Source: Bacteroidales bacterium
GTDB lineage: Bacteria > Bacteroidota > Bacteroidia > Bacteroidales > JAIOZK01
Direction: 5' to 3'
Length of the DNA: 44,880 nt
Assembly: GCA_021740625.1 (NCBI GenBank)
Contig: JAIOZK010000030.1
Coordinates: forward strand, 1 to 44,880
A program made the position numbers and the translations under genes. Shown here in pieces: positions 1-44,880 of the stretch. Below the pieces are notes generated by a model. That model was not told where the DNA came from and ran no database searches. It worked only from the letters and a program-made list of their open reading frames with translations. The number at the start of each line of letters is the position of its first letter. Within the stretch, counting starts at the first letter, position 1.

Positions 1-138
1 GCAATCATCTGAACAACTGGCTTCTCAGCTCATGGAATACATTAAAACATATAATAGCACACGTGCAAAACCATTTCGATGGACTTACACTGGAGAAGCC
101 TTGAAAATTAGTTAGCTTATTAAATAATTATAACACTA
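1..138 (+). mobile_element. Right end of an IS630-family insertion sequence
   Basis: The transposase stop is followed by about 20 AT-rich bases and then a TA at 137-138, after which the sequence is in the histidine kinase reading frame. IS630 elements duplicate a TA target, so the junction is most simply placed at this TA. The element reads inward from the left window edge; its left end is not visible. Confidence 0.65.
2..115 (+). CDS. IS630-type transposase, C-terminal fragment (cut by window edge)
   Basis: Only the last 37 codons are inside the window, read in frame from base 2 to a TAG at 113-115. The residues near the end include the stretch STRAKPFRWTYTGEALKIS, which matches the usual tail of IS630/Tc1-mariner transposases (AKPF-W-TYTG near the C-terminus). 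These enzymes move the element by cut and paste into TA dinucleotides. The DDE catalytic core lies outside the window, so nothing can be said about activity. Immediately downstream the element ends and the disrupted histidine kinase gene begins on the other strand. Family assignment rests on the tail motif alone. Confidence 0.75.
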   Translation, partial: QSSEQLASQLMEYIKTYNSTRAKPFRWTYTGEALKIS

Positions 139-2896
139 GCTGAATCTCACCTCCCAGTATTCTGGTCAGTTCCCTGGATATGGACAATCCCAAACCGGTG
201 CCCCCGTAATTGCGGGAAGTGCTTCCGTCAACCTGCTGAAAGGCTTCAAAGATCTCCAACTGCTTGTCCTTTGGAATGCCGATGCCTGTGTCGATTACCG
301 AAATGGCAATGGCATTTTCCGGTTCCAGTCCGCTCTTGCTGAGGTTGCTGTCTTTTGGAGCTTTATCAAATGTGATACGAACACCGCCTTCATTGGTAAA
401 TTTTACTGCATTGGACACGAAGTTCTTGATGACCTGCTCAAGCTTTTGCTGATCGGTTGTAAAATGTGAAGGCAGTTTATCGCTGATTTCGATTGAAAGG
501 TCAATGCCTTTTTGTTCGGTTACATGTTTGAAATACTGATAGATATTGTCGGAGACATTTTGAATATCCACCGCTTCGTAGTTGATAGTCATTTTACCGG
601 ATTCGATTTTCGACAGATCCAGTATATCATTGATCATGTTTAACAAGTCGGTACCGCTTTTCTGGATGATCTCGGCCGATTCAACCTGTTCTTCGTTTAG
701 GTTGCCGTCTTTGTTGTCAGCCAGGCTCTGGGAGAGTATCAACAGACTGTTGAGCGGAGTACGCAATTCATGCGACATATTGGCCAGGAACTCGGATTTG
801 TACTTGCTGGCCACTGCCAGTTCTTCGGCTTTTCTCTCCAGGTCCTTGCGGGTGTTTTCCAGTTGCAGGTTTTTTTCTGAAATCTCTGATTTTTGTTGCT
901 CAAGTGATTTGGTCTTTTCTTCCAGTTCTTCATTCGTAACCCGCAATTCTTCCTGCTGTTCCTGCAATTCTTCTTCGGAGGCTTTCAGCGCTTTTGTTTG
1001 GGATTCCAGCTCTTCATTGGCCTCCCTCAACTCTTCCTGCTGCACGCGCAATTCTTCAGCCTGTTCTTGTGTTTTGATCAGCAGGGCTTTCATTTCCGAT
1101 CTGATCTTGATTGAATTAAAAGCAATGGCAAGGTTTTCTGATACCTGCTCAATGAGATCCATTTGCAGTTTGTTAAAAGCTTTCACACTACCCATTTCCA
1201 GCACTGCAATGACTTCCTTCTGGAAAATCAGGGGTACAATCAATATATGGGAAGGTGTAACTTCACCCAGCCCTGATTTTATGCTGATGTAATCATCGGG
1301 TACATCTGTAAAGGTGAGGGTTTTCTTTTCCAGTACTGCCTGTCCGATCAGTCCGCTGCCCGGTTTGAATTGATTGGAATTGGATTTCCTTTTGTTGTAG
1401 GCATAAGAGCCGATCAACTTGTAAATTCCTTCTTCCTCAAGGAAGAGGGATGCGATGTTAAAATCCAGGATCTTCGAAAGTACACTCAGGGTTTCGGAAG
1501 CAAGCTCAGGGGCTGACTTCTCTCCCTGCAGGGTTTCACTTACCTGAAGTATGGAGTTCTGCATCCAGTGGTTTTCATCATTTTTCTTGCGAAGTTCAAC
1601 CAGGTTGGATCTCATCCGGAGCAAGGCATTTCCCAGTACATCTTTTTCGCCCAGGGGTTCGAATGATTCATGCAGATTGCCTTTCCCTATTTCCCTGGCA
1701 AAACTGGCACTGTTTTTCATGGCTACCATTACCTTCTCCAGGGCCTGGGCCATTTCCGAAAGCTCGTCTTTGCCGGAAGTTCTGATCTGGGTTTGCTGAT
1801 CGATAATCCCCCGGGAGAGTGACGTAAGGATTTTTGTTGTGTCGCGAAGTGGATTTGTAATCTTGTTGGCAATGAAACGGATGATCAGCCCGATTAGCAA
1901 CAAGCCGATCAGGCCCACAATTACAGAAATCCATAAAATCTGGTTTGCTTTGGACAGGATCACGGATTTGGGAACCAGGATGGCCACGGACCAGGGTGTG
2001 TTTGAATTGCCCACTGTGAAGGGAGCGAAAGAAACATAATATGTTTCATTGTCGTTGAGTTTTGTTTCATAGGCAAAACTTTTCCCGGCCCTGATGTTTT
2101 CTACTATGTTTTCATTGTTTTTACCCCCGAGTTCAGAATCACTGACAGGCATGTTGATTAAATCCTGTTTTGGATGGGATACGATGCTTCCCTGGTTTGA
2201 GACAAGAAAGGCGTAGGCATTCTCGAAGGGTTTGATCTTGCTGATGATGGAATGGAAGCGTTCCAGCTCGATATCCGCGCCAACAAGTCCGGCAAATTCT
2301 CCATTGTCCATGATGGGAACAGCTACACTGGCTTCCAGGATCTGTTTGTCCTCCTCACCCGTATAGGAATAAAAATAGGGTTCTGTAATGGTTTCGGCAG
2401 GTTTTGCCTTGATATCATAATAAATCCCGCTCACCTGTTCCACATTGGTTTCCAGCACTTCCTCCTGGTAGATCAGTTGATCACCGTCCCGGTAGTAAGT
2501 ATAACGTTCGCGTCCATGCTCACGGTCATAATCCGGATCAATGGCATTCAATTCCCAGCTTACCCAGAATGAAACAAAGTGATTGTCATTCAAAAGCACA
2601 TTTTTGAGCATATCATTGTAAATCTTTACCCGCTTTGCTTTTGGAATATCTTTATAGCCGAGATATGCTGATGCAATGGTTCTGCAAATGGTGATATCCA
2701 CATCGAGATCATCCTTAACGCGGTTTGCATTTTTTTCTGCTGTAGCATTCACATAGCTGATGGATTCATCCACCAGGGCTTTTTTGGTGTTGAATACGAT
2801 ATACAGCAAAGCTCCAACATAGATCACGGCTGTAGCGCTCAGGATATAGATCAAAAGTCTCGTGCGTAATTTTAACCTGAATTTTCTTCCTCCCAT
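128..2896 (-). CDS. Sensor histidine kinase (Cache-HAMP-GAF-HisKA-HATPase), 3' end truncated by IS
   Basis: This membrane sensor kinase reads an extracytoplasmic signal and passes phosphate to a response regulator. Visible order: TM1 at about residues 14-36, a large extracytoplasmic double-Cache-like region to about 315, TM2 at about 320-345, HAMP, a GAF-like domain at about 455-600, a long glutamate-rich coiled coil, then HisKA with the H-box NMSHELRTP (phospho-acceptor His709), the N-box (NFVSNAVKF), and G boxes VIDTGIGIP and GGTGLGLSIS. After LGGEIQL the frame runs three codons (V, L, stop) into the flanking IS630 end. The last ATPase strand is therefore missing, as are any C-terminal receiver domains, which are common in this architecture. 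The response regulator lies 18 bases upstream. The intact length cannot be known; the product may be inactive. Confidence 0.9.
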   Translation of the reverse strand: MGGRKFRLKLRTRLLIYILSATAVIYVGALLYIVFNTKKALVDESISYVNATAEKNANRVKDDLDVDITICRTIASAYLGYKDIPKAKRVKIYNDMLKNVLLNDNHFVSFWVSWELNAIDPDYDREHGRERYTYYRDGDQLIYQEEVLETNVEQVSGIYYDIKAKPAETITEPYFYSYTGEEDKQILEASVAVPIMDNGEFAGLVGADIELERFHSIISKIKPFENAYAFLVSNQGSIVSHPKQDLINMPVSDSELGGKNNENIVENIRAGKSFAYETKLNDNETYYVSFAPFTVGNSNTPWSVAILVPKSVILSKANQILWISVIVGLIGLLLIGLIIRFIANKITNPLRDTTKILTSLSRGIIDQQTQIRTSGKDELSEMAQALEKVMVAMKNSASFAREIGKGNLHESFEPLGEKDVLGNALLRMRSNLVELRKKNDENHWMQNSILQVSETLQGEKSAPELASETLSVLSKILDFNIASLFLEEEGIYKLIGSYAYNKRKSNSNQFKPGSGLIGQAVLEKKTLTFTDVPDDYISIKSGLGEVTPSHILIVPLIFQKEVIAVLEMGSVKAFNKLQMDLIEQVSENLAIAFNSIKIRSEMKALLIKTQEQAEELRVQQEELREANEELESQTKALKASEEELQEQQEELRVTNEELEEKTKSLEQQKSEISEKNLQLENTRKDLERKAEELAVASKYKSEFLANMSHELRTPLNSLLILSQSLADNKDGNLNEEQVESAEIIQKSGTDLLNMINDILDLSKIESGKMTINYEAVDIQNVSDNIYQYFKHVTEQKGIDLSIEISDKLPSHFTTDQQKLEQVIKNFVSNAVKFTNEGGVRITFDKAPKDSNLSKSGLEPENAIAISVIDTGIGIPKDKQLEIFEAFQQVDGSTSRNYGGTGLGLSISRELTRILGGEIQLVL

Positions 2897-2914
2897 TGTT
2901 AAAACATTTTTCGA

Positions 2915-3316
2915 TCAGATATGCTTTTCGATTGTATGGATGAGTTTTTTATAATTGATGGGTTTGGTAATAAAATCGGTACAACCCAGTTTCATGCTTT
3001 TCTCACGCTCGCCCGATAAAACATAAGCTGTTTGGATGATGATCTTTAGCTTTTTGTTTTTTTTCCTTAATTCCCTGCTTGCCTCAAAGCCATTCATTCC
3101 CGGCATATGAATATCCATTAGAACCAGATCGATATCATCATTTTCTTGGGCAATTTCAAGAGCTTCTATGCCATTGCTAGCCCACAGTATATGTGCATCG
3201 GTTTTGCCAAGGGCGGCTTTAAAATACATGTTGCTTGTATCCACATCCTCAACAACAAGTATTTTTTTCCCTTCCCATTTATTTTTTCTAAGCTTATTAA
3301 TTTGGTTTCCTTCCAT
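2915..3316 (-). CDS. Single-domain response regulator (CheY-like receiver)
   Basis: A 133-residue protein that is almost only a receiver domain. It has the acidic pair E23/D24 (VVEDVD), the phosphoryl-accepting D68 in LVLMDIHMPGMNG, the switch threonine T96 (QTA) and the conserved lysine K118 in TKP. There is no DNA-binding output domain, so it probably acts by protein contact or as a phosphorelay intermediate. It is the first gene of a two-gene unit with the truncated histidine kinase that starts 18 bases downstream, and is the natural partner of that kinase. With the kinase cut by an IS, the pathway may be broken in this strain. Confidence 0.93.
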   Translation of the reverse strand: MEGNQINKLRKNKWEGKKILVVEDVDTSNMYFKAALGKTDAHILWASNGIEALEIAQENDDIDLVLMDIHMPGMNGFEASRELRKKNKKLKIIIQTAYVLSGEREKSMKLGCTDFITKPINYKKLIHTIEKHI

Positions 3317-3371
3317 ATGACGAAGCTGAATAAATTTGAAGAATGTAAATATACGGATTATTTAGTTGTTG

Positions 3372-3379
3372 TACTTTTG
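3372..3379 (+). promoter_or_regulatory. Bacteroidota -7 box TACTTTTG
   Basis: TACTTTTG fits the Bacteroidota -7 consensus TAnnTTTG and lies 21 bases before the phosphatase ATG. No clear TTTG was found at the expected -33 spacing, so this is a partial promoter match. Confidence 0.4.
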
Positions 3380-3400
3380 ACCACCTGAAAAATCAGTTGT

Positions 3401-3874
3401 ATGAAAAATTTTAAAGTACTCTTTGTTTGTTTGGGTAATATTTGCAGGTCTCCCAGCGCTGAGGCAGTTTTCCGTGCTTATGTCGAAAAAAAAGGCAATG
3501 CGGATTCGTTTTTCATTGACTCGGCTGGTACCTCCGATTATCATGTTGGTGAGGAAGCCGACAAGCGCATGCAACAACATGCCATAAAACGAAACTATCA
3601 TTTGACAAGCATTGCACGGCAATTCGATCCCGATAAGGACTTTGATCAGTTCGACCTGATTGTTGCCATGGATGGTGAGAATTATGAGCATCTGAAAGCA
3701 ATGGCAAGAAATCCAGGAGATGAACAAAAACTCGTAAAAATGACTGACTTTTCAATCCGTCATGATTATGATGATGTTCCGGATCCTTATTTCGGCGGAT
3801 CGGAAGGCTTTGAACTTGTACTGGATCTGCTGGAAGATGCCAGCGAGGGATTGTATGAGAAACTCACCCGTTGA
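3401..3874 (+). CDS. Low-molecular-weight protein tyrosine phosphatase
   Basis: A 157-residue cytoplasmic phosphatase of the LMW-PTP family, which removes phosphate from tyrosine residues; in bacteria it often opposes tyrosine kinases that control capsule or exopolysaccharide export. The N-terminal P-loop VCLGNICRSP gives the CX5R signature with nucleophile C10 and R16. The general-acid aspartate is D128 in VPDPYFGG. Length is typical of the family (about 150-160). It stands alone: the regulator gene upstream is divergent and the barrel gene downstream is convergent. No tyrosine kinase gene is nearby, so its substrate cannot be inferred from context. Confidence 0.95.
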   Translation: MKNFKVLFVCLGNICRSPSAEAVFRAYVEKKGNADSFFIDSAGTSDYHVGEEADKRMQQHAIKRNYHLTSIARQFDPDKDFDQFDLIVAMDGENYEHLKAMARNPGDEQKLVKMTDFSIRHDYDDVPDPYFGGSEGFELVLDLLEDASEGLYEKLTR

Positions 3875-3903
3875 TTTTTTTCTGCTTTGCAGAGAATGCC
3901 GGA

Positions 3904-4503
3904 TCAAAAACGGTATGACAAACCCAGGTTGATTAGCCCCCTGTACCCGAATCCAAGTTCAGCATTTGCGCACAATTGATTGCCAATGCGCAGGCCCAGG
4001 GCAGTTACATGAAACGTAAAGTTTGTATCGGTATCGGTATCCCCGTCCACAGCCTGCTTGGAATCGGTGGAAGAACTGAATGATGATATCCCGGCTCCCA
4101 CTCCGAGATACATGCCAAAATCGGAGCGGTTGAAATAATGAATGCGGCCTTCGGCTGCAATGGTATAAATATCATGCTTTATCTCGCCTATTTTCTTGTC
4201 ATCTTTGTCCACTTCGTCTGTGATTTTTTCGTACCCCAGCACAGGTCCCACAGAAATTACTTTTGAAAGATTGCGCTGATAGGTCAGTAAAAAGGCACCA
4301 GTGCTTTTCGTATCGGCAGATGTGGCACCTTCTCCGAAGATGTTGTAAATAATATCGTCAAATACGCTGGCAAAGACTTCTGCAAAATCATTGCTTGTGG
4401 CCAGACCATAGGAAAGGTTTAACTCATTTTTGTAATCTTGTGCTTTCGAAGCATAAGGAGCCCACAGCATGAGCAACAGGGAAATGATAAGGATCTTTTT
4501 CAT
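3904..4503 (-). CDS. Small outer-membrane beta-barrel protein
   Basis: A 199-residue secreted protein. It begins with a clear Sec signal peptide (MKKILIISLLLMLWAPYASKAQD, with likely cleavage after the AQ region) and ends in a phenylalanine (LSYRF), the usual C-terminal signal of outer-membrane barrels. Between these are alternating hydrophobic and polar strands with glycine turns (LGVGAGISSF, ALGLRIGNQ), as in OmpA-like or PF13568-type 8-strand porin-family barrels of Bacteroidota. No OmpA peptidoglycan-binding domain is present. It is a single gene between the convergent phosphatase and the pentapeptide gene. Function is unknown beyond the likely outer-membrane location. Confidence 0.8.
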   Translation of the reverse strand: MKKILIISLLLMLWAPYASKAQDYKNELNLSYGLATSNDFAEVFASVFDDIIYNIFGEGATSADTKSTGAFLLTYQRNLSKVISVGPVLGYEKITDEVDKDDKKIGEIKHDIYTIAAEGRIHYFNRSDFGMYLGVGAGISSFSSSTDSKQAVDGDTDTDTNFTFHVTALGLRIGNQLCANAELGFGYRGLINLGLSYRF

Positions 4504-4615
4504 CTCTAAATTTTTTAATGAATAAATAAACGCTGTTTTGAATTTTGGTTTGAAGGATGCAATTTACAATAAAAATCAAAATGCTTCCCGCATATTTTTT
4601 GATTTAATATCTTTT

Positions 4616-5755
4616 TTATTGATTCCTGATCTTGTTTCCAAGGATAAAACCGAATATTCCTGTGAGCAGAATGCCTACCGTTGTTTGGACTACATTCAGC
4701 ATATCAATGAAGGGAGATACGTTCTGCAACTGGTTTGAATTGATGGCTACCATATTTTTCAGGCTCACTTTGATAGCCTGCAAATAGTCGATCAAATTCG
4801 TATCCGGTGTTGAAAAGAAAATATAAGCAAACAGGAATACGACTATGATGTAGGAGATGATCATCCTGCGGATGCTTTCACCATAGCCAAACATGAGGTC
4901 TTTGAGGCCATTCCAGAAGACCTGGAAAAGAAGCTTGAACGAATGCAATGAAAATTGCTGCTGTCTGAGTTGTGCCCAAAGGTTTTTTCTTTCCATCCTT
5001 TTCCCTTTCACATATGCCCAGTTGGCGTTTCCCAACAATCCCCTGGAGGTCCAGAAACCGTTCAGGAATTTATAGATCCCTTCAGCATCTTCAAAGCGGT
5101 TTTTCAGGGATTGTTCTATTTCCCAGGCAGATTCCTGGTCCATGTCATTTTTTCTTGTGCCCGTTCCCAGCGTTTTCCAGTCTTCCAAAAATCGCCGGTA
5201 GTCTTTTTTATATTCCTGCAAGATCTTAAGGTCTTTCAGGTTTTCTCTGCCCAATCCGGCAGAATCGTCGAAATGGGTATAATGCAAGCTGCATTTTTCA
5301 ATGTGTGATTTCCTGAAGATCACAACTCCCAGGAAAAAGGCACGGTAAAAATCACAGAAGGAAATTGCAGCACTTTCAAAGGTGCCGTTTTTGATCTCTG
5401 CATACCGGAAATCAGACCATTTTATCCTGCTGCCCCTGAAACGGCACGACCGGAGGTTCGCATTTTTAAAACTGCATCTTTTGATTTCTGTAGTGATCTC
5501 TTCGTTTTCTTTTTTCAGTCGGTCGAAGTTGCACGATATCAGGGAAGCATGGTCGAAACGGACATTGATCAGCTTGCTGCCTTTGAAATTGAGGTTGCGA
5601 TGGATCCGCATTTTCTCTGATGTTGAAAAAATGATATTTTCCAGGGTACATCCCGAGAAGTCTATATCTTTCAGGTTGTTTTCGGACAGGTTGGCATCAC
5701 GAATACTCCCCGACTGGATTTGTTCCCTTAGTACCAACTCAGTAATGGCTTCCAT
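4616..5755 (-). CDS. Pentapeptide-repeat protein fused to a two-TM channel-like domain
   Basis: A 379-residue protein in two parts. Residues about 15-165 are degenerate pentapeptide repeats (DANLS, NLKDIDFSG, LRSCRF, IKWSDFR, ISFCDFY), which form a right-handed quadrilateral helix. A linker follows, with FGYGESIRR just before TM1 at about 297-315. A re-entrant-like segment spans about 322-345 and TM2 is at about 353-375. This matches the layout of Ion_trans_2-type channel modules found behind pentapeptide repeats. The pore-loop position holds AIKVSLKNMVAINSN and lacks the TxGYGD selectivity filter, so potassium conduction should not be assumed. There is no signal peptide; the repeats are probably cytoplasmic. 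Single gene; role unknown. Confidence 0.8.
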   Translation of the reverse strand: MEAITELVLREQIQSGSIRDANLSENNLKDIDFSGCTLENIIFSTSEKMRIHRNLNFKGSKLINVRFDHASLISCNFDRLKKENEEITTEIKRCSFKNANLRSCRFRGSRIKWSDFRYAEIKNGTFESAAISFCDFYRAFFLGVVIFRKSHIEKCSLHYTHFDDSAGLGRENLKDLKILQEYKKDYRRFLEDWKTLGTGTRKNDMDQESAWEIEQSLKNRFEDAEGIYKFLNGFWTSRGLLGNANWAYVKGKRMERKNLWAQLRQQQFSLHSFKLLFQVFWNGLKDLMFGYGESIRRMIISYIIVVFLFAYIFFSTPDTNLIDYLQAIKVSLKNMVAINSNQLQNVSPFIDMLNVVQTTVGILLTGIFGFILGNKIRNQ

Positions 5756-5800
5756 TATTCATATAAACGGTTTGAATGACAGGAACGAAGATAAATAAAA

Positions 5801-7294
5801 TTAAAATTGAAAACCTGCCGAGAGGCTGCAATTTCCGTCGATGATATCCTGCACCGTGGGATTGAATAAATTATCAAATATCAGCACATTACCTGCCACA
5901 CCGTCCAGGGTAAGCAGGTTTTGTACTCCACAGAGATCAGCCAGGCTATTATTATTCTTGATGGTTAAATCGGCACCTACGCTTTGTATATTGTTCAATC
6001 CTTCCAGGCTTTCCAGATCATTATTATCGCCGATGAACAATTCATCCCCTACAGAAGTTAGATTGTGCAGTCCTTCGAAATTCTGAAGGTTATTGTTGGT
6101 CCCGACTGATAAAAAACCGTCAATGGATTGAAGGCCTGAAAGACCTTCAAAATTAACAAGATTGGCATTTTTTGCGACAGACAGGTTGCCACCGATGGAT
6201 TTCAGGTTTCCCAGTTTATCGAAATTGAGCAGACTTTGACAGGCATAGATGTTCAGGTAATTCCCAATACTGCTTACATTGTTAAAGCCTTCGAAGCTGA
6301 CGAATTGCTCACAATACCGTATGATAATCCCGCCGCCCAGGCTATTCAGGTTTTCAAGCCCTTTCAGATCTGCAATGGCATTGCATTCTTCTACAATGAT
6401 ATTTCCTGCAAAGCTTTCCATTGCATCCATCCCTTGAAGGTTGCTTAATTGCGGGCAATTTTTTATATTGATCCCTCCCTGTATGCCGATAAGCTTATCA
6501 AGCCCTTGCAGGTTCGTAATCAGATCACATTCTTCCAGGTTGATATAGCCTGCTATGCTTTGCAAATTGTTCAGTCCCTGGAAACTCTCAAACCTGGTAT
6601 TCCTGAGAAGGTTCAGATCAGCTCCGATGCTGGTTAAGGCATTCAATCCTTCCAGGTTTTGCAGCTTGTTATTGTCGATGGTCAGTATGCCTCCAATGGT
6701 CTGCAGCTTGTTAAATCCCTGCAAACTGCTCAGTTGGTAATTGTCTTTGATTTCCAGGTCACCTTCCAGGCTTTCCAGATTTTGAAATCCGGATATCTCT
6801 GCCAGTTTTTCATTGTTATCAATAAAAATGTCTCCTCCTGCGGATGTTAAGTTTTCCAGGCCCTTCAGGCTAAGGAGATCAGAATTCTTGACAATGCTGA
6901 TATGAACACCCACGGATTGAAGGCTGTTCAGATCTTCAATGCTAGAAAGCTGGTTGTTCGCTGATATCCTGAGCTCGCCACCAATTTTCTGCAATTTGCC
7001 AATTCCGTTCAGTGTGTTAAGTCCTGCATTGTTGTTGATGGTAAGGGAACCTTTGATCTCAGTAATATTTCTCAGGGTACGCAGGTTGGTCAGACCGTTG
7101 ATATTATTTAGCTCCACACTTCCTTCGATGATCTTGTATCCATCTTCGAAGAATTCCTGCAATTCGGCCATGGAGGGATTGATCAGACTGCTTTCATAAA
7201 CCTCTCCGGGCGGATCGCTTTCGATCTTCTGGCACCCGGCAAAACAGATTAAAGCAAAGAAGCCTAAACCCAGGTATATCAATAATTTTCTCAT
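5801..7294 (-). CDS. Lipoprotein with about 17 tandem L-domain-like repeats
   Basis: The start at 7294 is preferred over the in-frame ATG 45 bases upstream, because it gives a compact lipoprotein signal (MRKLLIYLG... with lipobox FAGC). The mature protein is about 17 copies of a 24-residue repeat of the type L-x-x-L-x-G-L-x-N-L-x-S-I-G-G-x-L-x-I-x-x-N. This resembles receptor L-domain/leucine-rich solenoids seen in secreted Bacteroidota proteins. Some repeats replace the terminal asparagine with cysteine (EEC, KNC, EEC, RYC, YAC), giving a cysteine-rich run in the middle. The C-terminus is short and has no T9SS sorting domain, so anchoring is presumably by lipid. It is probably a surface binding or adhesion protein; the ligand is unknown. 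Confidence 0.85.
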   Translation of the reverse strand: MRKLLIYLGLGFFALICFAGCQKIESDPPGEVYESSLINPSMAELQEFFEDGYKIIEGSVELNNINGLTNLRTLRNITEIKGSLTINNNAGLNTLNGIGKLQKIGGELRISANNQLSSIEDLNSLQSVGVHISIVKNSDLLSLKGLENLTSAGGDIFIDNNEKLAEISGFQNLESLEGDLEIKDNYQLSSLQGFNKLQTIGGILTIDNNKLQNLEGLNALTSIGADLNLLRNTRFESFQGLNNLQSIAGYINLEECDLITNLQGLDKLIGIQGGINIKNCPQLSNLQGMDAMESFAGNIIVEECNAIADLKGLENLNSLGGGIIIRYCEQFVSFEGFNNVSSIGNYLNIYACQSLLNFDKLGNLKSIGGNLSVAKNANLVNFEGLSGLQSIDGFLSVGTNNNLQNFEGLHNLTSVGDELFIGDNNDLESLEGLNNIQSVGADLTIKNNNSLADLCGVQNLLTLDGVAGNVLIFDNLFNPTVQDIIDGNCSLSAGFQF

Positions 7295-7442
7295 GTTGAT
7301 TATTAAATTTTCTGTTACACAGTTGATGAGATAGTCCATACAAATTTATTGAAAAATATCATGCAAAAGGCCTTGGTTCGATAATTGAAAATCGAAAGAC
7401 TGATCAGCTTATTAAAGAGAGTGGATTTTAATTAAGAAAAGA

Positions 7443-7473
7443 TTTCACAGACGATATTTCTTTTTTATTTTTG
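7443..7473 (+). promoter_or_regulatory. Candidate promoter of the lipoprotein/T9SS locus
   Basis: TATTTTTG at 7466-7473 matches the Bacteroidota -7 box TAnnTTTG, with TTTC at 7443-7446 in place of the -33 TTTG and a 19-base spacer. The predicted start of transcription falls just before the two candidate ATGs at 7488 and 7506. Confidence 0.45.
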
Positions 7474-7505
7474 CGATATGTAAAAAAATGCATAACGTTA
7501 TTGCT

Positions 7506-8420
7506 ATGAAATTAATAATCAGAATTTTTGTTTTGTTTTTTATACCTGTTTTGCTGCTTTTATCCTGTAAAAAAGATGAGCAGGATTTGCCCCCATCCAT
7601 CAGTTTTAAGTCGGGTGATCAGTACACCGATGACGGTGCTGTCGTGCAGGTAGGCGGGAAATTGCTGTTTGGTATCCAGGCGCGCGCCAATGGTGCAAAT
7701 ATCACGAATTTTACAGTAAAGAAGCATCTGCTTGATGGCGAAGTGATAACGGTGATGGATACAGGGATGAATACTGCTACGGTTAATCTTGATAAGGTTT
7801 TTTACCAGAACGTAGAAGATACAGCCCGCTGGGTATTCACCGTGATGGACAGAAACCGCATGAGTGCTGATGTAAGCATGATGATCTATAAAGATCCTAA
7901 TTCCACTTTCGGTGGTATTTATCATCATGAAGACCTGATCATGGGTTATCAGGAAAATAATGATTACGGGCATTTTCTGGATCCTGCCACAGGAAAGATC
8001 TATTTTGAAGACAGCGCCGGCATGTTCCAGGATAAGATGGACATACTGGTTTATTATATTGTAGATGAAGATCTGCCTTCGCCGGTTTTTTCTTCGCCCG
8101 GTGAGATGGATCACTATAGTGCTGAGGCAAAAGAGTTTTATCCTTTTATTGAAAACTGGACTGACCGGAAATATACACTCTGGGACATTAGTGTGGATGA
8201 TGATCCGGTACCCGAAGAGGCTTTTAATAATTGTCATAATGATAGCTTGCTCATTGTTTCATACGACGAAGCCTGGGGTAAGAAAAAATTCAAATGGTCG
8301 GATGTGGGCGATGTGATCCCCTTTATCACACAGGCAGGCAAAAAAGGATTGATCAAAGTGAATGCAGCCGATCAGGCTGAAAATGGAATGATAAGATTCG
8401 ATATTAAAATTCAACAATAA
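7506..8420 (+). CDS. Lipoprotein of unknown function, first gene of a TonB-linked locus
   Basis: A lipoprotein of about 304 residues. The start at 7506 (MKLIIRIF) is preferred because it gives a normal signal peptide ending in the lipobox LLLSC; an ATG at 7488 would add six residues. The residues after the cysteine are charged (KKDEQD). The rest looks like a two-part beta-rich protein: a first segment to about residue 130 that is Ig-like in character, then a larger segment rich in aromatic and acidic residues (YHHEDLIMGYQENNDYG, DISVDDDPVPEE), ending GMIRFDIKIQQ. I do not recognise the family. It is followed after 26 bases by a T9SS-sorted protein and then by a TonB receptor, so it may be a surface substrate-binding component. 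Confidence 0.8.
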   Translation: MKLIIRIFVLFFIPVLLLLSCKKDEQDLPPSISFKSGDQYTDDGAVVQVGGKLLFGIQARANGANITNFTVKKHLLDGEVITVMDTGMNTATVNLDKVFYQNVEDTARWVFTVMDRNRMSADVSMMIYKDPNSTFGGIYHHEDLIMGYQENNDYGHFLDPATGKIYFEDSAGMFQDKMDILVYYIVDEDLPSPVFSSPGEMDHYSAEAKEFYPFIENWTDRKYTLWDISVDDDPVPEEAFNNCHNDSLLIVSYDEAWGKKKFKWSDVGDVIPFITQAGKKGLIKVNAADQAENGMIRFDIKIQQ

Positions 8421-8446
8421 ATCATCAAATCACAAAAACAACAGTT

Positions 8447-9319
8447 ATGAAAAAAACATTACTCTTTTTAAGCATGTTATTGATTGTAGTCCTGGCAACA
8501 AACGCACAGGATACTATCACGGGTTACACATTCCCCAATGGCGACCCGGAAAATGATATTTATCCCAATTTCGGTCTGGAAAACAACAGCGGTTATTATA
8601 TCTCCGCAGAGGATACTGTTGCACATCCTAATACAAATAAACGGGATATTACCTTTACCGATGGAGCAACAGATTTTGCAGCCACGGCAGAAGGTTGGGA
8701 CAATGGAGAAATGGCCAAACTTTGGTCAATCAAGTTAAAGGCCGAAGGTTTTAAAGATCTTAAAGTTTCTTCAAAGCAATTATCAGATGCTGAAATGCCC
8801 GGGCCGCGCGACTGGAAAATACAGGCCAGGCTGAGCGGAGAAGACTGGATCGATCTTGATGGAGGACAAATTTCCATAGCCAACGACTGGACGGCAGGAG
8901 CAGTTGGAAATCTTGAGCTGCCGGATCAGTTTGATGATCCCGGTAGTACTTCGGTGTATATCAGATGGATCATGACCTCCAACCTGGATATAAATGGTGA
9001 TGTTGTGGAAGCCACAGGTATTTCCAAGATCGATGATGTGATCGTGACAGGTGTTATGATCAGCGGAATAGAAGAAAGCCTTTACAATTCAGCTTTTCGC
9101 TTTTATCCCAATCCCACTTTGAATGGTTATATCAACCTGGAAGCAAAGGATGAGATCACGAAATTAAGGATACTGGATGTGAATGGAAGGCTTATGAAGC
9201 AGCATAATAAACCATCTGATAAGCTTGATATTTCTGAGCTGAGCGAAGGAATTTACTTTCTCCAGGCAGCATTTGAAGATGGTGAATTCATGCCACCCCA
9301 TCGCCTGATCGTTCAATGA
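8447..9319 (+). CDS. Secreted protein with type IX sorting domain
   Basis: A 290-residue protein with a Sec signal peptide (MKKTLLFLSMLLIVVLATNAQ) and a C-terminal T9SS type A sorting domain of about 75 residues. That domain starts at FRFYPNPTLNGYINLE and contains LRILDVNGRL, ISELSEGIYFL and a terminal RLIVQ. The T9SS moves such proteins across the outer membrane and normally removes the domain. The mature part (about residues 22-210) has aromatic beta-strand character with WKIQARLSGEDW and YIRWIMTS, resembling the beta-sandwich modules of Bacteroidota extracellular proteins. No catalytic motif was recognised. It lies 26 bases after the lipoprotein gene and is followed by a terminator hairpin. 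Confidence 0.88.
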   Translation: MKKTLLFLSMLLIVVLATNAQDTITGYTFPNGDPENDIYPNFGLENNSGYYISAEDTVAHPNTNKRDITFTDGATDFAATAEGWDNGEMAKLWSIKLKAEGFKDLKVSSKQLSDAEMPGPRDWKIQARLSGEDWIDLDGGQISIANDWTAGAVGNLELPDQFDDPGSTSVYIRWIMTSNLDINGDVVEATGISKIDDVIVTGVMISGIEESLYNSAFRFYPNPTLNGYINLEAKDEITKLRILDVNGRLMKQHNKPSDKLDISELSEGIYFLQAAFEDGEFMPPHRLIVQ

Positions 9320-9329
9320 TTTTTACCCG

Positions 9330-9384
9330 GCTGTTTCAGGAAAAATGTCGTCATTTTAAACATATTCCTGAAACAGCTTTTTTT
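9330..9384 (+). terminator. Rho-independent terminator or attenuator before the TonB receptor gene
   Basis: A perfect 13-bp stem, GCTGTTTCAGGAA at 9330-9342 pairing with TTCCTGAAACAGC at 9365-9377, with a 22-base loop and a run of seven T at 9378-9384. It lies between the T9SS gene and the receptor ATG at 9394, so it either ends the upstream transcript or lowers receptor expression relative to the first two genes. Confidence 0.85.
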
Positions 9385-9393
9385 ATTCTTTCT

Positions 9394-11733
9394 ATGAAAA
9401 AGTTGATCTTTCTGCTTCTATTGCTGCCTGTTTCACTTGCAGCACAGGAGAAAATTTCGGGCAATGTTTTCGGATATGTTTACGACAGCATTTCGAAAAA
9501 AGCCATGCCGGATGCCAATGTTTTTCTCGACAAGCACAAGCATGGCACCATTACGGATGATGATGGAAAATTTACCCTGAAAGATATACCGGCAGGACGC
9601 TATGTTTTGCACGTTCAGTATATGGGATACGAACCATATCAGCAAAAGATCAATTTGAAAGATAATAAAAACGTAAATATGCGGGTCTCCTTATTATCAT
9701 CCTCCATTTTTATAGATGAAGTGGAAGTTAGTGTTCAAAGGAATGAAAGCATAAGGAATAAAGCATACCGCATCAATATGATCCAAACGGACCGGCTGGA
9801 ATCCAATCCTGCTCAGAATTTTACTGAAGTACTTGATTATGTTCCGGGAGTGAATGTTAACAATACAACCGGGATTTTTTCGGACAGGACCATCGTGAGC
9901 ATGCGCGGACTCTCGGGTAATGAGCAATCGCGTGTTCTTGTTTTGATGGATGGAATCCCCCTCAACAAATCCGACGGAGGTTCGGTAAACTGGAACCAGG
10001 TTGACCGTGAGAAAATAAAAAATATCAAGGTTCACAAAGGTCCGGGACAAGCCATCTACGGCAGCGGCGCCATGGGGGGCGTGATCGAGATCACCACCCG
10101 TGAACCCCGCCCGGGTGTGCACGGAAATGTTTTTGCTTCTTACGGAAACTATAACACCATGAAAGCTTCGGCTGATGTATCAGGGCAAAAAGATATGAAA
10201 AATGACGGTTCCCTGTCATGGACGCTGAGCAGTTTCGGCACCAAAAGCGATGGCTACATCACGGAGGCCGAGCAGTTTTATGAAATTGAAGATAGTATTC
10301 TCGTGCCTACTTTTGTTAAAGAATGGAATGTATCGGGCGGAGTAAACTATAAAAGCGGTAAATACGATCGCTTTAAGCTCAAGCTGAATTATTTCGACGA
10401 CAGGAGGGGCAATGGGGTGAAAGTGTTTGACCACATCGGGGCTTATGCCGAGCATGATACCTATTCCTCCCTATTCAACTATATCAGGAACAAAGAAAAC
10501 AAACAGTTGGATACACGTTTGTATTTTTTGCATGAGCAATATTCCCGACTTTATGAATATATGAACGAGGGAGAATACAAATTGTATGATGTAGATTCAA
10601 AACGAAAAGACATGGGTGCTGATATCCGCTTCAGTTGGTTCGATTTGGGGAAACATGATCTGCTTGCAGGGATCAACCTGAAAAACGGCAGCGTGCACGG
10701 GGTAGATACGTATTACACCTCAACAGATATTATCACAAATGCGGGCAGCATGGCTTCAGGAGCCTTGTATCTTCAGGATAATATTTCCCTGCTGGACGAG
10801 AAAATGCTGCTGACCCTGGGCGTGCGCTATGATGCAGCAGTTTTTTATGATGCTGCCTTCAGGGTGGATCATCCCTCTTATTCCATCGAATTCATGGACT
10901 TTTTCGAAGATACCCTGCGGCAGGATAAACACTGGATAGCCTTTTGCCCGAATGCCTCCCTGCAGTACCGCTTTGGAGAAGAAAACCGCATTTATTTTTC
11001 AGCCGGGAGGGGGTTTCGTGCTCCAACCCTGGACGATATGACCCGGACCGGAAAGAAAAGAGGTACTTTCAAAGTTGCCAACCCCGAACTCAAACCTGAA
11101 TTGCTCGATAATTATGAACTGGGAATGGATATCAGTCCGTTTACAAATCTGAATTTGGGACTTTCGGCCTTTTATTCAATCGGTCACGATTTTATGTACT
11201 ATGTAAGTACCGGGGATTCTGTGAATATGGGATACAAGATCACACCCATTATTCGCAAGGAGAACATCAGCAGAGTAAATATTTACGGTTTTGAAGCTAG
11301 CACCGAATATACCCTGGGAAGCCGGTTGCTCGCCTATGTGAATTATACCTGGAATTATTCAGCGATCACCGAATATGTAATGACTGATCCTAAAGTGGAT
11401 GTTGACCTGGAAGGAAAACATCTGACAGATGTACCCAATCATAAAGTCAGCGCCGGGATTGTATACAAATACCTGGGTTTTACCACCAATTTTAATTTTA
11501 AATATATTGGAGAGAGATGGATCAATGATCAGAATATCATAGATGACGAATATCTTTTTACAGACCGATATCCTGCATACAGCATCTTTAATTTCAGTTT
11601 AAGGAAAACCTTTTTCAATGCACTGGAAGCAGGATTCAGCATCGATAATATTTTTAATACCATTTATATCGATAACTCAGCCCAACGCAATCCCGGCAGG
11701 ATGATCATGGGACGGGTGGGGTACAGGTTCTAG
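9394..11733 (+). CDS. TonB-dependent outer-membrane receptor with N-terminal carboxypeptidase-regulatory-like domain
   Basis: The start at 9394 gives a normal signal peptide (MKKLIFLLLLLPVSLAAQ). The in-frame ATG at 9316 would add 26 residues translated through the terminator stem and is rejected. The order is signal peptide, a CarboxypepD_reg-like beta-sandwich (GYVYDSISKKAMPDANVFL, about 25-105), a plug domain (VLDYVPGVNV, SMRGL, VLMDGIPL, GPGQAIYGSGAMGGVIEI), and a 22-strand barrel ending GRVGYRF. Length, about 779 residues, is that of a stand-alone siderophore, vitamin or metal receptor rather than a SusC (about 1000). No SusD gene is present. The upstream lipoprotein and T9SS protein are likely accessory factors; the substrate is unknown. 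Confidence 0.93.
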   Translation: MKKLIFLLLLLPVSLAAQEKISGNVFGYVYDSISKKAMPDANVFLDKHKHGTITDDDGKFTLKDIPAGRYVLHVQYMGYEPYQQKINLKDNKNVNMRVSLLSSSIFIDEVEVSVQRNESIRNKAYRINMIQTDRLESNPAQNFTEVLDYVPGVNVNNTTGIFSDRTIVSMRGLSGNEQSRVLVLMDGIPLNKSDGGSVNWNQVDREKIKNIKVHKGPGQAIYGSGAMGGVIEITTREPRPGVHGNVFASYGNYNTMKASADVSGQKDMKNDGSLSWTLSSFGTKSDGYITEAEQFYEIEDSILVPTFVKEWNVSGGVNYKSGKYDRFKLKLNYFDDRRGNGVKVFDHIGAYAEHDTYSSLFNYIRNKENKQLDTRLYFLHEQYSRLYEYMNEGEYKLYDVDSKRKDMGADIRFSWFDLGKHDLLAGINLKNGSVHGVDTYYTSTDIITNAGSMASGALYLQDNISLLDEKMLLTLGVRYDAAVFYDAAFRVDHPSYSIEFMDFFEDTLRQDKHWIAFCPNASLQYRFGEENRIYFSAGRGFRAPTLDDMTRTGKKRGTFKVANPELKPELLDNYELGMDISPFTNLNLGLSAFYSIGHDFMYYVSTGDSVNMGYKITPIIRKENISRVNIYGFEASTEYTLGSRLLAYVNYTWNYSAITEYVMTDPKVDVDLEGKHLTDVPNHKVSAGIVYKYLGFTTNFNFKYIGERWINDQNIIDDEYLFTDRYPAYSIFNFSLRKTFFNALEAGFSIDNIFNTIYIDNSAQRNPGRMIMGRVGYRF

Positions 11734-11847
11734 ATTTTGTAATCTGTTTTAACAGGATTGTACCCTGGTTTGACTTCAAATGATATGCTCAATTGGTTTT
11801 TAATGATACCTTGGTTAAAACTAAATACTGATGAATGCTGCATCCTT

Positions 11848-12942
11848 TTAAAGAACCATACCTATCCTCACATCCAGAAAATCAGCAACATGACCATGTG
11901 CCTTCAGCCCGATCCCACCGATCAGAAAATCATTGAACCGGAACAGGAAGCCATAACGCTGGTAAAATGTTTCTTTTTTATAAGGATTGTAAACATATAC
12001 CCCAAACTGCTGGTAAAACACAACCTGTCCGAGTATAAAGTCATTGCCCGCCATAATTCCCACAAGGTGATGATCGGTATTTTTCTTTTCCATTTTCATC
12101 TTTTCCCTGTAACGCCAGTCTTTAATTCCTTCCACTCCAATGCTGATTGCATTGATTCGTGAAACCTGCCGGCTGAACCGGAAAGTCAATCCCAGGATGG
12201 TGTATTTTTTTTTCTTGCCAAGTGTGTCGTAAGGCAGGCCTGAAAGAAAAAGTTCCAGATAGTACCGATTCTGTTTTTCAATATTTTGTTTCCAATCTGT
12301 AGCCTTGTATGGCTGGAAACGCCCCGCTCTCAAATAATAATCAATTCCCAAACTAATTGTTGGATAATTAATTCCTTTATTGGGTTCCTTCATTCTGCCA
12401 TTTGAAATATGGTTATAGTTGGCCGACAGGTTCAACAGCCACCTGGGATTGATTTTGTAGTTTAAGGTTGTTGAGAGTGCCAACGGAAAACTTATATATG
12501 TGCTGTATGACATATTATCTGGATTGTTTTCAGGGTGGTGGGGACTTGAAGCGTATGACAATCCCATGCCCGCCCGAAAAGAAAAACTTAGCTTATTGTT
12601 CATTCCAAAGAAAGGCTCAAGCAAAAAAAGCAAATTCAATCCGTTACCCAGCACATCGGGATTATCAAAATTCCAGTAACTCAGCGAAAATCCTAATCTG
12701 GGAAAACATAAACACTTGTTGTATGATCTTTCCCTGTTGTAATGCCACATAATGTTAGCTTCAATACCAAAGGGGTAAGAATCTTTCACCGCTCGGAGGT
12801 GCCTGGAGTGAATGATCACAAATCCATAATGTGCTTTAACACCAATGCTCAATGGAACCTTTGAACTATCCGGTGGCTTGAAGCCATGACATAGTGAAGC
12901 AATGAAAACAAAGAGTATTAATGTGATTATAGATTTTCTCAT
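11848..12942 (-). CDS. Acyloxyacyl hydrolase, PagL-like lipid A 3-O-deacylase family
   Basis: A 364-residue outer-membrane enzyme candidate with a short signal peptide (MRKSIITLILFVFIASLCHG). The key segment is NYNHISNGRMKEPNKGINYP, about residues 175-194. It holds the H-x-S pair (H178, S180) and the following N-G and P-N-x-G-x-N residues typical of PagL/acyloxyacyl hydrolase barrels in Bacteroidota. PagL cuts the 3-O acyl chain from lipid A in the outer membrane. The Bacteroidota form is longer than Pseudomonas PagL, with about 150 further C-terminal residues of beta-strand character. It is convergent with the TonB receptor gene and stands alone. A role in lipid A remodelling is inferred from the family, not shown. 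Confidence 0.72.
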   Translation of the reverse strand: MRKSIITLILFVFIASLCHGFKPPDSSKVPLSIGVKAHYGFVIIHSRHLRAVKDSYPFGIEANIMWHYNRERSYNKCLCFPRLGFSLSYWNFDNPDVLGNGLNLLFLLEPFFGMNNKLSFSFRAGMGLSYASSPHHPENNPDNMSYSTYISFPLALSTTLNYKINPRWLLNLSANYNHISNGRMKEPNKGINYPTISLGIDYYLRAGRFQPYKATDWKQNIEKQNRYYLELFLSGLPYDTLGKKKKYTILGLTFRFSRQVSRINAISIGVEGIKDWRYREKMKMEKKNTDHHLVGIMAGNDFILGQVVFYQQFGVYVYNPYKKETFYQRYGFLFRFNDFLIGGIGLKAHGHVADFLDVRIGMVL

Positions 12943-13083
12943 TTGATAATTTAAGGTGCATCCATTGAGAAATAAAAATAATGATTAAATTAAAGATGAG
13001 ACGCAATTTAACCGATCATTCTTTGATGTAGATTGCAATTGTCTTGATTTGGATAAAACATTCGGGAATAATAATCGGGATAC

Positions 13084-13118
13084 AAAAAACCCTTGCTAAT
13101 ACACTTGATTAACAAGGG
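13084..13118 (-). terminator. Rho-independent terminator of tRNA-Phe
   Basis: On the minus strand CCCTTG (13118-13113) pairs with CAAGGG (13095-13090) and is followed by a run of six T. It lies eight bases past the tRNA 3' end. Confidence 0.75.
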
Positions 13119-13125
13119 CTGTTTG

Positions 13126-13198
<73 letters not shown>

Positions 13199-13296
13199 GG
13201 AATTTGAGTGTGCAAATTTAATTCAAAATTTCAAACTGACGAAAAAAATCTCCACATTCCTTAACATTTCTTCCTTAATTTTTAAGTCTTATGGAT

Positions 13297-13304
13297 TATC
13301 TTTG
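13297..13304 (+). promoter_or_regulatory. Bacteroidota -7 box TATCTTTG upstream of coaX
   Basis: TATCTTTG matches TAnnTTTG and lies 34 bases before the coaX ATG, at the head of the plus-strand block. No good -33 TTTG is seen at the usual distance. Confidence 0.4.
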
Positions 13305-13338
13305 GTTATTTTGTATAAAATCATGAATCATTAATCCA

Positions 13339-14082
13339 ATGAAACTTGTCCTGGATTTTGGAAATACCCTGAAGAAATTTGCGCTGTTTGAAGGCAACAA
13401 CCTGATCAAGTTGGAAAGCTTGTCATCGGGAGATCAGGATCTCGAGGATTTTACAAAGGATTTCCTGAGGAAGTTCAGCAATGTCGGGGTTCATTCTGCC
13501 ATCCTTTCTGCAGTAATAAATTATCCCCAAAAATTTGACCAGTATCTATCAGAGAACTTTACTTTTCTGAAGCTCCATCACCAGACTCCCCTGCCGGTCG
13601 GAATCGATTATGATACAATGGAAACCCTGGGGAAAGACCGCATGGCCATCGCTTCTGCTGCCGCTGTATTGTTCCCGGGGAGCAACGTACTGGCCATTGT
13701 TGTGGGTTCCTGCATCACTTATGACTTTGTCGATAATGATGGCAGTTACCAGGGTGGTGCAATCTCTCCGGGTATGAGACTTCGATTCAGAGCACTTCAT
13801 AATTTTACAGATCAATTGCCGTTATTGGAAGGCAGGAAGGATGCTGATCTTACCGGGAAATCCACCGAAGATTCGATTTTATCCGGGGTAGTGAATGGAA
13901 TGCGCGCTGAGATAGAAGGCATCATCGAACGCTATGCGGCGATTTATGAAAATTTAACAGTATTGTTGAGCGGGGGCGACATGAATTATTTTGATAAGAG
14001 CTTAAAAAATAACATCTTTGCAATCCCAAATTTGGTTTTGACCGGATTGAACATTATACTGGATTTTAATGAAAAGAGCTAA
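13339..14082 (+). CDS. coaX: Type III pantothenate kinase
   Basis: The enzyme phosphorylates pantothenate, the first step of coenzyme A synthesis. This 247-residue protein has the type III features: the N-terminal phosphate loop LDFGNT (D6), the LGKDR motif at 97-101 (D100, catalytic base region), the second phosphate motif VVGSCITYDF around 122-130, and QGGAISPGMRL. These belong to the acetate/sugar kinase-Hsp70-actin fold and distinguish it from CoaA. Length is typical. It opens a tightly spaced plus-strand block; the next gene starts 14 bases inside its 3' end. That overlap and the conserved order suggest cotranscription with the envelope genes downstream. Confidence 0.94.
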   Translation: MKLVLDFGNTLKKFALFEGNNLIKLESLSSGDQDLEDFTKDFLRKFSNVGVHSAILSAVINYPQKFDQYLSENFTFLKLHHQTPLPVGIDYDTMETLGKDRMAIASAAAVLFPGSNVLAIVVGSCITYDFVDNDGSYQGGAISPGMRLRFRALHNFTDQLPLLEGRKDADLTGKSTEDSILSGVVNGMRAEIEGIIERYAAIYENLTVLLSGGDMNYFDKSLKNNIFAIPNLVLTGLNIILDFNEKS

Positions 14083-15364
14083 GGCAGGTAAAACACTAAT
14101 TTTGATTTCATTGTTTTTATGGGCAGGGATTTCCAGCCAGGCGCAAACCACAACAAGGATCAACTCACCCTACACACTCTTCGGGGTAGGAAATCTAAAC
14201 AACACAAATAACAACGTACGTAGCATGTCGATGGGCGGGATCAAATACGGATGGCGCGACAGCCGGCTGATCAATCCTGCTAACCCTGCAAGTTATACGG
14301 CATTCGACTCCCTTTCTTTCTTATTCGAGGGAGCATTATATTCAAATATCAGCACACTGAAATCTGCTGAGTTAAGCCAGGAATCAAGATCGGCTTCTCT
14401 GAACTACCTGACATTCGGTTTTCCGGTTACCCACTGGTGGAAGGCAAGTTTTGGATTGTTGCCATACAGCAATGTTGGTTACAATGTACTGCAGGAGAAA
14501 GAAGAAGAAAATATTGGTTTAACCCGATACAGAAATGAAGGTTCTGGTGGCCTGAACCAGGTTTATTTCGGAAGTGGCTTTAAAATATCGGATAATCTCT
14601 CCCTGGGAGTCAATGCCTCATTTGTTTTCGGAACCATTGACCGCGGAGTATCGGTGACCTTCCCCGATTCCGGTTTCTACATAAGCAGCCGGATCGATCG
14701 TTCTGTGACTGCCAACGATTTTGTTTTTACCTATGGTCTGCAATATACCAAACCGCTGAAGAATGACCTGGAATACACCATTGGCATTTCTTTCAGCAAT
14801 CAGAGCAACTTAAGAGCGGACAAAGATTACCTGGTCAGAAGTTTTTACGGAGAGCAAAGTAACATCCGGTTTTACCGTGATACCATACAGTATAACACAG
14901 GGGTCAAGGGCGATATCATTTTGCCTGCAGGCATAGGAGCCGGTATAACTTTCAAGAAAAAGGACAAATGGCTGATCGGAGCCGATTTTGACTGGCAGAA
15001 CTGGGAAAAGTTCAGGCAATTCGATCAGTCCGATTCCCTGGACAATAGATTTTCCATAGGTTTTGGAGCGCAATTCATTCCCGACAGGTACAGTGTATTC
15101 TCCTACTGGGAAAGATTGAGTTACCGCTTCGGTTTCAGGTACACAAATGGCAGTCTCAATATCCGCGGCAACCAGATCAATGAATATGGCATAAGTTTTG
15201 GAATTGGGTTTCCTGTCTGGAAGTCAAGATCCATGATGAATCTGGGAGTTGAATTGGGACGTTGGGGAACTACCAAAGATAATTTAATACAGGAAAACTT
15301 TATTCGGGTTATCTTTGCAATATCAATTTATGAAAACTGGTTCATCAAACCTAAATACAATTAA
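14069..15364 (+). CDS. Conserved outer-membrane protein, FadL-like barrel candidate
   Basis: A 431-residue protein with a signal peptide (MKRAKAGKTLILISLFLWAGISSQAQ) followed by TRINSPYTLFGVGNL and the pattern RSMSMGG, INPANPASY. These are typical starts of Bacteroidota FadL-like outer-membrane barrels. The remainder alternates strands and turns (FGSGFKISDNLSLGVNASF, YRFGFRYTNG), with no catalytic motif. It overlaps coaX by 14 bases, and the next gene follows after 20 bases. A gene of this type next to coaX and ahead of a TPR gene and lptC is a recurring order in the phylum, which suggests an envelope function. The precise role is unknown. Confidence 0.82.
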   Translation: MKRAKAGKTLILISLFLWAGISSQAQTTTRINSPYTLFGVGNLNNTNNNVRSMSMGGIKYGWRDSRLINPANPASYTAFDSLSFLFEGALYSNISTLKSAELSQESRSASLNYLTFGFPVTHWWKASFGLLPYSNVGYNVLQEKEEENIGLTRYRNEGSGGLNQVYFGSGFKISDNLSLGVNASFVFGTIDRGVSVTFPDSGFYISSRIDRSVTANDFVFTYGLQYTKPLKNDLEYTIGISFSNQSNLRADKDYLVRSFYGEQSNIRFYRDTIQYNTGVKGDIILPAGIGAGITFKKKDKWLIGADFDWQNWEKFRQFDQSDSLDNRFSIGFGAQFIPDRYSVFSYWERLSYRFGFRYTNGSLNIRGNQINEYGISFGIGFPVWKSRSMMNLGVELGRWGTTKDNLIQENFIRVIFAISIYENWFIKPKYN

Positions 15365-15384
15365 AGAATTTAACAAAAACAAAA

Positions 15385-16776
15385 ATGATTATGAAACGAA
15401 AAATCTTCATTGGCTTATTGATTTTTGCCGCCGGTTTGTTTGTTGCTCCTGCTGCATTTTCCCAGGAAGAAGAATCTGATGATCAGGATGACGGTTTATG
15501 CGAAAACAGATACGGGGCAACTGCAGAAGATTCAGCCCAATGTGTTATGAATATTTCTCTTTACAGGGAGTTTTATAAACAATGGAAGAAAGATGATTAT
15601 AATAACAATATTGTTAAAGATGCTGTAAAGCCATGGAGATGGGTCTTCCTGAATTGTCCATGCGGAACACAAAATACCTATATCGACGGAGCCAACATAC
15701 TTGGCAAATACCTGATCGAAAATGCAAAAACACCGGAGGAGAAGAATGCTTATATCGATACACTCATGATGCTTTATGATCAGCGGATCAAGTATTTTAA
15801 CAAGGAGGGATACGTTCTGGGCCGCAAAGGTGTTGATCTTTACAAGTTCCGCACCAAGGATTATGATAAAGCTTTTGAATATTTTAAACGTTCGGTTGAG
15901 CTGGAAGGCAACAAATCAAGTGGTGCTGTTCTCGTATATTATTTCCGCACAGCGATCAAAATGGCTACCTCCAACAAAATGGACTCCACGGTCATCGTTG
16001 AAACCTATGATCAGATCTCTGATATCATTGATCATAATCTGAAAAAAGCCAGTCCGAGAAACAAAGCCATATGGGAAAATATCAAAGGCAATATTGAAGT
16101 TACTTTCGAGCCTTTTGCAACCTGTGAAGATCTGGTTAGCATATACAGCAAGAAATTTGAAGAGAATCCGGATGATGTTGAGTTGCTGAAAAAGATTACC
16201 GAAATGCTTGACAAGAAAAAATGCAACGATACGGAGTTGTTTTTCGAAACTTCCATTAAGCTTTACGATCTTGAGCCATCACCGGTGGCTGCTTTTATGA
16301 TCGGTAAAATGCTGATCAATAAACAGGATTATAACAAAGCCATAGAATATCTGCAGGAAGCAACGGCTCTGGAAGGCAATGAAGAAAAGGCAGATGCTTA
16401 TTATTACATGGCGTTTTGCTACCAGACACTCAAGAATTTCTCAAAGGCCAGACAAATGGCACGCAAAGCCATTGAAGAAAATCCTGAAAAAGGAATTGCT
16501 TACATCCTGATTGGTGATCTGTATGCTGCCAGTTCGAATGAATGTGCCAGCGATGATATCATGAAAAAATCAGTATACTGGATTGCCGTTGACTATTATT
16601 ACAAAGCCAAGAAAATGGATCCCACAGTGTCAGAGATGGCTGATGAAAGAATACGCTCCTATTCAAAATATTTCCCAACCAAAGAAGAGCTGTTCTTCCA
16701 TGATTATGAAGATGGGGATACTTATACGGTAGGTTGCTGGATCAATGAAACAACCACGGTGCGTTCGGCAAAATAA
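15385..16776 (+). CDS. Secreted tetratricopeptide-repeat protein
   Basis: A 463-residue protein with a signal peptide (MKRKIFIGLLIFAAGLFVAP, starting at the first or third codon; ATG at 15385 and 15391 are both possible) and an acidic stretch after cleavage (QEEESDDQDDG). TPR-like helical hairpins are visible, for example DYDKAFEYFKRSVELEGN, DYNKAIEYLQEATALEGN and NFSKARQMARKAIEENPEKG. TPR domains bind partner proteins; here that would be in the periplasm. Four or more cysteines (MNCPCG region, ATCEDL, KKCND, SNECAS) could form disulfides. It ends on the base that starts lptC, so the two are probably translationally coupled. Confidence 0.88.
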   Translation: MIMKRKIFIGLLIFAAGLFVAPAAFSQEEESDDQDDGLCENRYGATAEDSAQCVMNISLYREFYKQWKKDDYNNNIVKDAVKPWRWVFLNCPCGTQNTYIDGANILGKYLIENAKTPEEKNAYIDTLMMLYDQRIKYFNKEGYVLGRKGVDLYKFRTKDYDKAFEYFKRSVELEGNKSSGAVLVYYFRTAIKMATSNKMDSTVIVETYDQISDIIDHNLKKASPRNKAIWENIKGNIEVTFEPFATCEDLVSIYSKKFEENPDDVELLKKITEMLDKKKCNDTELFFETSIKLYDLEPSPVAAFMIGKMLINKQDYNKAIEYLQEATALEGNEEKADAYYYMAFCYQTLKNFSKARQMARKAIEENPEKGIAYILIGDLYAASSNECASDDIMKKSVYWIAVDYYYKAKKMDPTVSEMADERIRSYSKYFPTKEELFFHDYEDGDTYTVGCWINETTTVRSAK

Positions 16777-17369
16777 TGCATTGGTATAATTTGAAGACAG
16801 TACCTGAAATACATAATTATTTTGAAAAAAGCATTGTCGTGATCCTGCTCGCGACAATGCTTTTTGCATGTAAAAGGGATTTAAAGACCGTTGCAGCCTA
16901 TGGCGAGATCGATACCCTGCCTGAGCTTACCGCCAGAAACATAGAATATGTAAGGAGTGATTCGGGAGAAATACAGGCCATACTTACCAGTCCTTTGATG
17001 TACCAGTATACAGGAGATGATGAGTACATCGTATTTCCGGAAGGTTTTCAGGTTGAATTTTTCGATTCGGTCGGGCAAATACAATCCCGCCTGACCGCTG
17101 AATATGGCATCAGTTACCAAAAGAAAAAAATCATGGAGGCCAGGAAAAATGTCAGGATCATTAATTTTGAGAAAAACGAACAACTCGATACCGAGAAACT
17201 CATCTGGGATCAGCGCAAGAAAATTATATACTCGGATACAACAGTCAAGATAACAACGGAAGAAGATGTTTTGTTCGGCACCGGATTAGAAGCAGACGAA
17301 TCCTTCGACAAATATGAAATCTTTGATCCCAGTGGTGAAATGGAAATTGAAGAAGAAGATGAAAAATAA
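16776..17369 (+). CDS. lptC: LPS export ABC transporter periplasmic protein LptC
   Basis: LptC is the bitopic inner-membrane or lipid-anchored component that takes LPS from LptBFG and hands it to LptA in the periplasmic bridge. This 197-residue protein has a hydrophobic N-terminus with a lipobox-like LFAC (C32), so it may be a lipoprotein. A beta-jellyroll region follows, with the typical pattern YGEIDTLPELTARNIEYVRSDSG, SPLMYQY, FPEGFQVEFFD and LTAEYGISY. The tail is strongly acidic (EMEIEEEDEK). The start overlaps the TPR stop by one base (TAATG). Low sequence conservation of LptC means the call leans on pattern and conserved gene order. Confidence 0.87.
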   Translation: MHWYNLKTVPEIHNYFEKSIVVILLATMLFACKRDLKTVAAYGEIDTLPELTARNIEYVRSDSGEIQAILTSPLMYQYTGDDEYIVFPEGFQVEFFDSVGQIQSRLTAEYGISYQKKKIMEARKNVRIINFEKNEQLDTEKLIWDQRKKIIYSDTTVKITTEEDVLFGTGLEADESFDKYEIFDPSGEMEIEEEDEK

Positions 17370-17399
17370 TCCTAACTTTATTCTTCAGGAATAAAAGTA

Positions 17400-18671
17400 A
17401 TGCATACAATGGATCCCTGGCTCATTGTCATGATAATGCTCATCTTTTCGGCCTTTTTTTCAGGCATGGAGATCGCCTTTATCAGTTCCAACAAACTCAA
17501 AGTTGAGGTTGACAAAAGCAAAGGTAGTTTATCTGCAAGGATACTTTCGGATTTTATCAACAAACCCTCCCGGTTTATAGGAGCCCTGCTGCTGGGCAAT
17601 AACGTGGCTCTCGTCATCTACGGAACGGCCATGGCAATATTGCTGGAACCTTTTAGTTATGAAGTTTTGCCGGAAAGCATGCAGCACGAATACCTAATAC
17701 TGCTTTTTCAAACACTGATATCTACTTTTATCATACTGCTGGTTGCAGAGTTTGTTCCCAAAGCCTTGTTCCGGATCAAGCCCAATGTTGTATTGGATCT
17801 TTTCGCTGTTCCCCTCCTGTTGTTTTATTATCTTTTTTATCCAATCATCTATATTTTAATCGGTTTTTCGGAATGGGTGTTATTTCGCTTTTTCAGGCTA
17901 AAATCCCCCAACGAAAAATATGTATTCAGTCCCATCGATCTGGATGAATACATTAAAGAATTCTCCTCTGGTGATCAAAAAGAGGAGGGTTCGCAGGAAA
18001 TACAGATCTTCCAGAATGCCATAAACTTTAAAAATGTAAAACTGAGGGAGTGCATGGTGCCCCGCCCGGAGATCGAAGCAGTTGAGGTAAATGAACCCAT
18101 ACATGAGATACGGGAACGTTTTAGCAGTACCGGTCATTCAAAAATCCTTGTTTTCAAAGATAGCATCGACAATGTGATTGGATATACCCATTCTTTTGAC
18201 ATGTTCAGGAATCCGGAGAATATTAAAGACATCCTCAAGTCGATTATCATAGTTCCTGAGACCATTGCAGCAAATGAGGTATTGAAAATGATGATACAGC
18301 AACACAAAAGTGCTGCAGTGGTGGTTGATGAGTTTGGCGGGACTTCCGGAATGGTAACCATGGAAGATATCATCGAGGAGATATTTGGTGAAATAGAAGA
18401 TGAGTACGATGTTGAAGAAATGATTGAAAAACAGGTGAGTCACAAAGAATATATTTTTTCTGCCCGCCTGGAGATCGATTACCTGAACGAAAAGTACAAT
18501 CTCGATCTTCCCAAAAGAGAAGAGTTTGAAACCCTGGCCGGTTTAATCATTAATTATGATGAAAGCATTCCGGTGGAGGGCGATGAGATCCTGATTGACA
18601 ATTTCAGGTTTACCATACTGCAGGCTACAGAGAACAGAATCGAACAAGTAAGGTTGAATATTGAGATATAA
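17400..18671 (+). CDS. CNNM/CBS/CorC_HlyC-type membrane protein (hemolysin family)
   Basis: A 423-residue inner-membrane protein. An N-terminal CNNM (DUF21) domain, with about four hydrophobic segments between residues 1 and 170, includes FFSGMEIAFISSNKLK and LLGNNVALVIYG. Two CBS domains follow (MVPRPEIEAVEVNEPIHEIRE and AAVVVDEFGGTSGMVTMEDI), then a C-terminal CorC_HlyC transporter-associated domain (LAGLIINYDESIPVEGDEI). Members are linked to magnesium export or homeostasis. In gliding Bacteroidota the related GldE works with gliding/T9SS genes, so a GldE-like role is an alternative. It starts 30 bases after lptC and is probably in the same transcript. Confidence 0.92.
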   Translation: MHTMDPWLIVMIMLIFSAFFSGMEIAFISSNKLKVEVDKSKGSLSARILSDFINKPSRFIGALLLGNNVALVIYGTAMAILLEPFSYEVLPESMQHEYLILLFQTLISTFIILLVAEFVPKALFRIKPNVVLDLFAVPLLLFYYLFYPIIYILIGFSEWVLFRFFRLKSPNEKYVFSPIDLDEYIKEFSSGDQKEEGSQEIQIFQNAINFKNVKLRECMVPRPEIEAVEVNEPIHEIRERFSSTGHSKILVFKDSIDNVIGYTHSFDMFRNPENIKDILKSIIIVPETIAANEVLKMMIQQHKSAAVVVDEFGGTSGMVTMEDIIEEIFGEIEDEYDVEEMIEKQVSHKEYIFSARLEIDYLNEKYNLDLPKREEFETLAGLIINYDESIPVEGDEILIDNFRFTILQATENRIEQVRLNIEI

Positions 18672-18801
18672 AGTGAATACAATCTGGTTTTTCAGCTTTG
18701 GCATCATCTCAGAAGTGATCATTAAATATACCGGAAACTTACAAAACCTTGTACAGTAAAATTTTATAATGGATTTGTTTTTTTACTTTAAGTTTCTGTT
18801 G

Positions 18802-18809
18802 TACATTTG
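18802..18809 (+). promoter_or_regulatory. Bacteroidota -7 box TACATTTG
   Basis: TACATTTG lies 21 bases before the foldase ATG and matches TAnnTTTG. A TTTG at 18774-18777 is 24 bases upstream, slightly farther than the usual 19-21. The 159-base gap after the preceding gene supports a separate promoter. Confidence 0.5.
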
Positions 18810-18830
18810 CAGCCTTAAAATTTTTATAAA

Positions 18831-20942
18831 ATGGCGGTAATCGGAAACATAAGAAAACATTCAGGATTAATTGTTATTGTAGTTGGTATAGCCCTGGCCG
18901 CATTTGTGCTGGGCGATTTTGTGAAGAGCGGTCCATCACGGTCCAATGTCATGGGTGAGGTAAATGGTGAGGAAATAACCTACCAGGAATTTTCCAGAGA
19001 ACTGGAAGAAAATATTCAGATTGAAAAGCAGAACAAACAGAAGGAAAGTCTGACTGCAAAGGAAGAATATGGTATCAGGCATCGTACCTGGGATCAAATG
19101 CTTTATGAGATCATTATGGGCGAAGAGTTTGACAAACTGGGCCTCGACGTTTCCGCGGAAGAATTGTTCGAGCTGGTGCAGGGACAGAATCCCCATCAGT
19201 TTATTCTGCAGTCATTTACTGATCCGAATACAGGCCAGTTCAACAGGCAGCGTGTATTGCAGTACCTGCAAAACCTAAACCAGATGGGCCCCGAAGCTAT
19301 GAATCGCTGGATCAATTTCGAACAGGCGATCAAAAAGGACCAGATACAGGAAAAATACAATGCACTTGTTTCCAAAGGCTATTATATCCCTGAAGCGTTC
19401 AAAGAAAAATTGTACAAACAACAGGAAACAGAGGCCATCATCCGCCTGATCGGGAAAAGGTTCTTTGATGTGTCTGATTCACTGGTATCGTTCACCGAAC
19501 AAGAGGTGAAAGAATACTATGAAGAAAACAAATATAAATACGAGCAGGATGCCAGCGTAGATTTTGACTATGTGGTATTTGAAGTACTACCCTCCGAGAC
19601 AGATCACCAAAATGTCAAGCAGGAAGTGGCTGAACTTTATGAAGAATTAAAAGTAACGGATAATGTGCCCATGTTTGTCAATGCAGTATCTGATAAAAGA
19701 TATGATTCAACCTGGTATAAGGAAGGCGAGTTGCCGGTAATGATGGACAGCATCATGATGAATGCTGAGATTGGAACAACGGTTGAACCTTATATGCAGG
19801 ACGGCGCCTACCAGATGGGAAGGTTGATGGATATCGAGTACCGTCCTGATTCTATGGCAGCCAGCCATATCCTGATCGCATACCAGGGCGCATTCAGGGC
19901 ACCCCAGGAAATCACCCGTAGCAGGGATGAAGCGCAACGTCTGGCCGACAGCCTGTTTAATGTCATCCAGAGCAATCCTGCAAAGCTCGAACAAATTGCC
20001 CCTGAAGTTTCTGATGATCCCTCTGTAAAACAAAATGATGGGAATTTGGGCATGTTTGCCGATCAGACGATGGTGAGTGCTTTCAACGAAGCCGTTGTGG
20101 ATGGCAGGGTTGGTGAAGTAAAACTGGTTGAAACTCCATTTGGTTTTCACGTAATCCACATTCTTGATAAACAGGAACCGGTTAAGAAAGTCAGGGTGGC
20201 CATCGTGGAAAGAACCATCGATCCCAGCAACAAAACCGTGCAGAAAATTTATACCGAAGCAAGCGCTTTTGCAGGTGAAAATACGGATATTGCAGATTTT
20301 GAAGAAGCTGCCGCAGAAGAAGGGATGACGATCCGCTCAGCCCCTTCCATTGCGAAGATGACCAATAACGTACCCGGTGTTGAACATCCTAGACCGATCA
20401 TTCGCTGGGCATTTGATGAAAAAGTAAATGTAGGGGAGGTTTCTCCCGTATTCGATATGAACGATCGCTATATCGTGGCCGTATTGAAAGAACGCAGAAA
20501 AGAAGGAGTGAAAAGCCTGGAAGATGTCAGAGATATGATTGAAGGTTTCCTGATCAGAGAGAAGAAAGGAGAATACCTGAAGGAACAGATGGAACAACTG
20601 GAAGGGAATATTTATCAGATGGCCAATGATCTTGGTGTGGAAGTGGATACCCTGACGGTTGCATTCGGCTCCGCGAATCTCTCGGGTTATGGCCGTGAAG
20701 CGGGAGTTATCGGGAAGATCTTTACCCTCGAACCCGGCATACTCTCAGATCCTATCGTTGGAAACAGTGGTGTATACAGGGTGGTACTGGATGAGGTACT
20801 GGAAGCACCCGGAACCGAAAATTACGATCCTTACATCAGGCAGGTACTCGTAAATTTCATCAGAAGAATTGATAATAACAGTGTTTACAGAGCGCTGGAA
20901 GAAGAAGCAAATATCACGGATAACAGGATTACATATTATTAA
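18831..20942 (+). CDS. PpiD/SurA-like periplasmic peptidylprolyl isomerase (foldase)
   Basis: A 703-residue membrane-anchored chaperone. Residues 1-12 are cytoplasmic, and one TM helix follows (SGLIVIVVGIALAAFVLG). Then comes a SurA_N-like chaperone segment beginning GEVNGEEITYQEFSREL. A parvulin rotamase domain lies at about 340-455 (SHILIAYQG, DGNLGMFADQTMVSAFNEAV, FGFHVIHILD). A second, weaker parvulin-like region or chaperone tail fills the C-terminus. PpiD-type proteins help outer-membrane proteins fold as they leave the Sec translocon. It closes the plus-strand envelope block and is followed by a strong terminator. In Bacteroidota, peptidylprolyl isomerases of this size are standard next to the CBS-type gene. 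Confidence 0.93.
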   Translation: MAVIGNIRKHSGLIVIVVGIALAAFVLGDFVKSGPSRSNVMGEVNGEEITYQEFSRELEENIQIEKQNKQKESLTAKEEYGIRHRTWDQMLYEIIMGEEFDKLGLDVSAEELFELVQGQNPHQFILQSFTDPNTGQFNRQRVLQYLQNLNQMGPEAMNRWINFEQAIKKDQIQEKYNALVSKGYYIPEAFKEKLYKQQETEAIIRLIGKRFFDVSDSLVSFTEQEVKEYYEENKYKYEQDASVDFDYVVFEVLPSETDHQNVKQEVAELYEELKVTDNVPMFVNAVSDKRYDSTWYKEGELPVMMDSIMMNAEIGTTVEPYMQDGAYQMGRLMDIEYRPDSMAASHILIAYQGAFRAPQEITRSRDEAQRLADSLFNVIQSNPAKLEQIAPEVSDDPSVKQNDGNLGMFADQTMVSAFNEAVVDGRVGEVKLVETPFGFHVIHILDKQEPVKKVRVAIVERTIDPSNKTVQKIYTEASAFAGENTDIADFEEAAAEEGMTIRSAPSIAKMTNNVPGVEHPRPIIRWAFDEKVNVGEVSPVFDMNDRYIVAVLKERRKEGVKSLEDVRDMIEGFLIREKKGEYLKEQMEQLEGNIYQMANDLGVEVDTLTVAFGSANLSGYGREAGVIGKIFTLEPGILSDPIVGNSGVYRVVLDEVLEAPGTENYDPYIRQVLVNFIRRIDNNSVYRALEEEANITDNRITYY

Positions 20943-20967
20943 AATTGCCAATCCGGAAAAGAAATTG

Positions 20968-20997
20968 AGCCTGTATTTAAAATGCGGGCTTTTTTTT
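20968..20997 (+). terminator. Rho-independent terminator after the foldase gene
   Basis: AGCCTGTATT at 20968-20977 pairs with AATGCGGGCT at 20981-20990 over ten positions, with two G-T pairs and a three-base loop. A run of seven or more T follows. It ends the plus-strand block that begins at coaX. Confidence 0.85.
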
Positions 20998-21098
20998 ATT
21001 AATGTAAGGATTGACCAGGTATTTATTGTCTTGCTAACGGAGATCTTCTTGTGATAAAAGTATTCATTCAGGGCTTATGCATCTCATGAAAAATATTG

Positions 21099-21941
21099 CT
21101 ACAATATTTCTTCCAGCTTGAAAGTCTCCCTGATCCTGACTCCCTTTTCCGTTTCCTGCAGGCTGGCACATTCGTTATACAGGTCGTGTTCAAAAAACAA
21201 AACATAATCATGTTCAAGCGCTTCTTTGTAAAACCTTTCACGGTCTTTGAGTGTTTGCAGGGGCCTTACATCAAATGCCATGATCCAGGGCATGGGGATA
21301 TGTGCTGCTGATGGCATCAGGTCAGCCATGAAAACAATGGTTCTTCCGTGATAATTGATATGGGGGATTACCTGGGCCTCTGTATGCCCATGGTAAAATT
21401 TGATGTCAATGTTGGGCATGATCCCGCCTTCTTCTTCGATCAGCCTGAGTTGCCCGCTTTCTTCAATGGGTAAAATATTTTCTTTTAGAAAAGAAGCTTT
21501 CTCGCGGTGGTTGGGATGTGTTGCCCATTCGTATTGCTTGCGACTCGTCCAATAGGTGGCATTGGGAAAACTTAATGCGTATTCTTTTCCGTCATCCGAA
21601 TAGGTGATGCTTCCACCACAATGATCAAAGTGGAGATGGGTCAGGATAACATCTGTGATATCCTCTGCCGAAAATCCGTTTTTAGCAAGTGATTTTTCCA
21701 GGCTGTCGTCACCGTTCAAATGATAGTGTTTCAGGAATTTTTCATCCTGCTTGTCACCAATCCCATTATCAATCAATATGAGCCGTTCTCCATCCTCGAT
21801 CAGCAGGCAGCGCATGGCCCAGTTGCAAAGGTTGTTCTCATCACTCGGGTATTTCTTTTGCCACAACACTTTGGGTACCACGCCAAACATGGCCCCTCCG
21901 TCCAGTTTAAAGTTACCTGTTTGAATTGTATATAATTTCAT
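21099..21941 (-). CDS. MBL-fold metallohydrolase
   Basis: A 280-residue protein of the metallo-beta-lactamase fold. The dinuclear metal motif THLHFDHCGG lies at about 101-110 (H102, H104, D106, H107). Further ligands are probably the histidine in KFYHGHTEAQ and the one in LFFEHDLY, with the aspartate in VFMADLMP. The layout resembles AHL-lactonase-like and methyl-parathion-hydrolase-like family members, but many unrelated hydrolases share it, so no substrate is claimed. There is no signal peptide, so it is cytoplasmic. It is a single gene with its own promoter and is convergent with the foldase gene. Confidence 0.9.
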   Translation of the reverse strand: MKLYTIQTGNFKLDGGAMFGVVPKVLWQKKYPSDENNLCNWAMRCLLIEDGERLILIDNGIGDKQDEKFLKHYHLNGDDSLEKSLAKNGFSAEDITDVILTHLHFDHCGGSITYSDDGKEYALSFPNATYWTSRKQYEWATHPNHREKASFLKENILPIEESGQLRLIEEEGGIMPNIDIKFYHGHTEAQVIPHINYHGRTIVFMADLMPSAAHIPMPWIMAFDVRPLQTLKDRERFYKEALEHDYVLFFEHDLYNECASLQETEKGVRIRETFKLEEIL

Positions 21942-21963
21942 TATTTAGAATTGTTTTAGATAA

Positions 21964-21993
21964 CAAAGGTATAAAATTCAATTGAGATACAAA
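21964..21993 (-). promoter_or_regulatory. Promoter of the MBL-fold hydrolase gene
   Basis: On the minus strand TTTG (21993-21990) is followed after 18 bases by TACCTTTG (21971-21964), a full match to the -7 consensus. The ATG is 22 bases further on. The spacer is one base shorter than usual. Confidence 0.6.
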
Positions 21994-21995
21994 TA

Positions 21996-23096
21996 TCATC
22001 CTTCAGGCTTGTCGAGTTGATCAAGGGCAAAGGCCCAGGCTCCGATTGCGGCAGCTTTGGAAGTTCCCAGACGTGAGATCCCGACACCAATTCTTTTCAC
22101 CGGATCGTAAGTCACTTTTTTATTTGAAAAAGGGACTTGAATTTCTCTGGAAGAATCGTCCAGAAATTCGGATAAATCTTCAGGATCTTCCAGGTTGAAG
22201 GCTTTCAGTTCGAGTCGGTCCAGTTTTTTATCATCCAGGGAATGAAAATTCCGGTTCATTTCTTCAACAAGGTTTTTCATAAAAACAGGATGTGCCCCTG
22301 AAAGGCCACCTCCGATCACAACCAGCCCATCGACCAATGTGATGGCGCTGGCAATGCAATCGCCGGCTACAATGGATAATTCTTCAAAGGCAGTCAGTGC
22401 TGCATTTTTATTTCCTTCGGTCTTTCCCATGGCGATATCAAAAAGTTCTTTGGGATCGGGGCTTTCCCCTGCTTTCAGGCCTGCTTCCCGGGCAAAAACC
22501 CTTTTCAATCCCCTGATGCTGACACTATCTTCCACGCTCGTTAGGGGGTATAATTTGTTTCTGCTACGGTTGATCTCCCCTGCTGAAGAGTTGTCTCCTC
22601 TAAATAACTTCCCCCCGGATATGATACCCCCTCCGAATCCAGTGCCGAAGGTTACGCCAAGCAGGTTTTTGTATTGCCGTGGATTTTTATTTTCTTTAAG
22701 CTTATTGTTAATGTAGGGAAGAAATCCGCCGATGGCCTCTCCATAGGCAAAAAGATCACCATCGTTGTTGATGTATACAGGGATTCCGAATTTATATTCC
22801 AGCATGGCTTTCAGGGCAACACCATGTTTGAATTGGGGAAGGTTTTCCAGGTCGCCGATGATGCCGTTTTCATAATCGGCTGGTCCGGGAAAGCTGAAAC
22901 TGATCGCTACCGTTTGATGGTTGAGCCTGGATTTAACCTGCTCAAAACCTTCAATGATTGTTTTTAAAATGCTTTCAAGATCTTTGGCTTGTGCCGGTAG
23001 AATGACCGCTTTTATAATCTCTTCCTGGTCCTGTATTGCTGAGAAGTTGAATTTTGTGCCGCCTGCATCCAGGGTCATCACGATTCTATTGTCCAT
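21996..23096 (-). CDS. ROK-family sugar kinase
   Basis: A 366-residue cytoplasmic kinase of the ROK family, which phosphorylates hexoses such as glucose, N-acetylmannosamine or N-acetylglucosamine with ATP. The N-terminal phosphate loop is TLDAGGTKFNFSAI. The catalytic region is PVYINNDGDLFAYGEA, with D in the NND position, followed by GVTFGTGFGGGII. The usual CxCGxxGCxE zinc motif of ROK proteins is absent: after SSAGEINRSRNKLYP the chain goes straight to VEDSVSIRGLKR. This marks a divergent ROK subgroup. No DNA-binding domain precedes it, so it is an enzyme rather than a NagC-type repressor. No sugar transport or catabolism genes are beside it. Confidence 0.88.
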   Translation of the reverse strand: MDNRIVMTLDAGGTKFNFSAIQDQEEIIKAVILPAQAKDLESILKTIIEGFEQVKSRLNHQTVAISFSFPGPADYENGIIGDLENLPQFKHGVALKAMLEYKFGIPVYINNDGDLFAYGEAIGGFLPYINNKLKENKNPRQYKNLLGVTFGTGFGGGIISGGKLFRGDNSSAGEINRSRNKLYPLTSVEDSVSIRGLKRVFAREAGLKAGESPDPKELFDIAMGKTEGNKNAALTAFEELSIVAGDCIASAITLVDGLVVIGGGLSGAHPVFMKNLVEEMNRNFHSLDDKKLDRLELKAFNLEDPEDLSEFLDDSSREIQVPFSNKKVTYDPVKRIGVGISRLGTSKAAAIGAWAFALDQLDKPEG

Positions 23097-23121
23097 GCCT
23101 TTATCCTTTGATAATTTTTTG

Positions 23122-23129
23122 CAAAGATA
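23122..23129 (-). promoter_or_regulatory. Bacteroidota -7 box TATCTTTG upstream of the ROK gene
   Basis: On the minus strand TATCTTTG lies 25 bases before the ROK ATG. No TTTG was found at the matching -33 position. Confidence 0.4.
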
Positions 23130-23165
23130 AAAGATGCAGGCGACATGTTCCGGGGCAGCACCTGC

Positions 23166-23702
23166 CTATTTCTCTTTTCGCTTTTCGACTTTTCTGTAGG
23201 TAGCTTTCAGGCCAAAACCATTTTTCTCCTGCAGCATGATGATTTCATCTCCGGTATCCGAGAGTACCTGGACCTCCTGGTCTGATGCGCTGCTTTTGAA
23301 ATCCTCATATACCATTGGGCCGAAAGGACTGCATTCCAATGTAAAGTAAGTATCGGCGCCGTCACGGCCATGATAAAACTTGCCACCCGGTTCTCCCGGT
23401 TCACGCCAAATTTCGTATTCGATTTCCCAGGCATAAAATGCCCAGCGGTTTCCCATCCAGACCTCACCTTCATAATACATGGTATAATAACCGGTATATG
23501 CCCTGTAATACTCTCCCCATGCGAAATGATAAGGGATGGAGGAAGTACCAACATCAATATACTCGGGTTTGTCATCGACCCAGGTTGCTGAAAGAAAAGC
23601 TTCTCCGGGTCTTCCGTCAGAGCCATACCAGGGTTCTTTGTAACAACCGCTGATCGAAAGGATCAGAATGAAGATCAGCACTGCCCCGCTTTTTCGGGAC
23701 AT
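23166..23702 (-). CDS. Small lipoprotein of unknown function
   Basis: A lipoprotein of about 178 residues. The start at 23702 (MSRKSGAVLIFILILSISGC) gives an ideal signal with lipobox SISGC; an ATG at 23750 would add 16 basic residues and is the alternative. The mature part starts YKEPWYGSDGRPG and is unusually rich in tyrosine and tryptophan (WGEYYRAYTGYYTMYYEGEVW). It ends with a basic tail (KVEKRKEK). It has the look of a compact beta-sandwich, but I do not recognise a family or motif. It is divergent from the M16 peptidase gene and tandem with the ROK gene, which starts 69 bases downstream and has its own -7 box. Confidence 0.75.
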   Translation of the reverse strand: MSRKSGAVLIFILILSISGCYKEPWYGSDGRPGEAFLSATWVDDKPEYIDVGTSSIPYHFAWGEYYRAYTGYYTMYYEGEVWMGNRWAFYAWEIEYEIWREPGEPGGKFYHGRDGADTYFTLECSPFGPMVYEDFKSSASDQEVQVLSDTGDEIIMLQEKNGFGLKATYRKVEKRKEK

Positions 23703-23860
23703 AACTCTCCTGCCTGAGGCCAAAGCCTCTTTTAATACTCTTGGTTTCATGACTTTAAGTTTTTGTTAAACAATTGAGGGATCCACCCCAACAAAACCAA
23801 TTTATGTGCCAAAAATATATTTACCTTAGCAGGCATAACCTCAACCTAAATTTGTTTAAA

Positions 23861-26797
23861 ATGAAACCGATCAAGTTATTATTTTTTGTTGCTGCAGTAT
23901 TCCTGTTTTCTTCCTGCACGCAGAAGAGCGGAAAAACTGAATTTCACACGGATGCCAATGGTTTTCAATACAAAACCATAAAAGGAGATCCTTTTAAAGT
24001 AAGGATCTATGAACTGGATAACGGGCTTAAGGTATACCTGAGTCAAAACCAGGATGAGCCCAGGATACAAACCTTCATTGCAGTGAGAGCGGGTTCGACT
24101 TATGATCCGGCCGAAACCACCGGTCTGGCACATTACTTTGAACACATGATGTTCAAAGGAACCGACGATTTCGGAACCATGAACTGGGAAGCAGAAAAGG
24201 TATATATTGATAAGATCACTGCGCTGTTTGAAAAACACCGGGCTACCGAAGACCCTGATGAAAAGGCCCGAATCTATCATCAGATCGATAGCCTCAGCGG
24301 AATTGCCGCGCAGTTTGCCGTGGCCAACGAATATGATAAAATGATGACTTCCATGGGAGCCCAGGGCACCAATGCCGGTACATCGAATGAGTTTACGGTC
24401 TACATGAACAATATTCCGGCCAACCAGCTAGAAAAATGGATCATGCTGGAGGCAGAACGTTTCAGTGATCCGGTGCTCAGGATTTTCCATACAGAACTGG
24501 AAACGGTCTATGAAGAATTCAACATGTCGCAGGACAATGATGGCAGAAAACTCAACAGGGCGCTGATGGAAGGGCTTTTCCCAACACATCCTTATGGAAC
24601 GCAAACCACCTTGGGCGAACCGGAGCACCTGAAAAATCCATCTATGGTGAACATTATGAATTATTTCGATACCTATTATGTTCCAAATAACATGGCATTC
24701 GCCCTTTCGGGAGATATTGATTTTGCGGAAACCGTCCAACTGATCAATGAATACTGGGGTAACATGGAACCGAATCCAGCACTTCCCGAGCGGGATCTTC
24801 CAGTTGAGGCCCCCATCACTGAACCCCTGGTGAAAGAAGTTGTGGGGCCGGAAGCCGAAACCATGCGCCTGGGATTCCGCTTTGATGGCGCCAATTCGAA
24901 AGATGAAAAATATGTGACCATGATCGATAATATCCTCAGCAACAGCCAGGCAGGATTGATCGACCTGGATCTGAACCAGGAGCAAAAAGTATTGCGGGCC
25001 GGCTCCTATGCCAGCTTTATGATCGATTATGGCATGCATGTTTTCTACGGTAATCCTCGCCAGGGGCAAAGTCTGGATGAGGTAAAGGAGCTTTTGTTAA
25101 AGGAAATTGAGAAAATCAAAAAGGGGAATTTTGAAGACTGGATGCTGGAAGCCATTATCAATGATATGCGCCTGCAACAGATGCGCAGGCAGGAGGGTAA
25201 CTTCAAAGCCTGGTCTTTTGTGGATGCTTTTATCAAGAATATCGACTGGGCAGAAGAGGTGCAGTTTATAGATGAACTGGAAAAAATCACCAAAGAAGAA
25301 CTGGTGCAATTTGCCAATGAGCACTACCAAAACAATTACGTGGTTGTTTATAAAAAAACAGGCAAGGATACCACTTCGGTGAAGCTTGAAAAACCACCCA
25401 TTACACCAGTTGAACTGAACCGTGAGGCACAGTCGGAATTTTTTAAGGAGTTCATGAGCGAACAGCCCGAAAATCTGGAACCGGTCTTTGTGGATTTTGA
25501 TGAAAAGATCAAAAAGGATAAACTAAAAACAGATGTTGACTTCAGGTATATTCATAACAAGACCAATGATATTTTCTCCCTGTACTACATTATTGACATG
25601 GGCAAGGATCATGATCTTCAATTGCCCATTGCCGTGAATTACCTGCCCTATCTTGGTACTGATCAATATAGCCCTGCTGAATTAAAACAGGAATTTTTTA
25701 AACTTGGTTTGAGAATGGGTGTTTCAACAGGCGATGACCGTTCTTATGTTTATGTCTCCGGGCTTGATAAATCTTTCGAAAAAGCTATTGAACTGTTGGA
25801 ACACGTTTTGGCCAATGCCAAACCCGATCAGGAAGTATATGATGAATATGTGAAAGGGATCCAGAAAAAGCGTGCCGATGCCAAATTGAATAAAAATACC
25901 ATATTATGGTCGGGCTTGTTCAATTATGGTAAATATGGTGCATTCAATCCCTTCACCAATATCATGCAGGAGGAAGAACTCAAAAACCTGAATCCGGAGT
26001 TCTTAACCGATCTGATCAAAAATATCTATGCCTACGATCATAGCGTATTTTACTATGGTCCGAAAGAAATGCAACAAGTGAATGGTATTCTTTCGGAACA
26101 ACATCCTGTACCCGATGAACTCTTAGATTTTCCTGAAGAGGTTGAGTATAACGAAGAGGATACAGATGAGAACAAAGTCTATTTCGTGAATTACGATATG
26201 GTGCAAACCAACATCCTCATGTTATCGAAAGATGGTATGTTCAATAAAGATTTGATCCCGGCTTCCAGGTTGTTCGGGGAGTATTACGGATCTGGTTTGT
26301 CCTCCATTGTATTCCAGGATATACGGGAAGCGAGGGGGCTGGCTTACTCTGCATTTGCGGCATTTTCTGTTCCCGGTGAAATGGATGAAAGCAATTATGT
26401 TTACACTTTCGTAGCTACGCAGGCGGATAAACTTGAAGATGCCACGGAAGCCATGCTGAACCTGATGAACGAAATGCCCGAGGCAAAGGCACAGTTCAAG
26501 AATGCCAAAGAGGCGATACAGACACAGATTGAAACCGAGCGGATCACCAAGGCAAATATTTTCTGGACCTGGCTGTCGAACCAGGAAAGGGGGATCGATT
26601 ATGACATCCGCAAAGATGTATATGAATATGCCAAAAATGTTAACCTGGAAGATTTCGAAGCCTTCTTCGATGAATATATCCAAGGAAGGAATTACAATTA
26701 CCTGATCATCGGTAATCGCGACCTGTTGGATATGAAGAAGATGAAAAAGCTTGGGAAAGTTGAAGAGCTGACACTGGAAGAGATCTTTAATTATTGA
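23861..26797 (+). CDS. M16-family zinc metallopeptidase, lipoprotein
   Basis: The start at 23861 gives a lipoprotein signal (MKPIKLLFFVAAVFLFSSC, cysteine 19). An ATG at 23774 would add 29 residues without a signal and is rejected. The inverted zinc motif HxxEH is present as H91-YF-E94-H95 in LAHYFEHMMFKG, with the third ligand region in ETVYEEFNMSQDNDG. The N-terminal catalytic half is followed by a second, apparently non-catalytic M16C half, for a total of about 978 residues, which is the usual size of PqqL/insulinase-like two-domain forms. It is probably periplasmic or at the outer membrane and would degrade peptides; no peptide substrate is evident nearby. Confidence 0.93.
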   Translation: MKPIKLLFFVAAVFLFSSCTQKSGKTEFHTDANGFQYKTIKGDPFKVRIYELDNGLKVYLSQNQDEPRIQTFIAVRAGSTYDPAETTGLAHYFEHMMFKGTDDFGTMNWEAEKVYIDKITALFEKHRATEDPDEKARIYHQIDSLSGIAAQFAVANEYDKMMTSMGAQGTNAGTSNEFTVYMNNIPANQLEKWIMLEAERFSDPVLRIFHTELETVYEEFNMSQDNDGRKLNRALMEGLFPTHPYGTQTTLGEPEHLKNPSMVNIMNYFDTYYVPNNMAFALSGDIDFAETVQLINEYWGNMEPNPALPERDLPVEAPITEPLVKEVVGPEAETMRLGFRFDGANSKDEKYVTMIDNILSNSQAGLIDLDLNQEQKVLRAGSYASFMIDYGMHVFYGNPRQGQSLDEVKELLLKEIEKIKKGNFEDWMLEAIINDMRLQQMRRQEGNFKAWSFVDAFIKNIDWAEEVQFIDELEKITKEELVQFANEHYQNNYVVVYKKTGKDTTSVKLEKPPITPVELNREAQSEFFKEFMSEQPENLEPVFVDFDEKIKKDKLKTDVDFRYIHNKTNDIFSLYYIIDMGKDHDLQLPIAVNYLPYLGTDQYSPAELKQEFFKLGLRMGVSTGDDRSYVYVSGLDKSFEKAIELLEHVLANAKPDQEVYDEYVKGIQKKRADAKLNKNTILWSGLFNYGKYGAFNPFTNIMQEEELKNLNPEFLTDLIKNIYAYDHSVFYYGPKEMQQVNGILSEQHPVPDELLDFPEEVEYNEEDTDENKVYFVNYDMVQTNILMLSKDGMFNKDLIPASRLFGEYYGSGLSSIVFQDIREARGLAYSAFAAFSVPGEMDESNYVYTFVATQADKLEDATEAMLNLMNEMPEAKAQFKNAKEAIQTQIETERITKANIFWTWLSNQERGIDYDIRKDVYEYAKNVNLEDFEAFFDEYIQGRNYNYLIIGNRDLLDMKKMKKLGKVEELTLEEIFNY

Positions 26798-26803
26798 TAC
26801 TGC

Positions 26804-26818
26804 AGGGTCTTAGACCCT
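26804..26818 (+). terminator. Weak hairpin after the M16 peptidase gene
   Basis: AGGGTC pairs with GACCCT across a three-base loop, seven bases past the stop codon. It is followed by TTTGTGT rather than a full T-run, so termination efficiency is doubtful. Confidence 0.35.
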
Positions 26819-26830
26819 TTGTGTCTCCTG

Positions 26831-26880
26831 ACAAATCGTTAAATCGTTACATCGTCCAATCGTTCAATCTTGCAATGTTG
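26831..26880. repeat. Degenerate short tandem repeat (AATCGTT-type units)
   Basis: Several imperfect copies of ATCGTT(A/C)A follow each other (AAATCGTT, AAATCGTTAC, ATCGTCCA, ATCGTTCA). The run overlaps the last codons of the truncated VOC fragment, which suggests repeat sequence replaced the lost part of that gene. Confidence 0.5.
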
Positions 26881-27037
26881 GGTTTTTTATGCAGCGATTG
26901 AGCGATAGCCCGCTTTCAAAGATCAGGGTCCCGTCAAAATCCAGACTGACTTTTTGCCCCATAAGCTCTGTGTAGAATTGTTTTGATTTTGCCATGTTTT
27001 TTACCATCAGGACGGTATTTTCATAAGTGATGTTCAT
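26864..27037 (-). pseudogene. Glyoxalase/VOC-family protein, N-terminal remnant
   Basis: A 57-residue reading frame starting [20 protein letters not shown] and continuing FYTELMGQKVSLDFDG, TLIFESGLSL. This is the first beta-alpha-beta-beta unit of a vicinal oxygen chelate (VOC) protein. Members with this start are usually about 110-130 residues, so half or more is missing. After SLNRC the sequence becomes unrelated (IKNPTLQD, stop) and runs into a short tandem repeat. The ATG overlaps the stop of the threonine aldolase gene by four bases (ATGA), so it was once, and may still be, translated by coupling. Metal ligands that would come from the second half are absent, so no enzyme activity is expected. 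Confidence 0.75.
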
Positions 27038-28053
27038 GATAAGGAGTTTAATATTTTTATGCTTTCATTCAGCATTTGGTCTGAGAAATCCAGGTGGGTG
27101 ACCATGCGGATCAATTGCGGTCCTAATCCAACAGCCTTCATACCCCTGGATTCAAGCATCTTTAGAAAGTCCTGATCTTTGAATTGATCAGTTAATTTGA
27201 AAAACAGAATGTTGGTCTCAACCGGTATCACTTCTTCCACAAAGGTTTGCATTTGCAGGGTATTGCCAAGAATTCGCGCTTTCCGGTGATCTTCTTCCAG
27301 CCTTTCAACATGATGGTCAAGTGCGTAAATTCCTGCCGCTGCCAGGTAACCGGCCTGCCGCATGCCGCCGCCAAATACTTTTCTTACCCTGCGGGCCTGC
27401 CTGATAAAATCTTTGCTTCCGATCAGCACAGATCCAACCGGAGCACCCAGTCCCTTTGAAAGGCAGATGGATAGGGAATCGAACAACTCGCCAATCTGTC
27501 CTGAAGTATATCCTTTCTCAACAATAGCATTAAAAATCCTTGCCCCATCAAGATGCAGCTTGAGCCCGTATTCCTTGCATAATTGACGTATCTCTTTCAG
27601 GTCCTTAAGCTCATAGCAACTGCCGCCACCTTTGTTGGAGGTGTTCTCGATCACAACAAGACTCGTTCTGGGGTAATGTATATCGTCAGGATTGATGTTT
27701 TCTTTGATCTGGTTTGCTTTGATCCTGCCCCGGGCGCCCGGCAACAGTCTGACCGATGCCCCGGAATTGAAAGCTGCCCCGCCACCTTCATATCGATAGA
27801 TGTGCGATAATTCATGGCAGATAATCTCATCTCCCGCTTGTGTATGCACTTTCAGAGCGATCTGGTTGGTCATGGTGCCCGAAGGACAGAACAAGGCCGC
27901 CTCCTTGCCAAACAATGCTGCTGATTTTTGTTCCAGGGCTTTTACTGTCGGATCGTCTTCAAATACATCATCTCCTACCTTGGCATGGAACATGGCCTGA
28001 AGCATTTCAGGGGTGGGTTTTGTGACAGTGTCGCTGCGTAAGTCTATTGTCAT
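27034..28053 (-). CDS. ltaE: Low-specificity L-threonine aldolase
   Basis: A 339-residue PLP enzyme that cleaves L-threonine (and allo-threonine) to glycine and acetaldehyde. Family marks are the start [25 protein letters not shown], the cofactor-stacking region [25 protein letters not shown], and the Schiff-base lysine K200 in [12 protein letters not shown]. Length matches the family. Fold-type I aspartate aminotransferase superfamily; acts as a tetramer in known members. It has a well-formed promoter upstream and a truncated VOC gene overlapping its stop. Confidence 0.93.
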
Positions 28054-28078
28054 TTTTCTTGGGTATGAGGTTTCCTGT

Positions 28079-28110
28079 CAATATTATTTTTTGTTTTCGG
28101 ATTCGCCAAA
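28079..28110 (-). promoter_or_regulatory. Promoter of the threonine aldolase gene
   Basis: On the minus strand TTTG (28110-28107), a 20-base spacer, then TAATATTG (28086-28079), one mismatch from TAnnTTTG. The ATG lies 25 bases downstream. Confidence 0.55.
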
Positions 28111-28245
28111 TTACAAATAATTGCTTCAGGGCCGGCAAGGATCATATAAATAAGATAATAAAATTGATGGGAAAAATTGAATCTTATTTTCTACTAAGGT
28201 TTAGGGATCCATAAGGTTTGTTGCCAAATTCTCAGAGCTATTAAT

Positions 28246-28409
28246 TAGAGTCTGTCCATAAAGTCTCAATTTTACCACCACCCTCCGCACCCCCTTAGTC
28301 CCCTGAAGGGTAAATCCCCCACACAACCAAGGGGTTGGATGGTTCTCTCCGCCTCAGGCGGAGAGTTAGAGGGGTTTGCGAAGGAGGGCGAGTTTATGGA
28401 CAGACTCTA
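28246..28409. mobile_element. MITE-like palindromic element with 17-bp terminal inverted repeats
   Basis: TAGAGTCTGTCCATAAA at 28246-28262 is matched exactly in reverse complement at 28393-28409. The ends carry TA, consistent with a TA target. Inside, a further partial palindrome runs inward (CCCTCCGCACCCCC against GGGGTTTGCGAAGGAGGG). A perfect 9-bp hairpin, CTCTCCGCC-TCA-GGCGGAGAG, is at 28344-28364. The interior is GC-rich compared with its flanks and has no coding frame. It looks like a small non-autonomous transposon or a repeated palindromic element; the parent IS is not in the window. Confidence 0.7.
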
Positions 28410-28670
28410 TTTAGTTAATTGCAAGAAAGATAGAGTTTATCCAGCCTAATTTGAAGGAAAATGATTTTTAATTGTGTAATATCAATCTAATTTATTTTTG
28501 AATTCTATAAATATACAGTTGATACCAAACCTTATTTACCCAAAAAACCTTAGTAGCAAAATGACACGATTGAACTTCATCCTTATTCCCTTATTTCCCT
28601 TTCCCTGCGAAATGTTATAAATAGAATTACCTCCGGGGATGCAGATACACCAAAATATAGAAAAACATCT

Positions 28671-30194
28671 CTACCTTTTTATCCTTATCCGTTCTGCAAT
28701 TATGCCTGCAATTTTTTCAATCGGGATCCTGTCCTGTTCCATGCTGTCCCTTTCACGTATGGTTACGGTGTTATCTTCCAGTGTTTGATGATCAACCGTA
28801 ATACTGTAAGGTGTGCCGATGGCATCCATCCTGCGGTAACGTTTTCCGATCGTATCTTTTTCTTCGTAAAAGCACATATAATCATATTTCAGGCTGTCCA
28901 TGATCTCGCGGGCTTTTTCCGGCAATCCGTCTTTTTTGGTCAATGGTAAGATGGCTGCTTTGATCGGGGCCAGGAAAGGTGGGATTTTCATCATGGTACG
29001 TTCCGAGCCGTCTTCCAGTTTTTCTTCTGTATAGGCAGCCGTTAAAACCGCGAGGAATGTTCTGTCAAGACCAATGGATGTTTCCACCACATAAGGCACA
29101 TAACTTTCATTGGTCTCAGGATCGTAATACTGGATTTTTTTCCCTGTGAATTTCTGGTGAGCCCCCAGGTCATAATCCGTTCTGGAATGGATGCCTTCCA
29201 GCTCCTTGAATCCCATTGGGAAATTAAATTCTATGTCGAAAGCGGCATTAGCATAATGGGCCAGTTTATCGTGTTCATGGAAACGGAAGTTTTCTTCAGG
29301 AATACCCGTAGCCAGATGCCATTTCATTCTTTCCTCTTTCCAGTATTTGAACCATTCCTGTTCAGTTCCGGGGCGGACGAAATATTGCATTTCCATTTGC
29401 TCGAATTCGCGCATGCGGAAGATAAACTGCCGTGCCACGATCTCGTTCCGAAAGGCTTTCCCGATCTGGGCGATCCCGAAAGGAAGTTTCATCCTGCCGG
29501 TTTTCTGTACATTCAGGTAATTCACGAAGATGCCCTGAGCGGTTTCGGGGCGAAGGTATATTTTGCTGGCTCCGTCACCCAGCGCTCCAAGTTGTGTTGC
29601 AAACATCAGGTTGAACTGCCGGACATCCGTCCAGTTTTTAGAACCTGAGATGGGGCAGGCAATTTCCAGGTCGATGATGAGTTGCTTGAGATCTTTCAGG
29701 TCATCCTCCTCCAGGGCTTTCACCATTCTCTTGATGATGGCATCGATCTTTTCGCGATTCCTGATCACACGTGGATTGGTCTCCAGGAACTTTTGCTCAT
29801 CGAAATCATCCCCGAACCTTTTGCTGGCTTTGGCAACTTCTTTGTCAATCTTACCCTGAAGTTTTGCAATATGATCTTCAATCAGTTCATCGGCGCGGTA
29901 TCTTTTTTTAGAATCTTTGTTATCGATCATGGGATCGTTAAAGGCATCCAGGTGGCCGGAAGATTTCCAAACATCGGGATGCATAAAAATGGCGGCATCG
30001 ATGCCCACGATGTTTTCATGGTATTGCACCATGGATTTCCACCAGTAATCCATGATGTTCTTTTTCAGTTCAGCGCCATATTGTCCGTAATCATATACTG
30101 CACTCAGTCCGTCGAAAATCTCGCTCGATTGAAATACAAAGCCATACTCTTTGGCATGGGCGATGATCTTCTTGAAAATGTCTTCGTTTGCCAT
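28671..30194 (-). CDS. glyS: Glycyl-tRNA synthetase (single-chain, alpha2 type)
   Basis: A 507-residue class II aminoacyl-tRNA synthetase that charges tRNA-Gly. It is the eukaryote/archaea-like dimeric form used by Bacteroidota, not the bacterial alpha2beta2 form. Visible features are the N-terminal HAKEYGFVFQSSEIFDGLSA, LRPETAQGIFVNY, motif 2 as GKAFRNEIVARQFIFRMREF followed by EQMEMQYF, motif 3 with SIGLDRTFLAVL, and the C-terminal anticodon-binding domain (APIKAAILPL). The start MANEDIFKK matches the family start. A -7 promoter box sits only four bases before the ATG, so the mRNA is probably leaderless. Confidence 0.96.
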   Translation of the reverse strand: MANEDIFKKIIAHAKEYGFVFQSSEIFDGLSAVYDYGQYGAELKKNIMDYWWKSMVQYHENIVGIDAAIFMHPDVWKSSGHLDAFNDPMIDNKDSKKRYRADELIEDHIAKLQGKIDKEVAKASKRFGDDFDEQKFLETNPRVIRNREKIDAIIKRMVKALEEDDLKDLKQLIIDLEIACPISGSKNWTDVRQFNLMFATQLGALGDGASKIYLRPETAQGIFVNYLNVQKTGRMKLPFGIAQIGKAFRNEIVARQFIFRMREFEQMEMQYFVRPGTEQEWFKYWKEERMKWHLATGIPEENFRFHEHDKLAHYANAAFDIEFNFPMGFKELEGIHSRTDYDLGAHQKFTGKKIQYYDPETNESYVPYVVETSIGLDRTFLAVLTAAYTEEKLEDGSERTMMKIPPFLAPIKAAILPLTKKDGLPEKAREIMDSLKYDYMCFYEEKDTIGKRYRRMDAIGTPYSITVDHQTLEDNTVTIRERDSMEQDRIPIEKIAGIIAERIRIKR

Positions 30195-30198
30195 GCTG

Positions 30199-30206
30199 CA
30201 AAAATA
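30199..30206 (-). promoter_or_regulatory. -7 box TATTTTTG abutting the glyS start codon
   Basis: On the minus strand TATTTTTG is a full match to TAnnTTTG, with only four bases (CAGC) before the ATG. The start of transcription would fall at or very near the ATG. No clear -33 TTTG at 19-21 bases. Confidence 0.45.
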
Positions 30207-30310
30207 GGGAAATCCTTCCGATTATAAATGGAAGAAATCAGAAGTTGGAAGCCGGAAGCTGGATTTTGAAACATGGGTCATTCATTTTATCCATTGTAGC
30301 CTTGCCGAAG

Positions 30311-30357
30311 ATTGGTTATTGGTCATTGTATTGGTCATTGGTTATTGGTTATTTGAC
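30311..30357. repeat. Short tandem repeat of ATTGGTTATTGGTC-type units
   Basis: Imperfect repeats of ATTGGTTATT and GGTCATTG fill the gap between glyS and the M48 gene. No coding or structural role is seen. Confidence 0.6.
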
Positions 30358-30388
30358 AAACATAAGATCTCTGGTTCATGATTTAAAA

Positions 30389-31192
30389 TTAAGGTAATGT
30401 ACTTTTGAATTGATTATAGCTTTCCACGTAATATTTTCCTTCTTTTCCACCCAGTGCTTCCCACATGGCCATGATCTCGCTGATGCGGTTTTCGTGTGAT
30501 GGATGTGTACTCAGGAACTGGGGTGGTTGTGGTGAGCCTTCCAGCTTTTCAAAGAAACCGGCCACTCCACGCGCATCATAGGAAGTATTGTAAAGATATT
30601 TTACAGCGAATTCGTCGGCTTCGTATTCATGATTGCGGCTGAAGGCAAGCACGGTGAGACCGGCAGCAAGATCAGCGGCAATCTGTGCGATCATACCGGG
30701 ATCCTGTCCAAGTACCACGGATAAGAGTACCTGCAGACCGTACACCTTGGTCAGGTTCTCGGTGGAGTGCCGTTCGGCGGCATGAGCCATCTCGTGTCCC
30801 ATCACCCCTGCAAACTGGGCTTCATTGTCCAGGAATTTGATCAAACCCGTATAAAAGTAGAGGTAACCACCGGGCGTTGCAAAAGCGTTCAAGACTTCAT
30901 CATCTCGGAGCAGGCTGACTTCCCAGGCAAATTTATCCCCATAATCCACAAGCCCTGTGTTTAAAATGCTGTCCCTGATCCTTTGGATATGCTGGTACGC
31001 CTCCGGGTATTGTGCCGGATCCATAAGGGGATATTCCTGTGGATTGCCTTCGATTTCCTGATTCACCTGCAGGCCCAGCTCCATGTCGTCCTGCACGGTA
31101 AAGATGTTGGGTCTTTCGCCTTCTTTGCAGCCCTGGTTTGAGAACAGAAGTATGGTGAGGGAAATGATGGCTATAGATACAATCTTTTTCAT
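30389..31192 (-). CDS. M48-family zinc metallopeptidase, lipoprotein
   Basis: A 267-residue peptidase with an N-terminal lipoprotein-type signal (MKKIVSIAIISLTILLFSNQGC, cysteine 22). The zinc motif HEMAH lies at 133-137 in GVMGHEMAHAAERHS, and the third ligand glutamate is in NHEYEADEFAVKYLY. It resembles BepA/LoiP-type periplasmic M48 proteases that clear misassembled outer-membrane proteins, but without the TPR tail of BepA. The cysteine suggests anchoring to a membrane facing the periplasm. It is a single gene between glyS and argF. Quality control of envelope proteins is inferred from the family only. Confidence 0.92.
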   Translation of the reverse strand: MKKIVSIAIISLTILLFSNQGCKEGERPNIFTVQDDMELGLQVNQEIEGNPQEYPLMDPAQYPEAYQHIQRIRDSILNTGLVDYGDKFAWEVSLLRDDEVLNAFATPGGYLYFYTGLIKFLDNEAQFAGVMGHEMAHAAERHSTENLTKVYGLQVLLSVVLGQDPGMIAQIAADLAAGLTVLAFSRNHEYEADEFAVKYLYNTSYDARGVAGFFEKLEGSPQPPQFLSTHPSHENRISEIMAMWEALGGKEGKYYVESYNQFKSTLP

Positions 31193-31283
31193 GTTTTACA
31201 TTTTTGAGAAAATAAAGGTAATAAAACCAATGTTTCCGGGTTCATGAATTTTAGTGCATTAGCTTTCGCAAATATTATTCCAT

Positions 31284-31440
31284 GCCCGGAATAAAAAAGG
31301 ACTATTCGAAAAATATTTTAAAACCATCTGGGTTACATCGAGTCGATATACGCTGATAAGCAACGGCTTATAGGCTTCGACTCCTTGGCCGGCAGGCATG
31401 GCGCTCAGCCTGATGAAGAATAGAACTATTTTGACAGCCC
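31284..31440. other. Compositionally odd noncoding segment with weak inverted ends
   Basis: Between the M48 and argF genes is a segment that is clearly more GC-rich in its centre (CTTGGCCGGCAGGCATGGCG) than the AT-rich flanks. It begins GCCCGGAATAAAAAAGG and ends CTATTTTGACAGCCC, which are imperfect inverted relatives. A GAGTCG/CGACTC pair lies inside. It may be a decayed transposon remnant. Short frames on the minus strand are not convincing genes. Confidence 0.3.
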
Positions 31441-31468
31441 ATTCATTTCCTTAAAAAAGCATCTTTAA

Positions 31469-32470
31469 TTAATTCCCCAAGGTAGCCACCATCACCGCCT
31501 TGATGGTATGCAGCCTGTTTTCGGCTTCATCAAAAACGATGGAGGCTTCCGATTCGAAAACGTCTTCTGTTACCTCCATGCTTTCGAATCCGAACTTTTC
31601 ATGTATCTCTTTCCCCACTTTGGTTTCTGTATTATGGAAAGCCGGCAGGCAGTGCATGAATTTGGCTTTGGGGTTGCCTGTTTTTTCCATCAGTTCATTG
31701 TTCACCTGGTAAGGTTTCATCAGCTTTAATCTTTCGTTCCAGGCCTCTTCCGATTCGCCCATGGATACCCAGACATCGGTGTAGAGGAAGTCGCATCCTT
31801 TTACACCTTCTTCGGGATTTTCGGTGATGGTGATCTTTGCCCCGGTTTCTTTGGCTATTTCTTTTGCCTGGACAACCAGTTCTTCATCAGGGTGCAACAT
31901 TTTGGGTGCAGCAGCCCTGAAATCCATGCCCATCTTGGCAGCGCCGATCAGCAGGGAATTGCCCATGTTGTTGCGGGCATCGCCCAGGTAACAGAATGAG
32001 ATCTGGTGCAGGGGCTTGTCGCTGTGTTCTGTCATGGTCATGAAATCAGCGAGGATCTGAGTGGGGTGAAATTCGTTTGTGAGACCGTTCCATACCGGTA
32101 CGCCGGAATATCTGGCCAGATCTTCCACCACTTCCTGGCCGAAACCGCGGTACTCAATTCCGTCGTACATTCTACCCAGTACGCGGGCCGTATCTTTTAC
32201 GGTTTCCTTTTTTCCCATCTGTGAGCCGGTGGGACCGAGGTAGGTAACATGCGCTCCCTGGTCGAGGGCGGCTACTTCAAATGCACAGCGTGTGCGGGTT
32301 GAGTCTTTTTCAAATATCAAAGCGATATTTTTGCCTTTGAGTTTTTGTTCTTCTGTGCCTGAATATTTTGCTTTTTTCAGGTCGGCTGAAAGATCCAGCA
32401 AAAATTTGATCTCCTTCGGAGTAAAATCCAACAATTTCAGAAAACTTCTATTCCTTACATTAAATGCCAT
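31469..32470 (-). CDS. argF: Ornithine carbamoyltransferase
   Basis: A 333-residue enzyme that makes citrulline from ornithine and carbamoyl phosphate in arginine synthesis, or runs in reverse in the arginine deiminase pathway. The carbamoyl-phosphate loop STRTR is at 57-61, HPTQ at 135-138, the ornithine-binding SMG at 236-238 and HCLP at 273-276, all in register for a true OTC. Bacteroidetes often use an acetylornithine/succinylornithine transcarbamylase instead; here the SMG loop and the plain OTC motifs favour ornithine. No other arginine genes are adjacent, so pathway direction is not decided by context. Confidence 0.94.
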
Positions 32471-32502
32471 AACTTCTTGTGTTTAGGTTATTTTTTGGAG
32501 TG

Positions 32503-32510
32503 CAAAGGTA
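32503..32510 (-). promoter_or_regulatory. -7 box TACCTTTG upstream of argF
   Basis: On the minus strand TACCTTTG is a full match to TAnnTTTG and lies 32 bases before the argF ATG. No matching -33 TTTG was found. No arginine-repressor operator was recognised. Confidence 0.45.
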
Positions 32511-32614
32511 GTAAATTTGAAGATTTGCTAATTTGTTAGTTTCAAAATCTTTTTGGGTCTGGATGCTTCAGATCGATCCACATCCGGGATAAATACCAAA
32601 ATGCCAGCTATTAT

Positions 32615-35353
32615 TTATTGAATAATAACCTTCAGGGTTTCCGTTTCCATGCTTGTTTTCTGAACCCGGACAAAATACATTCCTTTTGATAAATCCCCTA
32701 TGTATAAAGGGTTTTCATCGCTTTCCATAATTTTCCTGCCATCCATTGCGTACAGGCTGATATGCAAATTGCCATAGTACTGGCCAGGAGAGGATATGTT
32801 GATAAAATTACTGGCAGGGTTTGGATATATGATGGTGTTTGTTTGGGCTGGCCGATGTTCATTATTCCCGGTATGGACCGGTGATTGAAAGATCTTGACC
32901 ATGCCTCCGTTCACAATTCCATAATTTCTTTCTACCGGAATACCGACTACTAGGTCTTTGTAACCATTCACATTAAAATCACCCATACACGCATTGGTGC
33001 CATATTTCAGTTCATTATTCAATACCATTACCGCCTGATTATGACTGCTGTCACCATCAAAAATCAGCATCCTTTCCGAATTATAATCACCGGCAAGAAT
33101 GCTGGTTTTACCTTTCGCCAGAAAATCTGGTAGAAATTGGATATAGGTTACAGCAATATGGAGTGAAGTGTCATAAAAAATTTCATCGTATATGCTGTCA
33201 AGTTCCGTACCCCCGTAAAATAAATAAATGGTATCAGTTGAATAGAGCATGAAATCCGCCTGGTTATCACCATTGAAATCGCGGCATGTTCTGGAAGCCT
33301 GGGATGCAAAACTAATATGATCTTTATCCGGATTTGGCAGGATCAGGTCAAACTGATCATCTGCTTCAGGTCCGCCTAGATAAACCAGATAACGGCCATT
33401 TACAACAGTGCGGTCAAAAATCATAAAATCATCATACTGATCTGCATTGATATCACCGCATTTGATAAACTGATTATCTGACGTCCAATAAGGGAGATCA
33501 TAGAGATCATCTATGATCATATCGGGTTCTTCATTGATCATGTCACCACCAAAATACAGGTAGGTCTTGTTTCTGTGGAGCCTGGCCCTTGATCCACCGA
33601 TAAGGAAATCATTGTATCCATCTGCATTGTAATCCCCAATGATTCTGATATTTCTTCCAAACTCTATATTATTGACCAGGTCATCAAGTACATAATCCGC
33701 ATCAGAATAATCGAGCGCGGGAGGCAAATCCTCTTTCCCAAGAAATACAAAAGCCCGGTTGTACGTATTCATAATTTTTCCAAGGTATGCAGATGTTCCA
33801 TATGCTGTACTGTTGCCGATGATAAAATCGATGTATCCGTCATTGTTGATATCCCCGGCATCCCAGTCGAGAGACTTATTCCTGCCATCCTGTGGAAGTA
33901 GTATTTTTACATCAGGTTTATCCTTTAAAACATCGCTGCCAAAAAAGATGTCAAGATAACAACCCTGGTCGGCCATTACCCCGAAATCGGGATATCCATC
34001 TTTATTCATATCTCCGATGTTTCTAACCTTTTGTCCGTATCCCAGTTCTTCATAAGATTCTTTCAGTGGTTGCACCAGGAGAAGGGGATCGGTGAAGTCG
34101 GGTGTATCGCTGCCACGGATGATAGCTGTGCCTACCTGTTCGTATTGCAAAGAACTGTCGAATGACCAGTATCTGAGAAACAGGTCAGGAATGCTATCCT
34201 GGTCGTAGTTAAACACAGGAACCTTATTGATGGAACCATATGCATAAATTCCTTTCCCTGGTGGCAGCATCATGCAATTGTCTCCGGTATAATGCTTTTG
34301 AATATTAAATCCGCTATCAGCAATGCTTTCCCTGCCCATAAAAAACATCATTGTATCTGCGTGGCATTTGGTGTAGAGGTCGTCACATCCATCATTGTTA
34401 ATATCGCCTGCCAGGAGAATCTTTGCAAAATGTTCAAGCGGGTAAATTACCTCTTCATCTTCAAAATAGGGGGGTGTTGATTTCCCGAACAGTATTCTGA
34501 GGATGTAGGCTTTATCAAAGTATTCCGAGATTACGATGTCAGGATTACCATCCCCATTCATATCTGCTAAAGATCCAGAGAAAGGAACAATTTTTCTGTT
34601 CTTAAATACCATTTCCATGCTGTTGGTATCCAGTACGAACCATGCTACATCGTCTGAGTTAGAATTATTCTGTCTTCTGTGGATGGCAAGTTCTTTTACA
34701 CCATCCGAATCATAATCATAGTAAAGAAATTTTCCGGGTTCATGATCAATAAGAGCCCAGGGAGGTTCAAAATGAATGGCTTCAGGATCGTCACTACAAA
34801 AAAGCATGAGATCACGGCTATATGATTTCCCTAAAAAGAATTCCGATTTCCCGTCCCCGGTAATATCCTGCGCATAATACAGGTAGCTGTAATCATCCGG
34901 GAAATCAATAAGCATTGAATCATCTGAAATCCCTTCCGGAGCACCAAAATAGATCGTTTTATTCGCAATGTTGAGCATATCATCGTATCCGTCACCATCG
35001 AAATCTTTGATTCCCTGGATATTGCTGTTGTAGAAAACCAGGGCATTTTCCGGATGATCGATATCCGTTATGATCACTGATTTATATACACCGTCATGGG
35101 GGTCTTCGGTTCTTTCATCACTGACATATTCATTAAATACGAAATCAGTAAATCCATCGCCATTGATATCTCCCAGGGCGTTCGGATAGGTTAATGTTGT
35201 ATTAACAGCTGGATTTCCCGTTATTTTGAAGGGGAAAATTTCTTTGATCGGGTAAATCGTATCGGGTACATTGTTTTGCCCTGATAAATAAAATGTGAAA
35301 AATAACGATAGGATAACTGTTAAAGCTTTTGAAAAAAAATGGGTGATTAACAT
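32615..35353 (-). CDS. Large secreted FG-GAP/VCBS-repeat protein with T9SS sorting domain
   Basis: A 912-residue secreted protein with a signal peptide ending LSGQ. At least nine FG-GAP/VCBS-type calcium-loop motifs are visible: DINGDGFTDF, DFDGDGYDDM, DMNGDGNPDI, DINNDGCDDL, DMNKDGYPDF, DINNDGYIDF, DYNADGYNDF, DINADQYDDF and DFNGDNQADF. These form integrin-like beta-propeller blades that bind calcium. The C-terminus is a T9SS type A sorting domain (YPNPASNFINISS, LYIGDLSKGMYFVRVQ, VIIQ). It is probably exported to the cell surface or medium for adhesion or binding. No catalytic domain was recognised. Single gene, convergent with nothing and divergent from the DUF3109 gene. Confidence 0.93.
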   Translation of the reverse strand: MLITHFFSKALTVILSLFFTFYLSGQNNVPDTIYPIKEIFPFKITGNPAVNTTLTYPNALGDINGDGFTDFVFNEYVSDERTEDPHDGVYKSVIITDIDHPENALVFYNSNIQGIKDFDGDGYDDMLNIANKTIYFGAPEGISDDSMLIDFPDDYSYLYYAQDITGDGKSEFFLGKSYSRDLMLFCSDDPEAIHFEPPWALIDHEPGKFLYYDYDSDGVKELAIHRRQNNSNSDDVAWFVLDTNSMEMVFKNRKIVPFSGSLADMNGDGNPDIVISEYFDKAYILRILFGKSTPPYFEDEEVIYPLEHFAKILLAGDINNDGCDDLYTKCHADTMMFFMGRESIADSGFNIQKHYTGDNCMMLPPGKGIYAYGSINKVPVFNYDQDSIPDLFLRYWSFDSSLQYEQVGTAIIRGSDTPDFTDPLLLVQPLKESYEELGYGQKVRNIGDMNKDGYPDFGVMADQGCYLDIFFGSDVLKDKPDVKILLPQDGRNKSLDWDAGDINNDGYIDFIIGNSTAYGTSAYLGKIMNTYNRAFVFLGKEDLPPALDYSDADYVLDDLVNNIEFGRNIRIIGDYNADGYNDFLIGGSRARLHRNKTYLYFGGDMINEEPDMIIDDLYDLPYWTSDNQFIKCGDINADQYDDFMIFDRTVVNGRYLVYLGGPEADDQFDLILPNPDKDHISFASQASRTCRDFNGDNQADFMLYSTDTIYLFYGGTELDSIYDEIFYDTSLHIAVTYIQFLPDFLAKGKTSILAGDYNSERMLIFDGDSSHNQAVMVLNNELKYGTNACMGDFNVNGYKDLVVGIPVERNYGIVNGGMVKIFQSPVHTGNNEHRPAQTNTIIYPNPASNFINISSPGQYYGNLHISLYAMDGRKIMESDENPLYIGDLSKGMYFVRVQKTSMETETLKVIIQ

Positions 35354-35482
35354 GTTGTATGGGTTTTTGGTTTTTTATTGCGATTAAAGGTATTAAAAAT
35401 TTAACCTAATAATTCATTTTCTGATAAAATATTCTGGAGCCATTTGCCTGATTCCAGGATCTTATGATAAGCTGAATATACT

Positions 35483-35490
35483 TACTTTTG
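35483..35490 (+). promoter_or_regulatory. -7 box TACTTTTG abutting the DUF3109 start codon
   Basis: TACTTTTG matches TAnnTTTG and ends five bases before the ATG at 35496, implying a leaderless or nearly leaderless transcript, as for glyS. Confidence 0.4.
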
Positions 35491-35495
35491 CACCT

Positions 35496-36074
35496 ATGAT
35501 AGTACTGGACGACAAGATCATATCCAATGAGATAAAAGAAATATGCTTTGCCTGCGACCTGCGCAAATGCAAGGGTGCCTGCTGTGTGGACGGAGATGCC
35601 GGGGCACCCCTGGAAGAAGCGGAAATTTCGATATTGGAGGATGATATTGAGTATATAAAACCATTCATGACAGAGGCAGGCAGAAGGGAAGTTGAAAAGA
35701 ACGGTGTTTTTGATTATGATGCGGATGGGAAATTTGTGACTCCATTAGTAGATGGTGGTGCTTGTGCCTTCGTTAATTTTGATGAGGAGGGGATTGCATT
35801 TTGCACCATCGAGCAAGCTTTTCTGGATAATAAAACAGATTTCCAGAAACCTTTGTCCTGTCATTTATACCCGATCCGCATTTCACAACTCCGGGATGGG
35901 GGAGAAGCCCTCAATTATCATAAATGGCATATTTGCAAACCGGCCCTCAAACGGGGCAGCAGAGAAAAATATGCATTGAAAAAATTCGTGAAAACGGCCC
36001 TGATCAGGAAATATGGGAATGGTTGGTACGAGCGGTTTTTGAAGATTTTAGAAGATGACCTTATAAAGAAATAA
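35496..36074 (+). CDS. DUF3109-family cysteine-rich protein
   Basis: A 192-residue cytoplasmic protein of the DUF3109 family, widespread in Bacteroidota. It begins with a cysteine cluster (FACDLRKCKGACCVDGDAG) and has further cysteines in GACAF, FCTIEQAF, LSCHLYPIRI and HICKPAL. This is the distribution of a YkgJ/CxxCxxxCC-like zinc or iron-sulfur binding protein. The true cofactor and function are not known. It starts from a likely leaderless promoter and is convergent with ferritin across an AT-rich repeat region. Confidence 0.88.
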   Translation: MIVLDDKIISNEIKEICFACDLRKCKGACCVDGDAGAPLEEAEISILEDDIEYIKPFMTEAGRREVEKNGVFDYDADGKFVTPLVDGGACAFVNFDEEGIAFCTIEQAFLDNKTDFQKPLSCHLYPIRISQLRDGGEALNYHKWHICKPALKRGSREKYALKKFVKTALIRKYGNGWYERFLKILEDDLIKK

Positions 36075-36179
36075 AGAATATTGAATAAAGAATGTTGAGT
36101 TATTCATGATTAATGAAATATGTAGAATGGTCAATGTAAAATGGAAAATGTCGTTGGTCAACGTATTTCATGCATTGAC

Positions 36180-36290
36180 AATTCAAAAAAAAATGTCGAA
36201 TCTCGAATAATGAATAACAAATATCGAACAGGGGGAAAGCATCACTTCGATATTCGACATTGGAAATTCGACATTCGTTATTTTGCATGG
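36180..36290. repeat. Intergenic repeat of TCGAATATCGAA / ATTCGACATT units
   Basis: Imperfect copies of (A)TTCGACATT and its complement (ATGTCGAATCTCGAAT, TTCGATATTCGACATTGG, AATTCGACATTCG) lie between the convergent DUF3109 and ferritin genes. Frames through it give peptides of the FDIRYSLFEIRH type, a typical artefact of such repeats. Confidence 0.6.
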
Positions 36291-36309
36291 AAATGCCGGA
36301 AAATTGTTT

Positions 36310-36828
36310 CTACTCTGCCAGCTCTTCAGCAGGTCTCTTGGCGCTCATACCGCCCAGTTCCTTGTCGATGTGAAACAAACCGCCTTTTTGATCACCGGCA
36401 AGGTTGATCTTGTCCAACACACCATTCATTGTACTTTCTTCTTCGATCTGCTCATTGATGTACCACTGCATGAAATTGCCCGTGGTGTAATCTTTTTCTT
36501 CCATACAGAGACCGTAAATTTCGTTGATTGATTCAGAGATGTAAATTTCGTGTTTCAGAATCTGTTCAAAAATATCTTTCAGTGATTTATACTCCACTGC
36601 CGGTGCATCCATGGGCATCAGTTTAACTTTTCCACCCCGGTCATTCAGAAAATGGATCAACTTCATCATGTGCATTCTTTCTTCATCGCTATGATTATAA
36701 AGATAATTGGCAGCACCTTCATAACCATTGGCTTCACACCAGCTTGCCATGGCCATGTATATCCTGGAAGAATATTCTTCCTTCATGATTTGTTCGTTCA
36801 ATGACTTTTCAATTTTTTCTTTGATCAT
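36310..36828 (-). CDS. ftnA: Ferritin (non-heme)
   Basis: A 172-residue iron-storage protein that oxidises Fe(II) and stores it in a 24-subunit shell. Ferroxidase residues in place are E17 in IMKEEYSS, E50 and H53 in HSDEERMHM, a glutamate near 96-100 in LKHEIYISESI, and Q129 in INEQIEEE. No heme-ligand methionine like that of bacterioferritin is evident. Length matches bacterial FtnA. It has a well-matched promoter of its own 45 bases upstream, so it is transcribed separately from the genes before it. No iron-box or other operator was recognised. Confidence 0.95.
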   Translation of the reverse strand: MIKEKIEKSLNEQIMKEEYSSRIYMAMASWCEANGYEGAANYLYNHSDEERMHMMKLIHFLNDRGGKVKLMPMDAPAVEYKSLKDIFEQILKHEIYISESINEIYGLCMEEKDYTTGNFMQWYINEQIEEESTMNGVLDKINLAGDQKGGLFHIDKELGGMSAKRPAEELAE

Positions 36829-36872
36829 GTTTTTGTGTTTAAATTGTTAATATTCACTTCTTTAATAGAATA

Positions 36873-36904
36873 CAAAAATAGCAATTCTCTAATTTCTAAA
36901 CAAA
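36873..36904 (-). promoter_or_regulatory. Consensus Bacteroidota promoter of the ferritin gene
   Basis: On the minus strand TTTG (36904-36901), exactly 20 bases, then TATTTTTG (36880-36873), a full match to TTTG-N19-21-TAnnTTTG. The 5' leader would be about 40 bases. Confidence 0.75.
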
Positions 36905-36938
36905 ACAGGAAGTGAATTGTTTTTGAGAGGCCAGGTTT

Positions 36939-37394
36939 TCATTCGGGTTTTTCCATGATGTGTATTTCAAGGTCCTGAAAAATCCTGCCTACATTCTTTG
37001 CAGGGGGATTATCGATTGGAAAAGCTGTTAGTATGCCATTTGTTTTTTTAAGTTTTTGGGTATATTCTGGAATTTGTTCTTCCCTGGGAAATTCATAAAA
37101 CATGAAAAAATAATCAGCCTGCCGGTAAAGCGGGATCAGAAATCCTTCCTGACTGCGATTCTGAAGAAGACAGATAAATCCGCTTGAATCTTTTACAGCA
37201 TGCAGGAAAACTGTATGTTTGATCGTTTGATCGATGGAAGCGGTATGTGATGTAAAATCCCGGATCCTTTTAAGATTGGTTTGCAGACTCTGGTTGATCC
37301 TGAAAGCCAGTTTGTAGCTTTTCAATGTTGAGGACAAGCCAATGATCCTGAATTCGGGATCATGGTCGACTTCCAGTTTTAATTTCTTTGCCAT
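36939..37394 (-). CDS. IPExxxVDY-family protein (degenerate signature)
   Basis: A 151-residue cytoplasmic protein of unknown function. It begins KLKLEVDHDPEFRIIGLSS and continues YKLAFRINQSL, the standard start of the Bacteroidota IPExxxVDY family, which is usually found near acpP, fabF, rnc and pyruvate kinase. The signature itself is altered here: LIPLYRQADYFF, with IP kept, the glutamate replaced and VDY read as ADY. The distinctive context (acpP-fabF-rnc upstream) supports the call. A radical SAM gene lies 36 bases upstream, so the two may be cotranscribed. Molecular role unknown. Confidence 0.75.
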   Translation of the reverse strand: MAKKLKLEVDHDPEFRIIGLSSTLKSYKLAFRINQSLQTNLKRIRDFTSHTASIDQTIKHTVFLHAVKDSSGFICLLQNRSQEGFLIPLYRQADYFFMFYEFPREEQIPEYTQKLKKTNGILTAFPIDNPPAKNVGRIFQDLEIHIMEKPE

Positions 37395-37430
37395 AGAAAA
37401 TTACGCAAAAGCTTTTGCTGTTGTGTGCTT

Positions 37431-38852
37431 TCAGCGAAGATACTCTTTTTCCCATATTTCGCTGGTTAGTTTCTCCAGCTTCTGGTCATAACGGATCATC
37501 TTTTCATAATAATCTTTGTTCATGATGCTTGCTGCTTCCTGGTTTTCAGGAACTGCATCTTTCGTCAGGATGTTTTCCCTGAAATCCTTGAAATGATCCC
37601 GGATAGAGCAGGGCATTAACCAGTTACCAGGTTGGGATTTGTTATTCAGACCATATTCTTTTTGCCAGTTGTTGCCCCTTTTCATGAATTCGGAATGCAG
37701 GGCATCACCAATACTCTTTCCCTTGCTGTACAGTTCAAAAACATTGTCTACATAAAATGGAACAAATACACAGGGCATGATATTACCATTCCAGTCGATA
37801 TAGATGTAACCCCTGTTGGCACCGTAAGCAATACAACCATGGGTAAGCACGCCACTGTTCCAGAAATCTGCAATGCTGTAGTTTTTTTCTTTCAGCATCC
37901 GCTCCCACATCCTGTACATTTTAACACGCTCATCGGGTTGAACTACCAGATCAAATACTTCATTTCCTTTTCCAATCGGCATAAACTGGAATTGCCACAT
38001 ATAGGTTGCACCTTGCTCCTCGAAATAATAATCATAGAAAGCCTCTTCCAGGAGAACATCCACATTTTCACTGGTCGCGGTGACCGAAACACCAAAAGGC
38101 ACCCCTGCGTTCCGTAGATTTTCAAAACCTTTCATGATTTTCTGATGAACACCCTTGCCCCTTCTTTTATCAGTGTGCTCTTTGTATCCTTCAACAGAAA
38201 TGGCAGGGGTAACGTTTCCAAGTTCTTCCAGTCTTTTGCTCAGTTCTTTCGTAAAAAAGGTGCCATTGGTGTATACCAGGAAAAACATATCATTGTATTT
38301 CTCAAAAATATCAATCAGGGTTTTTCCATTGTCGGAATACATAAATGGTTCACCTCCGCTGATGGTAATGAACCTGCCGTTAAAACTATCATGCACCTCT
38401 TCAACGATCTTATCGACGGTTTCAAAAGGGATTGAGGGTGCTGTTGCTGCCCTGGAGCCTGCATAGCATCCGGTGCAATTCAAATTACATTTTTGAGTAG
38501 GCGACAATACAATGAACATGGGTGGATCCATCCCGTACTTTTCCACGAAAGTAGAATTGTCGCGGGCGGGATCTTTGTCTTCAACCATCGAAACTTCGAG
38601 GCTTGATATAAAGGCACCTGTTTTTTTTATGAAGTTGTTTGAAATGTAATTTTTATCGATATTCCTTTTAATAGAATACAGCAAAGCCGAGAGATAGTCG
38701 TATTTTTTTTGCTGCACAGCGGTCAGGTTTTCGCTGTCGGATTCGACAATGCTTTTGTGGATTCTTTTGTCGATGGATTTTGTTATCAGGTTTCTAACAA
38801 TTTTAGAATGTGTATAAGCATCCAATGCCAGATTTTCAATGCGCGTTTTCAT
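37431..38852 (-). CDS. Radical SAM enzyme with SPASM/twitch-like C-terminus, role unknown
   Basis: A 473-residue iron-sulfur enzyme. Residues 1-110 form a charged, mostly helical extension with no motif known to me. The core then starts with the [4Fe-4S] motif C122-NLN-C126-TG-C129 in SPTQKCNLNCTGCYAGS. The SAM-binding GGEP is at 166-169, and ISVEGYKEHTDKRRG at about 218-232 matches the fourth strand. C-terminal cysteines C340, C361 (DWNGNIMPC) and C415 (WLMPCSI) are spaced like a reduced SPASM or twitch auxiliary cluster. Such enzymes modify peptides or proteins or act as sulfatase-type maturases. No small precursor peptide is seen nearby. It lies between rnc and the IPExxxVDY gene and has a plausible promoter of its own. 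Confidence 0.87.
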   Translation of the reverse strand: MKTRIENLALDAYTHSKIVRNLITKSIDKRIHKSIVESDSENLTAVQQKKYDYLSALLYSIKRNIDKNYISNNFIKKTGAFISSLEVSMVEDKDPARDNSTFVEKYGMDPPMFIVLSPTQKCNLNCTGCYAGSRAATAPSIPFETVDKIVEEVHDSFNGRFITISGGEPFMYSDNGKTLIDIFEKYNDMFFLVYTNGTFFTKELSKRLEELGNVTPAISVEGYKEHTDKRRGKGVHQKIMKGFENLRNAGVPFGVSVTATSENVDVLLEEAFYDYYFEEQGATYMWQFQFMPIGKGNEVFDLVVQPDERVKMYRMWERMLKEKNYSIADFWNSGVLTHGCIAYGANRGYIYIDWNGNIMPCVFVPFYVDNVFELYSKGKSIGDALHSEFMKRGNNWQKEYGLNNKSQPGNWLMPCSIRDHFKDFRENILTKDAVPENQEAASIMNKDYYEKMIRYDQKLEKLTSEIWEKEYLR

Positions 38853-38918
38853 AGGATTTTTATTTTTTCCAATTCAACATGTATTAAAATCAGTCATTAT
38901 CAGGAACTAAGACAAGCC

Positions 38919-38950
38919 TAAAATTAAGAAAAAATTGTAATAAAAACAAA
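38919..38950 (-). promoter_or_regulatory. Candidate promoter of the radical SAM gene
   Basis: On the minus strand TTTG (38950-38947), a 20-base spacer, then TAATTTTA (38926-38919), one mismatch from TAnnTTTG. It lies in the 101-base gap after rnc. Confidence 0.4.
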
Positions 38951-38953
38951 CGA

Positions 38954-39688
38954 TCAGGACGACTCGTTCAGAATGGAGTTACAGGCTTTTTCGGAAGCGA
39001 TCTTTTCGGCACCCTTGATGGAATAGTCTCTTGCCTGGCTGATGGGCTTTTTGTCGACCAGGATCTGTATCACGTATTGTTTATTATACCCTTCACCAAC
39101 TTCATCAATCACGTTGAATTCAATCTCTTTTTTCTCTTTCTGGCTCCACTCAATGAGTTTGCTTTTAAAATTGTTTTCCTGCTTTTCGATTTCATCGATG
39201 TCGAGGTGCAGGTTGATGATCCTTTTGATGATAATACGCCTGGTGAAATTATAGCCTTTATCGAGGTACATGGCGCCTATCAATGCCTCAAAGGCATCAC
39301 CATTGATAGATTTACAGAGATTCCGGGTATCTTTCTCACTTTCAAGAAATCTATCCAGTCCCATTTTTTTGGAAAGTTTGTTCAGTTGTGAACGGTTTAC
39401 AATTTTGCTCCTCATTTCGGTCAGGAAGCCTTCATCCTTGTAGGGAAATTTCTTGAACAGATAATCGGCGATGGCGGAGCTAAGCACTGCATCCCCCAGG
39501 TATTCCAGTCGCTCATTGCTCACCCTAACCCCTTTCACTACTTCTTTGGCCGCCGATTTATGCCTGAAGGCAAGTTTATATAAAAAAATATTTCCGGGAT
39601 AATAACCGAAAATATTTTTAATAGCATGAAATAATTGTTTATCAGAAGAAAATATTGCTTTAACCGTACCCGATAATGCTATTCTCAA
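38954..39688 (-). CDS. rnc: Ribonuclease III
   Basis: A 244-residue double-strand-specific endoribonuclease that processes rRNA precursors and structured mRNAs. The signature NERLEYLGDAVLS gives E59, E62 and D66. The second acidic pair is D131 and E134 in NGDAFEALIGAMYLDKGY. The C-terminal double-stranded RNA binding domain spans about 170-242 (FKSKLIEWSQKEKKEIEF, KGAEKIASEKACNSIL). About 35 N-terminal residues precede the usual start of the RNase III domain. It lies five bases after fabF and is almost certainly in the acpP-fabF-rnc operon. Confidence 0.96.
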   Translation of the reverse strand: MRIALSGTVKAIFSSDKQLFHAIKNIFGYYPGNIFLYKLAFRHKSAAKEVVKGVRVSNERLEYLGDAVLSSAIADYLFKKFPYKDEGFLTEMRSKIVNRSQLNKLSKKMGLDRFLESEKDTRNLCKSINGDAFEALIGAMYLDKGYNFTRRIIIKRIINLHLDIDEIEKQENNFKSKLIEWSQKEKKEIEFNVIDEVGEGYNKQYVIQILVDKKPISQARDYSIKGAEKIASEKACNSILNESS

Positions 39689-39693
39689 AACAA

Positions 39694-40947
39694 TTAATCA
39701 CTAAATTTCTTAAAAACAATGGAAGCATTGTGTCCACCAAAACCAAAGGTATTTGTCAATCCGTAATTGATAACCCTTTTTACTGCTTTGTGATATGTAA
39801 AATTCAAGTTGTTATCGATTTCAGGATCGTCGGTAAAATGATTGATTGTTGGCGGAACGATATCATTTTTCACGGCCAGTACCGTGGCTATGGCTTCAAT
39901 TGCACCGGCAGCTCCCAGGAGGTGACCAGTCATTGATTTTGTAGAATTGATATTGATCTTGTAGGCATGTTCGCCAAACAGGCTGACGATCGCTTTTGGT
40001 TCTGCGATATCGCCAACCGGTGTAGAAGTACCATGCGTATTGATATGATCAATATCCTCGGGTTTGATCCCGGCATCTTCGAGGGCATATTTCATACAAT
40101 TGTGTGCGCCGAGACCTTCCGGATGCGGGGCGGTCATATGATGTCCGTCGGCCGAAAGTCCGCTGCCTGCAACTTCTGCATAGATTCTTGCACCTCTAGC
40201 CCTGGCGTGTTCAAGTTCTTCAAAGACCAATCCGCAACCTCCTTCACCCAGCACAAAACCATCTCTGTCCTTATCGAAAGGTCTTGAGCCGGTTTTGGGA
40301 TCATCGTTGCGGGTTGATATCGCGTGCATTGCGTTGAATCCGCCAATTCCACCAATGGTGATGGCAGCTTCGGAACCACCGGTTACAAAGAGATTGGCTT
40401 TGCCCAGCCTGATCAGGTTCAGTGCGTCTGAAAGTGAGTTTGCTGAAGAGGCACATGCAGAAACCGTGGTGTAATTCGGACCTCTTAATCCATGTTTGAT
40501 GGAAATATGACCAGCAGCTATATCAGCGATCATTTTTGGTATAAAGAACGGATTGAAACGGGGTGTACCATCGCCTTCAGTAAAAGCCATGATTTCCTTT
40601 TCGAAGGTTGATAAGCCACCGATCCCTGAACCCCAGATGACGCCGGCCTTGTCAAGATCAATTTTTTCTAGATCCAGTCCTGCATCCGCAATGGCCTGAT
40701 CAGCGGCAATAATGGCATATTGCGCATACCGATCGTATTTTCTGACTTCTTTGCGGTCGAAATAATCTTTGGGATCATATCCCTTTAATTCACATGCAAA
40801 CTGGGTTTTGAATTTTGAGGCGTCAAAATGAGTGATCATGTTGGCACCACTCACCCCATTGACCATGCCATCCCATGTTTCTTGGGTGGTTTTGCCCAGT
40901 GGGGTAAGTGCGCCGAGTCCTGTAACAACAACACGCTTTAATTCCAT
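39694..40947 (-). CDS. fabF: Beta-ketoacyl-ACP synthase II
   Basis: The condensing enzyme of fatty-acid elongation; it joins malonyl-ACP to acyl-ACP in the cytoplasm. This 417-residue protein has the thiolase-fold catalytic triad: C165 in TTVSACASSAN, H305 in HINTHGTSTPVGD and H342 in STKSMTGHLLGAAGA. The start MELKRVVVTGLGALTPLG is typical. It follows acpP by 17 bases and precedes rnc by 5, the standard Bacteroidota order, so the enzyme and its carrier protein are made from one transcript. Confidence 0.97.
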   Translation of the reverse strand: MELKRVVVTGLGALTPLGKTTQETWDGMVNGVSGANMITHFDASKFKTQFACELKGYDPKDYFDRKEVRKYDRYAQYAIIAADQAIADAGLDLEKIDLDKAGVIWGSGIGGLSTFEKEIMAFTEGDGTPRFNPFFIPKMIADIAAGHISIKHGLRGPNYTTVSACASSANSLSDALNLIRLGKANLFVTGGSEAAITIGGIGGFNAMHAISTRNDDPKTGSRPFDKDRDGFVLGEGGCGLVFEELEHARARGARIYAEVAGSGLSADGHHMTAPHPEGLGAHNCMKYALEDAGIKPEDIDHINTHGTSTPVGDIAEPKAIVSLFGEHAYKININSTKSMTGHLLGAAGAIEAIATVLAVKNDIVPPTINHFTDDPEIDNNLNFTYHKAVKRVINYGLTNTFGFGGHNASIVFKKFSD

Positions 40948-40964
40948 GTAAGGATTCGTTTTAG

Positions 40965-41201
40965 CTATTTAGCGTTCTCTTCGATGTATTTGATTGCTTC
41001 GCCAACTGTGCCAATTTTTTCAGCCTGGTCGTCGGGGATGGCAATATTGAATTCTTTTTCGAATTCCATGATCAACTCAACGGTGTCGAGTGAGTCGGCA
41101 CCCAAATCATTTGTAAAACTTGCTTCTGGAGTAACTTCTCCTTCATCTACACCAAGCTTATCAACAATAATAGCTTTTACTCTGGTTGCAATGTCAGACA
41201 T
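40965..41201 (-). CDS. acpP: Acyl carrier protein
   Basis: A 78-residue acidic four-helix protein that carries growing acyl chains on a phosphopantetheine arm. The attachment serine is S37 in the DSL motif of [19 protein letters not shown]. The start [18 protein letters not shown] and the length are standard. It is the first gene of the acpP-fabF-rnc unit. On the minus strand a T-rich leader of about 170 bases separates it from the divergent purN; it contains TTTG and CTTTG stretches but no clean TAnnTTTG box. Confidence 0.97.
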
Positions 41202-41397
41202 ATTTTTTCGTTTTTGGTTAAACAGTTTGCAAAGAAAAAGATTAAATCAAAAAAAAACAAAGAAAATCGGATAAATTTGACCTTATTCTTTACCAGTGAG
41301 CAGATTAACAACGTATTGGGATTTTGGAATAAGTGGCATTACAATATATTTCCTAACTTTGATCTGATCATTATTGTCAAAAAAAAGCCTGTATTTC

Positions 41398-41973
41398 ATG
41401 AAAAAGATTGCCATCCTGGCTTCCGGAAGCGGCACCAATGCCCAGAATATCATTGAATATTTCAGGGAGAAAAGAACAGCCCTTGTAAGCCTGGTCCTTT
41501 CGAACAGTAAAGATGCATACGTATTGAAACGAGCGGAAAAACTTGAAGTTCCCTATACGGTTTTTGGCAGGAAAGATTTTTATGAGAGCGATCGCATTCT
41601 GAATATCCTGGAAGAACACCGGACCGATTTGATCGTACTGGCCGGCTTTTTATGGTTGATCCCCCAGAACATCCTGAAAGCATATCCCGACCGGATCGTA
41701 AATATTCATCCTGCATTGTTGCCCAAATATGGTGGGAAAGGCATGTATGGAAATAAGGTGCACAAGGCTGTGCTCGAAAAGGGCGAAAAAGAATCGGGTA
41801 TCAGCATACATTATGTCAATGAAAAATACGACGAGGGAGAAGTCATTTTTCAGGCGAAATGCCCGGTAAAGGAGGCAGATACACCTGAATCACTTGCCAG
41901 CAGAGTGCATGAACTTGAATACAGGTATTACCCGGAAATTATCAACAAAATTATACTTGAAATGGATTCCTGA
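41398..41973 (+). CDS. purN: Phosphoribosylglycinamide formyltransferase
   Basis: The enzyme transfers a formyl group from 10-formyl-tetrahydrofolate to GAR in purine synthesis. The start at 41398 gives the usual MKKIAILASGSGTNAQNI; an ATG eight codons upstream adds nothing conserved. Catalytic residues are N103 and H105 in IVNIHPALLPKYGGKGMYG and D145 in YDEGEVIFQ. The protein is 191 residues, the usual PurN size. It is divergent from acpP, an arrangement common in Bacteroidota, and convergent with tsaB, whose stop is only a few bases away. Confidence 0.96.
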   Translation: MKKIAILASGSGTNAQNIIEYFREKRTALVSLVLSNSKDAYVLKRAEKLEVPYTVFGRKDFYESDRILNILEEHRTDLIVLAGFLWLIPQNILKAYPDRIVNIHPALLPKYGGKGMYGNKVHKAVLEKGEKESGISIHYVNEKYDEGEVIFQAKCPVKEADTPESLASRVHELEYRYYPEIINKIILEMDS

Positions 41974-41978
41974 GGATT

Positions 41979-42674
41979 TTACCGCAGGCCCTTTACTCTT
42001 GGTTTTCCTGCAATAAAATCTTTGAGATAAAAAGGTTCGAAATAGGCTACATCTTCAAATTCTTTTTTGTGAAATTTTTGTAATGCGATATTGGCCATAT
42101 AACTGGCAGAGGGTTTGAAATCTTTATCAAAACAGGCATTTGGATGATTCTTCAGTAGTTCCTGGCATTTTGCAGCCCCATCACCGAAAAACCAGGTTTT
42201 GTGCTCCTTCAGTAGATCATCGAAAGAGTGTTCATCAATGATTTTGGCCTCCACTTCTTTTATCATGTTGTTTACTGCATCGTAAACAGCGGTATAAACC
42301 TCCATCCTGCGGGCATCAATCATGGGACAATACAGGGCTTTCTCCTGTTTTGTGATTGCCATGCCCAGCGCCATGGACTGCAAAGTACCAACAGAAATCA
42401 GGGGTTTGTCGAGTGCATAACAAAGGGCTTTTGCAGAGGAAACTCCGATCCTGAGACCTGTATAAGAACCCGGTCCTTTGCTGACCGCGATGGCACTCAG
42501 GTCAGCAGCTTTAACGCCTGATGCACTGAATACTTTTTCTATGAAAATATTGATATTTTTTGAATGTGCATTCTTTTCATCCGATTGACGGACTGCAAGT
42601 ACTTCATTTCCTTTGCTCAATGCCACAGAGCATATTTGTGTAGCTGTTTCTATGTTTAAAATGAAAATATCCAT
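41979..42674 (-). CDS. tsaB: tRNA threonylcarbamoyladenosine biosynthesis protein TsaB
   Basis: TsaB is the scaffolding partner of TsaD and TsaE in making t6A37, a modification of tRNAs that read ANN codons. This 231-residue protein has the ASKHA fold start ILNIETATQICSVAL, the helix EKNAHSKNI, and the hallmark AVSKGPGSYTGLRIGVSSAKAL. Like other TsaB proteins it lacks the metal-binding HxxxH of TsaD. Length is typical. Single gene: convergent with purN and 68 bases downstream of the membrane-fusion protein gene on the same strand. Confidence 0.94.
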   Translation of the reverse strand: MDIFILNIETATQICSVALSKGNEVLAVRQSDEKNAHSKNINIFIEKVFSASGVKAADLSAIAVSKGPGSYTGLRIGVSSAKALCYALDKPLISVGTLQSMALGMAITKQEKALYCPMIDARRMEVYTAVYDAVNNMIKEVEAKIIDEHSFDDLLKEHKTWFFGDGAAKCQELLKNHPNACFDKDFKPSASYMANIALQKFHKKEFEDVAYFEPFYLKDFIAGKPRVKGLR

Positions 42675-42742
42675 TTCATATATAATAGGTATACAGAAAA
42701 AAGCATGTTTACTAAAAATATATACTCGATATGATCAGGCTG

Positions 42743-44092
42743 CTAATCTTCCTTGAACAGGTCCTCTTTGGGAACTTTGCTCACAGCATCATTGTTTTCC
42801 AGTTGCTTGCTGACGGCCCGGTAGGGGGCTGAGATCACTTCCTGTCCCGCTTCAAGTCCTGTCAGGATCTCGATGTATGTATTATCCTGTATCCCGGTTT
42901 CCACAACCACCAGTTTTGCTTTTTCATCCTGGTAAAGGAAAACCACCTCGAGCATTTCTTCCTCGGTTTCCACTCCTTTCTTTTCTGCTTTTTCTTCCTC
43001 CATCTTTTCGCGTGTAGATTTTGCTTTACCGGAGGTATCAGTTCTTGTGGTCACCGCCTGGATGGGCACAGATATGATGTTTACAGCAGTCTCCGTTTGA
43101 ATATCGACCGTGGCTGACATCCCCGGCATGAAAGGGGAGGCGGAATCACGGGTGATGAGATCCCGGTAGGAATCATGCAATATCCTGATTTTAACATCGA
43201 AGTTGGTAACCTGATCGGCACTTACACCGGTCACATTCGCGGAAGTGGCGATTTCTGTTACCAGTCCCCTGAAGTCCATGTCGGGATAAGCATCGACTTC
43301 GATGATGGCGGTGTCGTTGAGATGCACGCGCACAATATCATTCTCATTCACTTCCACATGCACTTCCATGTTCAGCAGGTTGGCAATGCGCATGATCTCG
43401 GTACCAGCCGAAAACTGGGAAGCTCCGGTTACCCGCTCACCTTCCTCAACGCTGAGCTTTGAAACACTTCCATCGTTCGGGGAATAGATATTGGTTCTGC
43501 GCAGGTTTTCTTCGGCTTCTTCGAAAGAGGCTTCGGCACTTTTAACAGAATACTCTGCAGCTTTTACACTTTCTTTGGCTGCTTCCACCTCGGCCTGTGC
43601 TACTTCATAGGAGGCTTTGGCGGCATCGAATTCTGCATCGGAAATAACATCTTGTTCCCAGAGTGTTTTTTGCCGCTGGAAGCTTACCTTTTCGTTTGTG
43701 GCCTGTGCTTTGGCTTGTGCCAGGCGTGCCCGTGCATTGGCCAGGTTTGCCTTCTGGGTGTTGAGAGCTGCTTTCTGGCGCTCGAAATTCTTTTTGTAGA
43801 TCTCCGGATCGATGCGGGCCAGGATATCTCCTTTTTCTACCTTATCACCTTCTTTGACATATAACTTAACTACTTCTCCTGAAATATAAGGACTGATCAT
43901 CACATCCACTTCGGGCTGTATTTTCCCATTGGCAGAAACTGTTTCTACAATAGTCCTTCGTTCAACAGTATCGGTGCTAACCCGGATGCCGGTGGAGTCT
44001 TTCTTTTTCACAACAGCAAGCACGACCAGTATCAACAGGACGATAATACCTGCCCAGATCAGGATTTTTTTAGATTTTGATTTCTTTTTCAT
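42743..44092 (-). CDS. Periplasmic adaptor (membrane fusion) protein of an efflux or ABC-type exporter
   Basis: The start at 44092 (MKKKSKSKKILIWAGIIVLL) is preferred, because it gives a short basic N-terminus before one TM helix. An ATG at 44194 would add 34 residues of unlikely sequence. The 449-residue protein has a lipoyl/barrel-sandwich hybrid (GEVVKLYVKEGDKVEKGDIL), a long alpha-hairpin of about 100 residues rich in A, E, K and Q, the second lipoyl half (NIYSPNDGSVSKLSVEEGERV), a beta-barrel domain and a membrane-proximal domain. This is the MacA/HlyD-type RND adaptor layout. The usual ABC permease and TolC genes would be transcribed after it but are not here; tsaB follows instead, so the partners must be elsewhere or lost. 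Confidence 0.92.
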   Translation of the reverse strand: MKKKSKSKKILIWAGIIVLLILVVLAVVKKKDSTGIRVSTDTVERRTIVETVSANGKIQPEVDVMISPYISGEVVKLYVKEGDKVEKGDILARIDPEIYKKNFERQKAALNTQKANLANARARLAQAKAQATNEKVSFQRQKTLWEQDVISDAEFDAAKASYEVAQAEVEAAKESVKAAEYSVKSAEASFEEAEENLRRTNIYSPNDGSVSKLSVEEGERVTGASQFSAGTEIMRIANLLNMEVHVEVNENDIVRVHLNDTAIIEVDAYPDMDFRGLVTEIATSANVTGVSADQVTNFDVKIRILHDSYRDLITRDSASPFMPGMSATVDIQTETAVNIISVPIQAVTTRTDTSGKAKSTREKMEEEKAEKKGVETEEEMLEVVFLYQDEKAKLVVVETGIQDNTYIEILTGLEAGQEVISAPYRAVSKQLENNDAVSKVPKEDLFKED

Positions 44093-44563
44093 TGGTTCCG
44101 GTAATGTTTCGGTAAAAGTAAAGATTTTGTTTATTGTGAAAAAAATTTTGTTGATGTGATCTGGTAATGAATTTACAAAAATTTTGTGTATCATTGCTAT
44201 AACTTAAGCACAGCCAGGTGGAATTATGGTTTATGGTATCATAAGTATATCCAAAATCATAGGAATGAACAAAACTAAAATCATAGGTTGTATCCTTAGA
44301 AGTGATTATTCTGTATATTTTCCCTTCGAGGTATCCAATTTCAGCATTTATGATTAAAGCTTGATGAGCATTTTAAAGACAGCAGAAATGTTATTTAAAT
44401 TTAAGGTACAATTATATACCACTTTCGTATGATCAGATAGATCAATAGAAAGAGAGTTTGTTACCTTTAAAAACATTTAGATCATTGCTCTTAAGCATTA
44501 ATTTACCGGATATATCATTAATATTAATCCCTGCTGGCGTGTGCTTGCAACGCGCGTTATACC
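44093..44563. other. Intergenic region without recognised genes
   Basis: About 470 bases of AT-rich sequence with no convincing reading frame. A short GC-rich hairpin-forming stretch, GCGTGTGCTTGCAACGCGC, lies near 44537-44556, just past the stop of the T9SS fragment. Nothing else was recognised. Confidence 0.6.
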
Positions 44564-44770
44564 TTACTCCACCACCACCTTAACACACCCAAATCCACCA
44601 TCTTCAAACCGGGCTTTGATGAAATACAAACCCTTTTGCCAGTTTGTGACATCGAATTCTATTTTATCCTGTCCTTTGGGAACGTTTATGTCTTTTACCT
44701 TTTGGCCCAATACATCAAACACCTGGATAATCGCATCCCCCACTGTCAATGCCTGAAATACGTTGACCAC
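44564..44770 (-). pseudogene. T9SS type A sorting-domain remnant of a secreted protein
   Basis: A 68-codon open frame whose product reads VVNVFQALTVGDAIIQVFDVLGQKV-type sequence and continues NWQKGLYFIKARFEDGGFG to a terminal VKVVVE. This is the C-terminal half of a T9SS type A sorting domain. The YPNP-type start of the domain and the whole secreted protein are missing. Just upstream on this strand an in-frame TAA and then the IS3-type element begin, so the gene was cut by the insertion. The frame has no proper start and is not expected to be a functional protein. Confidence 0.8.
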
Positions 44771-44880
44771 TTTTTAACAGAAAAACAAACTAAAATTAGT
44801 TAAAAATGGCAACAAGAAAATCACAAAAATTAACCGTATCTGAGAGAAGGCGAAGGAACTTCAGTGAAAGCTTTAAAGTT
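44763..44880 (+). mobile_element. Left end of an IS3-type insertion sequence
   Basis: The element appears to start near 44763 with TTGACCACTTTTTAACAG, where coding similarity of the T9SS fragment stops, and runs past the window edge. The exact end and the target duplication cannot be set without the other end. Confidence 0.5.
44806..44880 (+). CDS. IS3-type transposase OrfA, N-terminal fragment (cut by window edge)
   Basis: The first 25 codons are visible: MATRKSQKLTVSERRRR followed by NFSESFKV. A basic leader followed by R-x-F-S-x-x-F-K is the normal opening of the HTH_Tnp_1 helix-turn-helix in IS3/IS911-type OrfA proteins, which bind the element ends. The rest, including any OrfB with the DDE domain, lies outside. 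The family call rests on this short opening. Confidence 0.6.
   Translation, partial: MATRKSQKLTVSERRRRNFSESFKV

Follow-up and report, generated by a model that had tools for sequence, protein, structure and literature searches.

An intact open reading frame for a radical SAM protein lies between rnc and the gene of an IPExxxVDY family protein in the stretch of Bacteroidales DNA analysed here (44,880 nucleotides, hereafter the window), which raises the questions of what kind of enzyme it encodes, how the gene came to this place and what the enzyme acts on. The features under discussion are collected in Table 1.

Table 1. Coordinates of the radical SAM gene, its conserved parts and its surroundings in the window.
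Feature	Position	Strand	Basis or remark
Radical SAM/twitch enzyme gene, 473 aa	37431..38852	-	ORF list, Pfam, orthologues, AlphaFold2 model
N-terminal domain, residues 1-110, helices only to residue 106, cysteine-free	38523..38852	-	AlphaFold2
Radical SAM cluster motif CNLNCTGC (C122, C126, C129)	38466..38489	-	Invariant in 43/43 rows
C340, first auxiliary-cluster cysteine	37833..37835	-	Invariant in 43/43 rows
C361, second auxiliary-cluster cysteine (C340-x15-G356-x4-C361)	37770..37772	-	C361 and G356 invariant in 43/43 rows
C415 to D419, third auxiliary cysteine and acidic residue	37596..37610	-	C415 in 43/43 rows
IPExxxVDY family protein, 36 bp downstream	36939..37394	-	NF033205, 69.3 bits (cut-off 40)
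Gap between rnc and radical SAM gene, 101 bp, AT-rich	38853..38953	-	
rnc, ribonuclease III, ORF from TTG start, upstream neighbour	38954..39688	-	ORF and Pfam
fabF (39694-40947) and acpP (40965-41201), upstream	39694..41201	-	ORFs; names by sequence likeness

Cysteine anatomy and predicted structure

Since full-length orthologues at 49-68% identity exist, the gene is not a chance reading frame. Its product has six cysteines in total, three of which form the superfamily motif C122-x3-C126-x2-C129, while C340, C361 and C415, already listed in an earlier note made from the sequence alone, are indeed the only cysteines outside the radical SAM (RS) motif. All six are invariant in the 43 aligned homologues, an alignment from which rows shorter than 430 aa were excluded and in which three plasmid proteins were included. 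Position 419 is acidic in every row as well (D in 41, E in 2), and D419, four residues past C415, is a candidate fourth cluster ligand. Because every member has three auxiliary cysteines, one auxiliary cluster can be present at most, and if a [4Fe-4S] cluster forms, one of its irons is left without a conserved cysteine. The radical SAM domain starts at residue 117, with approximately 110 residues ahead of it, and the first RS cysteine falls at residues 116-130 in 36 of the 43 rows. Both the reduced auxiliary-cluster cysteine set and the N-terminal extension of about 110 residues described previously were therefore confirmed.

The Pfam model Radical_SAM (PF04055) matches the protein clearly (E 1.6e-23, 84.1 bits against a cut-off of 29.5), and SPASM (PF13186) scores slightly below its cut-off (19.5 versus 21.5 bits). 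A full SPASM domain has seven cysteines for two auxiliary clusters, and the three C-terminal cysteines of the window protein fall short of this number. The signature of the twitch domain is C-x(9-15)-G-x4-C, a gap and a further C; it is present here as C340-x15-G356-x4-C361, a gap and C415, with the four residues invariant throughout the alignment. Among the best 25 of 71 matched NCBIfam models, none comes near its cut-off, the highest score being that of NirJ2 (77.4 bits versus 500); AhbD reaches 74.2 (versus 500) and AhbC 67.2 (versus 650), and maturase models such as WgkB (66.2 versus 650), the mycofactocin maturase (65.4 versus 265) and PapB (61.7 versus 340) also remain below theirs. This lends support to the previous proposal that the function is an undescribed one, and in the open-licence literature we recognised no description of this radical SAM family.

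A structure predicted by AlphaFold2 on 13 sequences (pLDDT 83.8, pTM 0.87) assigns the protein to the radical SAM/SPASM-twitch fold class. In the model, the N-terminal domain consists of helices at residues 2-15, 17-37, 44-66, 72-90 and 100-106, and nearly identical helices were obtained when it was folded by itself (pLDDT 75.8). A comparison of this domain with the PDB gave no match at E <= 0.001 (best Z 5.5 among 79 chains), and residues 1-78 are barely covered by structural matches of the whole protein. Residues 1-105 carry a net positive charge in all 34 rows considered. A possible amphipathic membrane helix in the N-terminal part was also weighed and rejected (p 0.68 for the window protein versus shuffled sequences, p < 0.05 in one of 34 rows).

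The best fold matches by Z, all within 23.5-24.3, are SkfB (24.3, rmsd 3.5 over 293 residues), anSMEcpe (24.0) and SuiB, followed by viperin (near 20) and Tes (17.1 over 254 residues), whereas SuiB comes first when Foldseek E-values are ranked. The closest solved structure by sequence is again the peptide maturase SkfB (6efn, E 1.4e-10). Thus, peptide enzymes lead both fold rankings with Tes lower, which counts against a lipid substrate and would agree with the modification of a peptide or protein residue, as by SkfB, SuiB and the anaerobic sulfatase maturases, with the substrate encoded elsewhere. We nevertheless consider such a role unlikely. A survey of small ORFs (18-110 aa) up to 1.2 kb from 62 family loci revealed no conserved precursor peptide, in line with what the earlier note had remarked for the window; in the 12 largest groups of such ORFs, only a phasin-like gene recurs and looks real, and the other groups unite near relatives or depend on a weak third match. 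The gaps flanking the window gene measure 36 and 101 bp, and no maturase model reaches its cut-off among the best 25. The RiPP recognition element contains strands, whereas the N-terminal domain is strand-free in the models. The enzyme therefore differs from SkfB in having no precursor gene in sight, no strand-containing N-terminal domain and only 20% identity to it, despite the shared fold. A RiPP system was rejected on the small-ORF evidence, although a precursor might be encoded elsewhere.

Genomic address, distribution and transfer

The IPExxxVDY gene was detected in 17 of 31 genomes, in 15 of them above the family cut-off. Eleven of these 17 genes directly adjoin rnc, two (in the window and its sister species) are split from it by the radical SAM gene, and four have no rnc in the stretch. 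Since rnc and the IPExxxVDY gene are adjacent in 11 of the 15 other relatives (10 of 13 when the sub-cut-off entries L142 and L143 are left out) and the radical SAM gene is found there only in the window's genus, it looks inserted, and the simplest history is an insertion into a conserved gene pair in the ancestor of the genus. In the genome G015, the orthologue lies on a separate contig and the rnc-IPExxxVDY pair is intact. The IPExxxVDY gene is probably not part of the enzyme's system.

Several expectations attached to this address were not sustained. Across 45 homologues, the gene lies beside rnc/IPExxxVDY in two, both from the window's genus, which refutes an association with rnc, IPExxxVDY and fabF as a trait of the family. 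The idea that the gene takes the place of pyruvate kinase fails because it lies on the rnc side of the IPExxxVDY gene and pyk is known from the other side; a pyk match adjoins the IPExxxVDY gene in only 2 of the 17 genomes examined, a set that includes the window's (approximately 1.5 kb searched per side). Co-occurrence with an altered IPExxxVDY protein likewise found no support. The literal IPE...VDY motif is absent from all 17 ORFs, and its absence in the window copy is consequently not special. A ferritin link, also proposed, was rejected: a ferritin gene lies near the radical SAM gene in the window (Pfam), but no match turned up within the 19 kb that surround the radical SAM gene in the sister species (L046), nor in L047 and L037.

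The two ORFs upstream of rnc are, judging by their sequences, presumably fabF and acpP, which belong to fatty-acid synthesis. The suggested link to lipids is possible through the neighbours of orthologues (see below) and not through acpP and fabF. It is conceivable, if somewhat unlikely, that the window copy is functionally unrelated to acpP-fabF and was merely inserted at a tolerant site, a reading that concerns the address only and is compatible with any other reading. The occurrence of the gene at the rnc-IPExxxVDY site in a single genus and the inter-phylum transfer indicated by the tree would fit this idea, but both species of the genus keep the gene intact at the same site, with 68% identity and all six cysteines, and its retention in both suggests selection on the gene. 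A simple scan of the 101-bp gap, for site types other than Bacteroidota promoters, revealed no promoter-like or terminator-like site on the minus strand, and a scan of L135 for Bacteroidota-like promoter boxes over part of the gap ahead of the gene led nowhere. Also nearby in the window are a DUF3109 protein (35496-36074, 228 bits in Pfam) and a large FG-GAP protein bearing a sorting tail for type IX secretion (32615-35353, Por_Secre_tail).

Close homologues occur in 5 of 60 related genomes, the window's included (G000, G001 with 68% identity, G041 with 57%, G015 with 50% and G051 with a fragment at 59% identity). A contig scan returned 12 loci, 8 of them from the CSMAG series; the MAGs concerned bear the labels Bacteroidales/Bacteroidetes/Bacteroidota, Aminicenantes, Phycisphaerae and Neomarinimicrobiota. 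With the family profile A1 (E <= 1e-80, each count including the starting genome), carriers amount to 2 of 345 genomes across the phylum and 15 of 295 in the order. The corresponding counts are 14 of 199 for the phylum to which the Aminicenantes genome belongs, 9 of 248 for the class that includes the Phycisphaerae genome and 10 of 199 for the Marinisomatota genome's phylum. Such low counts across groups indicate that the family is rare and patchy.

In the 43-row tree, the window copy groups with that of the sister species (support 100/100), and the Bacteroidota label needs seven changes, six of which are forced by well-supported branches. Read from the tree, this pattern is one of transfer between phyla, or of some misbinning of MAG contigs. 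The same two explanations apply to a Marinisomatota gene (L044, 3039-4475) that groups with a Bacteroidales gene (L083, 4648-6084) at 84.5% identity, whose likeness reflects either recent inter-phylum transfer or a misbinned contig. Phage and plasmid records yielded distant homologues only. Homologues with 34-35% identity and the same six conserved cysteines are present near IS elements on IncF-type plasmids of Klebsiella pneumoniae (L144, 9773-11152) and Escherichia albertii (L145, 2254-3633), and a comparison of the latter gene with 20,395 E. coli records brought up no near match. The Methanosphaera plasmid pNP174 carries another distant homologue (L146, 5221-6933, 30% identity) directly after a TetR gene, so that the pairing with TetR reaches an archaeon. 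In addition, a single contig carries two family copies at close distance in L037 (7944-9368 and 12195-13658) and likewise in L043 (1-1158 and 2645-4054).

Recurrent neighbours and candidate substrates

A census of 45 homologues, from which the duplicates L034, L085, L114 and L115 (copies of L046, L040, L036 and L035, respectively) had been dropped, recorded within 6 kb of the gene TetR in 18 cases, phasin and UbiB in 8 each, patatin in 7, MMPL and LolA-like in 4 each and rnc/IPExxxVDY in the 2 mentioned above. Within 1.5 kb, a TetR gene lies at 20 of 62 family loci, as opposed to none of the 28 other radical SAM loci used as controls (p 2e-4), these 28 representing 27 independent places as L002 and L004 overlap on one contig, and the family loci being mutually non-independent. 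A lipid gene (patatin, UbiB, phasin, MMPL, LolA-like, Acyltransf_2, DegV or PgpA, classes that were picked after the first 45 homologues had been viewed) is found within the same distance at 22 of 62 family loci versus none of the controls (p 1e-4), and either kind of gene at 34 of 62 versus none. Because 26 of the 62 loci have a flank shorter than 1.4 kb on one side or both, all these neighbour counts are lower bounds. Neither TetR nor a lipid gene of the scanned classes is present within 1.5 kb at 28 loci, and no such lipid gene at 40, with the window included in both numbers; FakA, scanned in the same range, was found at none of the 62. In the one held-out check, on 17 of the 18 later loci (L154 is absent from the 62, its reading frame not having been picked up), TetR was near in 7 and a lipid gene in 11. 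The earlier note had named random positions of orthologues as an outcome that would speak against it; the orthologues do lie away from rnc/IPExxxVDY, but their positions are not random, as the 34 loci with a TetR or lipid gene illustrate.

In whole genomes, a TetR gene lies within 1.5 kb of the radical SAM gene in 12 of 25 (0.23 expected) and in none of the other 13. The adjacent TetR is the sole one of the genome at the search threshold in G458, G405 and G641, and in G639 the sole TetR lies on a different contig from the gene. Several layouts recur, including TetR-radical SAM (L083, L086, L088, L090, L091, L092, L118 and L120), TetR-radical SAM-phasin-UbiB (L040, L121, L150 and L152), and clusters of MMPL, radical SAM and LolA-like genes joined variously by acyltransferase, patatin, FakA-like and DegV genes (L041, L084, L087 and L116). 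Pfam searches of 30 proteins, selected almost entirely from among the neighbours, found ABC1, phasin, TetR, LolA_like, MMPL, patatin, Acyltransf_2 and FakA-like domains, and DegV, PgpA, MlaE, undecaprenyl-PP synthase and CDP-alcohol phosphatidyltransferase were confirmed in the same set. Side by side, a phasin-like gene and a UbiB/ABC1 kinase gene recur near family members (L040 9559-11560, L112 6640-8646, L121 2623-4643, L150 2-1453), in genomes of Bacteroidales and Marinisomatota as well as in those from the Aminicenantes phylum and the Phycisphaerae class. Other genes near the family are one with a class I/II aminotransferase fold (L161, 3396-4388) and one of 376 aa without a Pfam match (L155, 203-1333); judged by likeness, they perhaps belong to sphingolipid synthesis.

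These neighbours bear on two further substrates. An isoprenoid lipid, either a quinone or a polyprenol, might be suggested by the UbiB/ABC1 genes near 9 of the 62 loci, an undecaprenyl-PP synthase in L163 and, in L038, a PgpA neighbour that carries a fused BacA domain. The membrane lipids of archaea are isoprenoid, and the archaeal plasmid homologue would be in line with such a substrate. However, patatin, Acyltransf_2, FakA-like, DegV, MMPL and LolA-like neighbours indicate acyl lipids, and since UbiB occurs with the phasin-like gene in 8 of 8 entries that have UbiB within 6 kb, the two genes may form a unit that moves independently. In our judgement, an isoprenoid substrate is quite unlikely.

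It is quite unlikely that the enzyme acts on a tetrapyrrole or serves iron/heme handling, like NirJ, AhbC and AhbD, with TetR-MMPL-LolA-like as an iron/heme response operon, yet some observations fit. The nearest curated NCBIfam models are NirJ2 and the heme b synthase AhbD, both matched by 14 of 14 members of profile set A1, and the window's ferritin gene would suit a role in iron metabolism. In oral Bacteroidetes, MMPL/LolA-like/TetR operons are reported to respond to a shortage of iron, with induction in P. gingivalis and P. intermedia, which is consistent with this role (PMC10434189). On the other hand, the scores are far below the cut-offs and come mostly from the radical SAM core, the ferritin gene is unmatched around the gene in the sister species, the 30 chosen proteins (not a full census) include no heme-synthesis gene by Pfam, and the neighbours patatin, phasin/UbiB, acyltransferase, DegV and PgpA are at odds with such a role.

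A proposed lipid-modifying enzyme

We propose, with a probability of about 0.5, that the gene encodes a horizontally spread radical SAM enzyme whose substrate is most likely a membrane lipid or the acyl chain of one; the enzyme probably alters membrane lipids rather than peptides. This grade is not higher because SkfB is the nearest structure, 40 of 62 loci are without a lipid gene of the scanned classes within 1.5 kb, an archaeal homologue exists and iron/heme handling has some support. Archaea are not known to have fatty-acyl phospholipids, and the Methanosphaera homologue (30%) accordingly rules out a fatty acid as the substrate common to the entire superfamily. DUF2229, which we take as a marker for PlsA/Ger ether-lipid enzymes, was rejected as a co-occurring trait, being absent in the window's genome and present in 9 of 22 carriers versus 6 of 22 non-carriers (2/12 versus 3/12 within the order and 7/10 versus 3/10 within the Aminicenantes phylum).

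In the proposed mechanism, the RS cluster would cleave SAM to give a 5'-deoxyadenosyl radical, which would take a hydrogen from an unactivated lipid carbon, and the three-cysteine auxiliary cluster would accept the substrate radical or its electron. The outcome would be a two-electron oxidation that yields, for instance, a C-C cross-link or a double bond. The lipid may be held by the helical N-terminal domain, the adjacent TetR regulator may set expression in many lineages, and in the window's genus the gene would have been inserted behind acpP-fabF-rnc. Cross-linking chemistry is less likely than the lipid substrate itself, and falls below even odds. Doubtful, though worth stating, is the more specific idea of a new lineage of lipid-stitching radical SAM enzymes, which would be bacterial, spread between phyla, form C-C bonds between or within the acyl chains of ester phospholipids, and use a single site-differentiated three-cysteine auxiliary cluster and an acyl-sensing TetR switch.

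Chemical precedent for the lipid reading is provided by the lipid radical SAM enzymes Tes and Gms, and by analogy the enzyme may work like one of them. As described, Gms has an all-helical N-terminal domain, RS cysteines including C123 and C127, and two auxiliary clusters of four cysteines each, and joins two chains of one lipid (PMC11186832); reported homologues come from Acidobacteria, Planctomycetes and candidate phyla (PMC11868695). The window protein resembles this description of Gms in its helical N-terminal domain, its C122/C126 versus C123/C127 and its C-terminal auxiliary-cluster domain, and differs from it in having three auxiliary cysteines and one cluster at most. Tes forms sp3 C-C bonds on lipids with the substrate carbon bonding to a [4Fe-4S] cluster sulfur, its C-terminal cluster has a labile methionine and its N-terminus holds a rubredoxin-like iron and a [4Fe-4S] cluster (PMC9433317). 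With Tes (GDGT-MAS; PDB 7tol, 7tom) the enzyme shares the radical SAM core and a C-terminal auxiliary cluster (sequence E 6.1e-5 over residues 116-255), but no cysteine precedes C122, and the metal sites described at the Tes N-terminus are therefore missing. The three auxiliary cysteines and the D or E at position 419 in 43 of 43 rows would be compatible with a labile non-cysteine ligand like that of the C-terminal cluster of Tes. The absence of a second auxiliary cluster and of N-terminal metal sites is the reason why we file the family under neither Gms nor Tes. Mss hits are patchy across bacterial phyla including Bacteroidota and Planctomycetota (PMC11868695), and Mss models are said to retain the Tes architecture (PMC13274423). 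Compared by this description, the present family is like Mss in being bacterial and patchy in overlapping phyla; passages of PMC8788747 and PMC8941075 yielded neither an Mss sequence nor a testable motif. For ladderane lipids, radical SAM genes located inside clusters for fatty-acid synthesis have been proposed (PMC2649909).

The gene appears to encode an iron-sulfur radical enzyme of a kind not described before, which has spread among several bacterial phyla. The reading of the window is corrected in that the gene is a mobile addition, standing outside the conserved rnc/IPExxxVDY pair. Bacterial membrane-spanning and cross-linked lipids serve as climate markers whose enzymes and producers are only partly known, and this family, with its fixed cysteine anatomy and its frequent regulator and lipid-gene neighbours, provides concrete, testable genes in Bacteroidota, Aminicenantes-related bacteria, Phycisphaerae and Marinisomatota.
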